NCBI RefSeq assembly: GCF_003002065.1
Contig: NZ_PVZG01000017.1
Location: 62,001-126,000, forward strand
DNA length: 64,000 bases
Direction: 5' to 3'
Origin: Pseudosporangium ferrugineum
Lineage (GTDB): Bacteria; Actinomycetota; Actinomycetes; Mycobacteriales; Micromonosporaceae
The notes under the pieces are model-generated. The model saw only the letters and a list, made by a program, of their open reading frames with translations, was not told the origin of the DNA and did not search any database. Positions within the stretch are counted from its first letter, which is position 1. Each line of letters begins with the position of its first letter. The translations under genes and the position numbers were made by a program. Shown here one piece after another: positions 1 to 64,000 of the stretch.

Positions 1-795
1 TACGAGTCGCGCGATGCCCCGCAGGTCCGCCATCGCCGTCGCCACGATGTCCACCCGGCTGTCCGGATCGTCCACCCAGTCCACCGGCACCTCGTGGATG
101 CGCAGGCCGGCGCGCTCGGCCAGGACCAGCATCTCGGTGTCGAAGAACCAGCCGGTGTCCTCCACCATGGGCAGCAGCCGGGCGGCCACGTCGGACCGGA
201 CGGCCTTGAAGCCGCACTGGGCGTCGGAGAAGCGGGCCGCGAGCGTCCCGCGCAGGATCAGGTTGTAGCCGCGCGAGATGAACTCGCGCTTGGGGCCGCG
301 TACGACCCGGGAGCCGCGCGCCAGCCGGGAGCCGATCGCCAGGTCCGAGTGGCCGGAGATGAGCGGTGCGACCAGGGGGAGCAGGGCGCCCAGGTCGGTC
401 GAGAGGTCCACGTCCAGGTAGGCCAGGACGGTGGCGTCGGAGCGCGTCCACACGTGCTTGAGGGCGCGGCCCCGGCCCTTCTCGGGCAGGTGCACCGCGC
501 TGACCCCGGGCAGCGAGCCGGCGAGCCGGCGGGCCACGTCGGCCGTCGAGTCGGTGCTGGCGTTGTCCGCGATCGTGATCCGGAACCGGTACGGGAACTC
601 CGCGGTGAGGTAGCCGTGCAGCCGCTCGACGCACGGCTCGAGGTCGATCTCCTCGTTGTGGACTGGCACGACGACGTCGAGAACCGGTGCGGTAACCCGG
701 CCCGGCTCCGGGGCGTGGCCGGGGGCCCGCGTGGCGTCGCCGGGGGCGGATCGGGCGTGGTCGGGGGCGTGCGGCGGCACGGCGGAAAGGGTCAT
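1..795 (-). CDS. Family 2 glycosyltransferase (polyprenyl-phosphate hexose synthase type), partial
   Basis: The gene runs off the left edge, so its C-terminus is missing; 265 codons are visible from an ATG at 795. After about 40 Pro/Ala-rich residues comes the GT-A nucleotide-binding start VVVPVHNEE (about 41-49), then the metal-binding DVD in YLDVDLSTDL (about 127-136) and QCGFKAV (about 193-199), a motif shared with dolichyl- and polyprenyl-phosphate hexose synthases. The likely job is to load a hexose from a sugar nucleotide onto a lipid phosphate at the inner membrane face. The GT39-type membrane transferase upstream on the same strand would be the natural user of that lipid-linked sugar, as in YkcC/YkcB-type pairs. 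The sugar and the acceptor cannot be told from sequence. Confidence 0.88.
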   Translation of the reverse strand, partial: MTLSAVPPHAPDHARSAPGDATRAPGHAPEPGRVTAPVLDVVVPVHNEEIDLEPCVERLHGYLTAEFPYRFRITIADNASTDSTADVARRLAGSLPGVSAVHLPEKGRGRALKHVWTRSDATVLAYLDVDLSTDLGALLPLVAPLISGHSDLAIGSRLARGSRVVRGPKREFISRGYNLILRGTLAARFSDAQCGFKAVRSDVAARLLPMVEDTGWFFDTEMLVLAERAGLRIHEVPVDWVDDPDSRVDIVATAMADLRGIARLV

Positions 796-884
796 GCCGC
801 CAAGGTCGTCGCCGGGGCTTTGCCCGATGTGTGGCGACCCTGTGCCGGGCCTGTGAGTGCGGGCCGACTTCCGCGGACGCCGCA

Positions 885-910
885 GGCGGCCCCCGGATCC
901 GGGAGCCGCC
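885..910. terminator. GC-rich near-perfect palindrome (candidate hairpin)
   Basis: The arms GGCGGC (885-890) and GCCGCC (905-910) enclose the perfect 12-bp palindrome at 892-903 (centre GGATCC), with one mismatch at 891/904. The 26-bp structure lies between the GT39 and GT2 genes, just beyond the short inverted-repeat element. No T-tract follows, so it is a weak terminator candidate at best; it may instead be an RNA-processing or pausing hairpin. Confidence 0.35.
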
Positions 911-936
911 TGGCGGTCTTGGTGGGCGCCGATCAC

Positions 937-1027
937 TGAACCTTTTTCCACGCGGCGGGGCCGGCAGTGCCCGCCGCTGGTGGACGGCCTGGCACCGTCG
1001 GGCTCGATGCCAGGTTGAAAAGGTTCA
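937..1027. repeat. Short inverted-repeat element, copy 1 (MITE/REP-like)
   Basis: This 91-bp element has imperfect terminal inverted repeats (TGAACCTTTTTCCAC on the left; on the opposite strand the right end reads TGAACCTTTTCAACC). Two hairpins lie inside: GCGGCGGG/CCCGCCGC at 952-959/970-977, and GACGG/CCGTC at 983-987/995-999. A second copy at 46577-46668 matches it closely through the core. Its right end, read on the minus strand, supplies the TGA stop codon of the GT39 gene. It encodes no protein. Confidence 0.75.
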
Positions 1028-3181
1028 CTGCGCGGTCAGGTCGTAGAGCGTCACCCCGTCCACGGTCTGCGCCGGGTAGGTCGCGGCCACCCACGCGGCG
1101 ATCTGCGAGCTGTAGCTGCTGCCGCCGGTGCTCGTGCCGCCCCGGCCGCCGAAACCTCCGCCGCCCCCGATGAAGTAGTGGATCTTGCCGTCGGCGACGT
1201 ACCGCTGGAACTGGGCCAGGGTGGGGGAGGGGTCGCTGCCGTTGAAACCGCCGACCGCCATGACCGGGTCGCCGGTGGCCAGCTGGTAGCCCGAGGCGCT
1301 CTGCGAGCCCACGGCGGCGGCGACCCAGGTGTACCGGCCGGCGTCCGCGTCGAGCAGGGCCTTCAACCGGTCACTGACACTGGCGGCGTCCAACAGCCCG
1401 CCCCTGCCCCCGCCGGTCGGAGTGCCGCCGGGCTGGGCGGTGCCGGGTTGAGTCGTGCCGGGCTGGGTGGTGCCCGTCGGGCCACCCGGCGCGGTGCCGC
1501 CGCCGGAGGGATCGCCGGGCAGGCCGCCCGGAAGGTTGCCGGGAGCGGCGCCGCCGCCGGGAAAGCCGCCGGGGGCCCCGCCCGGGAAGCCGCCGTCCGG
1601 GAAGCCGGCGCCGGGGAAGCCGCCGCGGCCGCCCGGACCGCCGCGGCCGCCGCCCGGGCCGAACCCGCCGCCCGTGGTCGCCGGGCCGGCCGACGGGATC
1701 GAGCCGGTGTGCGGTTCGGAGGCGGTCTGCACCGCGTACGCCGCCGGGCCCGCGAGCACCGCGCCGAGCGCCACCCCGGCGAACACCGCCGCCACCCGGG
1801 CCGGGAGCCGCAGCGTGGCCGGCACGCCCAGGGCCGCCACCCCGCCCGCGATCAGCACCGCCCAGCGCAGCCACGGCACGAAGTCCGGGCTCCGGCCCAG
1901 CAGGTGCCACGACCACCAGGCCGTCACCCCGATCGCCGCCGCGAGGGCGACCGCCGCGAACGGATTCCGGCGGGCCCGCCACAGCAGCACCGCGCCCATG
2001 CCGGTCACCGCGCCGACCGCCGGGGCCAGCGCCACGGTGTAGTACGCGTGGAAGATGCCCTGCATGAGGCTGAACACCAGCGCGGTGCCGACCAGCCACG
2101 CGCCCCACAGCAGCAGTCCGGCCCGCGACCGGTCGGTGCGCCCCGCGCGCAGGGTCAGCACCAGGCCGGCCACGAGCACGACCAGTGCGGCCGGGAGCAG
2201 CCACGAGATCTGACCGCCCTGCGAGGCGTCGAACATGCGCAGCAGGCCGGTCTCGCCCCAGCCGCCACCGCCGCCACCACCGCCCACGCTCCCGGTCTCG
2301 TTGCCGTTGAGCCGGCCGAGGCCGTTGTAGCCCAGGGTCAGTTCGAGCAGGCTGTTGTGCTGCGAGCCGCCGATGTACGGCCGCATCGACGCCGGCACCA
2401 GCTCGACGATCGCGAGGTACCAGCCCGCCGACCCGACGACCGCCAGCCCGGCCAGGAGCAGCTGCCCGATCCGCTTGCCGAGCCTCGGCGGGCCGGCGAT
2501 CAGGTACGCGAGGGCGTACGCGGGCACCACCAGCAGCGCCTGCAGCATCTTGGTCAGGAAGCCGAAGCCGACGAACACCCCGGCGAGCGCGAGCCACCGG
2601 GTCGAGCCGTTCTCCACCGCCCGCACGGTCGCGTACGCGCCGGCGACCATGAGCAGCACCAGCAGGGCGTCCGGGTTGTTGAAACGGAACATCAGCACGG
2701 CGATCGGGGTCAGGGCCGACACCGCGCCCGCGATCAGCCCGGCGGCCGGGCCGTACCAGCGGCGGACGGTGGCGAACAGCAGGCCCACGGTCGCGACGCC
2801 CATGAGCGCCTGCGGGACCAGGATGCTCCACGAGCTCAGGCCGAAGAGGCGTACGGACAGCGCCATCACCCACAGCGAGGCGGGCGTCTTGTCCACGGTG
2901 ATCGAGTTCGCCGCGTCCGACGAGCCGTAGAAGAAGGCCTTCCAGCTCTCCGACCCGGCCTGCACCGCCGCCGAGTAGAAGGCGTTGCCCCAGCCCGACG
3001 CGCCGAGGCCCCAGAGGTAGAGGACGCCGGTCAGCACCAGCAGGGCGAGCAGGGCGGGGCGTACCCAGGGCGCGTCGTCCACCCGGCCGCGGAGGAACGC
3101 GTACCGGCGGGAGGGGCGGCGCGCCGCGAGGGGCTCGTCCGGCCGTCCCACCGCCGGCGATGCGGGCAACGTCGAGGTCAT
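1025..3181 (-). CDS. GT39/ArnT-like membrane glycosyltransferase with Gly/Pro-rich linker
   Basis: A 718-residue integral membrane protein of the GT-C fold. The first 480 or so residues hold roughly a dozen hydrophobic segments, and the VDKTPASLWV stretch after the first loop is characteristic of YkcB/ArnT-type transferases. A low-complexity Gly/Pro/Thr tract (about 500-590) then leads to a C-terminal globular domain of about 125 residues. The protein probably moves a sugar from a polyprenyl-phosphate donor to an extracytoplasmic acceptor, using donor made by the adjacent GT2 enzyme. I chose the ATG at 3181 because AAGGA lies 6 nt upstream; an in-frame TTG lies directly before it. The stop codon coincides with one end of the repeat element at 937-1027. 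Confidence 0.85.
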   Translation of the reverse strand: MTSTLPASPAVGRPDEPLAARRPSRRYAFLRGRVDDAPWVRPALLALLVLTGVLYLWGLGASGWGNAFYSAAVQAGSESWKAFFYGSSDAANSITVDKTPASLWVMALSVRLFGLSSWSILVPQALMGVATVGLLFATVRRWYGPAAGLIAGAVSALTPIAVLMFRFNNPDALLVLLMVAGAYATVRAVENGSTRWLALAGVFVGFGFLTKMLQALLVVPAYALAYLIAGPPRLGKRIGQLLLAGLAVVGSAGWYLAIVELVPASMRPYIGGSQHNSLLELTLGYNGLGRLNGNETGSVGGGGGGGGWGETGLLRMFDASQGGQISWLLPAALVVLVAGLVLTLRAGRTDRSRAGLLLWGAWLVGTALVFSLMQGIFHAYYTVALAPAVGAVTGMGAVLLWRARRNPFAAVALAAAIGVTAWWSWHLLGRSPDFVPWLRWAVLIAGGVAALGVPATLRLPARVAAVFAGVALGAVLAGPAAYAVQTASEPHTGSIPSAGPATTGGGFGPGGGRGGPGGRGGFPGAGFPDGGFPGGAPGGFPGGGAAPGNLPGGLPGDPSGGGTAPGGPTGTTQPGTTQPGTAQPGGTPTGGGRGGLLDAASVSDRLKALLDADAGRYTWVAAAVGSQSASGYQLATGDPVMAVGGFNGSDPSPTLAQFQRYVADGKIHYFIGGGGGFGGRGGTSTGGSSYSSQIAAWVAATYPAQTVDGVTLYDLTAQ

Positions 3182-3254
3182 CAAGGGTCCTTAGGGCAGG
3201 CGGAAGCACTGACCTCCGTACTGTCTTCCGCCCGCCTGTCGGCCCCTTGTGCCG

Positions 3255-4334
3255 TTACTGTGCGGCCCCTGTGAACGCCGGACGGCGCTTCGCGGCGGCC
3301 GTGGCCAGGCGGTCCAGCACGCCCACGGTCGGCTCCCAGCCCATGCACGCGTCGGTGACGCTCTGCCCGTACGCGAGCTCCCCGCCCAGGTCCTGTCGCC
3401 CGGGGATCAGGAAACTCTCGAGCATGACCCCGCGGATGCCCTGCTGTCCCGCCTCGAGCTGGCCCGCGACGTCGTCCGCCACGATCGGCTGGCGCAGGTG
3501 GTCCTTGTTGCTGTTGCCGTGCGAGCAGTCGATCACCACGCGCTCGGGCAGGCCGGCCTTGCGCAGCAGCTCCAGGGAGGCCTCGACGTCGGCGGCGCTG
3601 TAGTTGGGGCCCTTGCCGCCGCGCAGCACCAGGTGGCAGTCCGGGTTGCCGGTGGTGTGCATGATCGCCGGCGTGCCGGACACGTCGATGCCGGGGAAGA
3701 CGTGCGGTGCGGCGGCGGCGTTGATCGCGTCGATGGCCGTGCTGATGCTGCCGTCGGGGCGGTTCTTCATGCCGATCGGCATCGACAGGCCCGAGGCGAG
3801 CTGGCGGTGGACCTGCGATTCGACCGTACGGGCACCGATCGCGCCCCAGGCCACCGTGTCGGCGATGTACTGCGGGGTGATCGGGTCGAGGAACTCCACG
3901 GCCACCGGCAGCCCCCGCTCGAGCACCCGGAGCAGCAGCGCCCGGGCCACCCGCAGGCCCTTGCCGACGTCGCCCGTACCGTCCAGGGCCGGGTCGTTGA
4001 TCAGGCCCTTCCAGCCCACGGTCGAGCGCGGCTTCTCGAAGTAGACCCGCATCACGATCAGCAGGTCGTCGGCGAGCCGCCGCTGCTCGGCGGCGAGGCG
4101 GTCGGCGTACTCGGCGGCGGCGACCGGGTCGTGCACCGAGCACGGGCCGACCACGACGAGCAGACGGGGATCTCGGCCGTCCAGCACCGCCTCCACCTGC
4201 CGCCGGCTGTCCAGCACGCTTGCCGACAGCTCGTGGGTCAGCGGCAGCTCGTGGTGCAGCAGGGCGGGGCTCATGAGCGGTACGACGCGGTCGATGCGGT
4301 GGTCGCTGACCCGCTGCACCTCGGGGATGGTCAT
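3255..4334 (-). CDS. aroG: 3-deoxy-7-phosphoheptulonate (DAHP) synthase, class I
   Basis: First enzyme of the shikimate pathway, condensing phosphoenolpyruvate with erythrose 4-phosphate. The 359-residue length is normal for the AroF/G/H family. Recognisable signatures are VGPCSVHDP (about 81-89), KPRSTVGWKGLINDP (about 128-142) and PVAVEFLDPITPQ, followed by GMKNRPDGS and the metal-site region DCSHGNSNKDH. The ATG at 4334 has AAGGAG 5 nt upstream. The preceding 200 nt carry a short reading frame full of aromatic codons and an intrinsic terminator, which suggests transcription attenuation by aromatic amino acid supply. The gene appears to be monocistronic. Confidence 0.96.
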   Translation of the reverse strand: MTIPEVQRVSDHRIDRVVPLMSPALLHHELPLTHELSASVLDSRRQVEAVLDGRDPRLLVVVGPCSVHDPVAAAEYADRLAAEQRRLADDLLIVMRVYFEKPRSTVGWKGLINDPALDGTGDVGKGLRVARALLLRVLERGLPVAVEFLDPITPQYIADTVAWGAIGARTVESQVHRQLASGLSMPIGMKNRPDGSISTAIDAINAAAAPHVFPGIDVSGTPAIMHTTGNPDCHLVLRGGKGPNYSAADVEASLELLRKAGLPERVVIDCSHGNSNKDHLRQPIVADDVAGQLEAGQQGIRGVMLESFLIPGRQDLGGELAYGQSVTDACMGWEPTVGVLDRLATAAAKRRPAFTGAAQ

Positions 4335-4396
4335 TGAAACTCCTTCTCGCCGGCTCCCGGGGCCGGCGTCCCCGGGCCTGGGCCGGCTCGTTGCAA

Positions 4397-4427
4397 ACGA
4401 AAAGGCAGCGACTTCGCGTCGCTGCCT
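4397..4427 (-). terminator. aroG: Rho-independent terminator in the aroG leader (attenuator)
   Basis: On the minus strand a perfect 9-bp stem (GGCAGCGAC/GTCGCTGCC, 4404-4412 with 4418-4426) closes a 5-nt loop and is followed by TTTTCGTTTG. It lies between the leader peptide frame and the aroG start, so on the aroG transcript it would stop transcription early. CCGGCAG, directly before the stem on the transcript (4428-4434), is complementary to CTGCCGG inside the leader frame (4477-4483), which offers a competing pairing. Confidence 0.75.
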
Positions 4428-4462
4428 CTGCCGGCCCTGCGGGGGTGTCTCAGGTCATGACC

Positions 4463-4537
4463 TCATGGCCGAGCCACCGGCAGTGCCGGCCTCGTAAACC
4501 ACGAATACCAACGGGACACGCGGCCATGGTAGCCCAT
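4463..4537 (-). CDS. aroG leader peptide (aromatic-rich, attenuation)
   Basis: A 24-codon frame upstream of DAHP synthase on the same strand, with ATG at 4537 and TGA at 4463-4465. Residues 9-14 read RWYSWF: two Trp, one Tyr and one Phe in five consecutive codons, with another Tyr at position 3. Aromatic residues at this density in a short frame just before a terminator are the hallmark of ribosome-mediated attenuation, as in trp and pheA leaders. Ribosome stalling at the Trp/Tyr/Phe codons would favour antitermination. No good Shine-Dalgarno sequence or promoter is visible before the ATG. A competing out-of-frame ATG at 4527 gives a 25-residue peptide without the aromatic cluster. Confidence 0.7.
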   Translation of the reverse strand: MGYHGRVSRWYSWFTRPALPVARP

Positions 4538-4605
4538 GGATGGCGGACGGTGTCCGTCAGCCGGGGTATGGGCACATGCAAGTTGCGTGTGCTCACATGA
4601 GAGCC

Positions 4606-5010
4606 ATGAACAACGCGAGCCCGCCGCATCTCCTCGAGGGCCTGTCCGAGTTGTCCCCGGTGGAGCGCCGGCAGGCGGTCTCCCTGGTGGTGTTGCGGGT
4701 CTGGGAGACGCCTCAGGTGCTGCTCCGCGAGATTCCGCCGGCGCAGGCCCTCGCAGCCGTCGCGGCGATCGCGGCCGGCCTGCCCGGCGCCCAGGGCAAG
4801 CCGTGGCTCGACGACCGTCTCCGCGCCGCCGCGATCAGCGGCGTGACCAGCGATCTGGCCGGCCGCGCCCTGTGCGCGCTGGACGTGCTGGTCGGCCGGG
4901 ACCGCGAGTCGGTGCCGCTGGAGCTGCACGTCTCCGACGGCGACGCGGCGGGCGCGCTACTGGACGACCTGCGTGACGTGCTGATGGACGGCATCCGGCT
5001 CGGCTGGTAG
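4606..5010 (+). CDS. Hypothetical protein
   Basis: A 134-residue soluble, largely helical protein that I do not recognise. It begins MNNASPPHLLEGLSEL, has no signal peptide or membrane segment, and its acidic C-terminal half includes DLRDVLMDGIRL. Its Ala/Leu-rich helices suggest a small all-alpha domain. In-frame ATGs also exist at 4540, 4576 and 4597; I prefer 4606 because the longer forms run into the divergent aroG leader region. Its last 54 nt overlap the 3' end of the convergent histidine kinase gene. Confidence 0.55.
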   Translation: MNNASPPHLLEGLSELSPVERRQAVSLVVLRVWETPQVLLREIPPAQALAAVAAIAAGLPGAQGKPWLDDRLRAAAISGVTSDLAGRALCALDVLVGRDRESVPLELHVSDGDAAGALLDDLRDVLMDGIRLGW

Positions 5011-6537
5011 CTCCGGCGTCAGCGGCAGCCGCACGGTGAATTCCGTACGGCCCGGCTCGCTGGTCACGGCGACCGTGCCGGCGTGCGCCGTCACCACCGC
5101 GTGCACGATCGACAGGCCGAGGCCGGTGCTGCCCGCCGCCCGGGAGCGGGAGCTGTCGCCGCGCGCGAACCGTTCGAAGATGTGCGGCTGCAACTCGGCG
5201 GGGATGCCCGGCCCCGCGTCCGTGACCCGGATGACCGCCGCGCCCTGCTCCGCGGCGACCCCGACCGTCACGGTGGTTCCCTCGGGCGTGTGCGTACGGG
5301 CGTTGGCCAGCAGGTTGCCGAGCACCTGGTGCAGCCGCTGCCCGTCCCCGGTGACCGCGACCGGCTCCTCGGGAAGGTCGAGCCGCCAGTCGTGACGGGG
5401 GCCGGCGGCGTGCGCGTCGCTGACCGCGTCGACCACGAGCATGGTCAGGTCCACCGGGTCGTGCGCGAGCGGCCGTCCCGCGTCCAGCCGGGCCAGCAGC
5501 AGCAGGTCCTCGACCAGCGTGGTCATCCGCTGGGCCTCGGATTCGACCCGGCGCAGCACGTGGCCGACCTCGTCCGGCACCGGTTGCCGGCTGCGGCGGC
5601 TCAACTCGGCGTAGCCGCGGATGGCGGCGAGCGGGGTGCGCAGCTCGTGGCTCGCGTCGGCGACGAACTGGCGTACCTGCATCTCGCTGGCGTGCCGCGC
5701 CGCGAGGGCGCTGCCGACGTGGTCGAGCATCCGGTTCAGCGCGGCGCCGACCGCGCCGACCTCGGTGCGGGGATCGGTGTCGGGCTCCGGCACCCGCTGG
5801 GCGAGCTCCACCTGACCCCGGTCGAGCCGCAGCTCGGAGACCCTGGTCGCGGTCGCCGCGACCCGGTTCAGCGGCTGGAGCGTACGCCGGATGATCACCG
5901 CCCCGGCCCACCCGGCCGCGACCAGCGCGAGCAGCACCGCGCCTCCGGTCACCCCGGCCACGGCCAGCAGCGTCTGCTGCGTCTCGGCCAGCGGCACCGC
6001 CGTGACGATCATGCCCCTGCCGTTCGGGCTCAGGCTGACCGCCCGGTAGTCACCGAGGTCGCCGCCGAGGTCGACGTCGACGTGGGTGCCGTCGGGGGCC
6101 AGCTTCGACAGCGCCGTCACCGCGGCGGCGGGGGCGTCGACGTACTCGTTGTGCTGGCGGCGTTCCGTCTCCGCCTCGCGGTACCTCACGACGCCGCCGC
6201 CCAGCAGGGTGACCGTGCCGGTGCCGGACCGGCCGAAGAACAGCACCAGCCACCCGGACTGGGCGCCGGGAGGCGGGTCGATCGCGGCGTTGTAGCGGGG
6301 GAAGAATCCGGGACCCGGCACTCCGCCCCGCCCCTCCCCGTCCAGGGCGCGCTCGCTCGCCCCGGCCAGCTGGGTGTCGACCCGCTTGTAGAGCGCGTTG
6401 TGCAGGTAGATCTCGGCGGTGCCGCCGACCACCAGGCCGAGCACGGTCATCAGGACGATCATGATGGCGATCAGGCGGCTCCGCAGGGACCAGCCCGCCG
6501 GCGAGCGCCAGCGGGCCGGGCGGACGGCTGCCGTCAT
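4957..6537 (-). CDS. Sensor histidine kinase (HAMP-HisKA-HATPase)
   Basis: A 526-residue membrane kinase. One transmembrane helix lies near residues 20-40 and another near 190-215, flanking an extracytoplasmic sensor region of about 150 residues. HAMP follows, then the phosphoacceptor motif ADASHELRTPLAAIRGY near residue 300, the N-box LGNLLANARTHTPEG and the ATP-lid motifs DAGPGIP and GSTGLGLSIV. It would phosphorylate the OmpR-type regulator encoded immediately upstream: that gene's TGA is separated from this ATG by one base (TGACATG), so translation is probably coupled. The stimulus is unknown. Confidence 0.93.
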   Translation of the reverse strand: MTAAVRPARWRSPAGWSLRSRLIAIMIVLMTVLGLVVGGTAEIYLHNALYKRVDTQLAGASERALDGEGRGGVPGPGFFPRYNAAIDPPPGAQSGWLVLFFGRSGTGTVTLLGGGVVRYREAETERRQHNEYVDAPAAAVTALSKLAPDGTHVDVDLGGDLGDYRAVSLSPNGRGMIVTAVPLAETQQTLLAVAGVTGGAVLLALVAAGWAGAVIIRRTLQPLNRVAATATRVSELRLDRGQVELAQRVPEPDTDPRTEVGAVGAALNRMLDHVGSALAARHASEMQVRQFVADASHELRTPLAAIRGYAELSRRSRQPVPDEVGHVLRRVESEAQRMTTLVEDLLLLARLDAGRPLAHDPVDLTMLVVDAVSDAHAAGPRHDWRLDLPEEPVAVTGDGQRLHQVLGNLLANARTHTPEGTTVTVGVAAEQGAAVIRVTDAGPGIPAELQPHIFERFARGDSSRSRAAGSTGLGLSIVHAVVTAHAGTVAVTSEPGRTEFTVRLPLTPELPAEPDAVHQHVTQVVQ

Positions 6538-6538
6538 G

Positions 6539-7270
6539 TCAGTCCGCCGCCTTCAGCACGTAGCCGGCGCCGCGCATGGTGTGGATCATCGGGGTCCGGC
6601 CGGCGTCGATCTTCTTGCGCAGGTACGAGATGTACAGCTCGACGACGTTGGCCTGGCCGCCGAAGTCGTAGTTCCACACCCGGTCCAGGATCTGGGTCTT
6701 GCTGAGCACCCGGCGCGGGTTGCGCATGAGGTAACGCAGCAGCTCGAACTCCGTGGCGGTCAGGGTGACCAGGTCGCCGCCGCGGCGCACCTCGTGGCTG
6801 TCCTCGTCCAGGGTCAGGTCGCCGACGACGAGCTGGGAGCCGGTCCGCATCGGCGACCGGCCCATCCGCCGCATCAGCCCGCGCAGCCGCGCCACGACCT
6901 CCTCCAGGCTGAACGGCTTGGTGACGTAGTCGTCGCCGCCGGCGGTCAGCCCGGTGATCCGGTCCTCGACCGAGTCCTTCGCGGTCAGGAACAGCACCGG
7001 CACCTCGGGCGTCTCGCCGCGCAGCCGGCGCAGCACCTCCAGCCCGTCGATGTCGGGCAGCATCATGTCGAGGACGACGGCGTCGGGGCGGAAGTCGCGG
7101 GCGGTGCGTACGGCGGTCTGCCCGTCACCCGCGCTGCGCACGTCCCAGCCCTCGTAGCGCAGCGCCATCGACAGCAGCTCGGCGAGGGTCGGCTCGTCGT
7201 CGACCACGAGGACCCGGACCGGGCCGCCGTCGGGGCGCCGGAGGTCGCTGCCGGGGTCTGCGTTCGCCAT
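6539..7270 (-). CDS. OmpR-family response regulator
   Basis: A receiver plus winged-helix DNA-binding protein of 243 residues from the chosen start. The receiver has the acidic pair in VVDDE, the phosphoacceptor Asp in VVLDMMLPD (about residue 68) and the conserved Lys in YVTKPF. The effector half ends with LRKKIDAGRTPMIHTMRGAGYVL, the recognition-helix/wing signature of PhoB/OmpR proteins. I prefer the ATG at 7270 because AGGGG lies 7 nt upstream; an ATG at 7276 and a GTG at 7297 are in frame. It is the first gene of a two-gene operon with the histidine kinase. Confidence 0.94.
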   Translation of the reverse strand: MANADPGSDLRRPDGGPVRVLVVDDEPTLAELLSMALRYEGWDVRSAGDGQTAVRTARDFRPDAVVLDMMLPDIDGLEVLRRLRGETPEVPVLFLTAKDSVEDRITGLTAGGDDYVTKPFSLEEVVARLRGLMRRMGRSPMRTGSQLVVGDLTLDEDSHEVRRGGDLVTLTATEFELLRYLMRNPRRVLSKTQILDRVWNYDFGGQANVVELYISYLRKKIDAGRTPMIHTMRGAGYVLKAAD

Positions 7271-7422
7271 CGTCATGCCCCTACTGTCGTGGGCCACGCT
7301 ATGCGGCGGCTTTCGGCTTCCTGTGTAGCACCTGTGCGCGCCGGTTGCGTGTCAAAACGGACTAAGAGCCCAATCTTGCGCATAATTCCCGCGTTGTGTC
7401 CGGTGGGGAGCGGAGGAACAGG

Positions 7423-8811
7423 GTGCGACTGGGCCGTATCGGAGGCGCCCTCGCGGTGCTGATCCTCGCCGCGGCCCCCGCGTCGCCGGCCGCGGCCCAG
7501 GGGACGTACCCGCCCGGGATCACCGCCGGGACGCTGGCCCTCGCGACGTCCGGGCCCGCCGTGGTCGCCGCCGGGGGCGCCGAGTCCTGCACGATCACCA
7601 GCGTGGGGGACGCGTACTGCTGGGGTCCGTCCGGGCGGCCCGTGGTGCGGTTACGGAACGCGGTGCAACTCGCCGCGGGGCCGGCCCGGACCTGCGCGAT
7701 CGACGCCCGCGGGGACGCGTACTGCTGGGGTGCGGAATCCGCGCCGCGGCGGGTACCCGGCCTCACCGGCCGCACGCTCGTGGACATCGCCGCCGGTGAC
7801 CGGCACACCTGCGCCCTCGACGACGAAGGATCCGCCTGGTGCTGGGGCGACGGCTCGCGGGGACAGCTGGGCGTGCCGGGTACGGGCCGATCGGCGACGC
7901 CCGTGCGGGTCGGCGGCCTGACCGGACCCGTGGTGGACCTCGCCGCCGGCGGGGACACCACGTGCGCCGCGACCGCCGGCGGGGTCGCGTACTGCTGGGG
8001 TGCCGGCGTGCCCGGCGGCGAGCGCAAGCGGCCCACGGCGCTCCGGACCGACGGCAAGGTGCGCCAGGTGGCGGTGGGGAGCCGGGGGCAGTGCGCCCTT
8101 GCCACCGATGGGGAGGCGACCTGCTGGGACCCGAAGGCGAGCAGCACCGGGCCGCTCGCCGGGATCAGCGTCGGCGCGGGACACGTCTGCGGGCTGCGGC
8201 GGGACGGGCGGGCGTGGTGCCGGGGGGACGGGGTCGCCGCCCCGGTGGACGTCGGCGCGCCGCTCGTCGCCCTCGACGCCGGAATCGGCCGCACCTGCGC
8301 CGTCGACACGGTGGGTTACGTGTACTGCTGGGGGCTGTCCGGCGTACCGATGCGGGTCGAGGGTCTGCCGCGAGCACCGGCGAGCGCGACCGGCGTGCGG
8401 GTGCGTGCCCTCGACGGCGGCCTGCGGTTGTCCTGGACACCCCCGGCCGACCTGGGCAGCGGGCAGTTCGAGTACGTGTGGGCGACGACCGCCGGCCACG
8501 AGTCCGGGTGCGCGCTGTCCGTGCTCACCGCCACCGGCTGCGAGCTGCGGAACCTGCACAACGGCCGGGCGTACGACGTCGCCGTGGTGGTGAAGACCAG
8601 CGACGGCGTGACGGTCAGTGACTACGTCACGGGGGCGCCCGCCGCGATCGCGCCCGAGCCGGCCGAGCTCACCTCCGCCGTGCCCCGGGTGTTGCCGCCG
8701 GACGCGGGCGGCGGGCTGCCGGTGACCGGGCTGAGCCCCGCCGCGCTGATCGCCATCGGCACGATGCTGCTCGGCGGGGGACTGGTCGCGCTGCTGGTCA
8801 GGAAGCCGTAG
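7423..8811 (+). CDS. Secreted RCC1-repeat protein with FnIII domain and LPVTG sorting signal
   Basis: A 462-residue predicted surface protein. The N-terminus is a signal peptide ending near ASPAAAQG. Seven blades follow, each with a Cys-containing core such as CAIDARGDAYCWG; the paired cysteines suggest disulfides across a beta-propeller of the RCC1/BLIP-II type. A fibronectin type III-like domain (about 325-410) leads to a C-terminal LPVTG, a hydrophobic stretch and the tail VRKP, the three parts of a sortase signal. The GTG at 7423 has GGAGG 6 nt upstream, a better site than the in-frame GTG at 7396. It converges on, and overlaps by 14 bp, the gene on the other strand. Ligand unknown. Confidence 0.85.
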   Translation: MRLGRIGGALAVLILAAAPASPAAAQGTYPPGITAGTLALATSGPAVVAAGGAESCTITSVGDAYCWGPSGRPVVRLRNAVQLAAGPARTCAIDARGDAYCWGAESAPRRVPGLTGRTLVDIAAGDRHTCALDDEGSAWCWGDGSRGQLGVPGTGRSATPVRVGGLTGPVVDLAAGGDTTCAATAGGVAYCWGAGVPGGERKRPTALRTDGKVRQVAVGSRGQCALATDGEATCWDPKASSTGPLAGISVGAGHVCGLRRDGRAWCRGDGVAAPVDVGAPLVALDAGIGRTCAVDTVGYVYCWGLSGVPMRVEGLPRAPASATGVRVRALDGGLRLSWTPPADLGSGQFEYVWATTAGHESGCALSVLTATGCELRNLHNGRAYDVAVVVKTSDGVTVSDYVTGAPAAIAPEPAELTSAVPRVLPPDAGGGLPVTGLSPAALIAIGTMLLGGGLVALLVRKP

Positions 8812-11032
8812 CCGCCAGCGCCGCGTCGCGGAACAGCTCGGCGCCCTGCTTCAGCCGCTCGGTGTAGTACACCCGGTTCCAGTTCGTCCAGGTCACCGGG
8901 CCGGTCGCCTGGTCGGTGCCGGCCGCGGAGACGGTCACCGACACGCCGGGGCTCGGCCGCAGGGTCAGCCGCTTCCCGTCCGGCACGCCGACCAGGTGCT
9001 TCGACGGGTCGGCGTACCCGAGCATCGCCCACGGCACCCGGATCACCAGCTCGTCGCCGTCGCGGTACCAGAGGGACCGGCTGTCGTCGGACGGGCGGCC
9101 GTACCGTAGCGAACCGGCGTTCTGAAGCTCGGCCGGCAGCCTTTCCCCGGTCGACGGGACCGACAGGTCCCGGTTGACGATCAGCTCGAAGCGCCGCCAG
9201 CCGGCCGGCGCCGGACCGCGCACGGCGTCCCGGACGGCGAAGTCCAGCGGCAACGGATCCAGCTCCTTCCTCAGGTACGCCTGCCCGCCGCGAGCAACCA
9301 GATCGAACACGAACGCCGCATCCGCCTCGCGGTTGCCGGAGCCGGGGGCGGCGGGCCCGGTGAGCCCGGGAAGCACGTCGAAGCCGACGGTCAGGGCGCC
9401 CGGCGGGGAGGCGCCCAACCCGACCCGCAGATGCACGTACGCCTCGTCCACCCGCGCCGTCACCCGCCGCGCCGGCCGCGCGGACTCGTCGTCGACCAGG
9501 TACGCGGTCGTGGCCTCCGGCGAGCCGGCCGCGTCCATCGCGATCAGGCCGAAGTGCTGCTCGTTCGTCAACGGGTCGTGCCACAGCTGGCGCCGCTCGG
9601 CGTCCTGATGCGCGACGGTGTTCCAGGTGAACTTGAACCACTCGTCCGCCCACGCGAACAGGAAGCCGCCGGCCAGCCCCTGATCCCGGATCAGCCGCAG
9701 CAGCTCGGCGTCGATGCGCATCGCCTCGCGCTCGCTGTGGTCACCCTGGGAGCGGCCCAGCGGGCCGTGGTGCGCGGACCCGATCGACGACGGTACGCCG
9801 AACTCGGTCACCAGCGTGGGCATGTCGCGGTGGTGGCGGCGCAGGGCGGCGAGATAGCCCGCGTACGGGTCGGGCCGGCCGCGGTACCGGTACGCCTGGA
9901 GCCCCGGCTCGTGCCGCTGGAAGTCCGGGTAGTACGGGTACGCGTGGTAGCTCGCGAACGTCCCGGCCGGCCACGCCGCGGTGGGCAGCACGTGGTTGGG
10001 GTCGAGCTGGAGCAGATCCTCCTGCCCGAGGGGCTCCTCCGGGTGCCGCAGCGGGTCGGTCGTCGGCCAGTTCACGAACGCGATGGGCTGGCTCAGGCCC
10101 TGCGCCGCCTCGTACCCGGCCAGTTCGTCCATCCGCGCCGCCAGCCAGCGTTCGGTGGGGGAGGCCGCCGCGGTGCTCCGGAAGTAGCGGCCCTGGACGG
10201 CGGGGGCGGCGGTGTTGCGCTTGTCGGAGACGTCGGCCGCGTACGGGTCCAGCTCCACCCCGATGATCCAGCCGGTCAGCCACGGCGTGACGTCGGCGTC
10301 CCAGGTGCCGTCGGCCCGGCCGGCCTGCGGCGCGCGGGCGAGCCGGCCCCGGACCGCGGCGCTCGCGTCCCGCAACTCGTCGCGGAACGCGCTGGTGACA
10401 CCGCGGTCGTAGAGGTTGCGCTTCTCGACGTACGACTCGTCGGGGAAGTAGACGCCCTGCATAAGGTAGAGCGGCCGGGCCGGGTTGGCCCGGTTGTACC
10501 GGACCAGCTCGGTGTAGAAGGCCGGCGGGTGGATGGTGTAGATCCGGATCACCCGGATGCCCAGCCAGCCCATCGCCGCGAACCAGACCCGGTACTGCTC
10601 GGCGCCGATGGACAACTCGCCCGGCAGGTGCCCCGGCGTGGTGCTGCCCAGGTTGATGCCCGGCAGGAAAGTCACGTCCCCACCCGCGGTACGGAGCGCG
10701 AACGTCTGCCCCCGGGCGACCGCGACACTGGACAGGCCGCCGGCGGACCGGGGCGCCGGCGCCCACGACGGGCCGGCGGGCGGCGCACTGAGCGCGGCGA
10801 CGCCCGGTATGGCGAACGCCGCGGACCGGACCGCCGGCCGCGCGGCCGCCCCGGCCAGGAACAGGCACATGCCGAGGGTCACCAGCCCGATGGTGACGGC
10901 CTTGGCACGCCCGAACCGCGGTCGCGGCGGAGCCTCGACGAGATGACGCGGGAAGTCGCCCACCCCGGCATTCTCCGTCCCGACGGTTGCGGAATCGGCC
11001 GAATTGTCGGTGAAGGTGGACCGCAGGAACAC
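8798..11032 (-). CDS. Membrane-anchored glycosidase-like TIM-barrel protein
   Basis: A 744-residue protein with one N-terminal membrane segment (around VTIGLVTLGMCLFLAGA) and a large outer domain. The barrel core contains GVELDP and, about 180 residues later, LVTEFGVPSS; these resemble the acid/base and nucleophile strands of clan GH-A glycoside hydrolases, although the first lacks the usual Asn-Glu pair. The C-terminal third looks like a beta-rich accessory domain. The substrate is unknown and catalytic activity is not assured. The start is uncertain: I chose the GTG at 11032, because longer forms (to 11131) would overlap the divergent TPR gene. Similar proteins are often encoded near cell-surface polysaccharide genes. 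Confidence 0.6.
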   Translation of the reverse strand: MFLRSTFTDNSADSATVGTENAGVGDFPRHLVEAPPRPRFGRAKAVTIGLVTLGMCLFLAGAAARPAVRSAAFAIPGVAALSAPPAGPSWAPAPRSAGGLSSVAVARGQTFALRTAGGDVTFLPGINLGSTTPGHLPGELSIGAEQYRVWFAAMGWLGIRVIRIYTIHPPAFYTELVRYNRANPARPLYLMQGVYFPDESYVEKRNLYDRGVTSAFRDELRDASAAVRGRLARAPQAGRADGTWDADVTPWLTGWIIGVELDPYAADVSDKRNTAAPAVQGRYFRSTAAASPTERWLAARMDELAGYEAAQGLSQPIAFVNWPTTDPLRHPEEPLGQEDLLQLDPNHVLPTAAWPAGTFASYHAYPYYPDFQRHEPGLQAYRYRGRPDPYAGYLAALRRHHRDMPTLVTEFGVPSSIGSAHHGPLGRSQGDHSEREAMRIDAELLRLIRDQGLAGGFLFAWADEWFKFTWNTVAHQDAERRQLWHDPLTNEQHFGLIAMDAAGSPEATTAYLVDDESARPARRVTARVDEAYVHLRVGLGASPPGALTVGFDVLPGLTGPAAPGSGNREADAAFVFDLVARGGQAYLRKELDPLPLDFAVRDAVRGPAPAGWRRFELIVNRDLSVPSTGERLPAELQNAGSLRYGRPSDDSRSLWYRDGDELVIRVPWAMLGYADPSKHLVGVPDGKRLTLRPSPGVSVTVSAAGTDQATGPVTWTNWNRVYYTERLKQGAELFRDAALAATAS

Positions 11033-11097
11033 TCGCCGTTCGCCCGGAGTTGTGCCAGCGTTGGTCAGGTCGGCGGCACGAGCAGGGGAGCGGACGC

Positions 11098-11487
11098 GTG
11101 GATCTTCTCGAGGAGTACCGCAGGGCAACATTCACCTTCGAGTCCGGCGACCCGCTCGGCGCGGCCCGGATGCTGGAACCCATCGTCGAGGCCGAACCGC
11201 ACAACGCCGCGGTGCGCCAGCTCCTGGCCCGGGCGTACTTCAACTCGGCCCAGCTGGCGGGGGCGGAGAAACAGCTCAGAACCCTGATCGAGCGGGACCC
11301 GTCGGACCACTACGCGCACCACGTGCTCGGCCGGACCCTCGAACGGGCCGGCCGCTTCAGCGAGGCCCTCCCGCACCTGCGCCTGGCGGCGGCGATGAAA
11401 CGCCACGACGACTACGAGGACGCGCTGCGCCGGGTCGAGACCTGGGTGGGCAAGAACGGCGGCCGCACCTCGTACGCCGCTGAGTAG
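11098..11487 (+). CDS. Small TPR-repeat protein
   Basis: A 129-residue cytoplasmic protein made of tetratricopeptide-type helix pairs: ARMLEPIVEAEPHNAAVRQL, then AEKQLRTLIERDPSDHYAHH, then a third pair ending in the DYEDALRRVETWV helix. TPRs mediate protein-protein contacts, and no catalytic domain is present. The GTG at 11098 is supported by GGGGAG 7 nt upstream. The small Smr-domain gene starts 9 bp after its stop, but with its own promoter-like hexamer overlapping this gene's stop codon, so co-transcription is not certain. Confidence 0.8.
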   Translation: MDLLEEYRRATFTFESGDPLGAARMLEPIVEAEPHNAAVRQLLARAYFNSAQLAGAEKQLRTLIERDPSDHYAHHVLGRTLERAGRFSEALPHLRLAAAMKRHDDYEDALRRVETWVGKNGGRTSYAAE

Positions 11488-11490
11488 GCT
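11485..11490 (+). promoter_or_regulatory. -10 hexamer TAGGCT, leaderless start
   Basis: TAGGCT ends 6 nt before the GTG of the Smr gene and overlaps the TAG stop of the TPR gene, so transcription should start at or next to the start codon. Confidence 0.45.
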
Positions 11491-11496
11491 GCGCAC

Positions 11497-11781
11497 GTGA
11501 AGCTCAAACTGGATCTCCACGACATCTTCAACCGGGGCACCGAGATCGACAAGGCGCTCCGCGGCATCATCGACGAAGCGATCCAGAGGAAGGCCACCCT
11601 GGTCGAGATCATCCCGGGCAAGGGCAGCGGCCAGCTCAAGAAGAAGGTGCTGCGCTTCCTCGACCAGAAGGAGATCAAGCAGCTCTACCACCGCGTCGAG
11701 AAGGACGGCGACAACTGGGGCCGCCTCTTCGTCCACTTCCGCTTCGACGCCCCCACCGGCCGCCGCGGCCGAGGGCGCTGA
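11497..11781 (+). CDS. Small Smr-domain protein
   Basis: A 94-residue stand-alone Smr domain (the C-terminal nicking domain of MutS2). It opens with KLKLDLHDIF, where LDLH is the usual Smr signature, and continues with the strand-loop motif LVEIIPGKGSGQLKKKVL, whose GKGSG loop is normally G(K/T)G in Smr nucleases. The final helix region ends in VHFRFD followed by a basic tail. Smr domains bind branched nucleic acids or act as RNA/DNA endonucleases; which applies here is unknown. No Shine-Dalgarno sequence precedes the GTG, in keeping with a leaderless transcript. Confidence 0.88.
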   Translation: MKLKLDLHDIFNRGTEIDKALRGIIDEAIQRKATLVEIIPGKGSGQLKKKVLRFLDQKEIKQLYHRVEKDGDNWGRLFVHFRFDAPTGRRGRGR

Positions 11782-11792
11782 CGAACGCCCGG

Positions 11793-13232
11793 TCACCGTT
11801 GCCAGGAAGCCAGCACGTCCTCGGGCCCCCACGCGACGTCCACCGTGTCGGCCGGCAGGTCGAAGCCCGAGCGTGAGACCGCGATCAGTCCGGTGCGGGT
11901 GACCTCGAAGCCCGGGATGTGCCGGGCGCCCTCCCTGAGTTGGTGCAGGTCGCGGGTGCCGAAAGGGGTGCCGAGCCACTTCAGGGATCCGCAGAAGTAG
12001 AGCTGCGAGGCGATGGGGCCCCGATCGGCGCCGACCAGATCGATCTCCGGATTGAACTGACGGTTCCACCAGCCACCGACGGCGTGGGCTTCCGGCCAGG
12101 GCAGGGCGCCGCCGAGCGCGGCCTGCTCCAGCGAGGAACGGATCAACGGCTCGACAGCGCGGCCGCGCCAACTCGCCCAGCGGGTGGTGAACAGTCTGTA
12201 TCCGGCGTCCGGCCGGCCACGCCGGCTGAGGTTGTGGACGTCGCGCAGGATGGCGAGGTAGAGGCGCAGGTTGGTGTCGGCGATCCGGTAGAGGGCCGGC
12301 TTGCCGCCGGCCGCCGACAGCGGATGGTCCGCCGCCAGGACCTGTTTGTCGTCGGTGAGCTGCCGCAGCAGCGGTGACAGGGTGCCGGAGCTGACCGGTC
12401 CGCCGTGACCGCCGGCGGCGCTGGCGATGCTGGTGAAGGCATGAGCGTCCCCGCCGACCGATTCGACGACCCGCCGGGCGACGTCCGGGTTGGGGAACTC
12501 CGACGTCAAGGCCTGCTCCGGCACCGTGAACAGCGGGGATGCGGGGTCGGCGCATTCGTCGCGCAGATAGTCGTCGGCGGGTACGCCGGACGGCCAGCGC
12601 AGCAGGATCCCGGGCAGGCCGCCGGTGACGAGGTGCGCATCGATCGCGTCCGAGCCCGGGAGGCCGGTCGCTGATGCCGTGTCAGCGAGGTTCAGCGGAC
12701 CCAGGACCAGGTTGTCCGCTCGCCCGAAGAACGGCCGGTCGTACGCCGTGAGCCGTTGCATCATGTGCAGATCGCTGCCGAGCAGGAGCAGCAGGACCGG
12801 GCGGCTCGACAACAACCTGTCCCAGACGACTTGAAGGTGCCCGTCGAACGTGTCGTCCTGCTCGGACAGCCACGGCAACTCGTCGAGGACGACGATGCAC
12901 GGCTGGTCCGGCAGGACACCGGCGAGCACCCGCAACATGTCACCCCAGCCGCCCGGCGGCGGGGTGCCGGGGAGCAGCGCGCGGTCGGCCGGCAGATCCG
13001 ACTCGGTCAGGGCGGCGAGGAACTGGGCGGTCGACTCGGTGACGGACGCGCCCTTGACGGCTGTGAAGTACAGGTAGGGGAGCCCCGAGCGGTCACATAG
13101 CTCCTGCACGAGGCGTGACTTGCCGACCTGACGGCGGCCCCGGATGGCGACCGCCAGACCCGTTCGCGTGCGGGAGACATGCTCGACGCGCTTGGTCAGC
13201 AGCGACAGCTCGTTGCGCCGGCCGACGAACAC
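11793..13232 (-). CDS. DUF234-type AAA ATPase with C-terminal nuclease-like domain
   Basis: A 479-residue protein of the archaeal-type ATPase/DUF234 family. It opens FVGRRNELSLL and has a P-loop variant RGRRQVGKSRLVQ (about 33-45) and Walker B IVVLDELPWL (about 118-127). A winged-helix segment containing PALYRIADTNLRLYL sits near 300-320, and a C-terminal domain of the PD-(D/E)xK type near 385-410 reads EIDLVG then CGSLKW, where the usual Glu of ExK is absent. The family's function is unsettled. GTG at 13232 has GGAGG 5 nt upstream and is preferred to GTG 13238. A 34-bp composite palindrome lies 24 bp upstream, suggesting autoregulation or a nearby DNA target. Confidence 0.82.
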   Translation of the reverse strand: MFVGRRNELSLLTKRVEHVSRTRTGLAVAIRGRRQVGKSRLVQELCDRSGLPYLYFTAVKGASVTESTAQFLAALTESDLPADRALLPGTPPPGGWGDMLRVLAGVLPDQPCIVVLDELPWLSEQDDTFDGHLQVVWDRLLSSRPVLLLLLGSDLHMMQRLTAYDRPFFGRADNLVLGPLNLADTASATGLPGSDAIDAHLVTGGLPGILLRWPSGVPADDYLRDECADPASPLFTVPEQALTSEFPNPDVARRVVESVGGDAHAFTSIASAAGGHGGPVSSGTLSPLLRQLTDDKQVLAADHPLSAAGGKPALYRIADTNLRLYLAILRDVHNLSRRGRPDAGYRLFTTRWASWRGRAVEPLIRSSLEQAALGGALPWPEAHAVGGWWNRQFNPEIDLVGADRGPIASQLYFCGSLKWLGTPFGTRDLHQLREGARHIPGFEVTRTGLIAVSRSGFDLPADTVDVAWGPEDVLASWQR

Positions 13233-13256
13233 GGGCACCTCCGATTGCGCACAGTT

Positions 13257-13290
13257 AGGTAGATCCGATCTACGTAGATGGAATCTACCT
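13257..13290. promoter_or_regulatory. 34-bp composite palindrome with four GTAGAT half-sites
   Basis: Two abutting 15-bp palindromes, GTAGATCCGATCTAC (13259-13273) and GTAGATGGAATCTAC (13274-13288), are also joined by outer AG/CT pairs, so the whole 34 bp is symmetric except in the two 3-nt spacers. It fills nearly all the space between the M28 peptidase stop and the ATPase ribosome-binding site. It looks like a tandem operator for a dimeric repressor; a recombination or partition site is the alternative. Confidence 0.6.
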
Positions 13291-15675
13291 CTAGAAGGTG
13301 TAGGTCTTGGCTACGGCGAGCATGTCGGAGCTGTGGGAGCCGGCCACGCCGACGTCTGCCGGGCGGGGGTGGAAGCCCGGGAGGGTCGTGAGGCCGTCGC
13401 TCGCGTCCATGGCCCGGAGTCTGAGCGGGGCGGTTGCCGGGATGGTGAGGGTCACCTCGATGCCGGCGGTGGGGGGTGCGTGGAAGACGAAGCCGAAGCC
13501 CCAGGTGCCGCCGGCGGCGCGGTCGATCGGGAGGGGGCGGCCGCTCACCGTGGCCGCGTACACCTCGGTCTGGGCGGTCACGTGCAGGGTTACCAGGCGG
13601 GCCGGTCGTTTCGGGGTGAGGCGGAGGGTGACCGTGCGGCGGTCGCCCGTGGTGGTGTCGGTGGTCTTGGTGAGGTCCGGGGCCGGGAGGGTGGCGGGCT
13701 GGGCCGGGCCGGAGAGCAGCTTCTCGTCGCCGAAGGCCGGGAGGGTGTCGGTGACCGGGGCCGGGTCGTCGCCGACGAACCGGGCGGTCCAGGCGGAGGG
13801 TGACGGCGAGCCGCTCAGCCAGCGGGCCTGGCCGGTGTCGGCGTCCAGGGCGTACATCAGGTGGGCCGGGGCCGGGTGGGTGCCGTCGAAGCGGTCCACG
13901 AGCAGGCCGGTGGCCGCGAGGGCGAGCGCGGCCAGCGTCGCGGTCAGGGCGGGGGCGGCGCCGCGGCGGCGGGCGCGCAGGGTGTCGAGGCCGCGCTGGC
14001 CGCCGGCCTCGGGATGGATCAGGTCGAGGATCGGCAGCAGCGCCAGGGCGAGGAGGACGGCGATGAAGGCGCCGGCGCCGGCCAGGTTGAGGCCCATCGC
14101 GGGGAAGAACATGACCGTCGTGGGGAGCAGCACGACGACCGCGACCGTCGCGCCGAGGATGACCGCCAGGACCGGTGCCCAGCCCGGGGCGCGGCGGAGC
14201 AGGACGGCGGCGATGCCGGCGGCGGCGCCCGCCATGGACGGGACGGCCGTGAGGTAGGAGCCGCCGGGGGCCAGGGCCGCGAGGGCGAGGCCGAGCAGCG
14301 CCAGCCAGAACAGGCCCGCGACGGCGAGGGCGGCCGGGCCGAGGCGGCGGCGGAGCAGGGCGTACCAGGCGCTGACCACGGCGACCGTCAGGGCCAGGAC
14401 GGCGAGGCGATACCACTCCGGGCGGTACGGGTCGATCGGCATTTCCGCGTACCCGGGACGGATGATTTTGATCAGGATCCAGAGGAGCTGGGCGAGCACC
14501 GGGACGGCGAGGAGCGGCACCACGGCGAGCGCGACGGCGGCGAACTGGCGCGGGATCGTCACCAGACCGCGGCGCCGGGCGAGCCAGGCGAGGGCGAGCA
14601 CCGCCAGCAGCGCCGCGACCGCGAGCGGCCAGGTCCACGTGCCGGGATAGTGGGCGAGCCCGCCGGGCACCGGGAAATACGTCGCGTCGCCGCTCGACCT
14701 CAGGCCGGCCAGGTCGCGGTTGCCGAGGTCGCGGGTGAGGGCGAGCACGGTGTCGCCGTGGTGCTGGAGGCTGTCGCGGTCCATCGCGGCGGGCGTGTCG
14801 AGCGGCGTGTGATAAACCGCCGCGCCGTCGATGTACGCGCTGTTCAGCCCGGTGAAGCCGGCCTCGCGGAAGGCGGTGAAATCGGTGTCGTTGGGCAGCA
14901 GCCGGTAGATCTCGACGGCGAACGAGGTGCCCACCGGGTGCGGGACCGACGCCAGGGCGTCCACCAGCCCCGCGTTGTCGGCCGAGGTCTCGAACGTGAT
15001 CGCCGGGCCGCTGCTGCCGCGGGCCTCCAGGTTGAGCACGACGCCCCCGCCCCGGGCCAGCGGGTGCTGGTCGACGAAGGCCTTCGCCCCGCACAGGCAG
15101 GCCTCCTCGGCGTCGGTCAGCACGAGGACCAGGTCGTTGCGCAGGCGCGGGCCGCCGCTCAGGGCGCGCACCGCCTCGAGGATGGCGGCGACGCCCGCGG
15201 CGTCGTCGTTGCCGCCCGGGCCGGTCTGCACCGAGTCGTAGTGCGCGACCAGGAAGATCCGACCGGTGGATCCGGTGCCCGGCCGCAGCGCCACGACGTT
15301 GCGCACCTGAGCCAGGCCCACGCCGCCCGCGCTGGACGACAGCTCGCTGCCCTGGGTGCTGACGGTGTCCTGCACCTCGGTCTCGAATCCGAGGTCGCGC
15401 AGGGTGCCCAGCAGATGGTCGCGGACCGCATCGTTGGCGGCGCTGCCCGCCACGTGCGGCCCGGCCCCCAGGGTGCGGACGTGCCGGAACGCGCGCTCGG
15501 CGCTGAACTCGCCGGCCGGGGCGTCCGCGGGCCGCGCGGACGGCGGACGCACCGCCTGCAGGGCGAGCGCGCCGACCACGGCCAGGAGCAGGACCGCGGC
15601 CAGGGCGGCCCAGCCTCGCCGCGCGGGCCGGGTCAGCGCCCGGTCCACCGCCTCGACCCTCGGCACGTCCCCCAT
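13291..15675 (-). CDS. M28-family membrane aminopeptidase (Fxna/ERMP1-like)
   Basis: A 794-residue protein with an N-terminal membrane anchor, an extracytoplasmic Zn-peptidase domain (about 55-330), about eight transmembrane segments (about 345-600) and a C-terminal beta-rich domain. Metal ligands are visible: His and Asp of VAHYDSVQ, Asp of GGNDDAAG, the Glu pair of DAEEACL, Glu/Asp near NLEARG and His of AVYHTPLD. Members release N-terminal amino acids from peptides; the natural substrate here is unknown. ATG 15675 is chosen for its GGAGG at 4 nt; the frame stays open to 16095, but that stretch has no ribosome-binding site and overlaps the divergent gene. It ends directly at the 34-bp palindrome. 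Confidence 0.87.
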   Translation of the reverse strand: MGDVPRVEAVDRALTRPARRGWAALAAVLLLAVVGALALQAVRPPSARPADAPAGEFSAERAFRHVRTLGAGPHVAGSAANDAVRDHLLGTLRDLGFETEVQDTVSTQGSELSSSAGGVGLAQVRNVVALRPGTGSTGRIFLVAHYDSVQTGPGGNDDAAGVAAILEAVRALSGGPRLRNDLVLVLTDAEEACLCGAKAFVDQHPLARGGGVVLNLEARGSSGPAITFETSADNAGLVDALASVPHPVGTSFAVEIYRLLPNDTDFTAFREAGFTGLNSAYIDGAAVYHTPLDTPAAMDRDSLQHHGDTVLALTRDLGNRDLAGLRSSGDATYFPVPGGLAHYPGTWTWPLAVAALLAVLALAWLARRRGLVTIPRQFAAVALAVVPLLAVPVLAQLLWILIKIIRPGYAEMPIDPYRPEWYRLAVLALTVAVVSAWYALLRRRLGPAALAVAGLFWLALLGLALAALAPGGSYLTAVPSMAGAAAGIAAVLLRRAPGWAPVLAVILGATVAVVVLLPTTVMFFPAMGLNLAGAGAFIAVLLALALLPILDLIHPEAGGQRGLDTLRARRRGAAPALTATLAALALAATGLLVDRFDGTHPAPAHLMYALDADTGQARWLSGSPSPSAWTARFVGDDPAPVTDTLPAFGDEKLLSGPAQPATLPAPDLTKTTDTTTGDRRTVTLRLTPKRPARLVTLHVTAQTEVYAATVSGRPLPIDRAAGGTWGFGFVFHAPPTAGIEVTLTIPATAPLRLRAMDASDGLTTLPGFHPRPADVGVAGSHSSDMLAVAKTYTF

Positions 15676-15780
15676 GGACCCTCCCGGCTCGCCGGCCCGG
15701 CGACCTTGCCGGACCTCCGCAGTCAACTTATGCGGGTGAGCCCCCGCCGGGTAGCCGCGCGATCTTACGGTCCGGTGACA

Positions 15781-15786
15781 TAACTT
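15781..15786 (+). promoter_or_regulatory. -10 hexamer TAACTT, leaderless start
   Basis: TAACTT lies 6 nt before the GTG of the zinc-ribbon protein, with no Shine-Dalgarno sequence between. Confidence 0.4.
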
Positions 15787-15792
15787 TGTCCC

Positions 15793-16140
15793 GTGACAGC
15801 CCCGCTCGATCCCGCCGCCGTCGTCGCCGAGTTCCTCGAGCGGGTGGTGCCCTACGACCCGGCGCCCGAGGCCGGCCCGGTCGCCGTGATCGGGGTGCGT
15901 ACCGCCCTCGGCGAGGCGACGTTCCAGGTCGGCGACCACGTCGTCCGGGCGATCTGCCGGGCGCTGGAGGCGTACCGGGATCCCGAGGACCGGGGGCTCT
16001 GCACGGGGTGCGGCGGGCGCCGGCTCGACGAGAACCTGCACTGCCGGGACTGCGGGCAGCTGCACGGGATCCTCGGCCAGGTGATCGCCCAGCACGCCCG
16101 GCGGGTGGCCCAGGACCCCTCGTACGGCCCGCCGGCATGA
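15793..16140 (+). CDS. Hypothetical protein with C-terminal zinc ribbon
   Basis: A 115-residue protein that I cannot place in a family. The first 70 residues form a mixed alpha/beta domain; the C-terminal part contains CTGCGG and, 14 residues after its first Cys, CRDCGQ. These two CxxC knuckles should bind one zinc, as in many small nucleic-acid- or protein-binding ribbons. No signal peptide or membrane segment is present. It is divergent from the M28 peptidase and precedes the signalling operon by 133 bp. The GTG start is supported by a -10-like hexamer 6 nt upstream. Confidence 0.7.
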   Translation: MTAPLDPAAVVAEFLERVVPYDPAPEAGPVAVIGVRTALGEATFQVGDHVVRAICRALEAYRDPEDRGLCTGCGGRRLDENLHCRDCGQLHGILGQVIAQHARRVAQDPSYGPPA

Positions 16141-16273
16141 GGCCGGGCCTGAGTTGTGCCTCCGCCGCGGGTGATGGACGATCAGCGGGTCATGTCAAGA
16201 GTCGAGCCCCCGCGCACACCGGTGCCGCCGTCCCGCGTACCGCCCACGGTCCTGCACCGGGCGGGGTGACGCC

Positions 16274-17461
16274 GTGACCGGAGTGACCACGCCCCGGCCC
16301 GTGATGGCGCCGGAGCGGCTGCGGATCCTGCTCGTCGAGGACGACGAGGGCGACGCCTTCCTGGTCCGCGAGCTGCTGGCCGAGGCCGGTGCCTCGTTCG
16401 ACCTGCGGATCGCCACCAGCCTGCGCGAGGCGCGCACGATGATGCGCGGCGTCCAGTGCGTGCTGCTCGACCTCGGGCTGCCCGACGCGGAGGGCATCGA
16501 CGGGCTGCGCAAGCTGCTCGGGGTGGCCGGCAGCGCCGCCGTCTGCGTGCTCACCGGGCGCTCCGACGAGCACCTCGGCGTCCAGGCAGTCGCCGAAGGC
16601 GCCCAGGACTACCTGGTCAAGGGCCAGGTCGACGGCGTGCTGCTGGTCCGGGCGCTGCGCTACGCGGTCGAGCGCAAGCGCGCCGACGAGAACGCCCAGC
16701 GGCTGCGCGAGGTCGAGTTGCGCCAGGCGGAGTCGGCGCGCCTCGAGCGGGGCCTGCTGCCCCAGCCGCTGATGCAGACGACCAAGGTGGCGGTGCACAC
16801 GTTCTACCGCTCCGGGCGGGCGATGGGCCTGCTCGGCGGCGACTTCTTCGACGTCGTGCAGGTCGGCGACAGCAAGCTGCACGTGATCGTCGGCGACGTC
16901 TGCGGGCACAGCGTCGACGAGGCGGCGCTCGGCGTCGAGCTCCGGGTGGCCTGGCGGGCGCTGGTGCTCGCGGGCGTACCCGAGAACTACGTCCTTGCCG
17001 CCCTGGAACAGGTCCTCATGACCGAGCGGCGGGCCAGGGAGGTCTTCGCCACCGTGGCGATGGTCTCCCTCGATCTCGCCGGCAACCGCGCGACCGTCCG
17101 CCTCGCCGGTCACCCGCCGCCGGTGCTGCTCTCCGGCGGTGCGGCGGCCCCGGTGACCGCGCGGACCGGCATCGTGCTGGGCGTACGCCCCACCCCCACC
17201 CCCGCGACCGACGTGGAGTTCTCCGGCGATGACTGGTCCCTGCTGATGTACACCGACGGACTGATCGAGGGCCACACCGGCGAGGGCAACGAACGGCTCG
17301 ACGTCGAGGGGCTGTGCGGCCTGCTGAGCGAGCCCGCGGCGAAGGACGTACCGCTGGCCGCGCTGCCCGCCTGGCTGGTCGGACGCGCGGAGCAGGGCAA
17401 CGGCGGGCCGCTCGCCGACGACGTCGCCATGCTGCTGATCTCGCGGGGCGGTGGCCGGTGA
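16274..17461 (+). CDS. Receiver-PP2C serine phosphatase (RsbU/SpoIIE type)
   Basis: A 395-residue response regulator whose output is a phosphatase. The receiver (about 15-135) carries ILLVEDDEGD, the phosphoacceptor Asp in VLLDLGLPD and Lys in YLVKGQ. A coiled linker leads to a SpoIIE-type PP2C domain with metal-binding motifs GGDFFD, GDVCGHSVDE, MYTDGLIEG and LADDVAMLL. Such proteins dephosphorylate anti-sigma-factor antagonists, so this is a likely entry point to partner-switching control of a sigma factor; no such partner is encoded nearby. It starts at GTG 16274 and its TGA overlaps the next gene's GTG (GTGA). Confidence 0.92.
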   Translation: MTGVTTPRPVMAPERLRILLVEDDEGDAFLVRELLAEAGASFDLRIATSLREARTMMRGVQCVLLDLGLPDAEGIDGLRKLLGVAGSAAVCVLTGRSDEHLGVQAVAEGAQDYLVKGQVDGVLLVRALRYAVERKRADENAQRLREVELRQAESARLERGLLPQPLMQTTKVAVHTFYRSGRAMGLLGGDFFDVVQVGDSKLHVIVGDVCGHSVDEAALGVELRVAWRALVLAGVPENYVLAALEQVLMTERRAREVFATVAMVSLDLAGNRATVRLAGHPPPVLLSGGAAAPVTARTGIVLGVRPTPTPATDVEFSGDDWSLLMYTDGLIEGHTGEGNERLDVEGLCGLLSEPAAKDVPLAALPAWLVGRAEQGNGGPLADDVAMLLISRGGGR

Positions 17462-19050
17462 GCGTGCTGCGGGTGGGCACGTGGACCCTGCGCCGGCGCG
17501 TTCTCGCCCTTTGCGTGACCGTCGGGCTGCTCCTCGGCGCGCTCGGCGTGGTGGCCGCCTTCACCGCCGCGAGCAGCAACCGGCAGCTGGACGACGTGGT
17601 CAACCGGGCGAGCCCCATGCGGGCGGCGGGGGAGCGCCTCAACACCGCCGTCGTGGACCAGGAGACCGGCGTCCGCGGGTACGCGATCACCGGGCGTGAC
17701 CAGAATCTGGACCCGTACCGCAGCGGGCTCGCCGCCGAGCAGGCCGAGATGGCGCAGATCGAGCGCCTCCTGCGGTCCGGTCCGCTGGAGGACCGGATCC
17801 GGGCCGACCTCGCCGAGGTGGCGAGCCGCTCCCGGGCCTGGCACACCGCGGTCGCCGAGCCGATCCTCGACGCCGTGCGCACCCGGGGCCCGGAGGCGGG
17901 CCGGGCGCTGGTGGAGGCCGGCAGCACGACCGAGTTCAACGCGTTGCGCGAGGCCATCACCGCGATGCAGACCGACATCGGCGTGCTCCGTGAGCGGTCC
18001 GCCGAGGCCGCGAAGGACGCCAGCAAGCGCATGGTGGCGATCCAGATCGCGGCGGCGGCCATCATCGTGCTCGCCGGCGCCGCGCTCATGCTGCTGCTCG
18101 ACCGGATGGTGAGCCGCCCGGTCACCGAGCTGGCGGAGCAGGTGCGGCAGGTCGCCAAGGGCGACTACGACAAGCACATCGAGAGCACGGGCTCGCCCGA
18201 GCTGAGCAAACTCGCCGACGACGTGGACGGCATGCGCCGGCAGATCGCCGCCGAGCTGGCCGAGGTGCGCGAGGCCCGCCAGCAGATCGAGTGGGTCAAC
18301 GACCAGCTCAAGCAGCAGGCCGACGAGCTGACCAGATCCAACCGGGACCTCGAGCAATTCGCGTACGTGGCGTCGCACGACCTGCAGGAACCGCTCCGGA
18401 AGGTGGCGAGCTTCTGCCAGTTGCTGCAGCGGCGCTACGCGGGGCAGCTGGACGAGCGGGCGGACCAGTACATCGGCTTCGCGGTGGACGGCGCCCAGCG
18501 CATGCAGCGGTTGATCAACGACCTCCTGGCCTTCTCCCGGATCGGGCGGCTGACCTCGGGCTTCTCGGACGTGGACCTGAACAGGGTGCTGACCGAGGTG
18601 ACGTCGCAGCTGGAGGCGCGGGCGGGTGACGACGCCCGGATCGAGTGGGCGGACCTGCCGACGGTCGAGGGCGAGGAGCCCCTGCTGACCACGTTGTTCG
18701 TGAACCTGATCGGCAACTCCCTGAAGTTCCGCCGTCCCGAGGTGCCGCCGGTCATCACGGTGAGTGCGCGCCAGGACGGGGAGGAGTGGCTGCTCAACGT
18801 CCGCGACAACGGGATCGGCATCGAGGCGGAGTTCGCCGACAAGGTCTTCGTGATCTTCCAGCGGCTGCACGGGCGGGACGCGTACGAGGGCACCGGGATC
18901 GGACTGGCGATCGTCAAGAAGATCGTCGAATACCATGGCGGGCGGATCTGGCTGGATCTCGACGTCACCGAAGGCACATCCATCTGGTTCACGTTGCCGC
19001 TGCTGGCGGGTGTGCCGGTGCAGGAGAAAGCGAAAGAGGTCGCCTCATGA
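17458..19050 (+). CDS. CHASE3-HAMP sensor histidine kinase
   Basis: A 530-residue membrane kinase. Transmembrane helices near 17-38 and 195-215 bracket a helical CHASE3-type sensor ([22 protein letters not shown] is typical). HAMP and a coiled coil follow, then the phosphoacceptor motif [11 protein letters not shown] near 305, the N-box LIGNSLKF, and [18 protein letters not shown]. The HDLQEPL class is common in kinases that pair with single-domain receivers such as Rcp1, which is exactly what the next gene encodes. Both junctions overlap (GTGA upstream, ATGA downstream), indicating a translationally coupled cascade with the PP2C regulator and the receiver. The GTG start rests on the overlap. 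Confidence 0.93.
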
Positions 19051-19502
19051 CCGGAGCAATCCGTCAGGACGGTACGCCGATCGAGGTGCTGCTGGTCGAG
19101 GACGACCCGGGCGACGTGCTCATGACGCAGGAGGCCTTCGAGGAGCACAAGGTCCGCAACCGGCTCACGGTGGTGTCCGACGGCGCCGAGGCGCTCAGCT
19201 ATCTGCGCCGCGAGGGCCGGTACGCCGACGCCGTACGCCCGGACCTGATCCTGCTCGACCTCAACCTGCCCCGGCGCGACGGCCGGGAGGTGCTCGAGGA
19301 GATCAAGAAGGACGACGAGCTGTGCCGGATCCCGGTGGTCGTGCTCACCACCTCGGCCGCCGACGAGGACATCCTGCGCAGCTACCAGCTGCACGCGAAC
19401 GCGTACGTGACGAAGCCGGTGGACTTCGACCGGTTCATCGCGGTGATCCGCCAGATCGACGAGTTCTTCGTCAGCGTCGTGAAGCTGCCGCCGCGTGCGT
19501 GA
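19047..19502 (+). CDS. Stand-alone response regulator receiver (Rcp1-like)
   Basis: A 151-residue protein with only a receiver domain: [10 protein letters not shown] at the N-terminus, the phosphoacceptor Asp in [13 protein letters not shown] (about residue 68), the switch Thr-Thr in VVLTTSA and Lys in YVTKPVDF. The longer spacing and the LNLPRRDG form are typical of Rcp1-like receivers. With no output domain it probably relays phosphate or binds a target protein. The ATG overlaps the kinase stop (ATGA), and its own 3' end overlaps the next gene by 8 bp. Confidence 0.92.
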
Positions 19503-20301
19503 CGACCTGATCGACCAGGTCACCGACCTGGTGCGCGAGGTGGCACGCACGATCGTGCTGCCCCGGTGGCGCCACCTCGGCACGTCGGAGGTGCGGGAGA
19601 AGTCGCCCGGCGACCTGGTGACGATCGCCGACCAGGAGTCGGAACGCGCGCTGACCGCCGGGCTGACGGCGCTGCTGCCGGGTTCGACCGTGGTCGGCGA
19701 GGAAGCGGTCGCCGCCGACCCCGCCGTGCTCGACCGCGTCGGCGACGGCGGCGCGGTGTGGATCGTCGACCCGGTCGACGGTACGAACAACTTCGCCGCC
19801 GGCAAGTCGCCGTTCGCCGTGATGGTGGCGCTGCTGCGCGACGGTGAGCCGGCCGCCGGGTGGATCCTGGACGTGGCCGGCGACCGGATGACGGTCGCGG
19901 AGGCCGGCAGCGGGGCCTATCTGGACGGCGTACGGCTGAAGACCCGCGGCGACGACCCGGGCGCCGGCGCCCTGACCGGCTCGATCTCCCGGAACTACTT
20001 CCCGGACGAGCTGCGGACCGGCATCGACGAGAACGCGTCCCGGCTCGGCCGGGTGACCGGCGGCCATCACTGCGCGGGGTACGAGTACCCGTCCGTCGCC
20101 ACCGACGAGCAGCAGTTCGCCGTCTTCTGGCGCATCCTGCCGTGGGACCACACGCCCGGCGCGCTGATCCTGCGCGAGGCCGGCGGAGCGGTGCTGCACC
20201 TGGACGGTTCGGCGTACCTGCCGACGGATTCGCAGCGCGGCCTGCTCATCGCGGCCAACCACGACATCTGGCACACCGTCCGCGGCACCCTGCTTCCCTG
20301 A
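19495..20301 (+). CDS. Inositol monophosphatase-family enzyme
   Basis: A 268-residue Mg-dependent sugar or inositol phosphatase. Metal-site motifs are [17 protein letters not shown] (about 83-94) and [15 protein letters not shown] (about 220-234), in the right order and spacing. Family members hydrolyse inositol 1-phosphate, histidinol phosphate, NADP or fructose 1,6-bisphosphate; the sequence does not decide between them. It starts with GTG inside the last codons of the receiver gene, so it belongs to the same transcript as the phosphatase-kinase-receiver cascade, which is unusual company for a metabolic enzyme. Confidence 0.9.
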
Positions 20302-20309
20302 GGGCACGC

Positions 20310-21068
20310 ATGGCTTCGTACCTCGACGATCTCTTCGGACTGGGCGGGCGCACCGCGATGGTGACCGGCGGCAGCTCCGGCATCGGGCGTGCGATGGCCG
20401 GCGCGCTGGGCCGGGCCGGTGCGCGCGTGGTGCTGGTCGCGCGGCGCCCCGGGCCGTTGCGCGACACCGCCGCCGACCTGGCCGCCGACGGGGTCGCGGT
20501 GGAGACGGTCGCCGCGGACCTGGCGGACCGGTCGGCCCTCGACCGGGTGATCGGGTACGGGCGGGTGGACATCCTCGTGAACGCCGCCGCGGTCAACCGG
20601 CGCCCGCCGCTCGACGAGCTCACCGAGGACGACTGGAACGTCACCCTCGCCGCCAACCTGACCGCGCCCTTCCTGCTGGGGCAGCACTTCGGCCCTGCCA
20701 TGGCGGCGCGCGGCTGGGGGCGGATCATCAACGTCGTCTCGCAGCAGGCGTTCCGGGCGTACGGGAACAGCGGCGCGTACGGCGCGGCCAAGGCGGGCCT
20801 CGTGGGCCTGACCCGCTCGCAGGCGGAGGCGTGGTCCGGCCGGGGCGTGACGTGCAACGCGATCGCCCCGGGAGTGGTGCACACCCCGCTGACCGAGCCG
20901 GTCTTCGCCGATCCGGAGAAGGTGGCCGCGCACGCCCGCCGGACGATGATCGGGCGCAACGGCGTACCGGAGGATTTTGTCGGTTGTGTCGTTTATCTGG
21001 CGAGTGCTGCTAGCGCTGCGGTGACGGGTCAGACACTGTTCGTCGACGGTGGATATTCGGCGACATGA
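20310..21068 (+). CDS. Short-chain dehydrogenase/reductase
   Basis: A classical SDR of 252 residues. The NAD(P)-binding glycine motif TGGSSGIG sits near residue 20, the NAAA variant of NNAG near 90, and the catalytic Ser and Tyr-x3-Lys in VVSQQAFRAYGNSGAYGAAKAG. The C-terminal TGQTLFVDGGYSAT is usual for the FabG-like branch. The Arg after the first beta strand (VARRPG) suggests NADP preference. It begins 8 bp after the inositol phosphatase gene and is probably the last gene of that operon. Substrate unknown. Confidence 0.92.
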   Translation: MASYLDDLFGLGGRTAMVTGGSSGIGRAMAGALGRAGARVVLVARRPGPLRDTAADLAADGVAVETVAADLADRSALDRVIGYGRVDILVNAAAVNRRPPLDELTEDDWNVTLAANLTAPFLLGQHFGPAMAARGWGRIINVVSQQAFRAYGNSGAYGAAKAGLVGLTRSQAEAWSGRGVTCNAIAPGVVHTPLTEPVFADPEKVAAHARRTMIGRNGVPEDFVGCVVYLASAASAAVTGQTLFVDGGYSAT

Positions 21069-21162
21069 TCGATCTGCCTTCTGGTGTGTGGGCGGGGTAG
21101 AGTCACCCGCGCTCATCACTACGTTGGGTTTCAGTCGAAGCGGCTCAGCCTGGAGGTGGATC

Positions 21163-22176
21163 GTGGCGGCGACTCTCCCTAGCCGGGCGAAGCACGGCCT
21201 GGCACTGCTCGCGGCGACCGTGATGCTGCTCGTTGCAGCTCCCGCGGCGCACGCGGCCCCCAGCGACCCCGAGGGCGGGTCGAAGACCCTGCGCGCCCAG
21301 CTGGAATCGGCGGCCAAGGGCCACGTCGAGGCGAAACAGAAGCTCGCGGCCTCGAAGAAGCGCCAGGGCCAGCTGAAGGTCACGCTGAAGCAGGCGCAGG
21401 ACAGGGCCGCGGCCCTGGACGGCCGGGTCCAGGAGATCGCCAGCCGCTCCTACCGGCAGGGGCGCTTCACCACCATGACGATGCTGCTCAACAGCTCGTC
21501 CCCGGACGGCTTCCTCGACCGCATGCTGCGCCTCGACCAGATGGCCCAGGTCGACGGGCACGCCCTGACCGAATATCGCAATGCGGTGACCACCGCCGAG
21601 AAGGCGACCAAGGCCATCGACCTCGAGGTCAAGGAACAGCAGAACCAGGTCAAGGTGCTGGCCCGGAAGAAGCAGCAGGCCGAGAGCGCCCTGGCGGCGG
21701 CCGGTGGCGGCGCGGTGGCCGGCGGCTTCGTCAACGCGAACTCGCCCCTCGCCAAGGCCGCCCCGCGCAACTCGGACGGCTCGTGGCCCAAGGAGTCGTG
21801 CACGGTCAACGACCCGACCACGTCCGGGTGCATCACGCCGCGGTTGCTGAACGCGTATCAGCAGGCCAAGGCGGCCGGGTTCAAGCGCTACACCTCCTGT
21901 TTCAGCCAGCGCTCCTCCGGCGAGCATCCCAAGGGACGCGCGTGTGACTTCTCCGCCGCCCCCGGCGGCTTCGAGAACGTCAACGCCTCCGGCGGCGACC
22001 GTACGTACGGCAACAATCTGGCCGCCTACTTCGTGAAGAACGCCGAGCGGCTCGGCGTGATGTACGTGATCTGGTACCGCCAGATCTGGCATCCCAGCAA
22101 CGGCTGGTCGTCGTACAGCGGCTCCGGCGGGCCGAATGCGACACACACGAACCACGTGCACCTCTCGATGCTTTGA
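21163..22176 (+). CDS. Secreted coiled-coil protein with VanY-like peptidase domain
   Basis: A 337-residue exported protein. A signal peptide ends near APAAHAAPSD; a long coiled coil (about 50-190) resembles the regulatory coiled coils of peptidoglycan hydrolases. The C-terminal domain (about 210-337) has the metal-ligand pattern of LAS-type peptidases: SGEHPKGRACDF (His and Asp) and HTNHVHLSML (His). It probably trims cell-wall cross-links, under control of the coiled coil. The GTG at 21163 has GGAGG 6 nt upstream and gives a proper signal peptide; the frame is open to 21049 but overlaps the SDR gene. Confidence 0.82.
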   Translation: MAATLPSRAKHGLALLAATVMLLVAAPAAHAAPSDPEGGSKTLRAQLESAAKGHVEAKQKLAASKKRQGQLKVTLKQAQDRAAALDGRVQEIASRSYRQGRFTTMTMLLNSSSPDGFLDRMLRLDQMAQVDGHALTEYRNAVTTAEKATKAIDLEVKEQQNQVKVLARKKQQAESALAAAGGGAVAGGFVNANSPLAKAAPRNSDGSWPKESCTVNDPTTSGCITPRLLNAYQQAKAAGFKRYTSCFSQRSSGEHPKGRACDFSAAPGGFENVNASGGDRTYGNNLAAYFVKNAERLGVMYVIWYRQIWHPSNGWSSYSGSGGPNATHTNHVHLSML

Positions 22177-22193
22177 CCCTCAGCCGGCGTCTG

Positions 22194-22199
22194 TAGCAT
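22194..22199 (+). promoter_or_regulatory. -10 hexamer TAGCAT, leaderless start
   Basis: TAGCAT lies 7 nt before the ATG of the membrane spermidine-synthase-like gene; no Shine-Dalgarno sequence is present. Confidence 0.45.
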
Positions 22200-22206
22200 T
22201 CCGCCG

Positions 22207-23712
22207 ATGGAATCACCACGGGCCCTTCCGTCCGGGCTGGCTACCGCGCTCGTCTTCTTCGCCAGCGGCGCCGTCCTCGTCCTCGAGATCGTGGCGTTGC
22301 GGCTCGTCGGGCCGTACGTCGGCGTGACCCTTCAGGTCAGCAGCTCGGTGATCGGCATCTCGCTGGCCGCGATCGCGTACGGGACGTGGCTCGGCGGCCG
22401 GCTCGCGGACCGGTACGACCCCCGGCTGCTGCTCGCGCCCGCCCTGCTGCTGGCCGCGATCACCACCGCGGTCACCCTGCCGCTGGTGCGCTGGGGCGGT
22501 GAGATCCTGCGCGGCGGCGCGGCCCCGGCGGTGCTGCTGCTCGCCGCGCTGGCCGTGTTCCTGCCCGCGTTCCTGCTCTCCACGATCACTCCGCTGACGG
22601 TGAAGCTCCAGCTCGGCGACCTGCGCCGGACCGGCGAGGTGGTGGGCCGGCTGTCCAGCTTCGGCACCCTGGGGGCGATCACGGCGACGCTCGGCACCGG
22701 CTTCATCTTCGTCGCCGCGATGCCCAGCAGCTGGATCGTGCTGACCCTCGCCGGGCTGCTCGCGGTCGCCGGGTTCGGGCTCGGGTGGTGGCTGCGGCGG
22801 CGGCATCCCGAGGTGGCGCTGCCGGGGCGGTCGCGGACCCGGGCCGTGCTCGCCACCGTCGGGCTGGTCGGCGCCGGGCTGGGGGCCTCCGCGCCGACGC
22901 CGTGCGACGTGGAGACCGCGTACCACTGCGCCCGCGTCGACGCCGACTCGCAGAAGGCGGGCGGTCGGACGCTGTTCCTCAACTCGGCGCGGCACTCGTA
23001 CGTCGACCTCAATGACCCGAAACACCTGGAATACGCGTACGTCCAATGGCTCGGCGCGATCATCGACATCCAGAAGTCCGGCGGCGCCCCGATCGACGCC
23101 CTGCACCTCGGCGGCGGCGGCTTCACCGTGCCCGAGTACGTCGCGGCCACCCGCCCCGGCAGCGACCAGCTCGTCCTGGAACTCGACGGCGGCCTGGTCG
23201 ACCTCGACAAGCGGGAACTGGGCCTCACCACCGGCCCCCAGCTGCGAGTCCGGGTCGGCGACGCGCGGGTCGGGCTCTCCGAACAGAAGGACCGCGCGTA
23301 CGACGTGGTCGTCGGCGACGCCTTCGGCCACCTCGTGGTGCCCTGGCACCTCACCACCCGGGAGATGGCCGCGGACATCTCCCGCGTCCTGCGCGACGGC
23401 GGCGTGTACGCCCAGAACGTCATCGACTACCCGCCGGACCGCTTCATCCGCGCCGAGCTGGCCACGGTCGCCGACGTCTTCCCGCACGTCGCCGTGATCG
23501 CGCCGAAGGCGGCCCTCGCCGGGGAGATCGGCGCCAACTTCGTGATCGTCGCCTCCCGATCCCCGCTGCCGCTCGCCGAGCTCCGCTCCCACCTCGACCT
23601 CGTGGACGAGCCCGTCGAACTGGTGTCCGGCCCGGCCCTCGACACGTTCATCGGCCACACCCGGGTCCTGACCGACGACTACGCCCCGGTCGATCAACTG
23701 CTCGCCGGCTGA
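22207..23712 (+). CDS. Membrane-fused spermidine synthase-like protein
   Basis: A 501-residue fusion. The first 200 residues hold about seven hydrophobic helices (starting LATALVFFASGAVLVLEIVA); the C-terminal half has a spermidine-synthase-type Rossmann fold with ALHLGGGGFTVPEYVA (SAM site), an acidic strand end in LVLELDGG and VVVGDAFGHLVVP. Similar fused proteins are widespread in bacteria. The usual aminopropyltransferase Asp signature (DxxxDP or similar) is degenerate, so polyamine synthesis is not assured. The ATG at 22207 has a -10-like hexamer 7 nt upstream. Its last codons start the tandem-repeat tract that follows. Confidence 0.83.
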   Translation: MESPRALPSGLATALVFFASGAVLVLEIVALRLVGPYVGVTLQVSSSVIGISLAAIAYGTWLGGRLADRYDPRLLLAPALLLAAITTAVTLPLVRWGGEILRGGAAPAVLLLAALAVFLPAFLLSTITPLTVKLQLGDLRRTGEVVGRLSSFGTLGAITATLGTGFIFVAAMPSSWIVLTLAGLLAVAGFGLGWWLRRRHPEVALPGRSRTRAVLATVGLVGAGLGASAPTPCDVETAYHCARVDADSQKAGGRTLFLNSARHSYVDLNDPKHLEYAYVQWLGAIIDIQKSGGAPIDALHLGGGGFTVPEYVAATRPGSDQLVLELDGGLVDLDKRELGLTTGPQLRVRVGDARVGLSEQKDRAYDVVVGDAFGHLVVPWHLTTREMAADISRVLRDGGVYAQNVIDYPPDRFIRAELATVADVFPHVAVIAPKAALAGEIGANFVIVASRSPLPLAELRSHLDLVDEPVELVSGPALDTFIGHTRVLTDDYAPVDQLLAG

Positions 23713-23902
23713 ATCCGGCCGCCTGCCGGTCGGCCGTCCGGCTGGCCGTCGGCCTCGGTGCGGCTGGCCGTCGTCCGGTCGTCGGCTGGCCGTCAGCCTC
23801 GGTGGGGCTGGCCGTCGGCCGGCGTCCGGCTGACCGTCGGCCTTGGTGCGGCCGGCTGCGGGCCTTGGTGCGGCTGGCCGTCGGCTGAATCCGGTTGCCT
23901 GC
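23707..23902. repeat. Intergenic tandem repeat array (about seven 20-23 bp units)
   Basis: Degenerate copies of a unit beginning CGGCTGGCCGTCGGCC and ending in CTCGGTG or CTTGGTG run from the stop codon of the membrane protein gene towards the kinase gene. The array is bounded by two near-identical 20-bp direct copies starting GGCTGAATCCGG (23707 and 23883, 18/20 identical), the first of which contains the TGA stop. It looks like a minisatellite grown by slippage or unequal exchange. From 23903 to 23990 I see nothing further. Confidence 0.75.
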
Positions 23903-23990
23903 GGCGGAACTCGGACAAAGGGCGCGTACCTCCGAAGCGATTTTGGCCGACGCGCCCTGACCGGGCGTTCCCTCGGGCAACAATCGGCAC

Positions 23991-25787
23991 ATGGGGTGGC
24001 TGGCGACCGGGAGGCAGGGCGGCCACGTCGGCGGCCGGTACCGGCTGATCGAGCGGCTCGGCACCGGCGGCATGTCGGTCGTCTGGCGCGGTCACGACGA
24101 GGTCCTCGGGCGTCCGGTCGCGGTCAAGGTGCTGTCCCCCCAACTCGCCGCCGACTCCGCGTTCCGCCGCCGGCTGCGGCAAGAGGCGCTGGCCGCGGCC
24201 CGGCTGTGCCACCCGCACATCACCGGCGTCTTCGACTTCGGCGAATCGCCGATGGGGGAGCGCGTCTCCGTCCCGTACGTGGTCATGGAGCTCAACGACG
24301 GCGAACCGGTGTCCGACCGCCTGCGCCGCGAGGGTCCCTTCCCGTGGCGCGGCGCGGTGACGGTGGTCGCGGAAGTGGCGTCGGCCCTGGCCACAGCGCA
24401 CGCCCGCGGCATCGTCCACCGCGACGTCACGCCGGCCAACGTCATGCTCACCGGCGCGGGCGCCAAGGTCGTCGACTTCGGCATCTCGGCGCTGACCGGG
24501 CAGCGGGACGCCGCCCCGGACGGCAGCCTGCTGGGTACGCCCGCCTACCTGGCCCCGGAGCGCCTCAACGGTGGCCCGGTCGCGCCCGCCGCCGACGTGT
24601 ACGCCCTCGGCCTGCTCCTCTACCGCCTGCTCACCGGCCGGTTGCCGTGGCCCGCCGCGACCACCACCGAGGCGTTACGGGCGCATCTGTACTCGGAGCC
24701 TTCGCCCGTACCGGAACTGCCCGGCATGCCGGCGGAGGTCGCCGAGCTGTGCCTGCGCTGCCTGGCCAAGCAGCCGGAACACCGGCCGGACGCCGCGGAG
24801 GTCGCCACCCGGCTCGCCGCCCTCGTCGGCCTCCAGCCGATCATCCCGCCGGTGGCTTCCGGCGAGCAACCGGCGCCGGCCGGCTTCCGCTCTCCCCGTC
24901 CGGGCTCTCTTCCCGTGCGCCCCACCCTGGACTTGCGGGCCGCCGGCCTGGGCTCCCGGGCCGCCGGTTCGGGCTTGCGGGCTGCCGGCCTGGGTTTGCG
25001 GCCTGGCCCGGGTCTGGGGGCCGGCTTGGGGCTGCGGCCCGGCTTGGGGTTGCGGGCCGGTTCGCGGGTTGCACGGGGTCTGCGGGTGGGCGGGCCGGTG
25101 CCGCTCGGCGGTGGCCTGTTCCGCGGCGGGTTCCTGGCCCGCGACCTGCTCAGCGGCGGCCGGCTCGGCCAGGCGGTGCTCGCCGCCCGGCACCGGGTGC
25201 ACGCCGCGGTGGCGACGCTGGTGCTGGTCGCGGCCGTCGGCCTGGGCTGGTCCTCGACCCGCGAGCCGGTCGATGTGGGCACCGCGCAGGCCGCGGCGGC
25301 GGGCGCCGGGCCCGGGTCGGTGGTGCCGCACGGTACGGGTTGCAAGGTCCGCTACCGGATCCAGCGCGACACGGGTACGGACTTCGGCGCCCAGCTCACC
25401 GTGGTCAACACCGGCGTCCACGTGCTGTCGGGATGGCGGCTGGTGTTCGCGTTCACCGGCGGTCAGCGGCTCACGGAGGCCCCGAAGCGGCTCTCCCAGC
25501 GGGGCCGCAAGCTGGTGCTGCGCCCGCGGACGGGCGTGGACCTGCGACCGGGCCGTTCGGTCAGCGTGACCCTCAGCGGCAGCTACCGGGTCAGCAACCC
25601 GCTGCCGCTGTCGTTCACCCTCAACGGCCACCAGTGCCAGGCCGAGGTGCTGGGCGCGGTGGTCGTCCCGCCCACGCCCCTCCCGTCCGTCCCGTCCGCT
25701 CCCGCCCGGAAGAAGGAACGGGCCAAGCCCGCCCCGCAGCCGTCCCCGGAGAAGACCAAGGGCGGCGGGTTCTCCGTCGCCATCTAG
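23991..25787 (+). CDS. Ser/Thr protein kinase with extracellular CBM2-like domain
   Basis: A 598-residue transmembrane kinase. The PknB-type kinase domain (about 16-280) has the glycine loop LGTGGMSVV, catalytic Lys in VAVKVL, VHRDVTPANVML (HRD loop, with VTPAN in place of LKPEN) and DFG in VVDFGIS. A Gly/Leu/Arg low-complexity linker (about 310-375) leads to a membrane helix near 403-420. The outer domain (about 451-549) matches the layout of family 2 carbohydrate-binding modules: terminal cysteines, VVNTG, SGWRLVFAF, and a closing NGHQC. The aromatic residues that grip cellulose in CBM2 are mostly missing. The 3' end overlaps the convergent TrkA-type gene by 4 bp. Confidence 0.88.
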   Translation: MGWLATGRQGGHVGGRYRLIERLGTGGMSVVWRGHDEVLGRPVAVKVLSPQLAADSAFRRRLRQEALAAARLCHPHITGVFDFGESPMGERVSVPYVVMELNDGEPVSDRLRREGPFPWRGAVTVVAEVASALATAHARGIVHRDVTPANVMLTGAGAKVVDFGISALTGQRDAAPDGSLLGTPAYLAPERLNGGPVAPAADVYALGLLLYRLLTGRLPWPAATTTEALRAHLYSEPSPVPELPGMPAEVAELCLRCLAKQPEHRPDAAEVATRLAALVGLQPIIPPVASGEQPAPAGFRSPRPGSLPVRPTLDLRAAGLGSRAAGSGLRAAGLGLRPGPGLGAGLGLRPGLGLRAGSRVARGLRVGGPVPLGGGLFRGGFLARDLLSGGRLGQAVLAARHRVHAAVATLVLVAAVGLGWSSTREPVDVGTAQAAAAGAGPGSVVPHGTGCKVRYRIQRDTGTDFGAQLTVVNTGVHVLSGWRLVFAFTGGQRLTEAPKRLSQRGRKLVLRPRTGVDLRPGRSVSVTLSGSYRVSNPLPLSFTLNGHQCQAEVLGAVVVPPTPLPSVPSAPARKKERAKPAPQPSPEKTKGGGFSVAI

Positions 25788-26452
25788 GTCGTGGTCGCCG
25801 CGAACTGCTCCACCTTATACGTGTTGCCGGCCACGATCAGGATGCCGCCGCTCGGCACGACCGTTTCGGGCCGCGCGTACGTGAAATCCTCGCCGGGCAG
25901 CTTGATGCCCACGACCGTGACCCCCCACTTGCTGCGCAGCCCGATGTCGGCGAGCGTCCGGCCGGTCGCCTCGCGGGGGGCCCGCACCTTCGCGATGGCG
26001 AACCCGTCATCGAACTCGATGTAGTCCAGCATCCGGCCGGTGATCAGGTGCGCGACCCGCTCGCCCATCTCCGCCTCGGGGAAGATCACGTGCCGGGCGC
26101 CGACCCGGGACAGGATCTGCCCGTGCTTGACGCTGGTGGCCTTCGCCCAGATCTCCCGTACGCCCACCTCGGCGAGCGTGAGCACGGTCAGCACGCTGGT
26201 CTCCAGGTTCGTGCCGATGCCGACCACGGCCCGCGAGAAGTCCTGCACCCCGAGCTGGCGCAGGGCGTCGGTGTCGGTGGCGTCCGCCTCGACCACGTGG
26301 GTGAGCCGGTCCGACCACTCCTGCACGAGCCGCGCGTCGACATCGATGCCGAGCACCTCGTGACCGAGATTGACCAGCGACTCGGCGACGGCGCCGCCGA
26401 ACCGGCCCAGCCCCACCACCACGACGTTGTCGGTTGTTTCGTTGTCACCCAA
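25784..26452 (-). CDS. TrkA/KtrA-type potassium uptake regulatory subunit
   Basis: A 222-residue RCK protein. The RCK-N Rossmann domain starts VVVVGLGRFGGAVAESL with the acidic ribose-binding strand end GIDVD; the RCK-C (TrkA-C) domain covers about 140-222. It sits on the cytoplasmic face of the transporter and gates it in response to nucleotides such as ATP/ADP or NAD(H), and often c-di-AMP. The ATG lies within the end of the upstream TrkH-type gene (8-bp overlap), so the two are one operon and almost certainly one complex. Confidence 0.93.
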   Translation of the reverse strand: MGDNETTDNVVVVGLGRFGGAVAESLVNLGHEVLGIDVDARLVQEWSDRLTHVVEADATDTDALRQLGVQDFSRAVVGIGTNLETSVLTVLTLAEVGVREIWAKATSVKHGQILSRVGARHVIFPEAEMGERVAHLITGRMLDYIEFDDGFAIAKVRAPREATGRTLADIGLRSKWGVTVVGIKLPGEDFTYARPETVVPSGGILIVAGNTYKVEQFAATTT

Positions 26453-27785
26453 CGATGGGCCTCTCTTCCGGATAGCGGTACAGCCGGCGCCGCGTGTTCA
26501 GCGCGATGGCGGTGCCGACCGCGATCGTGCCGACCCGGCCGACGTACATGAGGACGACGAGCACCACCTGCGCGGGCTGCGGCAGGCCGGGCGTGATCCC
26601 GGTGCTCAGCCCCACGGTGGCGAAGGCGGACGTGACCTCGAACAGCGCGCGGTCGAACGGCACGTTCTCGGTGAACAGGATCAGTGCGAGCGTTCCGGCC
26701 GCCACCAGGGCAACCCCCAGCAGCGCCACGGTGATCGCCTGCCGCTGGGTCTCCTCCGCGATCCGCCGCTTGCGGATCACCACGTCCGGCTCGCCCCGGA
26801 TCTCCGCCCAGATCACGAAGGCGAGCAGTAGGAACGTAGTAACCTTGATGCCGCCGGCGGTGCTGGCGCTGCCCCCGCCGATGAACATCATCCCGTTGGT
26901 GACGGCGATGGTCTCGGTGTTCATGGCGCCGAGATCGATGCTGTTGAAGCCGCCGGAGCGAGTCATCACGTCCTGGGTGAAGGCGGCCAGGATCTTGGCG
27001 GAGGTGCCGAGCGGGCCCAGCGTGCCCGGATTGCTCCACTCGAAGGTGAGGAAGACCAGAAACCCGCTGAGGCTGAGCAGAACGGTTCCCCACACGGTCA
27101 GGCGGGTGTGGGTGGACCACAATCCGGGGGTACGCCACTCGCGCGCCAGCTCGAACAGCACGGGGAACCCGATCGACCCCCCGAGCACCCCGAGCGCCAG
27201 CGGCACGCAGATCCACCAGTCCCCGACGAACCGCACGAGGCTGTCCGGATACAGCGCGAACCCCGCGTTGTTGAACGCCTGCACGGCATGGAAGACGGCC
27301 TCCCACACGGCCCGCCCGAACGGATAGTCGTACGCCAGCCAGAACCGCAACGTGAGCACCACACTGATGACGGCCTCGGACGCGAACATCACCAGCGCGA
27401 CCCGGATGAGCACCCCGCCGACGTTGCCGCCGAACAGCCCGGCACTCTCCGCCTGCGCCAGCAGCCGGCTCCGCAACCCCAGCCGCCGCGACACCAGCAG
27501 GCTCAGCAGCGTGGCCAGCGTCATGATCCCGAAGCCGCCGATCTGCGACAGCACGGTCAACAGCACCAGCCCGAACCCCGACCAGTACGAAGGCGTGTCG
27601 ACCACCGACAACCCGGTGACACACACGGCGCTCGTGGCGGTGAACAGCGCGGTCACGAACGGCGCATGCCCCGGCTCGGCCCGCGCGGCGGGCAGCATCA
27701 TGAGCGCCGTGCCGACGGCGATCGCCCCGAGAAACGCCAGGGGCACGATCCGCGCCGGATAGCGCCACGGCGAGCGAGCACGCAC
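26445..27785 (-). CDS. TrkH/KtrB-type potassium transporter subunit
   Basis: A 446-residue membrane protein with about ten hydrophobic helices arranged as M1-P-M2 repeats. The pore loops contain selectivity-filter-like motifs centred on conserved glycines: TSAVCVTGLSV, AFNNAGFAL, TRSGGFNSID and TVGLSTGITPG. It forms the potassium- (or Na/K-) conducting channel and is gated by the RCK subunit encoded downstream. The GTG start at 27785 has GGAGG 7 nt upstream. The 108 bp between this gene and the divergent SDR must hold both promoters. Confidence 0.93.
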   Translation of the reverse strand: MRARSPWRYPARIVPLAFLGAIAVGTALMMLPAARAEPGHAPFVTALFTATSAVCVTGLSVVDTPSYWSGFGLVLLTVLSQIGGFGIMTLATLLSLLVSRRLGLRSRLLAQAESAGLFGGNVGGVLIRVALVMFASEAVISVVLTLRFWLAYDYPFGRAVWEAVFHAVQAFNNAGFALYPDSLVRFVGDWWICVPLALGVLGGSIGFPVLFELAREWRTPGLWSTHTRLTVWGTVLLSLSGFLVFLTFEWSNPGTLGPLGTSAKILAAFTQDVMTRSGGFNSIDLGAMNTETIAVTNGMMFIGGGSASTAGGIKVTTFLLLAFVIWAEIRGEPDVVIRKRRIAEETQRQAITVALLGVALVAAGTLALILFTENVPFDRALFEVTSAFATVGLSTGITPGLPQPAQVVLVVLMYVGRVGTIAVGTAIALNTRRRLYRYPEERPIVG

Positions 27786-27880
27786 CCCAGTACCTCCCGA
27801 TCTCGTGTATCACCCGCCCGGCTCTTTACCCGGCGGCCGTGCTGCCTGATACAACCAGGCGCCGCTCAATCCGCGTGATC

Positions 27881-27886
27881 TAGAGT
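27881..27886 (+). promoter_or_regulatory. -10 hexamer TAGAGT, leaderless start
   Basis: TAGAGT lies 7 nt before the SDR ATG, with no Shine-Dalgarno sequence. Confidence 0.45.
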
Positions 27887-27893
27887 CGGCGGC

Positions 27894-28763
27894 ATGTCGA
27901 GGCTTGCGGTGGTCACTGGTGGCGGTACCGGAATCGGCCGGGCGACGGCGGGCATGCTGGCGGGCGAAGGCTACGACGTCATCATCGTCGGCCGCCGCCC
28001 CGACGTGCTCGCCGAGGCGGTCAAATGGATCGGCCCCCAGGCCACGGCGGTAACGGCGGACTGCGCCGACCCCGCCCAACTGCCCACGCTGGTCGAGGCC
28101 GTCGCCGGCCGCCCCGTCGACGTCCTGGTCAACAACGCCGGCGCGTTCATCTCCCCATCCCCGGCCGCGTCCTCTTCTCCAGCCGCGCCCTCTTCCCCGG
28201 CCGCGCCCTCTTCCCCGGGCGTGGCTCCTTCTCCGGGTGCGGCTGCCTCTTCGGGTGCGGTTGCTTCTCCGGGCGCGGCTGCTTCTCCGGGCGCGGCCGA
28301 TGGCGGCGCGGATCTGGCGGAGCTGGCCGCTCGCTGGCGTGCCACCTTCGACTCCAATGTCACCACGGCCGTACTGACGACCGAGGCCCTGCGCCCCTTC
28401 CTCCGCCGCCCCGGCGGGCGGGTGATCCTGACCAGCTCGATCGCCGCCCAGCGCGGCGGTGGCGGCCCCTACTCCGCCGCGAAGGCGGCCCTGCACGGCT
28501 GGATGTTCGACCTGGCCACCCAGCTCGGCCCGGAGGGGATCACGGCCAACGTGATCGCCCCCGGCTATGTCACGGACAGCGAGTTCTTCACGGGCCGGAT
28601 GACCGAGGAGGGCCACCGCCACCGGGTCGAGGCCACCCTGGTGAAACGCGCCGGGCTGCCCGACGACATCGCGGAGGCCGTGCGCTGGCTGGCCGGCCCG
28701 GGCGGCACCTTCGTGACAGGCCAGATCATCAACGTCAACGGCGGCTCTGTCCTCGGCCGCTGA
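27894..28763 (+). CDS. Short-chain dehydrogenase with low-complexity insert
   Basis: A 289-residue SDR. TGGGTGIG (about 8-15), NNAG (80-83), the catalytic Ser in LTSSIAAQ, Tyr-x3-Lys in PYSAAKAAL and a C-terminal NVNGGSVLGR are all in place, so it should be active. Between NNAG and the next helix is an insert of about 50 residues of Ser/Pro/Ala repeats (about 86-138), absent from typical SDRs, which explains the extra length over about 245. Substrate unknown. Expression is probably leaderless, from the hexamer 7 nt upstream. It diverges from the potassium transporter operon. Confidence 0.88.
   Translation: MSRLAVVTGGGTGIGRATAGMLAGEGYDVIIVGRRPDVLAEAVKWIGPQATAVTADCADPAQLPTLVEAVAGRPVDVLVNNAGAFISPSPAASSSPAAPSSPAAPSSPGVAPSPGAAASSGAVASPGAAASPGAADGGADLAELAARWRATFDSNVTTAVLTTEALRPFLRRPGGRVILTSSIAAQRGGGGPYSAAKAALHGWMFDLATQLGPEGITANVIAPGYVTDSEFFTGRMTEEGHRHRVEATLVKRAGLPDDIAEAVRWLAGPGGTFVTGQIINVNGGSVLGR
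28149..28307 (+). repeat. In-frame Ser/Pro/Ala minisatellite inside the SDR gene
   Basis: Imperfect copies of a TCTTCCCCGGCCGCGCC-type unit and then of GGGTGCGGCTGCTTCTCC-type units encode short SSPAAP and SPGAA repeats. The tract keeps frame and falls in a surface loop after NNAG. Confidence 0.7.
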
Positions 28764-28810
28764 CGCCCTTCGGCCGCTAGCCGCTCCTGGCCGCTCCCGG
28801 CCACTCTCGG

Positions 28811-28858
28811 CCGCTGCCGCTGCCGCTGCCGCTGCCGCTGCCGCTGCCGCTGCCGCTG
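28811..28858. repeat. Hexanucleotide microsatellite (CCGCTG) x 8
   Basis: Eight perfect tandem CCGCTG units lie in the 211-bp gap (28764-28974) between the SDR and the convergent small gene. The rest of the gap is made of further degenerate GGCCGCTG and CTCCCGGC stretches. No promoter or terminator was seen. Confidence 0.85.
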
Positions 28859-28974
28859 GCGCCGTCGGCCGCTGGCGCCGTCGGCCGCTGCCGGCCGCTG
28901 CCGCTCTCGGCCGCTGCCGTTCCCTCCCGATCCCTGCCCTGTCGCTCCCTGCCGCTGCCGCTCCCGGCCCGGCC

Positions 28975-29373
28975 TCAGCCGCCTCCTCCGGTGAAGCGGC
29001 CCTCGCCGGGTTTGTTGGGGCGGAAGCGGAGCGCCGACCATCGCTCGTCGATCGCCACCTGGCCGCACGGGCGCATGTCGAAGTCGGCCACGATCGGCCA
29101 CAGGCTGTCGCGGTTGATGTCCGACTTGTTGCTCTTGGGGTAGGCGACCCACACGGCGGCCGGCTGCTTCAGATCCTCCCCGTGCTCCGCCAGCAGCGAG
29201 CGGGCGCTTGCCGCGTCGTCGGCGAAGACCACTGCCGCGCTCGCCGTCCTCGGGCCGTCCACCTCCCGCACGCCCTCCGGCATGGGCGTGAGCAGCGGGA
29301 GGTTGGCCGGATGGGAGAGCCACACCGTGGAGTGCGGCTTGATCAGGAGCTTCTCCGCGATCGTCTTCGTCAT
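28975..29373 (-). CDS. Conserved hypothetical protein (DUF3052-like)
   Basis: A 132-residue soluble protein beginning [21 protein letters not shown]. The body has an alternating alpha/beta pattern with [34 protein letters not shown] and a closing [10 protein letters not shown]. The shape recalls small actinobacterial proteins labelled DUF3052, but I assign this from memory and the function is unknown. The ATG at 29373 has GGAGG only 1 nt upstream, which is too close to be convincing; the frame is open to 29451. It is divergent from recQ and convergent with the SDR. Confidence 0.65.
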
Positions 29374-29489
29374 GCCTCCACGCTGCCACCGACGCGGGAA
29401 GCTCGGCGAGAAAATCGCGAGGCCTGTGGATAACTCGCGTCCTGTGGACAACCCGCATCCTGTCGGACCGGGCTGGTAGACATGCGGTC

Positions 29490-31655
29490 GTGGTGGAGAT
29501 GACGCAAGAGGCAGTCAGCGAGGCGGAGCGGGCCGCCGTCCGGGAGTGCGCCGAGGAGGTTCTGCGGCGCCTGGCCGGCGAGCATGCCGTGCTGCGCGAG
29601 GACCAGTGGCGCGCGATCGAGGCGCTGGTGGTCGACCGGCGGCGGGTGCTGTGCGTGCAGCGTACGGGATGGGGTAAATCGGCCGTTTACTTCGTCGCCA
29701 CCGCGCTTCTCCGGGACGGTGCCGCCGCCGAGCCGGGCGAGCCGCCCGCCGGCCCGACCGTGATCGTTTCGCCGCTGCTCGCGCTCATGCGCAACCAGGT
29801 CGAGGCCGCGGCGCGAGCGGGCATCCGGGCGCGGACCATCAACTCGGCCAACCTCGACGAGTGGGGCGAGATCACCGCGGAGATCCGCGCGGGCGCCGTC
29901 GACGTGTTGCTGATCAGCCCCGAACGGCTCAACAATCCCGACTTCCGCGACAACGTGCTGCCCGGGCTGGCGGCGGGCACCGGCCTGCTGGTCGTCGACG
30001 AGGCGCATTGCGTCTCCGACTGGGGGCACGACTTCCGCCCCGACTACCGGCGGCTGCGGACGTTCCTGGCAGGGCTTCCTTCCCGTACGCCGGTGCTCGC
30101 GACCACCGCGACGGCCAACGCCCGGGTGACCGCCGACGTCGCCGACCAGTTGGGCGACGCGCTGGTCCTGCGCGGCACCCTCGACCGCGACTCGCTGCGC
30201 CTGGCGGTGCTGGAGCTGCCGCACGCCGCCCACCGGCTGGCGTGGCTCGCCGACCATCTCGACCGGCTCCCGGGCTCGGGCATCGTCTACACGCTGACCG
30301 TCGCCGCGGCCACCGAGACGGCCGAGTTCCTGCGGTCGCGCGGGTTCGCCGTCGCGTCGTACACGGGCCAGGTCGAGGACGCCGACCGCCGCGCCGCCGA
30401 GCAGGACCTGCTCGACAACAAGATCAAGGCGCTGGTGGCGACGTCGGCCCTCGGCATGGGCTTCGACAAGCCCGACCTCGGCTTCGTCGTGCACCTGGGC
30501 GCACCGCCGTCCCCGATCGCGTATTACCAGCAGGTCGGCCGGGCGGGCCGGGCCGTGGAACACGCCGAGGTGGTGCTGCTCCCCGGGCAGGAGGACACCG
30601 CGATCTGGCGCTACTTCGCGTCGCTGGCCTTCCCGCCGGAGGAGCAGGTCCGCGCGGTGCTGGCCGCGCTGTCACCGGACCGGCCGCTGTCCACCCAGGC
30701 CCTCGAGCCGATCGTCGACCTGCGGCGCGCCCGCCTCGAGCTCATGCTCAAGGTGCTCGACGTCGACGGCGCGGTCCGGCGCACGCGCGGGGGCTGGACA
30801 GCGACCGGCGAGCCCTGGACCTACGACACCGCCCGCCTGCGCCGCGTCGCCGAGGCGAGAAACGCCGAGCAACAAACCATGCTCGAGTACGCCCGAACGA
30901 CCGTGTGCCGCATGGAGTTCCTCCGCAGGTGCCTCGACGACCCCGAAGCGACGCCGTGCGGGCGCTGCGACACCTGCACCGCGCCGCAGTTCGACGCCAA
31001 GGTCTCCCCGGGATCGCTGGCCGCCGCGAACGCGTTCCTCGGCCGCGCCGGCGTCGACATCGCCCCCAAGAAGCTCTGGCCGACCGGCATGGCCACCGTG
31101 GGCGTCGGCCTCAAGGGCAAGATCCCGCCGGCCGAGCAGATCCTCCCCGGCCGCGCCGTGGGCCGCCTCTCCGATCAGGGCTGGGGCAGCAAGCTGCGCG
31201 CGCTCGTCGGCCCCGAGGCTCCGGACGGACCCGTCCCTGCCGACCTGGCGGCTGCCGTGGTCGAGGTGCTGAAGGGCTGGGCACACGGCGACGACGCCTG
31301 GCCCCAGCGCCCGGCGGCGGTCGTGGCGGTGAGCTCGCATCGCCACCCGGAACTCGTCGCCGGCCTGGCCGGCCACATCGCGACGGTGGGCCGGCTCCCG
31401 ATGCTGGGAACGCTGTCGTCAACCCACCGCGGCGACGGCGGACCGCGAGGCAACAGCGCGCAGCGGGTGCTCGCCCTGCACGACGCCTTCTCGGTGCCGC
31501 CGGAGATGGCGGAGGCGCTCGCGGGCCTGAGCGGGCCGGTGCTGCTGGTGGACGACCTGGTCGAATCGGGCTGGACGATGGTGCTGGCGGGCCGGGAGCT
31601 GAGACGAGCGGGCGCGGCGGGAGTGTTGCCCCTGGCATTGGCAGTGGCGGGCTGA
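29490..31655 (+). CDS. recQ: RecQ-family DNA helicase with C-terminal phosphoribosyltransferase-like domain
   Basis: A 721-residue ATP-dependent 3'-5' DNA helicase. The helicase core has motif 0 LREDQWRAIEAL, Walker A variant RTGWGKSAVYF, DEAH in LLVVDEAHCVSDWGHDFRPDY, TATAN (motif III) and QVGRAGRA (motif VI). A RecQ zinc site follows with CGRCDTC. No HRDC domain is present; the C-terminal 120 residues instead look like a phosphoribosyltransferase fold, with VLLVDDLVESGWTM in the position of the PRPP-binding loop. It probably works in recombinational repair or replication-fork processing. The first codons are GTG GTG GAG ATG; start choice among them is uncertain. Confidence 0.9.
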   Translation: MVEMTQEAVSEAERAAVRECAEEVLRRLAGEHAVLREDQWRAIEALVVDRRRVLCVQRTGWGKSAVYFVATALLRDGAAAEPGEPPAGPTVIVSPLLALMRNQVEAAARAGIRARTINSANLDEWGEITAEIRAGAVDVLLISPERLNNPDFRDNVLPGLAAGTGLLVVDEAHCVSDWGHDFRPDYRRLRTFLAGLPSRTPVLATTATANARVTADVADQLGDALVLRGTLDRDSLRLAVLELPHAAHRLAWLADHLDRLPGSGIVYTLTVAAATETAEFLRSRGFAVASYTGQVEDADRRAAEQDLLDNKIKALVATSALGMGFDKPDLGFVVHLGAPPSPIAYYQQVGRAGRAVEHAEVVLLPGQEDTAIWRYFASLAFPPEEQVRAVLAALSPDRPLSTQALEPIVDLRRARLELMLKVLDVDGAVRRTRGGWTATGEPWTYDTARLRRVAEARNAEQQTMLEYARTTVCRMEFLRRCLDDPEATPCGRCDTCTAPQFDAKVSPGSLAAANAFLGRAGVDIAPKKLWPTGMATVGVGLKGKIPPAEQILPGRAVGRLSDQGWGSKLRALVGPEAPDGPVPADLAAAVVEVLKGWAHGDDAWPQRPAAVVAVSSHRHPELVAGLAGHIATVGRLPMLGTLSSTHRGDGGPRGNSAQRVLALHDAFSVPPEMAEALAGLSGPVLLVDDLVESGWTMVLAGRELRRAGAAGVLPLALAVAG

Positions 31656-31774
31656 CGGGGCCGAGCCCGCCCGCCCGGGCGCGCTCTTCGCCGGCGTGGC
31701 CGGGGCCGCCCGCCCCGGCCCGCTCGTCGCCGGCGGGGCGGCGGTCTGTGGAGGACAGTGCCCTGCACGGAAGG

Positions 31775-31837
31775 CCTGCGCGGCGCAAGCCCTGGCCTGC
31801 GCGGCGCAAGCCCTGGCCCGCGCGGCAGGGGCCCTGG
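31775..31837. repeat. 21-bp tandem repeat, three units
   Basis: Units at 31775, 31796 and 31817 begin CCTGCGCGGCGCAAGC and end CCTGG (the third is degenerate). They lie in the gap between recQ and the convergent NlpC/P60 gene (31656-31849); the remainder of the gap is GC-rich, with CCCGCC-type runs and no clear signal. Confidence 0.7.
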
Positions 31838-31849
31838 CGGGTTGGGCGG

Positions 31850-32857
31850 TCAGGTTGGTCGGCTGTAGCCGGTGATGGGTTGGGAGTCGATGCTTGATAC
31901 TCGGACGTTTTCGCCGAATTCCGGGGCGTGGATCATTCGGCCGCCGCCTATGTAGAGGCCGACGTGGCTGATGGGGCCGTAGAAGAAGACCAGGTCGCCG
32001 GGGCGGAGGTCGGATCTGTCGAGGTGGGCCGTCGCGGCGTACTGGCGGGCTGCGTTGTGCGGTAGGCCGACGCCGGCGGTGCGCCAGGCTGCCAGGGTCA
32101 GGCCCGAGCAGTCGTACGAGCGGGGGCCCTCGGCGCCCCAGCGGTAGGGCTTGCCGAGCTGGCGGAATGCGAACGCCACCGCGCGGCCGGCAGGGCCGGG
32201 GATGTAGTCGGGGGCCGGGATGTTGCCGGGGTCGGTGTAACGGGAGCCTCCGCCGTACGCGATCGCTCGCATCCGTTTGAGGGTGGTGATCTCGCCCTTG
32301 ACGGTGGCCTTGCGGGTGTTGAGCTGGAGCTGCTGGCGGCGTTGCTGGGCGGCGAGGGCGTTGAGCAGGCGCCGGGTCTCGTTGACCTTGGTCTTCGCGG
32401 CCTGCAGCGCCTCGGTGGCGTGTTCCTCCTCGGAGGCGAGCTGGTGCAGGACAAGGAGGCGGTCGACGAACTCGTGCGGTGCGTCGGAGGCGAAGAGGGC
32501 GACGGTGGGGCCGGTGCGGGTGCGCTGGTACGTGTTCGACATGAGGCCGTCCACGAGGGCCTGGCGCTGGGCGAGGTCGCGGGTCAGCGGGCCGAGCCGT
32601 TCGTTGAGCCGGGCGGTCTGGAGGCGGGTGGTGCGGAGGTCCTCGCGGGAGTTGTTGTACTGCTCGACCACTACCTCGAGGCGGCGGGAGGCGGCGGCGA
32701 TGTGCTTGTCCAGGTCGGCCGCGGGGGACGCCAGCGTGGCGGAAAGGGTGCCGAGCGACTCCGTGGGGGAGGCGGGGGCTGCGGTGGGGAGGCCCGTGAG
32801 CAGCAGCGCCGAGATCAGCGCGACAATGGCGGCCCGGGCGGTCACGGTAGACGACAC
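31850..32857 (-). CDS. Secreted NlpC/P60 peptidoglycan endopeptidase
   Basis: A 335-residue exported cysteine peptidase of the RipA/C40 type. A signal peptide (to about residue 30) and a long coiled coil (about 45-195) precede the catalytic domain (about 215-335). The catalytic Cys is in SYDCSGLTLAAW, the His in ISHVGLYIG, and the third polar residue is probably the His of MIHAPEFG. It would cleave stem peptides during cell separation, with the coiled coil as an autoinhibitory or docking arm. GTG at 32857 has GAAGG 4 nt upstream. Family architecture and length are normal. Confidence 0.92.
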   Translation of the reverse strand: MSSTVTARAAIVALISALLLTGLPTAAPASPTESLGTLSATLASPAADLDKHIAAASRRLEVVVEQYNNSREDLRTTRLQTARLNERLGPLTRDLAQRQALVDGLMSNTYQRTRTGPTVALFASDAPHEFVDRLLVLHQLASEEEHATEALQAAKTKVNETRRLLNALAAQQRRQQLQLNTRKATVKGEITTLKRMRAIAYGGGSRYTDPGNIPAPDYIPGPAGRAVAFAFRQLGKPYRWGAEGPRSYDCSGLTLAAWRTAGVGLPHNAARQYAATAHLDRSDLRPGDLVFFYGPISHVGLYIGGGRMIHAPEFGENVRVSSIDSQPITGYSRPT

Positions 32858-33013
32858 AGTGCCTTCAACGAGGCAAAACTCGCAAAGGCGACGCTTCCGG
32901 GCGGTGCAAGATCAGTGGTCGTGGGTGAATCCGGATCGGGGCCGTCGCCCGCTCGGACTGGCGCTGTCCGGCCGAGTCGCCGCCGCCGGCTGCGGCACCC
33001 GTGGCTCCCCGGG

Positions 33014-33033
33014 ATACGGGTGGGGGGTATACT
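33014..33033 (+). promoter_or_regulatory. csoR: CsoR-type operator overlapping a TATACT -10 box
   Basis: ATACGGGTGGGGGGTAT (33014-33030) is a G-rich imperfect palindrome of the ATACCC/GGGTAT type bound by CsoR. It overlaps the near-consensus -10 TATACT (33028-33033), which lies 6 nt before the csoR ATG, so the transcript should be leaderless and repressed by CsoR until Cu(I) binds. Confidence 0.65.
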
Positions 33034-33039
33034 GGTTCC

Positions 33040-33342
33040 ATGAGCGCCGACCACGAACACGCCGGGCCGCACGGCTACTCCGGGGACAAGGCCGCCCTGC
33101 TCGGCCGGTTGCGGCGGATCGAGGGGCAGATCCGCGGCCTGCAACGGATGGTCGACGAGGACACGTACTGCATCGATGTCCTCACCCAGATCTCCGCCGC
33201 GAAGAGTGCCCTGCATGCGGTGGCCGTGGGGTTGCTCGAAGACCATCTCGCGCATTGCGTCGTCGATGCGGCCCGTGCCGGAGACCCGACCGCCAAGGTC
33301 AAAGAGGCGTCCGACGCCATCGCGCGCCTCGTACGTTCCTGA
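33040..33342 (+). CDS. csoR: Copper-sensing transcriptional repressor CsoR
   Basis: A 100-residue all-helical CsoR/RcnR-family repressor. The DNA-contact region GRLRRIEGQIRGLQRMV is intact, and the Cu(I) ligands Cys-His-Cys are all visible: Cys in TYCIDVL, His in ALHAVA and Cys in AHCVVD. Copper binding releases the repressor from its G-rich operator. ATG 33040 is chosen because of the -10 box 6 nt upstream; upstream in-frame extension to 33001 would include the operator. A copZ chaperone gene follows after 50 bp, confirming a copper function. Confidence 0.93.
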   Translation: MSADHEHAGPHGYSGDKAALLGRLRRIEGQIRGLQRMVDEDTYCIDVLTQISAAKSALHAVAVGLLEDHLAHCVVDAARAGDPTAKVKEASDAIARLVRS

Positions 33343-33392
33343 GTCCGTCAGCGCCGGCAGAGGTCCGGAGCACCGCCGAAAGGAAGCCAGCC

Positions 33393-33605
33393 ATGGCCGT
33401 CACCGCCACCTACACCGTCACCGGCATGACCTGCGGGCACTGCGTCCAGGCCGTGACCGGCGAGCTCAAGGGGCTGCCCGGCGTCGACGACGTCCAGGTG
33501 GACCTCCCGACCGGCGCCGTCACCGTCACCAGCGCGGAGCCGCTCGGCGATGACGCGGTGCGGGCCGCCGTGGACGAGGCCGGTTACGAGCTCGCCGATG
33601 CCTGA
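33393..33605 (+). CDS. copZ: Copper chaperone CopZ (heavy-metal-associated domain)
   Basis: A 70-residue ferredoxin-like metallochaperone. The Cu(I)-binding motif GMTCGHC is at residues 10-16, and the fold continues with VQAVTGELKGLPGVDDVQVDL. It carries Cu(I) through the cytosol, normally to a CopA ATPase; no CopA is encoded within this operon. AGGAAG lies 6 nt before the ATG. Its stop overlaps the start of the next gene (ATGCCTGA), so the two are translationally coupled. Confidence 0.94.
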   Translation: MAVTATYTVTGMTCGHCVQAVTGELKGLPGVDDVQVDLPTGAVTVTSAEPLGDDAVRAAVDEAGYELADA

Positions 33606-34695
33606 CCTGCTCGAGGACGCGCCCCCGGCCGAGGCCGCCGCCGAACGGGGGACGGCGTTCAGGCTGGCCGCGTTCGGGGCCGTCGTCGTGGTCGTGCTCT
33701 TCGCCGGGTACGGGATCGGCCGCCTCAACAACTCGGTCGACCGGGCGCGGACCCCGGCCGCCAACCCGCCCGCCACCGCGGCGGACGGGCACGCCCACGG
33801 TGCCGCCGCGCCGCCCGGCGACGCGGGTGCCGCGCCGCCCGACGCGGGTGCCGCGCCGCCCGACGCGGGTGCCGCGCCGCCCGGCGTAGGGGCCGCGCAG
33901 GCCGCGCCACACGATGACTCGGGTGCCGCGCCGCATGTGCACAACGCCGACGGGACCGTGACGCAGGTCGCCGGCTCCGGGGCGGCGGCCCAGGCCGTGG
34001 GCGGGCTCGCGGTGACCGCCGGCAACCTCACGCTTCAGCCCGTGACCAGCTCGTTCACGGCCGGGCGGGCGCAACCGCTGAAGTTCCGGATCACCGCTGC
34101 CGGCGGCGCTCCGGTCACCACGTACGCGATCGTGCACGACAAGCCGCTGCATCTCATCGTCGTGCGGCGCGACCTCACCGGCTTCCAGCATCTGCACCCG
34201 GCCATGGCCCCGGACGGCACCTGGGGCATCGACCTCACGCTGGCCCAGCCCGGCAGCTACCGGGCCATCGCCGACTTCACCGCCGTCGTCGGCGGCCAGC
34301 AGACCCCCGCCACGCTGGGCGTCGACCTCACGGTCGCCGGCAACTACACCCCGGTCGGGCTCCCCGCGCCGGTCCCGCAGGCGACCACGGACGGCTTCGG
34401 CGTTCAGTACGCGGGTACGCCGCAAACGGGCACCACCCAGCCGATCCTCATGACGGTACGCGGCCCCGACGGCAAACCGGCGGCGCTGGAGCCGTACCTC
34501 GGCGCGTACGGACATCTGGTCGTGCTCCGCGAGGGCGACGTCGGCTATGTCCACGTGCACCCGGAAGCGCAGCCGGTCGACGGCGCGGTGAAGTTCTGGC
34601 TGGCGGCGCCGGGACCGGGCCGCTACCGGATGTTCTTCGACTTCCAGGTGGCGGGCAAGGTCCACACCGCCGCCTTCACCACCATCGTGAAGTAG
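33598..34695 (+). CDS. Membrane-anchored His-rich protein with two HxHP domains (putative copper binding)
   Basis: A 365-residue protein with one membrane helix (about 25-43) and a large outer part. After it come a His-containing linker, a four-fold AGAAPPD repeat (about 77-103) and two related beta-sandwich-like domains. Each has the pattern HLxVxR...HxHP: HLIVVRRDLTGFQHLHP near 182-198, and HLVVLREGDVGYVHVHP near 306-322. The histidine clusters and its coupling to csoR-copZ suggest periplasmic-side copper binding or hand-over. I know no characterised homologue. No downstream partner follows; the operon ends in a repeat tract. Confidence 0.72.
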   Translation: MPDLLEDAPPAEAAAERGTAFRLAAFGAVVVVVLFAGYGIGRLNNSVDRARTPAANPPATAADGHAHGAAAPPGDAGAAPPDAGAAPPDAGAAPPGVGAAQAAPHDDSGAAPHVHNADGTVTQVAGSGAAAQAVGGLAVTAGNLTLQPVTSSFTAGRAQPLKFRITAAGGAPVTTYAIVHDKPLHLIVVRRDLTGFQHLHPAMAPDGTWGIDLTLAQPGSYRAIADFTAVVGGQQTPATLGVDLTVAGNYTPVGLPAPVPQATTDGFGVQYAGTPQTGTTQPILMTVRGPDGKPAALEPYLGAYGHLVVLREGDVGYVHVHPEAQPVDGAVKFWLAAPGPGRYRMFFDFQVAGKVHTAAFTTIVK

Positions 34696-34800
34696 CCGCC
34701 CGCCCGCCGGTCCGCCCGCCCGTTGGTCCGCCCGCCCGTTGGTCCGCCCGCCCGCTGGTCCGCCCGCCGGTCCGCCGGTCCCCCCGGCAGCCGGTCCCGC
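34696..34800. repeat. 17-bp tandem repeats after the copper operon
   Basis: Near-perfect copies of CGTTGGTCCGCCCGCCC and shorter GGTCCGCCC variants follow the stop codon directly. The rest of the gap to 34865 is similar degenerate CCGGTCC sequence, with no terminator-like hairpin followed by T residues. Confidence 0.75.
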
Positions 34801-34865
34801 CCGCGGGTCCGGCTGCCTGCCGGTCCCGGTCCACCTGGTCCGGGCCCGGCGGTCCTGGCCGGCTG

Positions 34866-35999
34866 CTATGTGAGGAGTTTCTCCAGTGCGGGCGTCACCC
34901 CCCACTGGCCGGTCAGGGTTTCGTAGTCGCGGCGCTGGGCGTCTGTCGGGGCCGCGCCCGTGCGGCGTGCGCGCAGGAGCAGGTTGCGGGGGGTGTGCTG
35001 GGAGTCCACGAACTCGACCACGTCCACCTTGTACCCGTTCATCCGCAGCAGCGACGAGCGCAGGGAGTCCGTCAGGACGTCCGCGAAGCGCTCGCGGAGG
35101 ATCGCATTGCGGGTGATCTCCGCGTACGGCTCGGGGGCGGGGTGGCCCTTGAGCTGCGCCGCGATGTCGTGGTGGCAGCAGGGCGCCGCGAGGACCCACC
35201 GGGCGTTCCAGCGTACGGCGCGCGCGAGGGCCTGATCCGTTGCCGTGTCGCAGGCGTGCAGGGCCAGGACCAGGTCCGGTGCCTCGTCGACGACCGCGTC
35301 CTCGATGGTGCCCGCCACGAAGCGGACGTTGTCGGCGCAGCCCAATTGCTCGGCGACCGCGGAATTCCGTACGCGCTGATCCTCGCGGACGTCGACCCCC
35401 ACGAGCCGGACCGTCGCGCCGCGGTCGGTCAGATAGCGGTACGCCGCGAACGTCAGGTAGGCGTTTCCGCAGCCCAGGTCGACGACCCGCAGCGGGGACG
35501 GCAGCTCCTCGGGCAGCGTCGCGGCCAGCGCCCGGAGGAACGCGTCCACCTGGCGGCGCTTGGCGGCGTTGCCCCCGATGACGCCGAACAGCGGGTCGCC
35601 CGGGTCGAGCAGCCACTGCTTCGCCCGGTCGTGCCCCTCGGCGGCGGGGGCGTCCGGCGCGCCCGCCCGGTGCACCTGCGCCTCACCCTTCTTCGTGACC
35701 CGGACCTGCACCGTCGCCGTGGCGGTCTCGACGTGCCAGTTGCCGAAAGGCTCCGCGAGCAGGGCATCGACCGCCGCCGCGGCCTCGTCGCCGGAAAGAT
35801 TCCTCGTGTACGGCCGGGAGCCGTCGTCCGTGACGATCTGGAGCTTCCGCCCCGTCTTCAGGGTGACCGGGCGCAGCTCGGCGCGGGTGATGGTGAGCTC
35901 GGCGCCGCGGCGTCGGCCGGCCGCGACCGCACGGGTCAGGCCGGCGCCGAGCACCAGATCGCGCACCTCGGCCAGGGCGGTGTCCAGGGGTTGGGGCAT
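34866..35999 (-). CDS. SAM-dependent methyltransferase (METTL25/GSTCD-like)
   Basis: A 377-residue protein with a class I methyltransferase domain in the second half. The SAM-binding loop is VVDLGCGNAYLTFAAY (about 193-208), followed by VGVDVRE; LALHACDTATDQAL and APCCHHDI are hallmarks of a family that includes eukaryotic METTL25 and GSTCD. The N-terminal 150 residues form a separate domain that may bind substrate, perhaps RNA. The target is unknown. ATG 35999 is chosen; the frame extends to 36287 but would cross the heme oxygenase promoter and coding region. It is divergent from the heme oxygenase gene. Confidence 0.85.
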   Translation of the reverse strand: MPQPLDTALAEVRDLVLGAGLTRAVAAGRRRGAELTITRAELRPVTLKTGRKLQIVTDDGSRPYTRNLSGDEAAAAVDALLAEPFGNWHVETATATVQVRVTKKGEAQVHRAGAPDAPAAEGHDRAKQWLLDPGDPLFGVIGGNAAKRRQVDAFLRALAATLPEELPSPLRVVDLGCGNAYLTFAAYRYLTDRGATVRLVGVDVREDQRVRNSAVAEQLGCADNVRFVAGTIEDAVVDEAPDLVLALHACDTATDQALARAVRWNARWVLAAPCCHHDIAAQLKGHPAPEPYAEITRNAILRERFADVLTDSLRSSLLRMNGYKVDVVEFVDSQHTPRNLLLRARRTGAAPTDAQRRDYETLTGQWGVTPALEKLLT

Positions 36000-36049
36000 C
36001 CGTCCATTCTGCCTCGGCGCCACCGGAGATCCCCGATCCGGCCGATCTT

Positions 36050-36068
36050 TGTTAGGCTGCCCTAACTT
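36050..36068 (+). promoter_or_regulatory. IdeR/DtxR-type iron box
   Basis: TTAGGCTGCCCTAA (36052-36065) is a palindrome of the TTAGG...CCTAA iron-box type, 18 nt before the heme oxygenase ATG. It contains a possible -10 (TAGGCT). It predicts repression by Fe-loaded IdeR/DtxR and induction on iron starvation. Confidence 0.75.
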
Positions 36069-36083
36069 ACTGGAGGAGCTGCG

Positions 36084-36983
36084 ATGACGTTGGCCGACCC
36101 GCCCGCGGGACTCTCCGCCAGGCTGCGTACGGGCACCCGGTCCGAGCACGACCGCGCCCAGGGCAGCGGGTTCCTCGACCGGCTCGCCGCCGGCACCCTG
36201 CCCCGGGCGGCGTACGCGGACCTGGCAGCCCAGCACTGGTTCATCTACGAGACCCTCGAGCGCGCGGCGGCGGCGATGGCGGACCACCCGGTGGCGGGCG
36301 CGTTCGTCTTCCCGGAGCTCACCCGCCTGCCCGCCCTCACCGAGGACCTGACCGTCCTGGCCGGCCGAGCCCCACGCCCCAGCGACGCCGACGGCTCGCC
36401 GGCGGCCGGCCGAGCCTTACGCCCCGCCAGTGACGACGGCTTGTCGGCGGCCGGCGGAGCCTCACACCCGGCCCGTGACGACGGTTTGCCGGGGGCCGGC
36501 CCGGCCGGACGCCCGGACCGTGACGACGGCTTGGTGTGGGACGGCCGAGCCTCGCGCCCCGGCGACGACGACGGCTTGGCGGGGGACGGCGGGCAGCCCG
36601 GAGACCTGGGGTTGCCCGGGGATGGTGCGGAGCTTGTGCCGCTCGCCGCGACCCGTGAGTACCGGGCCCGGCTGCACGCGGTCGCCTTCGACAAGCCGTG
36701 GGCGTTCATCGCGCACCACTACACCCGTTACCTCGGCGACCTGTCCGGTGGGCAGTATCTCGGGCCGGCCATCGCGCGGGCGTACGGGCTCGACGGCGCC
36801 GGGCATCGGTTCTTCGTTTTCGACGGGGTGTCGCCGGCCGAGTTCCGGCGGCGGTATCGCGAGTTGCTCGACGCCGCGGAGCTGTCGGCGGAGGATGCGG
36901 AGTTGCTGCTCGCCGAGGTGGTGGAGGCGTACCGGCTCAATATCGCCGTGCTGGCCGAACTGAAGGAGCGGTGGGCGTCATGA
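36084..36983 (+). CDS. Heme oxygenase with tandem-repeat insert
   Basis: A biliverdin-producing heme oxygenase of 299 residues that releases iron from heme. The proximal heme His is in TRSEHDRAQGS (about residue 22), and the distal-helix signature is RYLGDLSGGQYLG. Bacterial homologues are about 215 residues; the excess is a repeat block at about 94-168 made of five 15-residue units, placed before the conserved LAATREYRARL. GGAGGAG precedes the ATG and an iron box lies upstream. Its TGA overlaps the ATG of the DUF2470 gene, so both are induced together under iron limitation. Confidence 0.93.
   Translation: MTLADPPAGLSARLRTGTRSEHDRAQGSGFLDRLAAGTLPRAAYADLAAQHWFIYETLERAAAAMADHPVAGAFVFPELTRLPALTEDLTVLAGRAPRPSDADGSPAAGRALRPASDDGLSAAGGASHPARDDGLPGAGPAGRPDRDDGLVWDGRASRPGDDDGLAGDGGQPGDLGLPGDGAELVPLAATREYRARLHAVAFDKPWAFIAHHYTRYLGDLSGGQYLGPAIARAYGLDGAGHRFFVFDGVSPAEFRRRYRELLDAAELSAEDAELLLAEVVEAYRLNIAVLAELKERWAS
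36363..36587 (+). repeat. 45-bp coding minisatellite, five units, in the heme oxygenase gene
   Basis: Five consecutive 45-bp units each encode 15 residues of the form GRAxRPxxDDGLxxx. Units begin at 36363, 36408, 36453, 36498 and 36543. The frame is kept throughout and the block sits between conserved helices. Confidence 0.85.
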
Positions 36984-37273
36984 TCTTCACGCCGGACGTG
37001 GTGGCGCAGATCGCCCGCCACATGAACGACGACCACGCCGAGGACAACGTGCTGATCGTGCGGGGGCTGGGCGGCGTCGGCGCGGCGAGTGCGGCGCGGA
37101 TGTCGGGGCTGGACGCCGATGGGATGGAGTTCGAGGCCACGGTCGACGGCATCGCGGTGCCGGTACGGATACCGTTCCCGGAGCGGCTCACCGAGCGGCG
37201 GCAGGTGCGGGGTGAGGCCGTCCGCATGTACCGGGAGGCGTGCACCGCGCTGGGTGTCGAGCCCCGCCACTGA
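36980..37273 (+). CDS. DUF2470 (HugZ-like) heme-related protein
   Basis: A 97-residue DUF2470 domain, the small C-terminal domain found in HugZ-type heme-utilisation proteins. The signature is HMNDDHAEDNVLIVRGLG (about 14-31), followed by MSGLDADGMEFEATVDG and IPFPERLTERRQVRGEAVRM. In HugZ proteins this domain helps bind heme. Here it is encoded alone, coupled by ATGA to the heme oxygenase, so it probably delivers heme to the enzyme or handles its product. A bidirectional terminator follows at once. Confidence 0.88.
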   Translation: MIFTPDVVAQIARHMNDDHAEDNVLIVRGLGGVGAASAARMSGLDADGMEFEATVDGIAVPVRIPFPERLTERRQVRGEAVRMYREACTALGVEPRH

Positions 37274-37279
37274 GACGGG

Positions 37280-37310
37280 AAAAAGGGCGTCCCACCGGGA
37301 CGCCCCTTTT
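37280..37310. terminator. Bidirectional intrinsic terminator
   Basis: A perfect 9-bp stem GGGCGTCCC/GGGACGCCC (37285-37293 with 37297-37305) closes a 3-nt loop. It is flanked by AAAAA on the left and TTTT on the right, so it works for the heme oxygenase operon and for the convergent DEAD-box helicase gene. Confidence 0.9.
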
Positions 37311-37317
37311 CGTCAGG

Positions 37318-39183
37318 TCACTCCTGAGCGTCGCCGCTCTCGGCGGCCGGCGCGTCCGAGTCGCCGGTTCCACGCCCGCCCCGACGGCGCCGCCGCCGAG
37401 GCCGGTCGCCCTCGTCGCCCGCCGCGTCCCCGGAAACGGCCGGCCCAGCGGAATCAGCCGACCCAGCGGAGGCGGCAGCCGCCCCGGAAACCGCCGGCTC
37501 GGCCGGAGCGGCAGCCGCCCCGGAAGCGGTCGGCTCCACCGGCCCCGACTCGGCCGCACCCGCGGCGCGGGACCGCGAGCGGGACCGCGACCGCGTGCGC
37601 GTGGCACCGGCCGAGACACCCGGCCCGGTCGACTCGGGCGAGGTGGCCGCGCCGGTCTCTTCCCCGATGTCAGTGGCGGGTGCTGCGTCCGTACCGGAAA
37701 GGGTTTCTCCGGCGCGGCGCCGGCGACGTTGCCGGCGGGGGCGGTCGGAGGTCTCGTCCGTGGGTGCCGGGGTGGTCTCCGCCGGACGGTCGTCGCGGTC
37801 GCGGTCGCGGGACCGGCCCCGGGCGCGCGGGCGGGTGGACTCGCGGCTGCCGCGACGGCGCCCGCCCAGGTCCTCCTCGATCTCGGCCGACAGGCCGGCC
37901 CGGTTGCGGTCCGCCGTGGGGAGCGTGCCGGACACCTCCGCCGGGATGTCGAGGTCGGAGTAGAGGGCCGTCGACGTGTGGTAGGTCTCCGGCGGCTGCG
38001 GCATGCCCAGGCCCATCGACTTGTCGATGAGCACCCAGCGGGGCATGTCCTCCCAGTCCACGAAGGTCACGGCCACGCCCGTCGCGCCCGCGCGGCCGGT
38101 GCGGCCGATGCGGTGCGTGTAGGTGTCCGGGTCCTCCGGGCAGTCGTAGTTGATCACGTGCGTGACGCCGGAGACGTCGAGGCCGCGGGCGGCGACGTCG
38201 GTGGCGACCAGGACATCGATCTTGCCCGTACGGAAGGCGCGCAGGGCCCGTTCGCGGGCGCCCTGGCCGAGGTCACCGTGGACGGCCGCGACCGCGAAGC
38301 CGCGGAAGTCGAGGTCCTCGGCGACCCGGTCGGCCGCTCGCTTGGTGCGGGTGAAGATCATGGTGAGGCCGCGCTCGCGGGCCTGCAGGATGCGCGCCAC
38401 CATCTCGAGCTTGTTGAGCGGGTGGGTGCGGTAGACCACCTGCTTGGTCAGCGGCGACGGGCCGCTGTCGGCGGTGTGGCCGGCGTGGATGGTCACCGGG
38501 TGGTGCAGGAAGCGGCGCGACAGCGCGACGATCGGGTCCGGCATGGTCGCCGAGAAGAGCATGGTCTGGCGCTCGTCGGGGAGCATGGCCAGGATCTTCT
38601 CGACGTCCTCGAGGAAGCCGAGGTCGAGCATGCGGTCGGCCTCGTCCAGCACCAGCGCCTTGATCGAGCCGAGCTTGAGCTGCTTCTGCTTGGACAGGTC
38701 GAGGAGGCGGCCGGGGGTGCCGACCAGGATCTCGACGCCCTTCTTGAGCGCCTCGACCTGCGGCTCGTACGCGACGCCGCCGTAGATGGGCAGCACCCGC
38801 ACGCCGCGGGTGGCGCCGGCGGCGGCGAGGTCGCGGGCCACCTGGAGGCCCAGCTCGCGGGTCGGCACGACGATCAGGGCCTGCGGCTTGCCGTCGGCGC
38901 CCTCCGACGGCGCGGTGACCCGCTCCAGGATGGGCAGGCCGAAGCCGAGGGTCTTGCCGGTGCCGGTGGGGGCCTGGCCGATGAGGTCGGTGCCGCGCAG
39001 GGCGATGGGGAGGGCGTACTCCTGGATCGCGAAGGCCCGGGTGATGCCGGCCGCCGCCAGCGCCTCGACCGTCTCGGCACGCACGCCGAGCTCGGCGAAG
39101 GTGGGACTGTCGACGCGGACGGGGGCGCGGGTGAGAGCCGGTACCAGGGCGGGTTCTGTGTCGGTCTGCGGAATGTCGGTCAT
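37318..39183 (-). CDS. DEAD-box ATP-dependent RNA helicase
   Basis: A 621-residue RNA helicase. Motifs run in the normal order: the Q motif, APTGTGKT (I), PTRELG (Ia), VLDEADRML (II, DEAD), SATMP (III), ATDVAARGLDV (V) and HRIGRTGRAG (VI). The helicase core ends near residue 430; the last 190 residues are disordered, first Arg/Asp-rich, then Ala/Pro/Ser/Glu repeats, which usually bind RNA. It belongs to the RhlE/DeaD group used in ribosome assembly and mRNA turnover. The ATG at 39183 lacks an obvious Shine-Dalgarno sequence. A gap of about 290 bp precedes it. Confidence 0.94.
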   Translation of the reverse strand: MTDIPQTDTEPALVPALTRAPVRVDSPTFAELGVRAETVEALAAAGITRAFAIQEYALPIALRGTDLIGQAPTGTGKTLGFGLPILERVTAPSEGADGKPQALIVVPTRELGLQVARDLAAAGATRGVRVLPIYGGVAYEPQVEALKKGVEILVGTPGRLLDLSKQKQLKLGSIKALVLDEADRMLDLGFLEDVEKILAMLPDERQTMLFSATMPDPIVALSRRFLHHPVTIHAGHTADSGPSPLTKQVVYRTHPLNKLEMVARILQARERGLTMIFTRTKRAADRVAEDLDFRGFAVAAVHGDLGQGARERALRAFRTGKIDVLVATDVAARGLDVSGVTHVINYDCPEDPDTYTHRIGRTGRAGATGVAVTFVDWEDMPRWVLIDKSMGLGMPQPPETYHTSTALYSDLDIPAEVSGTLPTADRNRAGLSAEIEEDLGGRRRGSRESTRPRARGRSRDRDRDDRPAETTPAPTDETSDRPRRQRRRRRAGETLSGTDAAPATDIGEETGAATSPESTGPGVSAGATRTRSRSRSRSRAAGAAESGPVEPTASGAAAAPAEPAVSGAAAASAGSADSAGPAVSGDAAGDEGDRPRRRRRRGGRGTGDSDAPAAESGDAQE

Positions 39184-39473
39184 GGAGTTCTACGGGTGCC
39201 TCTCGTGGTGCGCCCGTCGAAGTCCTGGGCGCGGTCTGGGTAGAGCGCGGGCCACACGCGAGAGAAGCTCGCGGGCCGCACGCGCGTCGCCGCGGCGATA
39301 CCAGCCGGCCTGCCGTCCGAACCGGCCGGGCACGACCGGCCGAGGAGAAAAGCCGAGTCGAACAGGCCGGATGGAGCAGGCTGAACGGATCGACGTGGCG
39401 GCGACGGACGCAAGTCTACCCGACGGAGAGATTTCGCACCTCAGGCCGAAGGTGACGGTCCCGTGAAGGTGCG
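39184..39473 (-). promoter_or_regulatory. Long upstream region of the DEAD-box helicase (possible structured 5' UTR)
   Basis: This stretch between the helicase ATG and the DUF3107 terminator hairpin has no convincing protein frame. On the minus strand it contains several complementary GC runs, for example GCCCGCGAG and CTCGCGTGTGGC at about 39245-39285, that could fold in an mRNA leader. Cold-shock-type helicase genes often have long regulated leaders. No known riboswitch was recognised. Confidence 0.3.
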
Positions 39474-39498
39474 TCAGGGGGCCCGGTGGGCCCCCTGA
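39474..39498 (-). terminator. Strong hairpin downstream of the DUF3107 gene
   Basis: A perfect 11-bp stem TCAGGGGGCCC/GGGCCCCCTGA closes a GGT loop 25 bp beyond the DUF3107 stop codon. It has no T-tract, like many actinobacterial terminators. Confidence 0.65.
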
Positions 39499-39522
39499 AC
39501 ACGGTGGTGAGCGATCCTGCGA

Positions 39523-39747
39523 CTAGCGGGTGGTGAAGCCGAACGGCCGGTTGGAGCTCTCGGCGATCTCCACGTAGGCCACCTTGGCGATCGGGACGAT
39601 CACCTTGCGGCCCTTCTCGTCGGTCAGGGTGAGGACGCTGTCCTTGGCCATCGCCTCGGTCACGAGCTCCTCGACCTCGGCCGGCGTCTGCGCGCTCTCC
39701 AGCACCAGCTCGCGCGAGGCGTACTGCACGCCGATCTTGACCTCCAC
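39523..39747 (-). CDS. DUF3107 protein
   Basis: A 74-residue protein of the actinobacterial DUF3107 family, beginning MEVKIGVQYASRELVLES and ending SSNRPFGFTTR. The pattern is a small alpha/beta domain with a central VLTLTDEKGRKVIVPIAKVAYVEI. The family is conserved across actinomycetes beside a TetR gene and a DEAD-box helicase gene, as here, but its function is unknown. The GTG start has a GAGGGAGGG ribosome-binding region. The TetR gene lies 38 bp upstream, so the two may be co-transcribed. Confidence 0.9.
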   Translation of the reverse strand: MEVKIGVQYASRELVLESAQTPAEVEELVTEAMAKDSVLTLTDEKGRKVIVPIAKVAYVEIAESSNRPFGFTTR

Positions 39748-39785
39748 GGGGGTCCCTCCCTCTCAGATGTCTTCCGACCTGAAGG

Positions 39786-40448
39786 CTAGCCGATTTCCGC
39801 AGGCGTTCCCGGCGTTGACTCACCCTGCAACGGGAAGCTCGCGATCCCCCGCCAGATCAGGGCCGCGACCAGGGTTTCCGCCTCGTCCTTGGGGGTCTGG
39901 CGGCCGTTCGCCAGCCAGAACTGGGCGGCCTGGCCGGCCGCGCCGACCAGGCCCGAGGCGACCAGTTCGGCGTTGGCCTGGCTCAGCCCGGTGTCCGAGA
40001 CCACCGTGTCGGTCACCGCGGCGATGCAGCCCTGCTCGACGCGTTCGACCCGCTCGCGCACCTGCGGGTCGTTGCGCAGGTCCGACTCGAAGACCAGCCG
40101 GAAGGCCTCGCTCTCGTGGTCCATGAAGTCGAAATACGCGCGTACGGCACCACGGACGCGCTCCTTGTTGTCGGGAGTCGCCAGCATCGCGCCGCGCACC
40201 TTGGCGATTATCGCGTCGCAGTGAGTGTCCAGCAGTGCCAGATAGAGCTCGAGCTTGCCCGGGAAGTGCTGGTAGAGCACGGGCTTGGACACGCCGGCCC
40301 GTTCCGCGATCTCGTCCATGGCGGCGGCGTGGTACCCCTGCGCCACGAAGATCTGCTGCGCGGCAGCAAGCAGTTGCTTACGGCGCGCGGAGCGCGGCAG
40401 GCGCGTGGGGCGCCCCGCCGTCTGTGCCCCGCCGGACGCAGCGGTCAT
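39786..40448 (-). CDS. TetR-family regulator
   Basis: A 220-residue repressor. The N-terminal HTH region reads LLAAAQQIFVAQGYHAAAMDEIAERAGVSKPVLYQHFPGKLELYLALL, the standard TetR DNA-binding domain (about 27-75). The C-terminal ligand domain is typical for the family member always found beside DUF3107. Its ligand is unknown. The ATG at 40448 is the first plausible start; the frame continues upstream but crosses the divergent gene's control region. It may control the divergent disordered-protein gene, since 153 bp separate the two starts. Confidence 0.9.
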   Translation of the reverse strand: MTAASGGAQTAGRPTRLPRSARRKQLLAAAQQIFVAQGYHAAAMDEIAERAGVSKPVLYQHFPGKLELYLALLDTHCDAIIAKVRGAMLATPDNKERVRGAVRAYFDFMDHESEAFRLVFESDLRNDPQVRERVERVEQGCIAAVTDTVVSDTGLSQANAELVASGLVGAAGQAAQFWLANGRQTPKDEAETLVAALIWRGIASFPLQGESTPGTPAEIG

Positions 40449-40601
40449 GTCAAGAACCTCCGAGCTCGTTCCACCGCGCGCAGCTACGCGGATTGCCCGG
40501 TTCATCGCCTGTCGCGTTCCGGGCGGGCAAATGTCGCGACGCTGCAACTTATCGCCACTGCCACCACACGGTAGCCTCAGCAGGGGGCAAGCGAGGAGCG
40601 C

Positions 40602-42575
40602 GTGGTGGACGAAACAGGGCAATCCGGTGACGCCGGTACCGCGGACGGCGGTACCGGGGGCGAGTCGCGTGACCGCACCCTGTTGAACGGGTGGGCGGCC
40701 CGGGACAGCCCCTGGTCGAACGCCGGTGCGGCGCTGGATTCCGACGAGGAGGTCCCGGCCTGGCGACGGCCCGCGACCGAGGTCCGGCCCTTCACCCAGC
40801 GGCCCCTTCCGACTGACCCCCCGTCGGGTGACATCCGGCCGTTCGCCGAGCCGCCGCCTCCGCCGTCGTTCACGCCGGCCCGCCCGTCGTCCGCGCCGCC
40901 GGCCGACGACCCGCCGCCGCGGCTCGAGAACGCCGCCTCGCCGCGCTGGTCCGACAGCCGGGCGCGCTACCAGGACCTGCTCTCCCACCTGTCGCCGAAC
41001 GGCACCGAGCCCCGGCAGGCACCGCAGCCCCGGCCGAACCCGCAGGCCCCGGAGCCGGCGGAGCGACCCGACCCGTTGTCCCCGGAGATGCTGCGCCCGA
41101 ACGGTCACCAGACCAGCGGGCTGCCGGCCAGCGCTCCGCCGTACCCGTACGAGGGCGATCTCGACGACGTCCGCCAGCAGCGGGCGCAGCTCCCGGTCGA
41201 GCGGCCCTTCCCGGCCGTGCGCCCGGCCACGCCCGGCGGCCGGCGCGCCGACTGGTCCAGCACCCCCGACTGGTCCACCCCGGAGGCGGCCCGGCACGCG
41301 CTCGACCCGCCGACGCCCGCGGAGGGCCTGCCGCGGGTGGGCGGGGAGAACGCCGATGCGGGCCGGTCCGGTGAGCAGACCGTCGCCCGGCCGTCGTACG
41401 ATCCGGCGAGCTTCCCGCGCCGGTTGCCCTACGAGCACCCCGAACCGGCGTCACCAGCCCGGCCGCCCGGCGACCCCGGCGACGTGGGGGAGCAGCCCTT
41501 CTCCGCGTTGCCCCAGCGCGTGCCGGCCCAGCCGGACGTGCCCACCGTCCCGGAGCCGCCGTCCGTGGAGCCCTCGGCCGAGACCCCCGCGCTGGCCCGC
41601 ATCGCGACGCACCTGCGTCGCGACGACGTGCTGTCGTCGCAGGAGCGCCAGGAGGGTTTCGACGTCACCGCGATCCTCGAGGCGGTCCGCGAGGTCGAGG
41701 GGGTCCGCGACGCCGCGCTGCGGACCACCCAGGCCGGCGCGCACAGCCTGCGGCTCGACCTCGCCGAGGGGGCCGACCCGGCCGAGGTGAGCCGTCAGGT
41801 CGCCCGGCTGCTCCAGGACCGGATGGGGCTGGACGCCGCCATGCAGGGCGCCAGCCCGTTCGGCGGCCCGGCGCCCGCGCCCCCGGCTCCCGCGCCACGC
41901 TCGGCCCCGCCGGCCCCGGCCCCCCGCTCGGCCCCGCCGGCCGGCCGGGCCACCCTGCCGGGCCCGTCCCGCATCCGGTCGGTGCCACCGGCGCCCGCGC
42001 AGGCCTCGGCGCCGCCCGTGCCCTCGTCGGCGCCGCCCGCGCCCTTCGTGCCCGCCCAGCCCAACCCCGCCGGCCGGCCGCTGCCCGCGCTGCCCGGCAC
42101 GGTCGAGCAGGTGCCGACCGGGTACGACGCCGCGCCGCCGCGCCCGCTCCTCGACCCGGGCGAGCGTCCCGGCCCGCGCGTGATGATCGAGAACGTGCAG
42201 GTCAACACGTTCGGCAGCGAGGCGACCGTCGGCGTGCGCCTGACCGTCGGCGGGGAGACCGCCGCCGGCGAGGCCACCGGCCCGGCGATAGACGGCTACC
42301 TGCTGCGGCTGTGCGCCATGGCGACCGCCAGCGCCGTCGACGAGCTGCTGACCCGCTCCGACCACGCCGACGGGCCGGCCAAGTGCTTCGTCGAGCACGC
42401 GGCGGCCGTACCGTTCGGATCGATGCAGGTGGCGGTGGTCGTCGTGCTGCTCGCCACGGACGGCTGGGTGGAGCAGCTGGCCGGGTCGGCCGTGGTCACG
42501 GGTGACGACCGGCACGCCATGGTGCGGGCCACACTCGCGGCCGTCAACCGGCGGCTCGAGGCACTCTTGTCCTGA
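40602..42575 (+). CDS. Large Pro-rich disordered protein with conserved C-terminal domain
   Basis: A 657-residue protein. Residues 1-320 and about 410-525 are Pro/Ala/Arg-rich and disordered. A small helical domain (about 325-405) contains DVLSSQERQEGFDVTAIL. The C-terminal domain (about 525-657) is compact: MIENVQVNTFGSEATVGVRL, then GPAIDGYLLRLCAMATASAVDEL and a valine-rich strand. It faintly recalls the regulatory domain of LeuA-type enzymes. No membrane segment is seen. GTG 40602 has GAGGAG upstream. It overlaps the following hydrolase start (TGATG). Function unknown; its place in the conserved TetR-to-MoeZ block suggests a housekeeping role. Confidence 0.75.
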   Translation: MVDETGQSGDAGTADGGTGGESRDRTLLNGWAARDSPWSNAGAALDSDEEVPAWRRPATEVRPFTQRPLPTDPPSGDIRPFAEPPPPPSFTPARPSSAPPADDPPPRLENAASPRWSDSRARYQDLLSHLSPNGTEPRQAPQPRPNPQAPEPAERPDPLSPEMLRPNGHQTSGLPASAPPYPYEGDLDDVRQQRAQLPVERPFPAVRPATPGGRRADWSSTPDWSTPEAARHALDPPTPAEGLPRVGGENADAGRSGEQTVARPSYDPASFPRRLPYEHPEPASPARPPGDPGDVGEQPFSALPQRVPAQPDVPTVPEPPSVEPSAETPALARIATHLRRDDVLSSQERQEGFDVTAILEAVREVEGVRDAALRTTQAGAHSLRLDLAEGADPAEVSRQVARLLQDRMGLDAAMQGASPFGGPAPAPPAPAPRSAPPAPAPRSAPPAGRATLPGPSRIRSVPPAPAQASAPPVPSSAPPAPFVPAQPNPAGRPLPALPGTVEQVPTGYDAAPPRPLLDPGERPGPRVMIENVQVNTFGSEATVGVRLTVGGETAAGEATGPAIDGYLLRLCAMATASAVDELLTRSDHADGPAKCFVEHAAAVPFGSMQVAVVVVLLATDGWVEQLAGSAVVTGDDRHAMVRATLAAVNRRLEALLS

Positions 42576-43534
42576 TGAAGGGCGCGAAACTCGCGGCGGA
42601 CGAGGTCCTGCCGCCGGACGGATCCGTGCCGCCGCCGTGGCCAGCCCGCCGGGTCACGATCGGCGGCGCGATGCTGCAGGTCCGCGACACCCCGGCGACC
42701 GCGCCCGGCGCGGAGCCGGCGGTCTACGTGCACGGCCTCGGCGGCTCGTCGCAGAACTTCACCGACCTGGCCGGCCTGCTCGCCGACCGCTTCGACGGCC
42801 AGGCCGTGGACCTGCCCGGGTTCGGCTACAGCGACCCGAGCCCGCGGTACTCCATCGCCGCGTTCGCCGACCGGCTCATCGGCTACCTCGACCACGCCGG
42901 CCGCGGCCCGGTCCACCTGGTCGGCAACTCGCTGGGCGGCTCGATCTCCGTGCGCGTCGCCGCGCTGCGCCCCGACCTGATCCGGACGCTCACCCTGGTC
43001 AGCCCGGCCATGCCGTTTCTGGACCCGCGGCGTACGGCGCAGGGACCCGTGCTGCCCCTGCTCGCCCTGCCCCGGGCGCACCGCATCCTGGCGTGGGGGA
43101 TGGCCCGGCTGACCGTCGAGGAGATGGCCGAGCAGGTGATGCTGGCCTGCTTCGGCGACACGGCGAAGGTCAGCCCGCAGCGCCGGGCGGAGGCGATGGA
43201 GGAGATCAAGCTCCGCTACACGGTCGCCCACTATCCGCAGGCCTACCTTGGCACGCTGCGCGGACTGGTGTCGAGCTTCCTGCGGGCGTACCTGCCGGGC
43301 GACAACTCGCAGTGGCGGCTGGCCGCCCGGATCAGCGCGCCGACCCTGGTCATCGGCGGCCTGAAGGACACGCTGGTCGACCCGCGGGTGCCCGCCCAGG
43401 TGGCGAAGGTGATCCCGGACAGCCGGCTGCTGATCCTTCCCGGCGTCGGTCATGTGGCCCAGATGGAGGTGCCGCGGCTGGTCGCGCGGGCCGTCGTCGG
43501 CATGCTGGAGGACGTCAACTCTCCGGTGGGTTGA
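42575..43534 (+). CDS. Alpha/beta hydrolase
   Basis: A 319-residue hydrolase of the epoxide-hydrolase/esterase type. The oxyanion motif YVHGLGGSS is near residue 50, the nucleophile elbow is VGNSLGGS (Ser near 113), the acid is probably Asp in GGLKDTLVDPR, and the catalytic His is in PGVGHVAQME (about 293). No signal peptide is visible. The substrate is unknown. The start codon overlaps the stop of the preceding gene (TGATG), so the two are coupled. Confidence 0.9.
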   Translation: MKGAKLAADEVLPPDGSVPPPWPARRVTIGGAMLQVRDTPATAPGAEPAVYVHGLGGSSQNFTDLAGLLADRFDGQAVDLPGFGYSDPSPRYSIAAFADRLIGYLDHAGRGPVHLVGNSLGGSISVRVAALRPDLIRTLTLVSPAMPFLDPRRTAQGPVLPLLALPRAHRILAWGMARLTVEEMAEQVMLACFGDTAKVSPQRRAEAMEEIKLRYTVAHYPQAYLGTLRGLVSSFLRAYLPGDNSQWRLAARISAPTLVIGGLKDTLVDPRVPAQVAKVIPDSRLLILPGVGHVAQMEVPRLVARAVVGMLEDVNSPVG

Positions 43535-43564
43535 GGACCCCGCGGTGTGGGACGCTGACGAGCA

Positions 43565-44425
43565 ATGATCGATTTCCGTACGCCCTCGGCCGGTCTGTCC
43601 GGAGATGATCAGCGCCGCCTGTGGCTCGCCGCGCCGATAGCGGTGCTCCTGCTGCTGGCCGGCGGCATGTTCCTGCCCACGGTGTGGTCGTCGGCACGGG
43701 CCTTCCCGGCCCCCTCGTCCTCGCCGTCCGGTCCGGTCCCGCCGTCCGTCTCCGCCGGATCCGCGGCGGAGGGGCCCGTCGCGCCGCCGTCCGCGCCCGT
43801 CCCGGTCGTCCGGGACCGGTTGTCGCTGCCGGGCAGGGTGCCGTCCCGGGGCTCGGGCCGTTTCGACTATGCGCCCGGGCGGAGCAAAATCCTGGGTACG
43901 GCCGGAGCCGTCCGCCGCTTCCGGGTGGCCGTCGAGCGCGGGAGCGGCGAATCCCCGGCCGCCTTCGCCGCCGACGTGGAGGCCGTCCTCGGCGACCGGC
44001 GCGGCTGGATCGGCAGCGGGCGGCTGCGGCTCCAGCGCGTCGCCGGGCCCGAGGCCGCCGCCTTCACCGTGTATCTGGCCACCCGGGACACCGCCGGGCG
44101 GATGTGCGCGGACGGGGGCGTCGCCATCGCCGTGGGCGGGCGGCCGTACACGTCCTGCCGCACCGCCGGGCGGGCTGTCATCAACCTGGACCGCTGGCGG
44201 TTGTCGGCCCGGCCGTACGTCGCGGCGAGGGTGCCCCTCACCGTCTACCGCCAGTACGTGGTGAACCACGAGGTGGGCCACGAGCTGGGCCGCCACCACG
44301 AGGGCTGCCCCCGGCGCGGCGGTCCGGCGCCGGTCATGGTCCAGCAGACGCTGACGCTGCGCGGATGCGTGCCGTACGCGTGGCCGTACCGCGGCGGGCG
44401 GCTGTGGCAGGGTCCCCCGGTCTGA
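43565..44425 (+). CDS. DUF3152 secreted metalloprotease-like protein 1
   Basis: A 286-residue exported or membrane-anchored protein with a membrane segment near residues 18-38 and a Pro/Ser/Ala linker. The DUF3152 domain (about 110-286) contains NHEVGHELGRHHEGCP, matching the HExxHxxGxxH zinc signature of metzincins, and the cysteines CRTAG and GCVPYAWPY, which could form a disulfide. It is expected to be a zinc protease acting outside the membrane, although activity has not been shown for the family to my knowledge. A paralogue follows 62 bp downstream. Confidence 0.87.
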   Translation: MIDFRTPSAGLSGDDQRRLWLAAPIAVLLLLAGGMFLPTVWSSARAFPAPSSSPSGPVPPSVSAGSAAEGPVAPPSAPVPVVRDRLSLPGRVPSRGSGRFDYAPGRSKILGTAGAVRRFRVAVERGSGESPAAFAADVEAVLGDRRGWIGSGRLRLQRVAGPEAAAFTVYLATRDTAGRMCADGGVAIAVGGRPYTSCRTAGRAVINLDRWRLSARPYVAARVPLTVYRQYVVNHEVGHELGRHHEGCPRRGGPAPVMVQQTLTLRGCVPYAWPYRGGRLWQGPPV

Positions 44426-44487
44426 CCTCCGCCGCCTCCGGGAAACGCCTGTGACCTGCGGCTACCTCTGGCACGCTGGCTGGTGTC

Positions 44488-45285
44488 ATGAAGGCCGCGA
44501 AGACCCCGCTCGTCGTCGAGGGACAGGTCACCGCCGTGGCGACCCTGCCCCGGGCGGGCCGGCGGTTGTCCCGGCGGCGCCGCGCCAGCGTTCTTCTCGC
44601 CCTGCTGCTGACCCTTCTCGCCATCGTGGCCGGCCAGCTCATCCGCAGGTCCGGTGCGGTCGCGCCGGAGACCGCCGGGCCGGCTGTCCGCGCTGCTCAG
44701 CCCGTACCCGGGAAGTCGGTGGTTTCTGCCCCCCGCCGCGGGTTCGCGTTCGCCGCCGGCCGCGGGCCGGTGCTCGGCAGCGCCGGCACGGTACGGCGGT
44801 TCGAGGTGGCCGTGCAGCGGGGGAGTGGCGACAGCGCGGCCTTCGCCGCCGAGGTCGACCGGATCCTGGGCGACCCGAGGAGCTGGATCGCCGGCCGCAC
44901 GTTCCGGTTGCAGCGCGTGCCGCGCGCCGAGAAGGCCGAGTTCACCGTCTATCTGGCGGCGGCCGCGACCTCCGCGACGATGTGCGCGGACGGCGGGCTG
45001 GACACCGAGGGGTTCAGCTCGTGCCGGCTGCCCGGCAAGGTGATCATCAACGCGGACCGGTGGGACGCCGCCGTGCCGGGCTACGACGCGCCGCTGCCGG
45101 CCTATCGGGCGTACGTGATCAACCACGAGGTGGGCCACCAGCTCGGGCACCGGCACGAGACCTGTCCCGGTAAGGGGCGCCGGGCACCCGTCATGATGCA
45201 GCAGACCTTCGGCCTCGACGGCTGCGTCGCGAACGCGTGGCCCTACGTCCGGGGCCGGCGCTACGCGGGCAACCCCGCGGCCTGA
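44488..45285 (+). CDS. DUF3152 secreted metalloprotease-like protein 2
   Basis: A 265-residue paralogue of the preceding gene. One membrane helix (about 33-50) follows a basic N-terminus. The DUF3152 domain repeats the zinc motif NHEVGHQLGHRHETCP and the ends PVMMQQT and GCVANAWPYVRGRRY. Domain order and spacing match the neighbour, so this is a tandem duplication that has diverged mainly in the linker. Both sit directly before moeZ, as single DUF3152 genes do in other actinomycetes from memory. Confidence 0.87.
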   Translation: MKAAKTPLVVEGQVTAVATLPRAGRRLSRRRRASVLLALLLTLLAIVAGQLIRRSGAVAPETAGPAVRAAQPVPGKSVVSAPRRGFAFAAGRGPVLGSAGTVRRFEVAVQRGSGDSAAFAAEVDRILGDPRSWIAGRTFRLQRVPRAEKAEFTVYLAAAATSATMCADGGLDTEGFSSCRLPGKVIINADRWDAAVPGYDAPLPAYRAYVINHEVGHQLGHRHETCPGKGRRAPVMMQQTFGLDGCVANAWPYVRGRRYAGNPAA

Positions 45286-45397
45286 CGAGGAATTCCCGCG
45301 TCCCGCATGCCGGGCCGGTGTCCCACGTCATGCCCATTCCGGCAATCCACGAGCAACAATGGTGGGCGCACCTTACCGTCAACCCGGGGAGTTCACC

Positions 45398-46579
45398 GTG
45401 TCACTGCCCCCGCTCGTCGAACCGGCCGCGGAGCTGTCCGTCGATGAGATCCGCCGCTACTCGCGTCACCTGATCATCCCCGACGTGGGGATGGACGGGC
45501 AGAAGCGGCTCAAGAACAGCAAGGTGCTCGTCGTCGGCGCGGGCGGCCTCGGCTCGCCGGCGCTGCTCTACCTGGCCGCGGCGGGCGTCGGCACCCTCGG
45601 GATCGTGGACTTCGACACCGTCGACGAGTCGAACCTGCAACGCCAGGTCATCCACGGGGTCTCCGACGTGGGCCGCCCGAAGGCCGAGTCGGCCGCGGCG
45701 AGCATCCGCGAGATCAACCCGCTGGTGAACTTGGTCATCCACAACACCGCGCTCGACCGCGACAACGTCAAGGAGATCTTCGCCCAGTACGACCTGATCG
45801 TCGACGGCACCGACAACTTCGCGACCCGCTACATGGTCAACGACGCCGCGGTGCTGCTCGGCAAGCCGTACGTGTGGGGCTCGATCTACCGCTTCGACGG
45901 CCAGGCCTCGGTCTTCTGGGAGGAGCACGGTCCCTGCTACCGCTGCCTCTACCCGGAGCCCCCGCCGCCCGGCATGGTCCCGTCCTGCGCCGAGGGCGGC
46001 GTCCTCGGCGTGCTCTGCGCGTCGATCGGTTCCATCCAGGTCAACGAGGCGATCAAGCTGCTCACCGGCATCGGCGAGCCGCTGGTCGGCAAGCTGATGG
46101 TCTACGACGCCCTGGAGATGGAATACCGCAAGATCAAGGTCCGCAAGGACCCGCAGTGCGCGCTCTGCGGCGAGAACCCGACGGTCACCGACCTGCTCGA
46201 GGACTACGAGGACTTCTGCGGCGCCGTCTCCACCGAGGCGCAGGAGGCCACGCTCAACGCGACGATCACCGCCCGCGAGCTCAAGGACTGGCAGGATTCC
46301 GGCAAGGACGTGTTCCTGGTCGACGTCCGCGAGCCGGCGGAGTACGAGATCGTCTCGATCCCGGGCGCGACGCTGATCCCCAAGGGCGAGATCCTCTCCG
46401 GCGAGGCGCTGTCCCGCTTCCCGCAGGACCGGCAGATCGTCCTGCACTGCAAGTCCGGGGTGCGCTCGGCGGAGGCGCTCGCCGCGCTGAAGGCCGCCGG
46501 CTTCAAGGACGCGGTGCACGTCCAGGGCGGCATCGTGTCCTGGGTCAACACGGTCGACCCGTCCCTGCCTTCGTACTGA
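45398..46579 (+). CDS. moeZ: MoeZ: adenylyltransferase/sulfurtransferase
   Basis: A 393-residue two-domain protein. The N-terminal E1-like ThiF/MoeB domain has the ATP-binding loop VVGAGGLGSPALLYLA (about 43-58), DESNLQRQVIHG, and zinc-binding CYRC and CALC pairs. The C-terminal rhodanese domain carries the active-site Cys in LHCKSGVRSAEAL. It activates the C-terminal glycine of small sulfur-carrier proteins and transfers sulfur for molybdopterin, thiamin or cysteine synthesis. GTG 45398 is chosen because GGGGAG lies 6 nt upstream. Its TGA stop is the first three bases of the second inverted-repeat element. Confidence 0.95.
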   Translation: MSLPPLVEPAAELSVDEIRRYSRHLIIPDVGMDGQKRLKNSKVLVVGAGGLGSPALLYLAAAGVGTLGIVDFDTVDESNLQRQVIHGVSDVGRPKAESAAASIREINPLVNLVIHNTALDRDNVKEIFAQYDLIVDGTDNFATRYMVNDAAVLLGKPYVWGSIYRFDGQASVFWEEHGPCYRCLYPEPPPPGMVPSCAEGGVLGVLCASIGSIQVNEAIKLLTGIGEPLVGKLMVYDALEMEYRKIKVRKDPQCALCGENPTVTDLLEDYEDFCGAVSTEAQEATLNATITARELKDWQDSGKDVFLVDVREPAEYEIVSIPGATLIPKGEILSGEALSRFPQDRQIVLHCKSGVRSAEALAALKAAGFKDAVHVQGGIVSWVNTVDPSLPSY

Positions 46580-46668
46580 ACTTTTTTCCACGTGGCGGGG
46601 CCGGCAGCGCCCGCCGCTGGTCGACGGCCCGGCGCCGTCGGGCTCGATGCCAGGTGGAAAAAGGTTCA
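46577..46668. repeat. Short inverted-repeat element, copy 2 (MITE/REP-like)
   Basis: This 92-bp element is a close copy of the one at 937-1027. Its 20-bp terminal repeats match at 18 positions (left TGAACTTTTTTCCACGTGGC; right end, read on the minus strand, TGAACCTTTTTCCACCTGGC). Inside, GCGGGG/CCCGC-type and GACGGC/GCCGTC hairpins are kept, the second with an extra pair relative to copy 1. It is flanked by ACTGA on both sides (46575-46579 and 46668-46672). Its first bases form the moeZ stop codon. Confidence 0.8.
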
Positions 46669-46720
46669 CTGAGTTCGTCTTGCGCGGCCGCTCGCCCGAT
46701 GGAGGGGTGAGCGGCCGGGC

Positions 46721-46726
46721 GATACT
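46721..46726 (+). promoter_or_regulatory. -10-like hexamer GATACT, leaderless start
   Basis: GATACT lies 6 nt before the ATG of the Ddn-like gene; it differs from TAnnnT only in its first base. Confidence 0.35.
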
Positions 46727-46732
46727 GAGCGG

Positions 46733-47203
46733 ATGTCGCGTTACACCGCCCTGCTGCGCCGCCTCGGCTCCCAGCGCTGGTTTGCCGCCCTGGGCCGCCA
46801 CCTCGCCGGCGTGGACCGCCGCCTGTACCGGCTCACCGACGGCCGCTGGTCGGTGATCGGCCGGCACCAGCTGCCCACGCTGCTGATCACCACGACCGGC
46901 CGCCGGTCGGGCCTGCCGCGCACCCAGCCGCTGCTCTACGCCGTCGACGGCGACGGCTACGTGGTCGTCGGCTCCAACTGGGGCCAGGCGCACCACCCGG
47001 CCTGGTCGGCGAACCTGCTGGCGCGCCCGGCCGCCCGGATCACCCTGGGCGGCCGGGAGCTCGACGTCCACGCCGCCCTGGCGGAGGGCGACGAACGGGA
47101 CCGGCTGTGGGGCATGGTGCAGCGGATCTGGCCCGGCTACGCCTCGTACGCGAAACGAGCCGGGACCCGCGAGATCCGCATCTTCCGCCTGACCCCGGTG
47201 TAG
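46733..47203 (+). CDS. Ddn-like F420-dependent nitroreductase-family protein
   Basis: A 156-residue split-barrel flavin/deazaflavin oxidoreductase. The motif LLITTTGRRSGLPRTQPLLYAVDGDGYVVVGSN (about 44-76) is the hallmark of the Ddn group, which binds coenzyme F420; W-x-A-N-L in HPAWSANLLARP follows as expected. Members reduce quinones or nitroimidazoles with F420H2. The natural substrate here is unknown. It is preceded by the second repeat element and has its own -10-like hexamer. Confidence 0.88.
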   Translation: MSRYTALLRRLGSQRWFAALGRHLAGVDRRLYRLTDGRWSVIGRHQLPTLLITTTGRRSGLPRTQPLLYAVDGDGYVVVGSNWGQAHHPAWSANLLARPAARITLGGRELDVHAALAEGDERDRLWGMVQRIWPGYASYAKRAGTREIRIFRLTPV

Positions 47204-47243
47204 GCCCTTTCGCAGCCGGTGGCCCGGGCGGCGCCCGCTCGCC

Positions 47244-48482
47244 TCAGCGGGTGTGGCCGTTGCCCGTGACGATGTACTTGGTCGAGGTCAGCTCGGGCAG
47301 GCCCATCGGGCCGCGGGCGTGCAGCTTCTGGGTGCTGATGCCGATCTCCGCGCCGAAGCCGAACTCGCCGCCGTCGGTGAAGCGGGTCGAAGCGTTGATC
47401 ATGACGGCGGCCGCGTCGACGCGGGCGGCGAAGCGGCGGACCGCCGTCGTGCTCTCGCTGACGATGGCCTCGGTGTGGCCGGTGCCGAAGCGGCGGATGT
47501 GGTCGAGGGCGTCGTCGAGGGAGTCCACCACCGCGAGCGAGATGTCCGCCGACAGGTACTCCTTGCCCCAGTCCTCGGCCGTGGCCGGGACCACACCGTC
47601 GAAGGCCGCCGCCCGCGGGTCGCCGTGGATCGTCACGCCGGCGTTGATCAGCTCCTCGATGACCAGCGGCAGGAACGACTCGGAGAGGGCCGAGTGGACC
47701 AGCAGCGACTCGGCCGTGTTGCAGGTCGACAGGCGCTGGGTCTTGGAGTTGAGCACCACGCCGAGGGCCTTCTCCAGGTCGGCCGCCTCGTCCACGTACA
47801 CGTGGCAGTTGCCCACCCCGGTCTCGATCACCGGGACCGTGGACTCCTCGACCACCGTCTTGATCAGCGACGCGCCGCCCCGCGGGATCAGCACGTCGAC
47901 CAGGCCGCGGGCGCGCATCAGCTCCTTCACGGAGTCGCGGGTCGACGCGTCGAGCAGCTGCACCGCGTTGGCCGGCAGGCCGGAATCCGCGATCGCTTTG
48001 CGCAGCACCGAGACGATGGCCGCGTTCGAGCTCATCGCCGAGCCGGAGCCGCGCAGCAGGGCGGCGTTGCCGGACTTCAGGCAGATGCCGGCCGCGTCCG
48101 CGGTCACGTTGGGGCGGCCCTCGTAGACGATGCCGACCACGCCGAACGGCACCCGGACCTGGCGCAGCTCGAGGCCGTTGGCCAGGGTGGAGCCGCGGAC
48201 GACGTCGCCGACCGGGTCGGGCAGGGCGGCCAGTTGGCGCAGCCCGTCGGCCATCGCCGCGACCCGCTCCGGGGTGAGGGTGAGCCGGTCGATCATCGAC
48301 TCCGGCTGCCCGCCGTCGCGCGCGTTGCCGGTGTCGACGGCGTTCGCGGCGACGATGTCGTCGGTCCGCTCGACCAGCCGCTCGGCCATGAGCAGCAGCG
48401 CGGCGTCCTTCTCCGCCCTGGTGGCGGCGGCGAGCTCGATGGCGGCGACCCGGGCCTCGGCGGCCTGCTGATGCACGGTCAT
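47244..48482 (-). CDS. proA: Gamma-glutamyl phosphate reductase
   Basis: Second enzyme of proline synthesis: reduces gamma-glutamyl phosphate to glutamate semialdehyde with NADPH. The 412-residue length is normal. The aldehyde-dehydrogenase-fold catalytic Cys is in [13 protein letters not shown] (about 252-264), and [21 protein letters not shown] and [11 protein letters not shown] are family signatures. Its ATG overlaps the proB stop by 4 bp (ATGA), giving translational coupling with the kinase that makes its unstable substrate. Confidence 0.97.
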
Positions 48483-49621
48483 GTTGACTCCTGGGAGGTT
48501 CGGAGGAGGACCAGGTCGTCGCGGTGCACGACCTCTCGTTCATATCCTGGCCCGAGGGCCGCCGCCAGCTCCGGTGTGGACCGGCCGAGCAGGGCGGGAA
48601 GTTCGACGGCGTCGTAGTTCACCAGGCCGCGGGCGACCGGCGCGCCGGAGGTCGCGTCGACCAGGTCGACCGGATCGCCGGCCGCGAACGAGCCGTCCAC
48701 GGCGGTGATGCCCGCGGGCAGCAGCGACTTGCGGCGCGCGACCACCGCGGCGACCGCGCCCGGGTCGAGGTGCAGCCGGCCGCGCGGCGAGGTGGCGTGC
48801 GCCAGCCAGAACAGCCGGGCGGTGGGCCTGCTCGCGGCCGCGTGGAACAGCGTGCCGGCCTCGTCGCCGGCCAGCGCCGCACCGGCCATCGGCGCCGCGG
48901 TCAGCACGACCGGGATGCCGAAGCCGGTGGCGATCCGGGCCGCCTCCACCTTGGTGACCATGCCGCCGGTGCCGACGCCGGCCCGGCCCGCGGCGCCGAT
49001 CGTGAGGCCGGCCAGGTCGGCGTCGCCGCGTACGGTGGTGACTCGCCGGGAGGCCGGATCCGCCGGATCGCCCGTGTAGAGCGCGTCCACGTCCGAGAGC
49101 AGCACCAGCAGGTCCGCCTGGACGAGCGCGGCGACCAGGGCGGCGAGCCGGTCGTTGTCGCCGAAGCGGATCTCCTCGGTGGCGACGGTGTCGTTCTCGT
49201 TGACGATCGGCAGCGCGCCGAGGTCGAGCAGCTTGCGCAGGGTCCGGTACGCGTTGCGGTAGTGCGCCCGCCGGGTCACGTCGTCGACGGTGAGCAGCAC
49301 CTGTCCCACGGTCAGCCCGTGGCGTGCGAAGCCGGCCGCGTACCGGCCGATCAGCAGGCCCTGACCCACCGAGGCCGCGGCCTGCTGGGTGGCCAGGTCG
49401 CGCGGTCGCCGGCGCAGGTGCAGCGGGGCCAGGCCGGCAGCGATCGCGCCGCTGGAGACCAGGACGACCTCCCGGCCCCGGGCGGCCAGCCCGCCGAGCA
49501 CGTCGACCAGGGCATCGACGCGCTGCTCGTCGATGCCGCCGACGGCCGTGGTCAGGGAGGACGAGCCCACCTTGACGACGACCCGGCGGGCACCGGTCAC
49601 CTCTTCGCGCACCTGCACCAT
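48479..49621 (-). CDS. proB: Glutamate 5-kinase
   Basis: First enzyme of proline synthesis, phosphorylating glutamate; it is the usual proline feedback target. The kinase domain starts [10 protein letters not shown] and has [15 protein letters not shown] and [12 protein letters not shown]; a C-terminal PUA domain covers about the last 95 residues (from [13 protein letters not shown]). The 380-residue length from ATG 49621 fits ProB; the frame extends to 49741 but overlaps the divergent ATL gene. It forms a two-gene operon with proA. Confidence 0.96.
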
Positions 49622-49660
49622 TCTGCTCGCCGGGGCCTGCCCGGCCGGGCGCGGATCCCA

Positions 49661-49666
49661 TATCGT
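49661..49666 (+). promoter_or_regulatory. -10 hexamer TATCGT, leaderless start
   Basis: TATCGT lies 7 nt before the GTG of the alkyltransferase-like gene; no Shine-Dalgarno sequence is present. Confidence 0.45.
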
Positions 49667-49673
49667 GGCGCCG

Positions 49674-49976
49674 GTGACACCACAGGAGTACGTGGAAGAG
49701 GTCCTGCGCCTCGTGGAGAGCATCCCGCAGGGCCGGGTCATGTCCTACGGCGCGGTGGCGGACGCCCTCGCCGACCGGTCCGGCCGCAACTCGCCGCGCC
49801 AGGTGGGCACGATCATGGCCCGGCACGGCGGCGGCGTCCCGTGGCACCGGGTGGTGAACAGCTCCGGGCGTACGCCGCCGGGGCACGAGCAGGAGGCCCG
49901 GCAGCGCCTGCTGAGCGAGGGAGTGCCGCTCAAGGGCGATCGCGTGGACATGGCCCGCGCGGCCTGGATGCCGTGA
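49674..49976 (+). CDS. Alkyltransferase-like (ATL) protein, Cys-less MGMT homologue
   Basis: A 100-residue protein with the DNA-binding domain of O6-alkylguanine transferases. The MGMT reactive motif PCHRV is replaced by PWHRVV (about residue 62), the change that defines ATL proteins: they bind O6-alkylguanine but cannot remove the alkyl group, and instead flag it for nucleotide excision repair. The helix-turn-helix and Arg-finger region RNSPRQVGTIMARH is present. It is divergent from proB and coupled (GTGATG) to the following methyltransferase gene. Confidence 0.9.
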   Translation: MTPQEYVEEVLRLVESIPQGRVMSYGAVADALADRSGRNSPRQVGTIMARHGGGVPWHRVVNSSGRTPPGHEQEARQRLLSEGVPLKGDRVDMARAAWMP

Positions 49977-50752
49977 TGAAGACGGGACGGCCGAGCCGCA
50001 CGGCGTACAGCGCGGCGCGTTACCGAGCGGCGCATCAGGTGCTGGACGGCGGGGCGATCTTCGCGGATCCGCTGGCCGTACGGATCGTGGGCGAGGAGCC
50101 GGAGACCGGGGAGGAGCCGGGCCGGCGGGGTCAGCGGCTGTTCATCGCCGCCCGGTCCCGCTTCGCCGAGGACGCGCTGGCCGCGGCGGTCGTCCGTGGC
50201 GCCCGCCGGGTGGTGATCCTCGGCGCCGGGCTGGACACGTTCGCGTACCGGAACCCGTACCCGGGGCTGGAGGTGGTCGAGGTGGACCACCCGGACACCC
50301 AGGCATGGAAGCGCCGGCGGCTGCGCGAGGCGGGGATCGAGGTGCCGCCGACGGTGACGTACGTGCCGGTCGACCTCGAGAAGGACACCTTCGTGGCCGG
50401 CCCGGGGGCGTTCGTCATGTGGCTCGGCGTGGTGCCGTACCTGACCCGTGGGGCGTTCGAGGAGACGCTGGGCGGCGTCAGCGAGGTGGTGTTCGACTAC
50501 GCGATGCCGACCGCGTCGATGTCCCGGGAACGGCGGACGGCCCTGGAGGCGAGGGCGGCCCGCGCGGCGCGGGTGGGTGAGCCGTGGCGGTCGTCGTTCC
50601 AGCCGGACGAGCTGGCGGCGCTGCTGCGGGAGCGCGGGTTCGGCGAGATCGAGGACCTCGGGCCGGCGGAGCTCGCCGAGCGGTACTTCGGGCGGCCCGG
50701 CGTGCCGAAGGACACCCCCGGCGGGCACCTCCTGCACGCCCGCAAGGCCTAG
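49976..50752 (+). CDS. SAM-dependent methyltransferase (LCM/SAM O-methyltransferase type)
   Basis: A 258-residue methyltransferase of the leucine-carboxyl-methyltransferase-like group common in actinomycetes. The N-terminus TAYSAARYRAAHQVLDGG and FADPLAVRI, the SAM motif VVILGAGLDTFAYR (about 77-90), VVEVDHPDTQAWKR and VPVDLEKD are all characteristic. Substrates are small molecules, often unknown or part of natural product pathways. ATG 49976 overlaps the ATL stop; an in-frame GTG lies at 49973. It overlaps the convergent TetR gene by 4 bp at the 3' end. Confidence 0.9.
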   Translation: MKTGRPSRTAYSAARYRAAHQVLDGGAIFADPLAVRIVGEEPETGEEPGRRGQRLFIAARSRFAEDALAAAVVRGARRVVILGAGLDTFAYRNPYPGLEVVEVDHPDTQAWKRRRLREAGIEVPPTVTYVPVDLEKDTFVAGPGAFVMWLGVVPYLTRGAFEETLGGVSEVVFDYAMPTASMSRERRTALEARAARAARVGEPWRSSFQPDELAALLRERGFGEIEDLGPAELAERYFGRPGVPKDTPGGHLLHARKA

Positions 50753-51423
50753 CGGAAGCCGATCCAGGAGAGCGCGCCGCGCATCTGGAACTCGAAGAAC
50801 TCGCGGCGTTCGCCGATCGTGTTGTCGAGCTGGCCGAAGAGCTCGGCGCTGACCGCGCCGTTGAGGTGGATCCAGCCCGCCATGCTGCGGGCCACCAGCT
50901 GCGGGGGAGCGCCGGGGGCGGCCCGTTCGGCGACCCCGGCCAGCTCCTCGCCGAGGCGGCCGGGAATGGGCTCGCCGACGTCGACCCGGCCGGCGTCGGC
51001 GGCGTCCCGCACGATCCGGCCCAGCGCGAGGACGGCCCGGATCGCGGGGCCGACCGTGTCGCCCGGCGCGCGGTAGCCGGGGACCGGACTGCCGTAGATC
51101 AGGGCCCATTCGTACGGGTTGGCGAGCGCCCAGTCGCGCACGGCGTGACACACGCCGAGCCACCGCTCCTCGTACGTCCCCTCGCCGGCGCCCGCCTCCG
51201 CGGCCGAACCCAGGGCGTCGTACGCGTCGATGATCAGCGCCGTGAGCAGCTCGTCCCGGCTCGCGAAGTACCGGTAGACGGCCGAGGAGGCCATGCCGAG
51301 ATCGCGGGCGACCGCGCGCAGCGACAGGTTCGCGCCGTCCGTGGCCAGGTGCCGCCGAGCGGTCGCCTTGATCTCGTCGGTCAGCTCGGCGCGGAGCCGG
51401 GCGCGGAGCGAGGCGGCAGTCAT
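50749..51423 (-). CDS. TetR-family repressor
   Basis: A 224-residue regulator. The HTH domain reads LSLRAVARDLGMASSAVYRYFASRDELLTALI (about 33-64). The C-terminal domain, containing HAVRDWALANPYEWALIYGSPVPGY, matches the WHG-type TetR ligand domain. It diverges from an epimerase-like gene, and the 90-bp spacer contains two identical copies of a palindromic site, so it almost certainly represses that gene and itself. The inducer is unknown. The ATG at 51423 is the natural start; the longer open frame upstream lies antisense to other genes. Confidence 0.92.
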   Translation of the reverse strand: MTAASLRARLRAELTDEIKATARRHLATDGANLSLRAVARDLGMASSAVYRYFASRDELLTALIIDAYDALGSAAEAGAGEGTYEERWLGVCHAVRDWALANPYEWALIYGSPVPGYRAPGDTVGPAIRAVLALGRIVRDAADAGRVDVGEPIPGRLGEELAGVAERAAPGAPPQLVARSMAGWIHLNGAVSAELFGQLDNTIGERREFFEFQMRGALSWIGFR

Positions 51424-51442
51424 GCGACCAGTGTGCCATATC

Positions 51443-51461
51443 GAGAGCACTGCTCTTGACA
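51443..51461. promoter_or_regulatory. TetR operator 1 with adjacent consensus -35
   Basis: AGAGCACTGCTCT (51444-51456) is a 13-bp perfect palindrome. TTGACA at 51456-51461 overlaps its right end and is a consensus -35 element directed at the epimerase gene. Confidence 0.65.
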
Positions 51462-51485
51462 CTCGCGTGAGCGCCGGCGGAAGCT

Positions 51486-51499
51486 GAGAGCACTGCTCA
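51486..51499. promoter_or_regulatory. TetR operator 2
   Basis: GAGAGCACTGCTC (51486-51498) repeats 13 bases of operator 1 exactly, 43 bp away. It lies just before the AAAGGAG ribosome-binding site of the epimerase gene, near the expected transcription start. Confidence 0.65.
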
Positions 51500-51513
51500 C
51501 AAAGGAGAACATC

Positions 51514-52488
51514 ATGTCGACTTCCGTGGTCGTCGGGGCCGGACCGGTCGGTGCGGCGGTGGCGCGCCTGCTCGCCGAGGCGGGCGAGAGCGTCCGCGTG
51601 GTCACCCGCAGCGGCTCGGGACCGGAGCATCCGCGAATCGAACGGGTCGCCGCCGACGCCGCCGACGCCGACCGGCTCAGCGAGCTCACCCGTGGCGCGG
51701 CGGTGCTCTACAACTGCGCGAACATGGCGTACACGAGATGGCCGGAGCTGTGGCCGCCGGTCTCCGCCGCGATGATCCGGGCGGCGCGGGAGAACGACGC
51801 GGTGCTCGCCATCACCGGCAACCTCTACGGGTACGGGCCGCGGCCCGGCGGCCGGATGAGCGAGCTGACACCCCTCGCCGCGACCGGACGCAAGGGGCGG
51901 GTCCGGATCGCCATGTGGCAGGACGCGCTCGCCGGCGGGATCCGGACGTTCGAGGCGCGCGGGTCGGACTACGTCGGCGCGGGCGCGGACGGCATCTTCT
52001 CCGCGGTGCTCCTGCCCGCGATCGTCCGGGGCCGCACCGCCTGGCTGCCCGGTGACCCGGACGCGCCGCACACCTGGACGTACGTCGGGGACATGGCCCG
52101 CACGCTGGTCACCCTGGCCCGCGACGAGCGCGCGTGGGGACGGGCGTGGCACGTGCCGTCGTCGCCCGCCGTCAGCGTCCGCGAGCTGGCCGCCCGCTAC
52201 GCCGCCCTGACCGGCAGCCCCGCGCCGAGGCTGCGCCGGCTGCCCCGCTGGGTGATGCGTACGGCCGGCCTGGCCGTGCCGATGGCCCGCGAACTGGCCG
52301 AGATGGACTACCAGTTCTACGGGCCGTTCCTGCTCGACTCGCACGAGACGGCGAGCACCTTCGGGCTGACCCCGGCCGGCCTCGACGCCGCCCTGCGCGA
52401 GCTGGCTCAGAGCAGCAGGCCGACACCGTCCCGGCGCGGGTCGCCGGCCGCGCCGCCCACCCCGACGGCCGTGACACCGCCGAAATAG
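51514..52488 (+). CDS. NAD-dependent epimerase/dehydratase-like oxidoreductase
   Basis: A 324-residue extended-SDR-like protein with the dinucleotide loop VVGAGPVGAAVARLL (about 6-20). The usual Tyr-x3-Lys is not evident, although NLYGYGPRPGG is placed like the active-site region; DYVGAGAD and TWTYVGDMARTL are typical of the atypical-SDR group. An AAAGGAG lies 6 nt before the ATG. Two TetR operators upstream predict repression by the divergent gene. The last 27 codons overlap the convergent gamma-glutamyltransferase gene and encode a Pro/Ser/Thr tail that probably arose by loss of an earlier stop. Confidence 0.88.
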   Translation: MSTSVVVGAGPVGAAVARLLAEAGESVRVVTRSGSGPEHPRIERVAADAADADRLSELTRGAAVLYNCANMAYTRWPELWPPVSAAMIRAARENDAVLAITGNLYGYGPRPGGRMSELTPLAATGRKGRVRIAMWQDALAGGIRTFEARGSDYVGAGADGIFSAVLLPAIVRGRTAWLPGDPDAPHTWTYVGDMARTLVTLARDERAWGRAWHVPSSPAVSVRELAARYAALTGSPAPRLRRLPRWVMRTAGLAVPMARELAEMDYQFYGPFLLDSHETASTFGLTPAGLDAALRELAQSSRPTPSRRGSPAAPPTPTAVTPPK

Positions 52489-53825
52489 TGGTTGATCTCC
52501 GGCCACTCGCGCAGCTGCCAGCCGGCCTCGACCAGGGCGTCCAGCTCGTCGCGCGGGCAGCCCGGCTCGGCGTGCACGGTGTCGTCGACCACGTGGAAGC
52601 GGGGCCGCGCGATGGCCGACGGCATGTCGAGCCCGTCGATCAGCACGCCGATCAGCGTGTCCACCAGCGCGGTGCGGATCCGCGACGCCCCGGCCGAGCC
52701 CGCCGCCACGGCCAGCGCGCCGGACTCGTCGATCACGACCAGCGGGCACATGTTCGACGACATCCGGCGCCCGGGCGCGAGGTCGTCGGTGATCAGCTCG
52801 CCCTCGCCGAGCATGGAGTTGAGGTTGACGCCGAGCCCCGGCAGCCACACCGCCGCGCCGAGACCCATCGTCGTGGTGATCACGCAGGCGTTGCCGTCGG
52901 GGTCGACCACCGAGATGTGGGTGGTGTCGCCGATCTTCTGCCGTCCCCGGTCCCGCAGCGCCGCCGCCACGGCGACGGCCCGCGCCGGGCGGGGCAGGTC
53001 GGCCAGGCCCGGAGGCAGCGCGGCGATCGTGTCCACCGTCCGGTTCAGGTCGTGCCGGGCGCGGACCCGGTACGGCCCCAGCCGCGCGTGGTCCACCGGC
53101 GTCTCGATCACCCGGTACGCCGCGAGATCCATCGGGCCGAGCGCGCCGCCCGCCGCGCGCACGGTCTCCACCAGCAGCGACGCGTACGCGCCCGTGTAGA
53201 ACAGCGCCGGGCCGTCGGCGGCGAGCGCCTCGAGCGCGCTGGCCAGCCCGGGGTGGAAGAGCCGGTCGCCGCCGCGCAGCAGCCGTCCGCCCGGCGCGTA
53301 GATCGCGGCGCCGTCCCCGGGCGCGAGCGCGGGCGCGCAGGCCTCGAGCGTGCGGGCGTGCGCCTCCGGCAGGGCGACGCCGGTGACGGCCAGCTCGTAC
53401 GCCGGCGCCACGAGCGCCTCCCACGGCAGCCGTCCCCAGCGCCGGTGCACCTCGCCGCAGCCGGCCGGCACGCCCGGCACCGCGACGCTGGCCCCGCCGA
53501 TCGAGTAGACCTGCGGCACCCCGCCGAAGAACACGTCCACCGCCGTCATCGGCCCCGCCCGCCGGTCGCCGTCCGTGCCCGGCACCGAGACGAAGAAGTC
53601 CAGGCAGGTCACCTCGCCCGAGGCGGCGTCGAAGTACGTGGCGAAGCCGCCGCCGCCGAGTCCGGTGTAGACGGTCTCGGCGACGCAGGTGGCCAGCACC
53701 GCGGCGACCGCGGCGTCGGCCGCCGAGCCCCCGGCCCGCAGGATCCGCAGCCCGGCCTCGGCGGTCGCCGGATGGCTGGCCGCGACCCCGGCCGCGACCC
53801 GCCCCGCCCGTGGGGAATTCTCCAT
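52407..53825 (-). CDS. Gamma-glutamyltransferase family protein
   Basis: A 472-residue Ntn-hydrolase that would cleave itself in two. The probable N-terminal Thr nucleophile is in GDTTHISVVDPDGNA (about residue 318); the C-terminal signature NSMLGEGELI and RMSSNMCPLVV follow at the expected spacing. Early motifs ASHPATAEAGLRILRAGGSAADAAVA are intact. It is shorter than the typical 530-580 residues and has no signal peptide, so it is probably cytoplasmic and may act on a gamma-glutamyl compound other than glutathione. Its 3' end overlaps the epimerase gene by 82 bp. Confidence 0.9.
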   Translation of the reverse strand: MENSPRAGRVAAGVAASHPATAEAGLRILRAGGSAADAAVAAVLATCVAETVYTGLGGGGFATYFDAASGEVTCLDFFVSVPGTDGDRRAGPMTAVDVFFGGVPQVYSIGGASVAVPGVPAGCGEVHRRWGRLPWEALVAPAYELAVTGVALPEAHARTLEACAPALAPGDGAAIYAPGGRLLRGGDRLFHPGLASALEALAADGPALFYTGAYASLLVETVRAAGGALGPMDLAAYRVIETPVDHARLGPYRVRARHDLNRTVDTIAALPPGLADLPRPARAVAVAAALRDRGRQKIGDTTHISVVDPDGNACVITTTMGLGAAVWLPGLGVNLNSMLGEGELITDDLAPGRRMSSNMCPLVVIDESGALAVAAGSAGASRIRTALVDTLIGVLIDGLDMPSAIARPRFHVVDDTVHAEPGCPRDELDALVEAGWQLREWPEINHYFGGVTAVGVGGAAGDPRRDGVGLLL

Positions 53826-53860
53826 TCGGCGAAGCGTAGGCGTACCGGCCCGCCCGTGGT

Positions 53861-53866
53861 TACGAT
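53861..53866 (+). promoter_or_regulatory. -10 hexamer TACGAT, leaderless start
   Basis: TACGAT lies 8 nt before the ATG of the GPH-type transporter gene, in the 49-bp divergent spacer. Confidence 0.4.
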
Positions 53867-53874
53867 CCGCGTCC

Positions 53875-55197
53875 ATGACGAGCGCCGGTCCCTCCCGCGA
53901 CGTACGGCAGGGCACGCCCCTGCCGCGCCGCACGCTGGCCGGTTATGCCCTCGGCTCGCTGGTCACGGGCCCCTTCGGCACGGTGCCCGGCCTGCTCCTG
54001 CTGCCCTACCTCACGGACACCCTCGGCGTGGCCGCCGGCGTGGCGGGACTGCTCGTGCTCCTTCCCAAGGCCTGGGACGTGCTCGTCAACCCGGTCGCCG
54101 GCCGGATCTCGGACCGCAGCGGCCACCGGCGGCCCTTCCTGCTCGGCGCCGGCCTGTTGCTCGCGGTGCTGTTCGCGGCGATCTTCGCGGGCCCGGTGGG
54201 CACCGGCGGCCCGGCCGGCGCCTACGTCGCCGTCGCCTTCCTCGCCGCGGCCACCGCCTTCGCCTTCTTCCAGGTGCCCTACGTGGCGATGCCCGCGGAG
54301 CTGACCGGCGGATACGCCGAACGCACCCGCCTGATGACCTGGCGGGTGGCCGTGCTGGCCCTCGCCATCCTGGTCTCCGGCGCGCTGGCCCCGCTGGTCG
54401 TCGACCTCGGCGGCGGCGGCCTGGCCGGCCACCGATGGGCCGGCGCGTTCGTCGGCGCCCTCATCGTCGTGGGCACCCTGGGTGCCTTCTCCGGTACGCG
54501 CACAGCAAGCGCCCGTGTCGCACCGGAATCCGAACCCAGCTTGCGCACCCAGCTACGAACAGCGGCATCGAATGTGCCGTTCCGTGGTCTGCTGGCCTGC
54601 TGGGTGGTCCAGGCCGCCGGCATCGGCACGATGCTCGCGGGCGTGCAGTACTTCGCCGACCACGTCATCGCGCAGAGATCCGGGGCGACCTTCCTCTTCG
54701 CCGCGTTCGTCGGCCCCGCCCTGCTCGTGATGCCGCTGTGGACCCGCGTCGGTGCCCGTCTCGGCAAACTCCGAGCCCTCATCGTTGCCTCCCTCCTCTT
54801 CGCCGCCGGCGCCCTCGCCCTGCTCGCCGCCGGGGTGCTGCCGCCGGTCGCCACCTACCTGCTCGTCGCCGTGATCGGCTGCGGATACGCCGGGCAGCAG
54901 GTCTTCGCGATGGCGATGCTCCCGGACTGCATCGACCACGACACTGCCAGAACCGGCCGTCGCCAGGCGGGCGTCTTCACCGGCCTGTGGACAGCCGGCG
55001 AAACGCTCGGTCTTGCTATCGGCCCCGGTATATACGCCCTGCTCCTACAGCTGTTCGGCTACGTCTCGTCGTCCACAGGCGAGGCCGCGGCCCAGGACCC
55101 GACGGCCCGGCTCGGCGTCCTGCTCGGCTTCACGCTCGTCCCGGCGCTGCTCGTGGCGGCGGCTGTCCTGCTCCTACGGCGATACGAGGACTCATGA
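53875..55197 (+). CDS. MFS/GPH-type sugar transporter
   Basis: A 440-residue membrane protein with about twelve helices. The glycoside-pentoside-hexuronide layout is seen in [20 protein letters not shown] (loop 2-3 motif) and [36 protein letters not shown] is the matching motif of the second half. Members import sugars or related solutes with Na or H. No substrate can be assigned. Its TGA overlaps the ATG of the PLP enzyme gene (ATGA), so the transporter may supply or remove that enzyme's substrate. Confidence 0.88.
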
Positions 55198-56642
55198 TCG
55201 AGGGATTGCCGGCCGAGGGCGTACCGGCGGAGCGGGTGCTCGCCGAGCTGCGCGGGCTGCGGGAGGCGGACCTGCCCACCCACGGCGGGCGGCTCTTCGC
55301 GTACGTCTACGACCCGGACATCGCCGGCCTCGACGAGCTGGCGCGGGCCGCGTACGCGATCTCGGCGCACGTCAACGGCCTGGACCCGACCGCCTTCCCG
55401 TCCCTGCTCGCCATGGAGAACGCCCTGGTGGCCGCCGCCGGGCGGCTGCTCGGCGCGGGACCCGGCACGGCCGCGCCCGCGATGGCCGGCAGCGTGACCA
55501 GCGGCGGCACCGAGTCGCTGCTGCTGGCCGTCAAGGCGGCCCGGGACGCCGCGACCACCGACGCCCCGCGCATCGTCGTGCCCTCGACGGCCCACGCCGC
55601 GTTCGCCAAGGCCGCGCACTACCTGCGGGTGGGGCTGGACGTCGTCCCGGCCGGCGACGACCTGCGGGCGGACGTCGCGGCGACCGCCGAGCGGATCGGG
55701 CCGGACACGGTGCTGGTGGCCGGGTCGGCCCCCTCCTACGCGCACGGCGTCGTCGACCCGATCCCGGAACTCGCCGCGCTCGCCGCCGAACGCGGCGTGC
55801 GCTTCCACGTCGACGCGTGCTTCGGCGGCTGGGTGCTGCCCTACCTGCGCCGGCTCGGCGCGGACCTGCCGCCGTTCGGCTTCGACGTGCCCGGGGTCAC
55901 GAGCATCTCGGTCGACCTGCACAAGTACGCCTACGCGCCCAAGGGCGTCTCGGTCCTGCTGCACCGCGACGCGTCCCTGCGCCTGCCGCAGTTCTTCGCG
56001 TACGCGGACTGGCCCGGCTACACGATGGTCAACCCGGTGGTCTCGTCCACCCGGTCCGGCGGCCCGATCGCGGCGGCCCTGGCGACGCTGCGGCACATCG
56101 GCGACGACGGTTACCTGGCGCTGGCCGCGAAGACCCGGGACGCGGTCGGCGTCCTGGCCGCGGCGGTGCAGGCGACCGCCGGCGTACGCCTCTTCGCCCC
56201 GCCCGAGACCACCGTGGTCTGCCTCGCCACCGAGCCGGACGTCGACCCGTTCGTGCTCGCCGACGAACTGGCCGCGCGCGGCTGGCACACCCAGCCTCAA
56301 CTCGCGTACGGGAAACTCCCCCCGACCCTGCACCTGACCGTGACCGCCGCGGTGAGCGGGACCGCCGCCGAGTTCGCGCCCGGCCTCGCCGAAGCCGTCG
56401 CGGCCACCCGGGCCCGCGGTCCCGTCCCCCTTCCGCCCGAACTGGCGCGGGCGGCCGGCGCGCTCACCCCCGAGCAGGTCACGCCCGAGCTGATCGAGGG
56501 GCTCGCGGCCGGCCTCGGCCTCGGCGACGGCGCCACCGGGCCGATGGCGGCGGTGAACTCCCTGCTCGACGCGGCCCCGCCGGCGCTGCGGGAGGCGCTG
56601 CTCGCCGGCTTCCTGAGCCTGCTCCAGCGCCCCGCCTGGTAA
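55194..56642 (+). CDS. PLP-dependent decarboxylase/lyase (sphingosine-phosphate lyase-like)
   Basis: A 482-residue fold-type I PLP enzyme. [19 protein letters not shown] (about 102-120) is the cofactor phosphate-binding start, HVDACFGGW (about 204-212) carries the Asp that pairs with the pyridine nitrogen, and [13 protein letters not shown] (about 242-254) holds the Schiff-base Lys. The order matches group II decarboxylases and sphingosine-1-phosphate lyases, closer to the latter by the HKYAYAPKG form. Substrate unknown. It is coupled to the upstream transporter by ATGA. Confidence 0.88.
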
Positions 56643-56646
56643 GGGG

Positions 56647-56652
56647 TAGGTT
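56647..56652 (+). promoter_or_regulatory. -10 hexamer TAGGTT, leaderless nuoB start
   Basis: TAGGTT lies 7 nt before the nuoB GTG, immediately after the PLP enzyme's stop codon, and would start the partial nuo operon. Confidence 0.45.
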
Positions 56653-56659
56653 GGGCGGC

Positions 56660-57247
56660 GTGGCCGGTCTGCCAGGAGTGCTCGGTGAGCCCATCAAGTT
56701 CGTGCTGAACTGGGGGCGCCGCTACTCGTTGTGGGTCTTCAACTTCGGCCTGGCCTGCTGCGCGATCGAGTTCATCGCCACCAGCATGAGCCGGCACGAC
56801 TTCATGCGGATGGGCGTGATCCCGTTCGCGCACGGCCCCCGCCAGGCCGACCTCATGGTGGTCTCCGGCACGGTCACCGACAAGATGGCCCCGGCGATCA
56901 AGCGGCTCTACGACCAGATGCCCGAGCCCAAGTACGTGATCTCGTTCGGCTCGTGCTCCAACTGCGGCGGGCCCTACTGGGACTCGTACTCGGTGACCAA
57001 GGGCGTCGACCAGCTGATCCCGGTCGACGTGTACGTGCCCGGCTGCCCGCCGCGGCCGGAGGCGCTGCTGCACGGCATCCTCCAGCTCCAGCAGAAGATC
57101 GCGGCCGAGCAGTCCGGGCCGGGCGGGGTGCCACGCCCCGACCCGCTGCGGTCCGCCGACACGCTGGTGCCGGGCCCGCCGGACGCCTCCGCCGGGTCCC
57201 GCGACGCGGCGTCGCTGACCGCTCCGATGGTGCGCCCGCCCGCCTGA
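56660..57247 (+). CDS. nuoB: NADH-quinone oxidoreductase subunit B (NuoB-like)
   Basis: A 195-residue complex I Q-module subunit that holds the last iron-sulfur cluster (N2). The ligands are present: the tandem Cys of ACCAIEF (about 29-36), a Cys in [12 protein letters not shown] and the Cys of [12 protein letters not shown]. The extra Cys in GSCSNCGG replaces the Ser found in most NuoB proteins. The C-terminal 50 residues are a Pro/Ala-rich extension. GTG 56660 is chosen on the hexamer 7 nt upstream. It is separated from the rest of the cluster by a DUF2252 gene, and no nuoA precedes it. Confidence 0.93.
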
Positions 57248-57287
57248 CGCGTCGTCTGTGTGACATACAGCTATCGACTCGCGGGGC

Positions 57288-57293
57288 TACGCT
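57288..57293 (+). promoter_or_regulatory. -10 hexamer TACGCT, leaderless start
   Basis: TACGCT lies 6 nt before the DUF2252 ATG. Confidence 0.45.
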
Positions 57294-57299
57294 GCGGGC

Positions 57300-58604
57300 A
57301 TGGCTGATCAAGCGCGTCCGGACCTCATCATCGACGTCCTGACCAGGGAATTCGGCGAGTTGATGGCGATCGATCCGGCAGCGTTCCGCCGCAAGTTCCG
57401 GAAGATGGCCGCCTCGCCGTTCGCGTTCTACCGGGGCAGCGCCTCGCTCTTCTACGCCGACATGACCGGCGCGTACGCCGACGACCGGTTCCTCGACGAG
57501 CACACCAGCCGGGTGTGGATCCACGGCGACCTGCACGCCGAGAACTTCGGCACGTACATGAACTCCTCCGGGCAGCTGGTCTTCAACGTCAACGACTTCG
57601 ACGAGGCGTACGTCGGCCCGTTCATCTGGGACCTCAAGCGCTTCTGCGCCAGCGTCGCCCTGATCGGCTACAGCAAGGCGCTCTCCGACACCGTGATCAC
57701 GTCGCTGGTCCGGACGTTCGCGGAGGCGTACCTGACCGAGCTGCGGGCCATCGCTCACGGCGGCGACGACGCGATCGGCTCCATCACCCTCGACAACGCC
57801 GACGGCGTGCTGCGCCGGGTGCTCCAGGAGGCCCGCCTCAACACCCGCGTCGACCTGCTCGCCGGGCAGACCACGATCGACGACTACGAGCGCCGCTTCT
57901 CGATCGGCGACGGCGTGTACGACGTCGACGAGGCGACCGCCGCCACGGTCACCGCCGCGTTCAAGGAATACCTGCACACCCTGCCGTCGCACGGCGAGGG
58001 CATCTCCACCACCATCAAGGACATCAAGCTGCGCAAGGGCGTCGGCATCGGGTCGGCCGGGCTGCCGTCGTACAACCTCCTGCTCGAGGGGCACACCCAG
58101 GCGCTGGAGAACGACGTCATCATCTACATGAAGCAGGCGCAGGTGCCCGCCGTCGCACGCTGGATCGACGACGAGCGGGTGCGCGGCTACTTCCTGCACC
58201 AGGGCCACCGCACCGCGGAGTCGCAGCGGGCCCTCCAGGCGCACGCCGACCCGTGGCTGGGCTACACCGAACTCAACGGCGTCGGCCAGCTGGTCGCGGA
58301 GGTGTCGCCGTACGCCGCCGACCTCGACTGGTCCGACGTCAACGAGCCGGGCGAGCTCACCGGCGTCCTCGCTGACCTGGGCCGCGCGGTGGCCCGCATG
58401 CATTCCGTCGCCGACGACGAATCCAGCCACGACCTGGTCGACTTCTCCACCGAGGAGGCCATCGTGGCCGAGGTCGACAGGGACGAGGCCGGCTTCGTGG
58501 GGCTCCTGGTCGACTTCGCCCACGCGTACGGCGACCAGGCCCGCGAGGACCACCAGGACTTCGTCGACCTGTTCCGCAACGGCCGCCTGCCCGGCCTGGA
58601 GTGA
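57300..58604 (+). CDS. DUF2252 kinase-fold protein inside the nuo cluster
   Basis: A 434-residue protein of the DUF2252 family. The region WIHGDLHAENFG (about 76-87) followed by NVNDFDEAYVGP (about 97-108) resembles the catalytic loop and metal-binding Asp of aminoglycoside-phosphotransferase-like kinases (HGDxHxxN then DFD). No membrane segment is present. The family has no firm function to my knowledge. It lies between nuoB and nuoC on the same strand, with its own promoter-like hexamer, so it may be a passenger or an assembly factor for the complex. Confidence 0.88.
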   Translation: MADQARPDLIIDVLTREFGELMAIDPAAFRRKFRKMAASPFAFYRGSASLFYADMTGAYADDRFLDEHTSRVWIHGDLHAENFGTYMNSSGQLVFNVNDFDEAYVGPFIWDLKRFCASVALIGYSKALSDTVITSLVRTFAEAYLTELRAIAHGGDDAIGSITLDNADGVLRRVLQEARLNTRVDLLAGQTTIDDYERRFSIGDGVYDVDEATAATVTAAFKEYLHTLPSHGEGISTTIKDIKLRKGVGIGSAGLPSYNLLLEGHTQALENDVIIYMKQAQVPAVARWIDDERVRGYFLHQGHRTAESQRALQAHADPWLGYTELNGVGQLVAEVSPYAADLDWSDVNEPGELTGVLADLGRAVARMHSVADDESSHDLVDFSTEEAIVAEVDRDEAGFVGLLVDFAHAYGDQAREDHQDFVDLFRNGRLPGLE

Positions 58605-58618
58605 ACGAAGCCGGATCA

Positions 58619-58624
58619 TAGGAT
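58619..58624 (+). promoter_or_regulatory. -10 hexamer TAGGAT, leaderless nuoC start
   Basis: TAGGAT lies 6 nt before the nuoC ATG. Confidence 0.45.
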
Positions 58625-58630
58625 GGCGGC

Positions 58631-59491
58631 ATGACGCCCGAAGAGGTCGGTGAGCGGATGGTCGCGCTGCTGACGGCCGACGCGACCGTGAACCCCGCCG
58701 ACCTCACCGCCACGGTGTCCGGCGGCGGCGAGGGCCATGCGCGCGCGGTCATCGACGTGCCCGCCGCCCTCTGGTGGACGGCGCTCGGCGCGGCCCGCGA
58801 CCCGGGCGTGCTGGGCTGCGACTTCTTCGACTGGCTGTCTGCGGTCGACGAGCTCGCCGACGGCTTCACCGTGGTGGCGCACCTGTGGTCCACCCGCCGC
58901 CGGCACGGCCTGCTGATCCGGGCCCGCGTGCCGCGCGACAACGCGGTCGTGGAGTCGGTCGTCGACCTCTTCCCCGGCGCGGCCTGGCACGAGCGCGAGA
59001 CGCACGAGATGTTCGGCATCGGCTTCGACCGCCACCCCGGCCTCGAGCCGCTGCTGCTGCCGCCGGGCTTCGAGGGCCACCCGCTGCGTAAGGAGTTCGT
59101 GCTGGCCTCGCGGGTCGCGAAGGCCTGGCCCGGCGCCAAGGAGCCGGGGGAGTCCGAGGCCGGCACGGCCAAGCGAGCCCCGATGCGGCCGCCGGGCGTC
59201 CCGGACCCGAACGAGTGGGGCCCGCTGAAGGGCAAGGTCCCCCCACCGGAAACCCCCGCCCGCCCGGCCCGCGCAGCCCGCCCGGCACCCGGCGACCGCC
59301 CGGCCCGCCCCGCACCCGGCGACCGCCCGGCCCGCCCGACACCCGGCGACCGCCCGGCACCGGGTGACCGCCCAGCCCGTCCGGCACCGAGTGACCGCCC
59401 GGCCCGAGCCGTCGAGCGGCCCGCCACGCCGGCCGACCCCGCCGCCGAGAGCCCCGCCGCCGAGACGCCCGCCGCCGAGGGGGAGAGCTGA
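58631..59491 (+). CDS. nuoC: NADH-quinone oxidoreductase subunit C (NuoC-like) with repeat tail
   Basis: A 286-residue Q-module subunit. The conserved part (about 1-200) ends with the NuoC signature WHERETHEMFGIGFDRHPGL and PLRKEF. A Pro/Arg/Ala tail of about 84 residues (from 203) follows, built from RPARPAPGD repeats, and is absent from typical NuoC proteins. NuoC normally sits with NuoD, but no nuoD lies next to it; nuoH begins at the stop codon (TGATG). Whether the complex borrows NuoD from another locus cannot be seen here. Confidence 0.9.
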   Translation: MTPEEVGERMVALLTADATVNPADLTATVSGGGEGHARAVIDVPAALWWTALGAARDPGVLGCDFFDWLSAVDELADGFTVVAHLWSTRRRHGLLIRARVPRDNAVVESVVDLFPGAAWHERETHEMFGIGFDRHPGLEPLLLPPGFEGHPLRKEFVLASRVAKAWPGAKEPGESEAGTAKRAPMRPPGVPDPNEWGPLKGKVPPPETPARPARAARPAPGDRPARPAPGDRPARPTPGDRPAPGDRPARPAPSDRPARAVERPATPADPAAESPAAETPAAEGES

Positions 59492-60450
59492 TGCCGCTCT
59501 GGCTCGACCTGCTCGTCCGGGTCGTCGCGGTCGTTGCCGCCTTCCTCGTCCTGCCGCTGCTCGTCGGCCAGGCCGAGCACAAGGTCATGGCGCACATGCA
59601 GGGCCGGCTCGGACCCATGTATGCCGGCGCCTTCCACGGCTGGGCGCAACTCGTCGCCGACGGCGTGAAGTTCGTGCAGAAGGAGGACATCACCCCGCGG
59701 GACGCCGACCGCCGGGTGTTCCAGCTGGCGCCGGTCGTGGCGCTCTTCCCGTACCTGATCGTGCTCCTGGCGATCCCGCTCGGACCCGGCGGCCTGGTCG
59801 CCCAGCCGCTCGACGTCGGCCTGTTCTTCGTCCTCGCCGTGCTCGGCATCGGCGTCGTCGCCGTGCTGATGTCGGCCTGGGCGTCCGCGAACAAGTACAG
59901 CCTGCTCGGCGGCCTGCGCGGCGCCGCCCAGCTGCTCGGCTACGAGCTCCCGCTGGTCCTCGCCGCGGCGAGCGTCGCCATGGCCGCGGGCACGCTGAGC
60001 CTGCCCGGCATCGTCGAGGCCTGGTCGCCGTGGTGGCTGCTCTGGCAGGCGCCGGCCGCGCTGGTGTTCTTCGTCTCCGGCCTGGCCGAGATCCGCCGCC
60101 CGCCCTTCGACATGCCGATCGCCGACTCCGAGCTGGTCTTCGGCTACATGACCGAGTACACCGGCCTCCGCTTCGCCTTCTTCCTCCTGGCCGAGTACGT
60201 CGGCATCATCGTCATCGCCGCCCTGACCACGGTCCTCTTCCTCGGCGGCTGGCACGGCCCGGCCGCCGAGCACCTCGGCTGGCTCTGGACCCTGCTCAAG
60301 GTCTTCGCGGTGTCTTTCGTGATCATCTGGCTCCGCGTGAGCTACCCCCGCCTGCGCGAGGACCAGCTCCAGCGCCTCTGCTGGCTCGTCCTCGTCCCGG
60401 TGGCCCTGGCCCAGCTCGTCCTCACCGCGGCCGTGAAGGTCGCCCTCTAG
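59491..60450 (+). CDS. nuoH: NADH-quinone oxidoreductase subunit H
   Basis: A 319-residue membrane subunit with eight or so helices that forms the quinone-chamber entry and joins the peripheral and membrane arms. Signatures are the N-terminal AEHKVMAHMQGRLGP and the loop EIRRPPFDMPIADSELVFGYMTEYTGLRF. In that loop the usual PEAESEL reads PIADSEL, so one conserved Glu is replaced. It is coupled to nuoC by TGATG. A 63-bp gap with no clear signal precedes nuoI. Confidence 0.95.
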   Translation: MPLWLDLLVRVVAVVAAFLVLPLLVGQAEHKVMAHMQGRLGPMYAGAFHGWAQLVADGVKFVQKEDITPRDADRRVFQLAPVVALFPYLIVLLAIPLGPGGLVAQPLDVGLFFVLAVLGIGVVAVLMSAWASANKYSLLGGLRGAAQLLGYELPLVLAAASVAMAAGTLSLPGIVEAWSPWWLLWQAPAALVFFVSGLAEIRRPPFDMPIADSELVFGYMTEYTGLRFAFFLLAEYVGIIVIAALTTVLFLGGWHGPAAEHLGWLWTLLKVFAVSFVIIWLRVSYPRLREDQLQRLCWLVLVPVALAQLVLTAAVKVAL

Positions 60451-60513
60451 CATCGGAACATCTGGTGGGGGTGTGCTCGCCTCCGCTGCGCCGACCGGGC
60501 AGGATATGCGGTT

Positions 60514-61101
60514 ATGAGTGAGCACGGGGAGCGGTCTGCGCCCGGCAAGGGCCTGGTCAACGGGCTCGCCGTCACGCTCAAGACCATGACCAGGCGGTCG
60601 ACCACCCAGCAGTATCCCGACGTGCAGCCCGAGCTGCCGCCCAGGTCGCGCGGTGTCATCGCGTTGCTGGAGGAGAACTGCACCGTCTGCATGCTCTGTG
60701 CGCGCGAGTGCCCCGACTGGTGCATCTACATCGACTCGCACAAGGAAGAGGTCGTCGTGCCGGGGGCGGCCCGGGCCCGGCAGCGCAACGTGCTCGACCG
60801 GTTCGACATCGACTTCTCGCTCTGCATGTACTGCGGGATCTGCATCGAGGTGTGCCCGTTCGACGCCCTGCACTGGAGTCCCGAGTTCGAGTATTCCGAG
60901 CTCGACGTGCTGGATCTGCTGCACGACAAGGACCGCCTCGGTGCGTGGATGCCGACCGTGCCGCCGCCGCCCGCCCACGACGTGCTCGGCGAGCCGTCGA
61001 AGGAGGAGGCCACGGCGGCCCGCAAGGCCGCCGGCCCCGGCGCACCCACCGCGGCGAGAACCGCGCGGGCCCGGCCCGAGACCCCGGAGCCCGGCAAGTG
61101 A
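60514..61101 (+). CDS. nuoI: NADH-quinone oxidoreductase subunit I (8Fe ferredoxin)
   Basis: A 195-residue subunit that carries two [4Fe-4S] clusters (N6a, N6b) and passes electrons towards NuoB. Both cluster motifs are complete: [13 protein letters not shown] (about 56-68) and [13 protein letters not shown] (about 107-119). The C-terminal 40 residues are an Ala/Pro-rich tail. It lacks an obvious ribosome-binding site. Its stop overlaps the nuoJ GTG (GTGA). Confidence 0.94.
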
Positions 61102-61613
61102 CCGTCGCCGACGCGTTGCTGCTGGCGCTCGGGGCCGTGGCGGTGGGCTCGGGCGCGCTCGTGGTCACCAGCACCCACCTCGTCCGGGCCGGCCTCTACC
61201 TGGTCGTCAGCCTCGGCGCGATGGCCGGCCTCTACCTGGTCCTGGGTGCCGAGCTGGTCGCCTGGGTGCAGGTCCTGGTCTACGTCGGCGCGGTGGTCGT
61301 GCTGCTGCTCTTCGCGGTCATGCTGACCCGGGCGCCGATCGGGCCGTCCGCCGACCTGGACCGGCCGGCGTGGCCCGCGCTCGTGGTCGGCGGCGGCGTC
61401 GGGCTGGGGCTGGCCGCCCTGTTCATCGACGCCTTCCGGTGGACGATCGTGGCGCTGCCCGTGCCGGGGACGACCGAGCGGATGGGCGCCGAGATCTTCG
61501 GCACCTGGGTGCTGCCGTTCGAGGTCCTGTCGATCCTGCTGCTCTCCGCCCTGGTCGGGGCGATCGTGCTGTCGCGGCCGGACATCGGGGCGCCGAAGGA
61601 GGGCGGGGCCTGA
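61098..61613 (+). CDS. nuoJ: NADH-quinone oxidoreductase subunit J
   Basis: A 171-residue membrane subunit with five hydrophobic helices. The third helix region [25 protein letters not shown] contains the conserved pi-bulge area that switches during proton pumping. GTG start by overlap with nuoI; the stop overlaps the nuoK ATG (TGATG). Length and topology are normal for NuoJ. Confidence 0.93.
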
Positions 61614-61933
61614 TGCACGCGGTCATTCCGTACGCGACCGCCGCGCTGCTCTTCGGCCTGGGCGTCTACGGCGTCCTGCGCCGGCGCAACGCCATCCTCG
61701 TGCTGATGGCGGTCGAGTTGATGCTCAACGCCGTCAACCTGGTGCTGGTGACCGCCGACGTCACGGTGACCGCCGCGCTGGGCCACCGCGGCGGGGTCTT
61801 CGCGCTGTTCGTCATCGTGCTGGCCGCGGCCGAGGTCGGCGTGGGTCTGGCGATCGTGCTGCAGTTCTACCGGATGCGCGCCGCCGTGCAGGTGGACGAG
61901 GTCGCGCTGCACCACGAGCCGGAGGCACGATGA
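61613..61933 (+). CDS. nuoK: NADH-quinone oxidoreductase subunit K
   Basis: A 106-residue membrane subunit with three helices. The conserved intramembrane Glu residues are in LMAVELMLNAVNL and AAAEVGVGLAIVL, both needed for proton transfer along the membrane arm. It is coupled to nuoJ (TGATG) and to nuoL (ATGA). Confidence 0.94.
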   Translation: MHAVIPYATAALLFGLGVYGVLRRRNAILVLMAVELMLNAVNLVLVTADVTVTAALGHRGGVFALFVIVLAAAEVGVGLAIVLQFYRMRAAVQVDEVALHHEPEAR

Positions 61934-63831
61934 CCGCCGAGGTGCTGATGCCGCTGCTCGCCGGCGTACCGTTGCTGCTCGGTCTGGCCGGTCTGCTGCT
62001 GCCGCCCGGCGACGGCGGCCGGGACGGACGGCGCCGGGCCGCCACCGTGGGCGTCGCCGGGGCCGCGCTGGCGCTGCTGATCACCGTCGTGCTGCTGGTC
62101 GTGGTGGCCGAGCCGGTCGGGGTGACGCACCGCTGGGCGACCTTCGGCGACCTGCCGGTGACCCTCGGCTTCTCGCTCGGGAAGGCCGAGCTCTACGTCG
62201 CGCTGGCGGTCACCGTCGTCGCGCTGTTCGTGCAGATCTACTCGGTCACCTACCTGCACGACGATCCCCGGTACGCGCCCTACGCCGCCCAGGTCAGCCT
62301 CTTCACCGGCGCGATGCTGCTGGTCGTCTCCGCGGACGACCTGATCCTGCTGCTGGTCGGCTGGGAGGTCATGGGCGCCTGCTCGTACCTGCTCATCGGG
62401 CACGACCGGCGGCTGCCCGAGGCGCCCGCGGCCGCGGTGAAGGCGTTCGTCGTGACCCGGGTCGGCGACGTCGGCTTCCTGCTCGGCATCGCGTGGCTCG
62501 GCGTCTCCGCGGGCAGCTTCCGCATCTCCGACGTCCTCGCGGATTCCGGGGTGCCCACGGTCGCGCTGCTGCTGGTGCTGGCCGGGGTGGCGGGCAAGAG
62601 CGCCCAGTTCCCGCTGCACACCTGGCTGCCCGACGCGATGGCCGGCCCCACGCCGATCTCCGCGCTGATCCACGCCGCCACCATGGTCGCGGCCGGCGTC
62701 TACGTCGTCTTCCGGCTGTTCCCGCTCTTCGCGCAGTCGCCCGCGGCCCTGGCCGTGCTCGGCGTCATGGCCTCGATCACGCTGCTGCTCGGCGCGCTCG
62801 CCGCGACCGCCCAGGACGACCTCAAGCGGGTCCTCGCCTGGTCGACGGTGTCCCAGATCGGCTACATGACCGGCGCGCTGGCCGTCGGTGCGCCCGCCGC
62901 CGCGCTGTTCCACCTGCTCACCCACGCCGCCTTCAAGGCGCTGCTGTTCCTCGCCGCGGGCGCGGTGATTCACGCGGTCGGCACCAACCTCATGTCGCGG
63001 ATGGGCGGGCTGCGGACGTCTATGCCGGTGACGTTCTGGTCGTTCGTGGTGGGCCTCGGGGCGCTCGCGGGCGTACCGCCGCTGGCCGGGTTCTGGTCCA
63101 AGGAGAACGTGCTGGTCGCGGCCGCGCACGCGACCGAGGGGGAGGGCCCGGCGCCGGTCTGGGTCGGCTGGGTCGTCTGGCTCGCCGCGCTGACCGGCGT
63201 CGCGATCACCGCCTGGTACGCCACCCGCCTGCTGCTCCGGACGTTCTTCGGCCACCCCCGGTCCCGCGACGACCGGTGGTCGCTCGGCTTCGACGACGCG
63301 TTCTACGAGGAGTCGGCTGATCCGGTCCCGCACGATCCGCCGGGCCTGATGCGCTGGCCGGTGGTGCTGCTGGGAATTCCCGCCGTGCTGCTCGGCCTGG
63401 CCGCATTCCTGCCCGGCTTCCGGTCCGCGCTGGAGCTCGACCAGCCGCACCTCGAGGTGTCGATCCTGCTGCCGATGGCGTTGCTGGTCCTCGGCGCGAG
63501 CAGCGCGTGGTGGCTGTGGCAGGCGGCGCCGGGCGTGGACCCGGCGAAGGCCCTCGGCCGGTTGCGGCCCTGGTTCGCCGCCGGCTTCCGCCTCGACGAC
63601 CTGCAGAACCGCTTGATCGTACGGCCGGTGCGCGCCCTCGCTCAGGGCGTACGCCTCACCGACGAGCGGGTGGTCGACGCGGCGGTGGAGGGCACCGGCA
63701 CCTCGGCCACGCGCCTGGGCACGGTGCTCGAGGCCGCGCACCGGGCCGCCCTGCCGCGCGCCGCCGTCGCGGTCTTCACCGGCGCGCTGCTCCTCGGCGT
63801 CGTCGCCGCGATCTACGGAGCCGCATCATGA
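61930..63831 (+). CDS. nuoL: NADH-quinone oxidoreductase subunit L
   Basis: A 633-residue antiporter-like proton-pumping subunit. Typical sequences are VGWEVMGACSYLLIG (conserved Glu of helix 5), AGKSAQFPLHTWLPDAMAGPTPISALIHAATMVAAGVY (Lys, His) and FHLLTHAAFKALLFLAAG. A C-terminal amphipathic segment (about 520-600) could form the lateral helix. The start overlaps nuoK and the stop overlaps nuoM (ATGA). Confidence 0.95.
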   Translation: MTAEVLMPLLAGVPLLLGLAGLLLPPGDGGRDGRRRAATVGVAGAALALLITVVLLVVVAEPVGVTHRWATFGDLPVTLGFSLGKAELYVALAVTVVALFVQIYSVTYLHDDPRYAPYAAQVSLFTGAMLLVVSADDLILLLVGWEVMGACSYLLIGHDRRLPEAPAAAVKAFVVTRVGDVGFLLGIAWLGVSAGSFRISDVLADSGVPTVALLLVLAGVAGKSAQFPLHTWLPDAMAGPTPISALIHAATMVAAGVYVVFRLFPLFAQSPAALAVLGVMASITLLLGALAATAQDDLKRVLAWSTVSQIGYMTGALAVGAPAAALFHLLTHAAFKALLFLAAGAVIHAVGTNLMSRMGGLRTSMPVTFWSFVVGLGALAGVPPLAGFWSKENVLVAAAHATEGEGPAPVWVGWVVWLAALTGVAITAWYATRLLLRTFFGHPRSRDDRWSLGFDDAFYEESADPVPHDPPGLMRWPVVLLGIPAVLLGLAAFLPGFRSALELDQPHLEVSILLPMALLVLGASSAWWLWQAAPGVDPAKALGRLRPWFAAGFRLDDLQNRLIVRPVRALAQGVRLTDERVVDAAVEGTGTSATRLGTVLEAAHRAALPRAAVAVFTGALLLGVVAAIYGAAS

Positions 63832-64000
63832 TCGCCCCCACCGACGTCTCCTCGGCCCTGCAGATCCTGCTGCTGGCGACCCTGGCATTGCCGGTCGTCG
63901 GGGCGCTGGTGGTGGCCCTGATGCCGGCTCGCCTCGACCGCGGGGCGCGGATCGTCGCGACGGCGTTCGCGGCGGTCACGTTCGTGGTGGCAGCGCTGCT
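63828..64000 (+). CDS. nuoM: NADH-quinone oxidoreductase subunit M, 5' part
   Basis: The first 57 codons of the next antiporter-like subunit; the gene runs off the right edge. The visible part is an N-terminal hydrophobic helix (LLLATLALPVVGALVVAL) and the start of a second. The call rests mainly on position after nuoL with an ATGA overlap, the invariant order L-M-N in nuo operons. Confidence 0.8.
   Translation, partial: MIAPTDVSSALQILLLATLALPVVGALVVALMPARLDRGARIVATAFAAVTFVVAAL

Follow-up and report, generated by a model that had tools for sequence, protein, structure and literature searches.

The aroG leader and its promoter

The window (the whole stretch of 64,000 nucleotides analyzed here, from contig C17 of an 8.65-Mb actinobacterial genome) carries aroG on its minus strand, and the closest named relative of the AroG protein is that of Paractinoplanes lichenicola, with 83% identity. 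Upstream of the gene lie a short frame with a run of aromatic codons and an intrinsic terminator (Table 1). An earlier, sequence-only reading had placed here a frame with W-Y-S-W-F codons, followed by a stem and a tail, and all of these are present at that place on the minus strand. The terminator that it described as a 9-bp stem is there, with a stem of 10 bp once the outer A-T pair is included and a tail that reads TTTTCGTTTG, also written TTTTCGTTT or TTTCGTTT. A simple promoter and terminator scan called neither element at the aroG leader.

Table 1. Features of the aroG leader region in order of transcription (z values are from swap tests on 104 leaders unless another number is given)
Feature	Positions	Strand	Support
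-10 box TACCAT	4526-4531	-	6 nt before GTG 4519; TAnnnT in 155/161 leaders
Leader-peptide frame GTG...TGA, VSRWYSWFTRPALPVARP, 18 codons, probably leaderless	4463-4519	-	
Segment N, 5' end GTGTC; possible partner GACAC 4449-4445; antiantiterminator-like	4515-4519	-	N:C z -9.7 (96 leaders)
Control codons TGG TAT TCG TGG TTT (W Y S W F)	4496-4510	-	Sequence
Segment A, GGCCGGC, 4 nt past the last Phe codon	4485-4491	-	A:D z -12.5
Segment B, GGTGGCTCGG, partner C	4469-4478	-	B:C z -10.8
Segment C, CTGAGACACC	4444-4453	-	B:C and N:C swap tests
Segment D, GGGCCGGC, partner A or E, abuts terminator	4430-4437	-	A:D z -12.5; D:E z -9.7
Intrinsic terminator T, AGGCAGCGAC-GCGAA-GTCGCTGCCT, then tail	4395-4427	-	T1:T2 z -18.3
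Segment E, GCCGGCCC	4380-4387	-	D:E z -9.7
Segment F, GCCGGC, directly before Shine-Dalgarno	4349-4354	-	E:F z -4.6 and -5.9 (96 leaders)
aroG Shine-Dalgarno AAGGAG	4340-4345	-	Sequence
aroG, class I DAHP synthase, 359 aa	3255-4334	-	PF00793, E 8.6e-85

The sequence-only reading began the leader at ATG 4537, and that alternative frame does exist, giving MGYHGRVSRWYSWFTRPALPVARP in 24 codons with its stop at 4465-4463. A start at GTG 4519, and hence a frame of 18 codons, appears more likely, because 155 of the 161 leaders detected have a TAnnnT motif 6-7 nt upstream of their start (the detection rule permitted 5-9 nt). The same motif is described as the mapped -10 motif of S. lividans (PMC8079986). 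Both ATG 4537 and the TAC that had been counted as an early Tyr codon overlie the promoter; the TAC lies inside the -10 box.

We also searched the window for the pattern TAnnnT, 6-7 nt, a start codon and at least three aromatic residues within the first 13. Exactly one frame on the two strands has it, the aroG leader, and there were no matches in 100 first-order Markov strands of 64 kb. The second DAHP synthase of the genome is of class II (L206, G000:C5:338609-339892), and a scan before it with the leaderless rule gave no aromatic leader; a looser scan that dropped the -10 box requirement gave some short aromatic frames, none of which conforms to the leaderless rule. Between aroG and the divergent gene there is also a near-palindrome, CACACGCAACTTGCATGTG at 4573-4591, that is almost identical in five other loci (L083-L086 and L102) and is a candidate operator.

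Conservation of the aromatic codons

Within the order, a leader with Trp, Tyr and Phe codons stands before 153 of 181 class I aroG homologues, with two of the three residues in a further 12 and no leader by rule in 16. These 181 upstream regions are a sample and no census: they comprise the window's own, 23 loci from a search of the genus, 17 from a family sample and the yield of further searches in the order, and they exclude L106-L108, the first of which has a leader and the other two of which have none. Nine of the 12 leaders with two kinds of residue have Tyr and Phe and three have Phe and Trp, one of these three (L210) being probably spurious. The 16 regions without a leader include one miss of the rule (L109, where a leader is present), seven from a single distant family (f16, 47-50% identity), five from genomes with other copies (L212, L214, L215, L241 and L267) and three single copies that have no leader peptide (L162, L209 and L240). 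The gene itself was found in 23 of 23 other genomes of the genus, in 169 of 200 genomes of the family sample, in 63 of 150 of the order sample and in 101 of 121 of another family of the order, and the leader together with the terminator occurs before DAHP synthase in five families of the order. Both the W/Y/F codons and the stem that the sequence-only reading proposed to follow in relatives are thus conserved (T1:T2 z of -18.3 for the stem), and its observation of Trp, Tyr and Phe codons together before a DAHP synthase extends to most of the regions sampled.

Named genomes give a similar picture, with a leader in 22 of 26 actinobacterial loci; the carriers include Micromonospora, Kribbella, Nocardia, Rhodococcus, Amycolatopsis, Gordonia, Tsukamurella and a Streptomyces, whose leader has Trp and Tyr only. 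One of the four loci without a leader (L009) has a W-Y-W-R-F frame that lacks an early stop. Two loci of one genus of the same order (L255 and L256, from genomes of 2.4 and 2.7 Mb) have leaders that read W-R-F-Y-F.

The order of the aromatic residues is much less constrained than their presence. Among 161 leaders there are 24 distinct aromatic-residue strings, but most leaders retain the same set of residues, a sign that selection acts on the amino acids of the leader. (Statistics on codons, strings and spacing use 161 of 166 detections, with L018, L037, L054, L069 and L210 excluded.) The detection rule of at least three aromatics missed eight leaders with Tyr and Phe only, which were counted later under a looser rule. 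Nine leaders keep Tyr and Phe and have no Trp, with strings such as Y-R-R-F and Y-Q-R-F (L183, L184, L188, L190, L192, L193, L198, L199 and L204); they are confined to two genera, g28 and g60, in which other leaders retain Trp, and these nine losses indicate that Trp is not indispensable. Choice of codon is just as marked: the 161 leaders use TAT 163 times and TAC 5 times, and TTT 175 times and TTC 41 times, whereas the long frames of the window have the opposite preference (TAT 22 and TAC 281, TTT 8 and TTC 371). The rare TAT and TTT codons at control positions may slow decoding or leave the start region unstructured.

That a terminator and a short frame without function should have come together here by chance has in its favor that short frames are easily found, and nothing else; against it stand the single match in the window with none in the simulated strands, and the conservation, by which this explanation is already refuted at the level of sequence comparison, so that we give it practically no weight. 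The leader element is real and conserved across the sequences compared, it is probably functional, and its reading as a sensor of three amino acids is well supported by the codons that are kept. In the searches of known families, the Rfam covariance models gave no match at gathering score in the window or in 13 related loci, and Pfam and NCBIfam gave no match for ten leader peptides. In L100, L109 and L102 we observed stretches of leader that are apparently inserted or duplicated (VSQTWAFYWLQHFYFRGPARAG and VSRWYSWLPTYSWFEWPAFAG), as if the sensor had been lengthened.

Coevolving helices and the modeled effect of ribosome stalling

Pairing within the leaders was assessed with a swap test, which is free of alignment and compares the pairing of a segment with its own partner to that with the partners from other leaders, over 2000 permutations. 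(A MAFFT alignment of 64 leaders left segment C unaligned between genera.) The segments were N, which spans the start to the final aromatic codon; A, B, C and D; T1 and T2, the two arms of the terminator; E; and F, ahead of the Shine-Dalgarno sequence. Besides the window's own leader, 113 actinobacterial leaders have a terminator by rule; the sample for folding and swapping covered loci up to L205 and held 104 non-redundant leaders of these 114, with 96 in an all-pairs run, and leaders from later searches entered the tests solely where they have no U-tract, from one scan.

Pairing with the own partner beat all 2000 permutation means among the 104 leaders for A:D, B:C, D:E and T1:T2 and, with a weaker signal, for E:F, and the all-pairs run on 96 leaders added N:C and again gave E:F (z values in Table 1). 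The leader sequences are related, so these permutation counts are not probabilities, and the helices of the same data that carry no signal serve as the control, namely A:B, B:D, A:E and A:T1 on the 104 leaders. An A:B hairpin was dropped on this ground, as was a pairing of B with the left arm of T that can be seen by eye in some leaders (z of -1.6 and +0.1). Since A:D and D:E coevolve, and B:C and N:C likewise, D would have A and E as alternative partners, and C would have B and the 5' end. The pairing noticed by the sequence-only reading, of leader bases 4491-4485 with 4437-4430 just before the terminator, is A:D and is borne out by its swap score. Its suggestion of alternative structures holds in that mutually exclusive helices coevolve, but none of them takes the stem of T: in the all-pairs run on 96 leaders T1 coevolves with T2 alone. 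In each of the 104 leaders the most favorable A:D duplex either comes to within 3 nt of the terminator stem or runs into it, in a search that permitted an overlap of up to 4 nt and with internal loops in some duplexes. In 28 leaders without a U-tract the swap signals are weak (z of -3.5 for A:D, -2.4 for D:E, -3.8 for E:F and -2.0 for B:C), and N:C gives none (z of -0.2).

To model a stalled ribosome, all bases were barred from pairing between the 5' end and the position 13 nt beyond the first base of the codon in the A site; in the unstalled state the ribosome was placed at the stop codon. The measure was the energy cost of losing the terminator, best stall minus stop. The equilibrium probability of T was discarded as a test, being uninformative at 0.96-0.98 in every state even for E. 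coli trp. That T forms in every modeled state would also fit a leader that mainly makes a terminated small RNA or a peptide acting in trans, like the trpL products of Sinorhizobium, where trans action is reported for the leader peptide peTrpL (PMC7298713), since a short RNA would then be yielded throughout. We consider this very improbable here, because clades that differ in the remainder of the peptide share the aromatic set and its position before aroG.

On this measure the best stall lowered the cost in each of the E. coli controls, by 9.3 kcal/mol for trpL, 13.7 for thrL, 8.4 for leuL, 7.9 for hisL, 14.9 for pheL and 14.0 for ilvL. The 104 actinobacterial leaders with T gave a mean of +0.3 kcal/mol (S.D. 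3.1); 13 of them reach -3 or lower, 60 lie at 0 or higher, and the lowest value is -8.8. Individual leaders do look classical (L097, L127, L146 and L138, -7.3 to -8.8). For the window the cost is 14.3 kcal/mol at the stop codon and 20.6 and 18.0 with the ribosome stalled at the first and last aromatic codons, which is the wrong direction. An antiterminator that overlaps T was therefore rejected as a general rule, given this mean and the arms of T that coevolve solely with each other, and in the leaders with T no antiterminator was found that both competes with it and is favored by stalling. The sequence-only reading had seen here the parts of a classic attenuator, and in this respect it has to be revised: stalling makes T no cheaper to lose, and A:D abuts T and does not compete with its stem. 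Classical switching of the window's own terminator is not supported by the model.

D:E behaves differently in the two groups of leaders. Where T is present, the cost of losing D:E changes on stalling by -1.8 at Tyr, +0.9 at the Trp that directly precedes the last codon and +4.5 at the last Phe, so in the model D:E is not classically switched. In the 28 leaders of the clades without a U-tract, D:E is the hairpin after the stop codon, and its loss relative to stop changes by -8.1 kcal/mol at Tyr, -4.8 at Trp and +1.3 at the last Phe, with -6.7 at the Phe two codons before the last that 22 of the 28 possess. In these leaders A:D serves, by the same model, as a classical antiterminator, and in the 22 with the extra Phe it does so for each of Trp, Tyr and Phe. 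For the attenuator proposed for the window, the modeled ribosome covers A at the last Phe codon and leaves it free at the Tyr codon, so that Trp, Tyr and Phe would differ in their effect.

We then considered the base of T. Opening its basal 3 bp costs 7.62 kcal/mol at the stop codon. With the ribosome stalled, the cost is 7.60 for a stall at the first aromatic codon, which lets A:D form, and 6.67 for one at the last; the stall that permits A:D is thus without effect in the model. An exchange of basal pairs on docking of A:D is not borne out by these energies and was set aside, as the mean of -1.43 is reached only with the best stall and the gain comes at the last codon, where A:D is impossible.

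The finding that no helix competes with T favors an explanation in which stalling works through coupling and factors (Rho, NusA/NusG) and not through the base pairing of T, with unpaired C-rich segments as loading sites; Rho-dependent termination has also been suggested below candidate cysteine leaders without terminators in mycobacteria (PMC1262725). Against it stand the coevolving terminator and T-rich tail of all 114 folded leaders, and we judge it unlikely. In another alternative T is a constant partial brake and the stall acts on translation of aroG, A being masked so that D:E pairs and E frees F beside the Shine-Dalgarno sequence. A:D, D:E and E:F do coevolve as a chain of mutually exclusive neighbors (more weakly without the U-tract), F adjoins the Shine-Dalgarno sequence, and one paper terms aroR, the aromatic leader of Corynebacterium glutamicum, a translational leader peptide (PMC7356990). 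However, the Shine-Dalgarno sequence opens no more easily when the ribosome is stalled: stop minus last stall averages -1.62 kcal/mol over the 91 leaders that have T, where opening becomes easier in 14 and harder in 64, and -0.15 over the 28 that lack T, where it becomes easier in 3 and harder in 6. A run on 42 leaders went in the same direction. Control of translation through this site is unsupported by these numbers, and we regard this alternative as quite improbable.

A proposed mechanism and its relation to known attenuators

We somewhat favor a ribosome-dependent attenuator of aroG that reads the charging of the Trp, Tyr and Phe tRNAs together. Transcription would start at GTG 4519 or 1-2 bases from it, and ribosomes would load directly on the 5' end, as the position of the -10 box suggests. 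With ample aromatics the ribosome would reach the stop codon and T at 4427-4395 would end transcription. If one aromatic is short, the ribosome would stall at the W-Y-S-W-F codons and the leader would refold (A:D or D:E, N:C or B:C), and more transcripts would run into aroG; stalling would probably raise aroG expression in this way. The link from the stall to T is the least certain step, and our best guess is that the A:D hairpin acts at the base of T by stacking or crowding. As the energy model gives no exchange of pairs, the effect of A:D would have to be one of stacking, crowding or timing, or a link via factors such as Rho.

The window element may be of the same stock as the leaders without a U-tract, with a U-tract terminator placed between D and E. 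More broadly, we can imagine a family of leaderless attenuators in which any of the three charged tRNAs gates the first step without an antiterminator that takes the stem of T, A:D docking on the base of T and D:E, itself an attenuator hairpin in other actinobacteria, being the second alternative; we hold this wider proposal to be possible and rather doubtful. We regard the element as a form of leader-peptide attenuation that is probably new. Attenuators of the textbook kind respond to the amino acid of a single pathway branch. The supply from DAHP synthase matters for the aromatic precursors of actinobacterial natural products. If the proposal is true, the shared first step would have an "any of three" sensor, with a codon string free enough to rewire. 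The leaders with T are also a conserved exception, in a calibrated test, to the rule that the antiterminator overlaps the terminator, and this is relevant to how leader peptides work in high-GC actinobacteria.

The attenuators of the E. coli trp, phe, his, thr, leu and ilv genes resemble the aroG element in their control codons, short leader and intrinsic terminator before a biosynthetic gene and differ from it in the effect of stalling, which lowers the cost of losing their terminators by 7.9-14.9 kcal/mol and does not do so in actinobacterial aroG. A nearer likeness is the three-hairpin attenuator of C. glutamicum ilvBNC, where the antiterminator and terminator hairpins are described as meeting and exchanging three nucleotides while a third, 5' hairpin covers the start region (PMC11857589). 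As described there, the leader starts at the 5' end, as it probably does in the aroG element, in which A:D meets the base of T and N:C resembles the third hairpin; hairpins that meet at the terminator base are found in 104 of the 104 aroG leaders. The ilvBNC leader has other codons and another gene, whereas the energy model of the aroG leader gives no exchange and D:E is an extra coevolving helix.

The closest described case is aroR of C. glutamicum, a leader with Phe-Tyr-Phe before aroF that is described as acting by ribosome-stalling attenuation (PMC11802643, PMC4046766). A review has it respond to Phe and not to Tyr (PMC11802643), and another paper describes control by Phe and Tyr (PMC7356990). 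Like aroR, which is likened here by description and not by sequence, the window has an aromatic leader directly before a class I DAHP synthase in an actinobacterium; the aroR accounts, as far as they were consulted, differ in that Trp is unmentioned. A survey of actinobacterial attenuators from 2005 lists trp, cys, ilv, leu, trpS, leuS and ileS and, in the part consulted, reports no conserved structures before the genes of other amino acid pathways (PMC1262725), and the S. lividans transcriptome is described with eight leaders, none of them before a DAHP synthase (PMC8079986). For a three-aromatic aroG leader we found no description in the portions of the literature searched, and the Actinoplanes case may already be in print. 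Wolf et al. (2017), on Actinoplanes sp. SE50/110, reportedly may list an aroG leader, and Neshat et al. (2014) is said to be the primary paper on C. glutamicum aroR.

Aromatic leaders also stand before class I aroG outside Actinomycetota, in Xanthomonas, Dyella, Burkholderia, Caballeronia, Bordetella, Devosia, Bradyrhizobium and one Chloroflexota MAG (MNANRSFYFWYYGFPMPLAEEG and MSAKFYFYFFWHLKPLADREG are examples). In the literature searched, mostly titles and the openings of abstracts, we found no description of the proteobacterial or Chloroflexota leaders. Fourteen were folded (L025, L029, L032, L036, L037, L040, L041, L050, L055, L059, L061, L081, L018 and L014), picked by eye from 21 candidate loci among 54, with a doubtful hairpin chosen by rule in L014. 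Twelve have Trp, Tyr and Phe, and L018 and L037 have Phe and Tyr only. Their mean is -9.1 kcal/mol, and 13 of the 14 lie at or below -3 and are thus classical, so the test does detect classical attenuators before aroG; stalls at Tyr in L036 and L040 give about 0. On the wider proposal, the proteobacterial leaders would follow the same three-amino-acid logic as the actinobacterial ones with quite a different RNA layout. The left arm of the terminator (CCGCCAGC or close to it) is in most of them complementary to leader bases such as GCTGGCGG.
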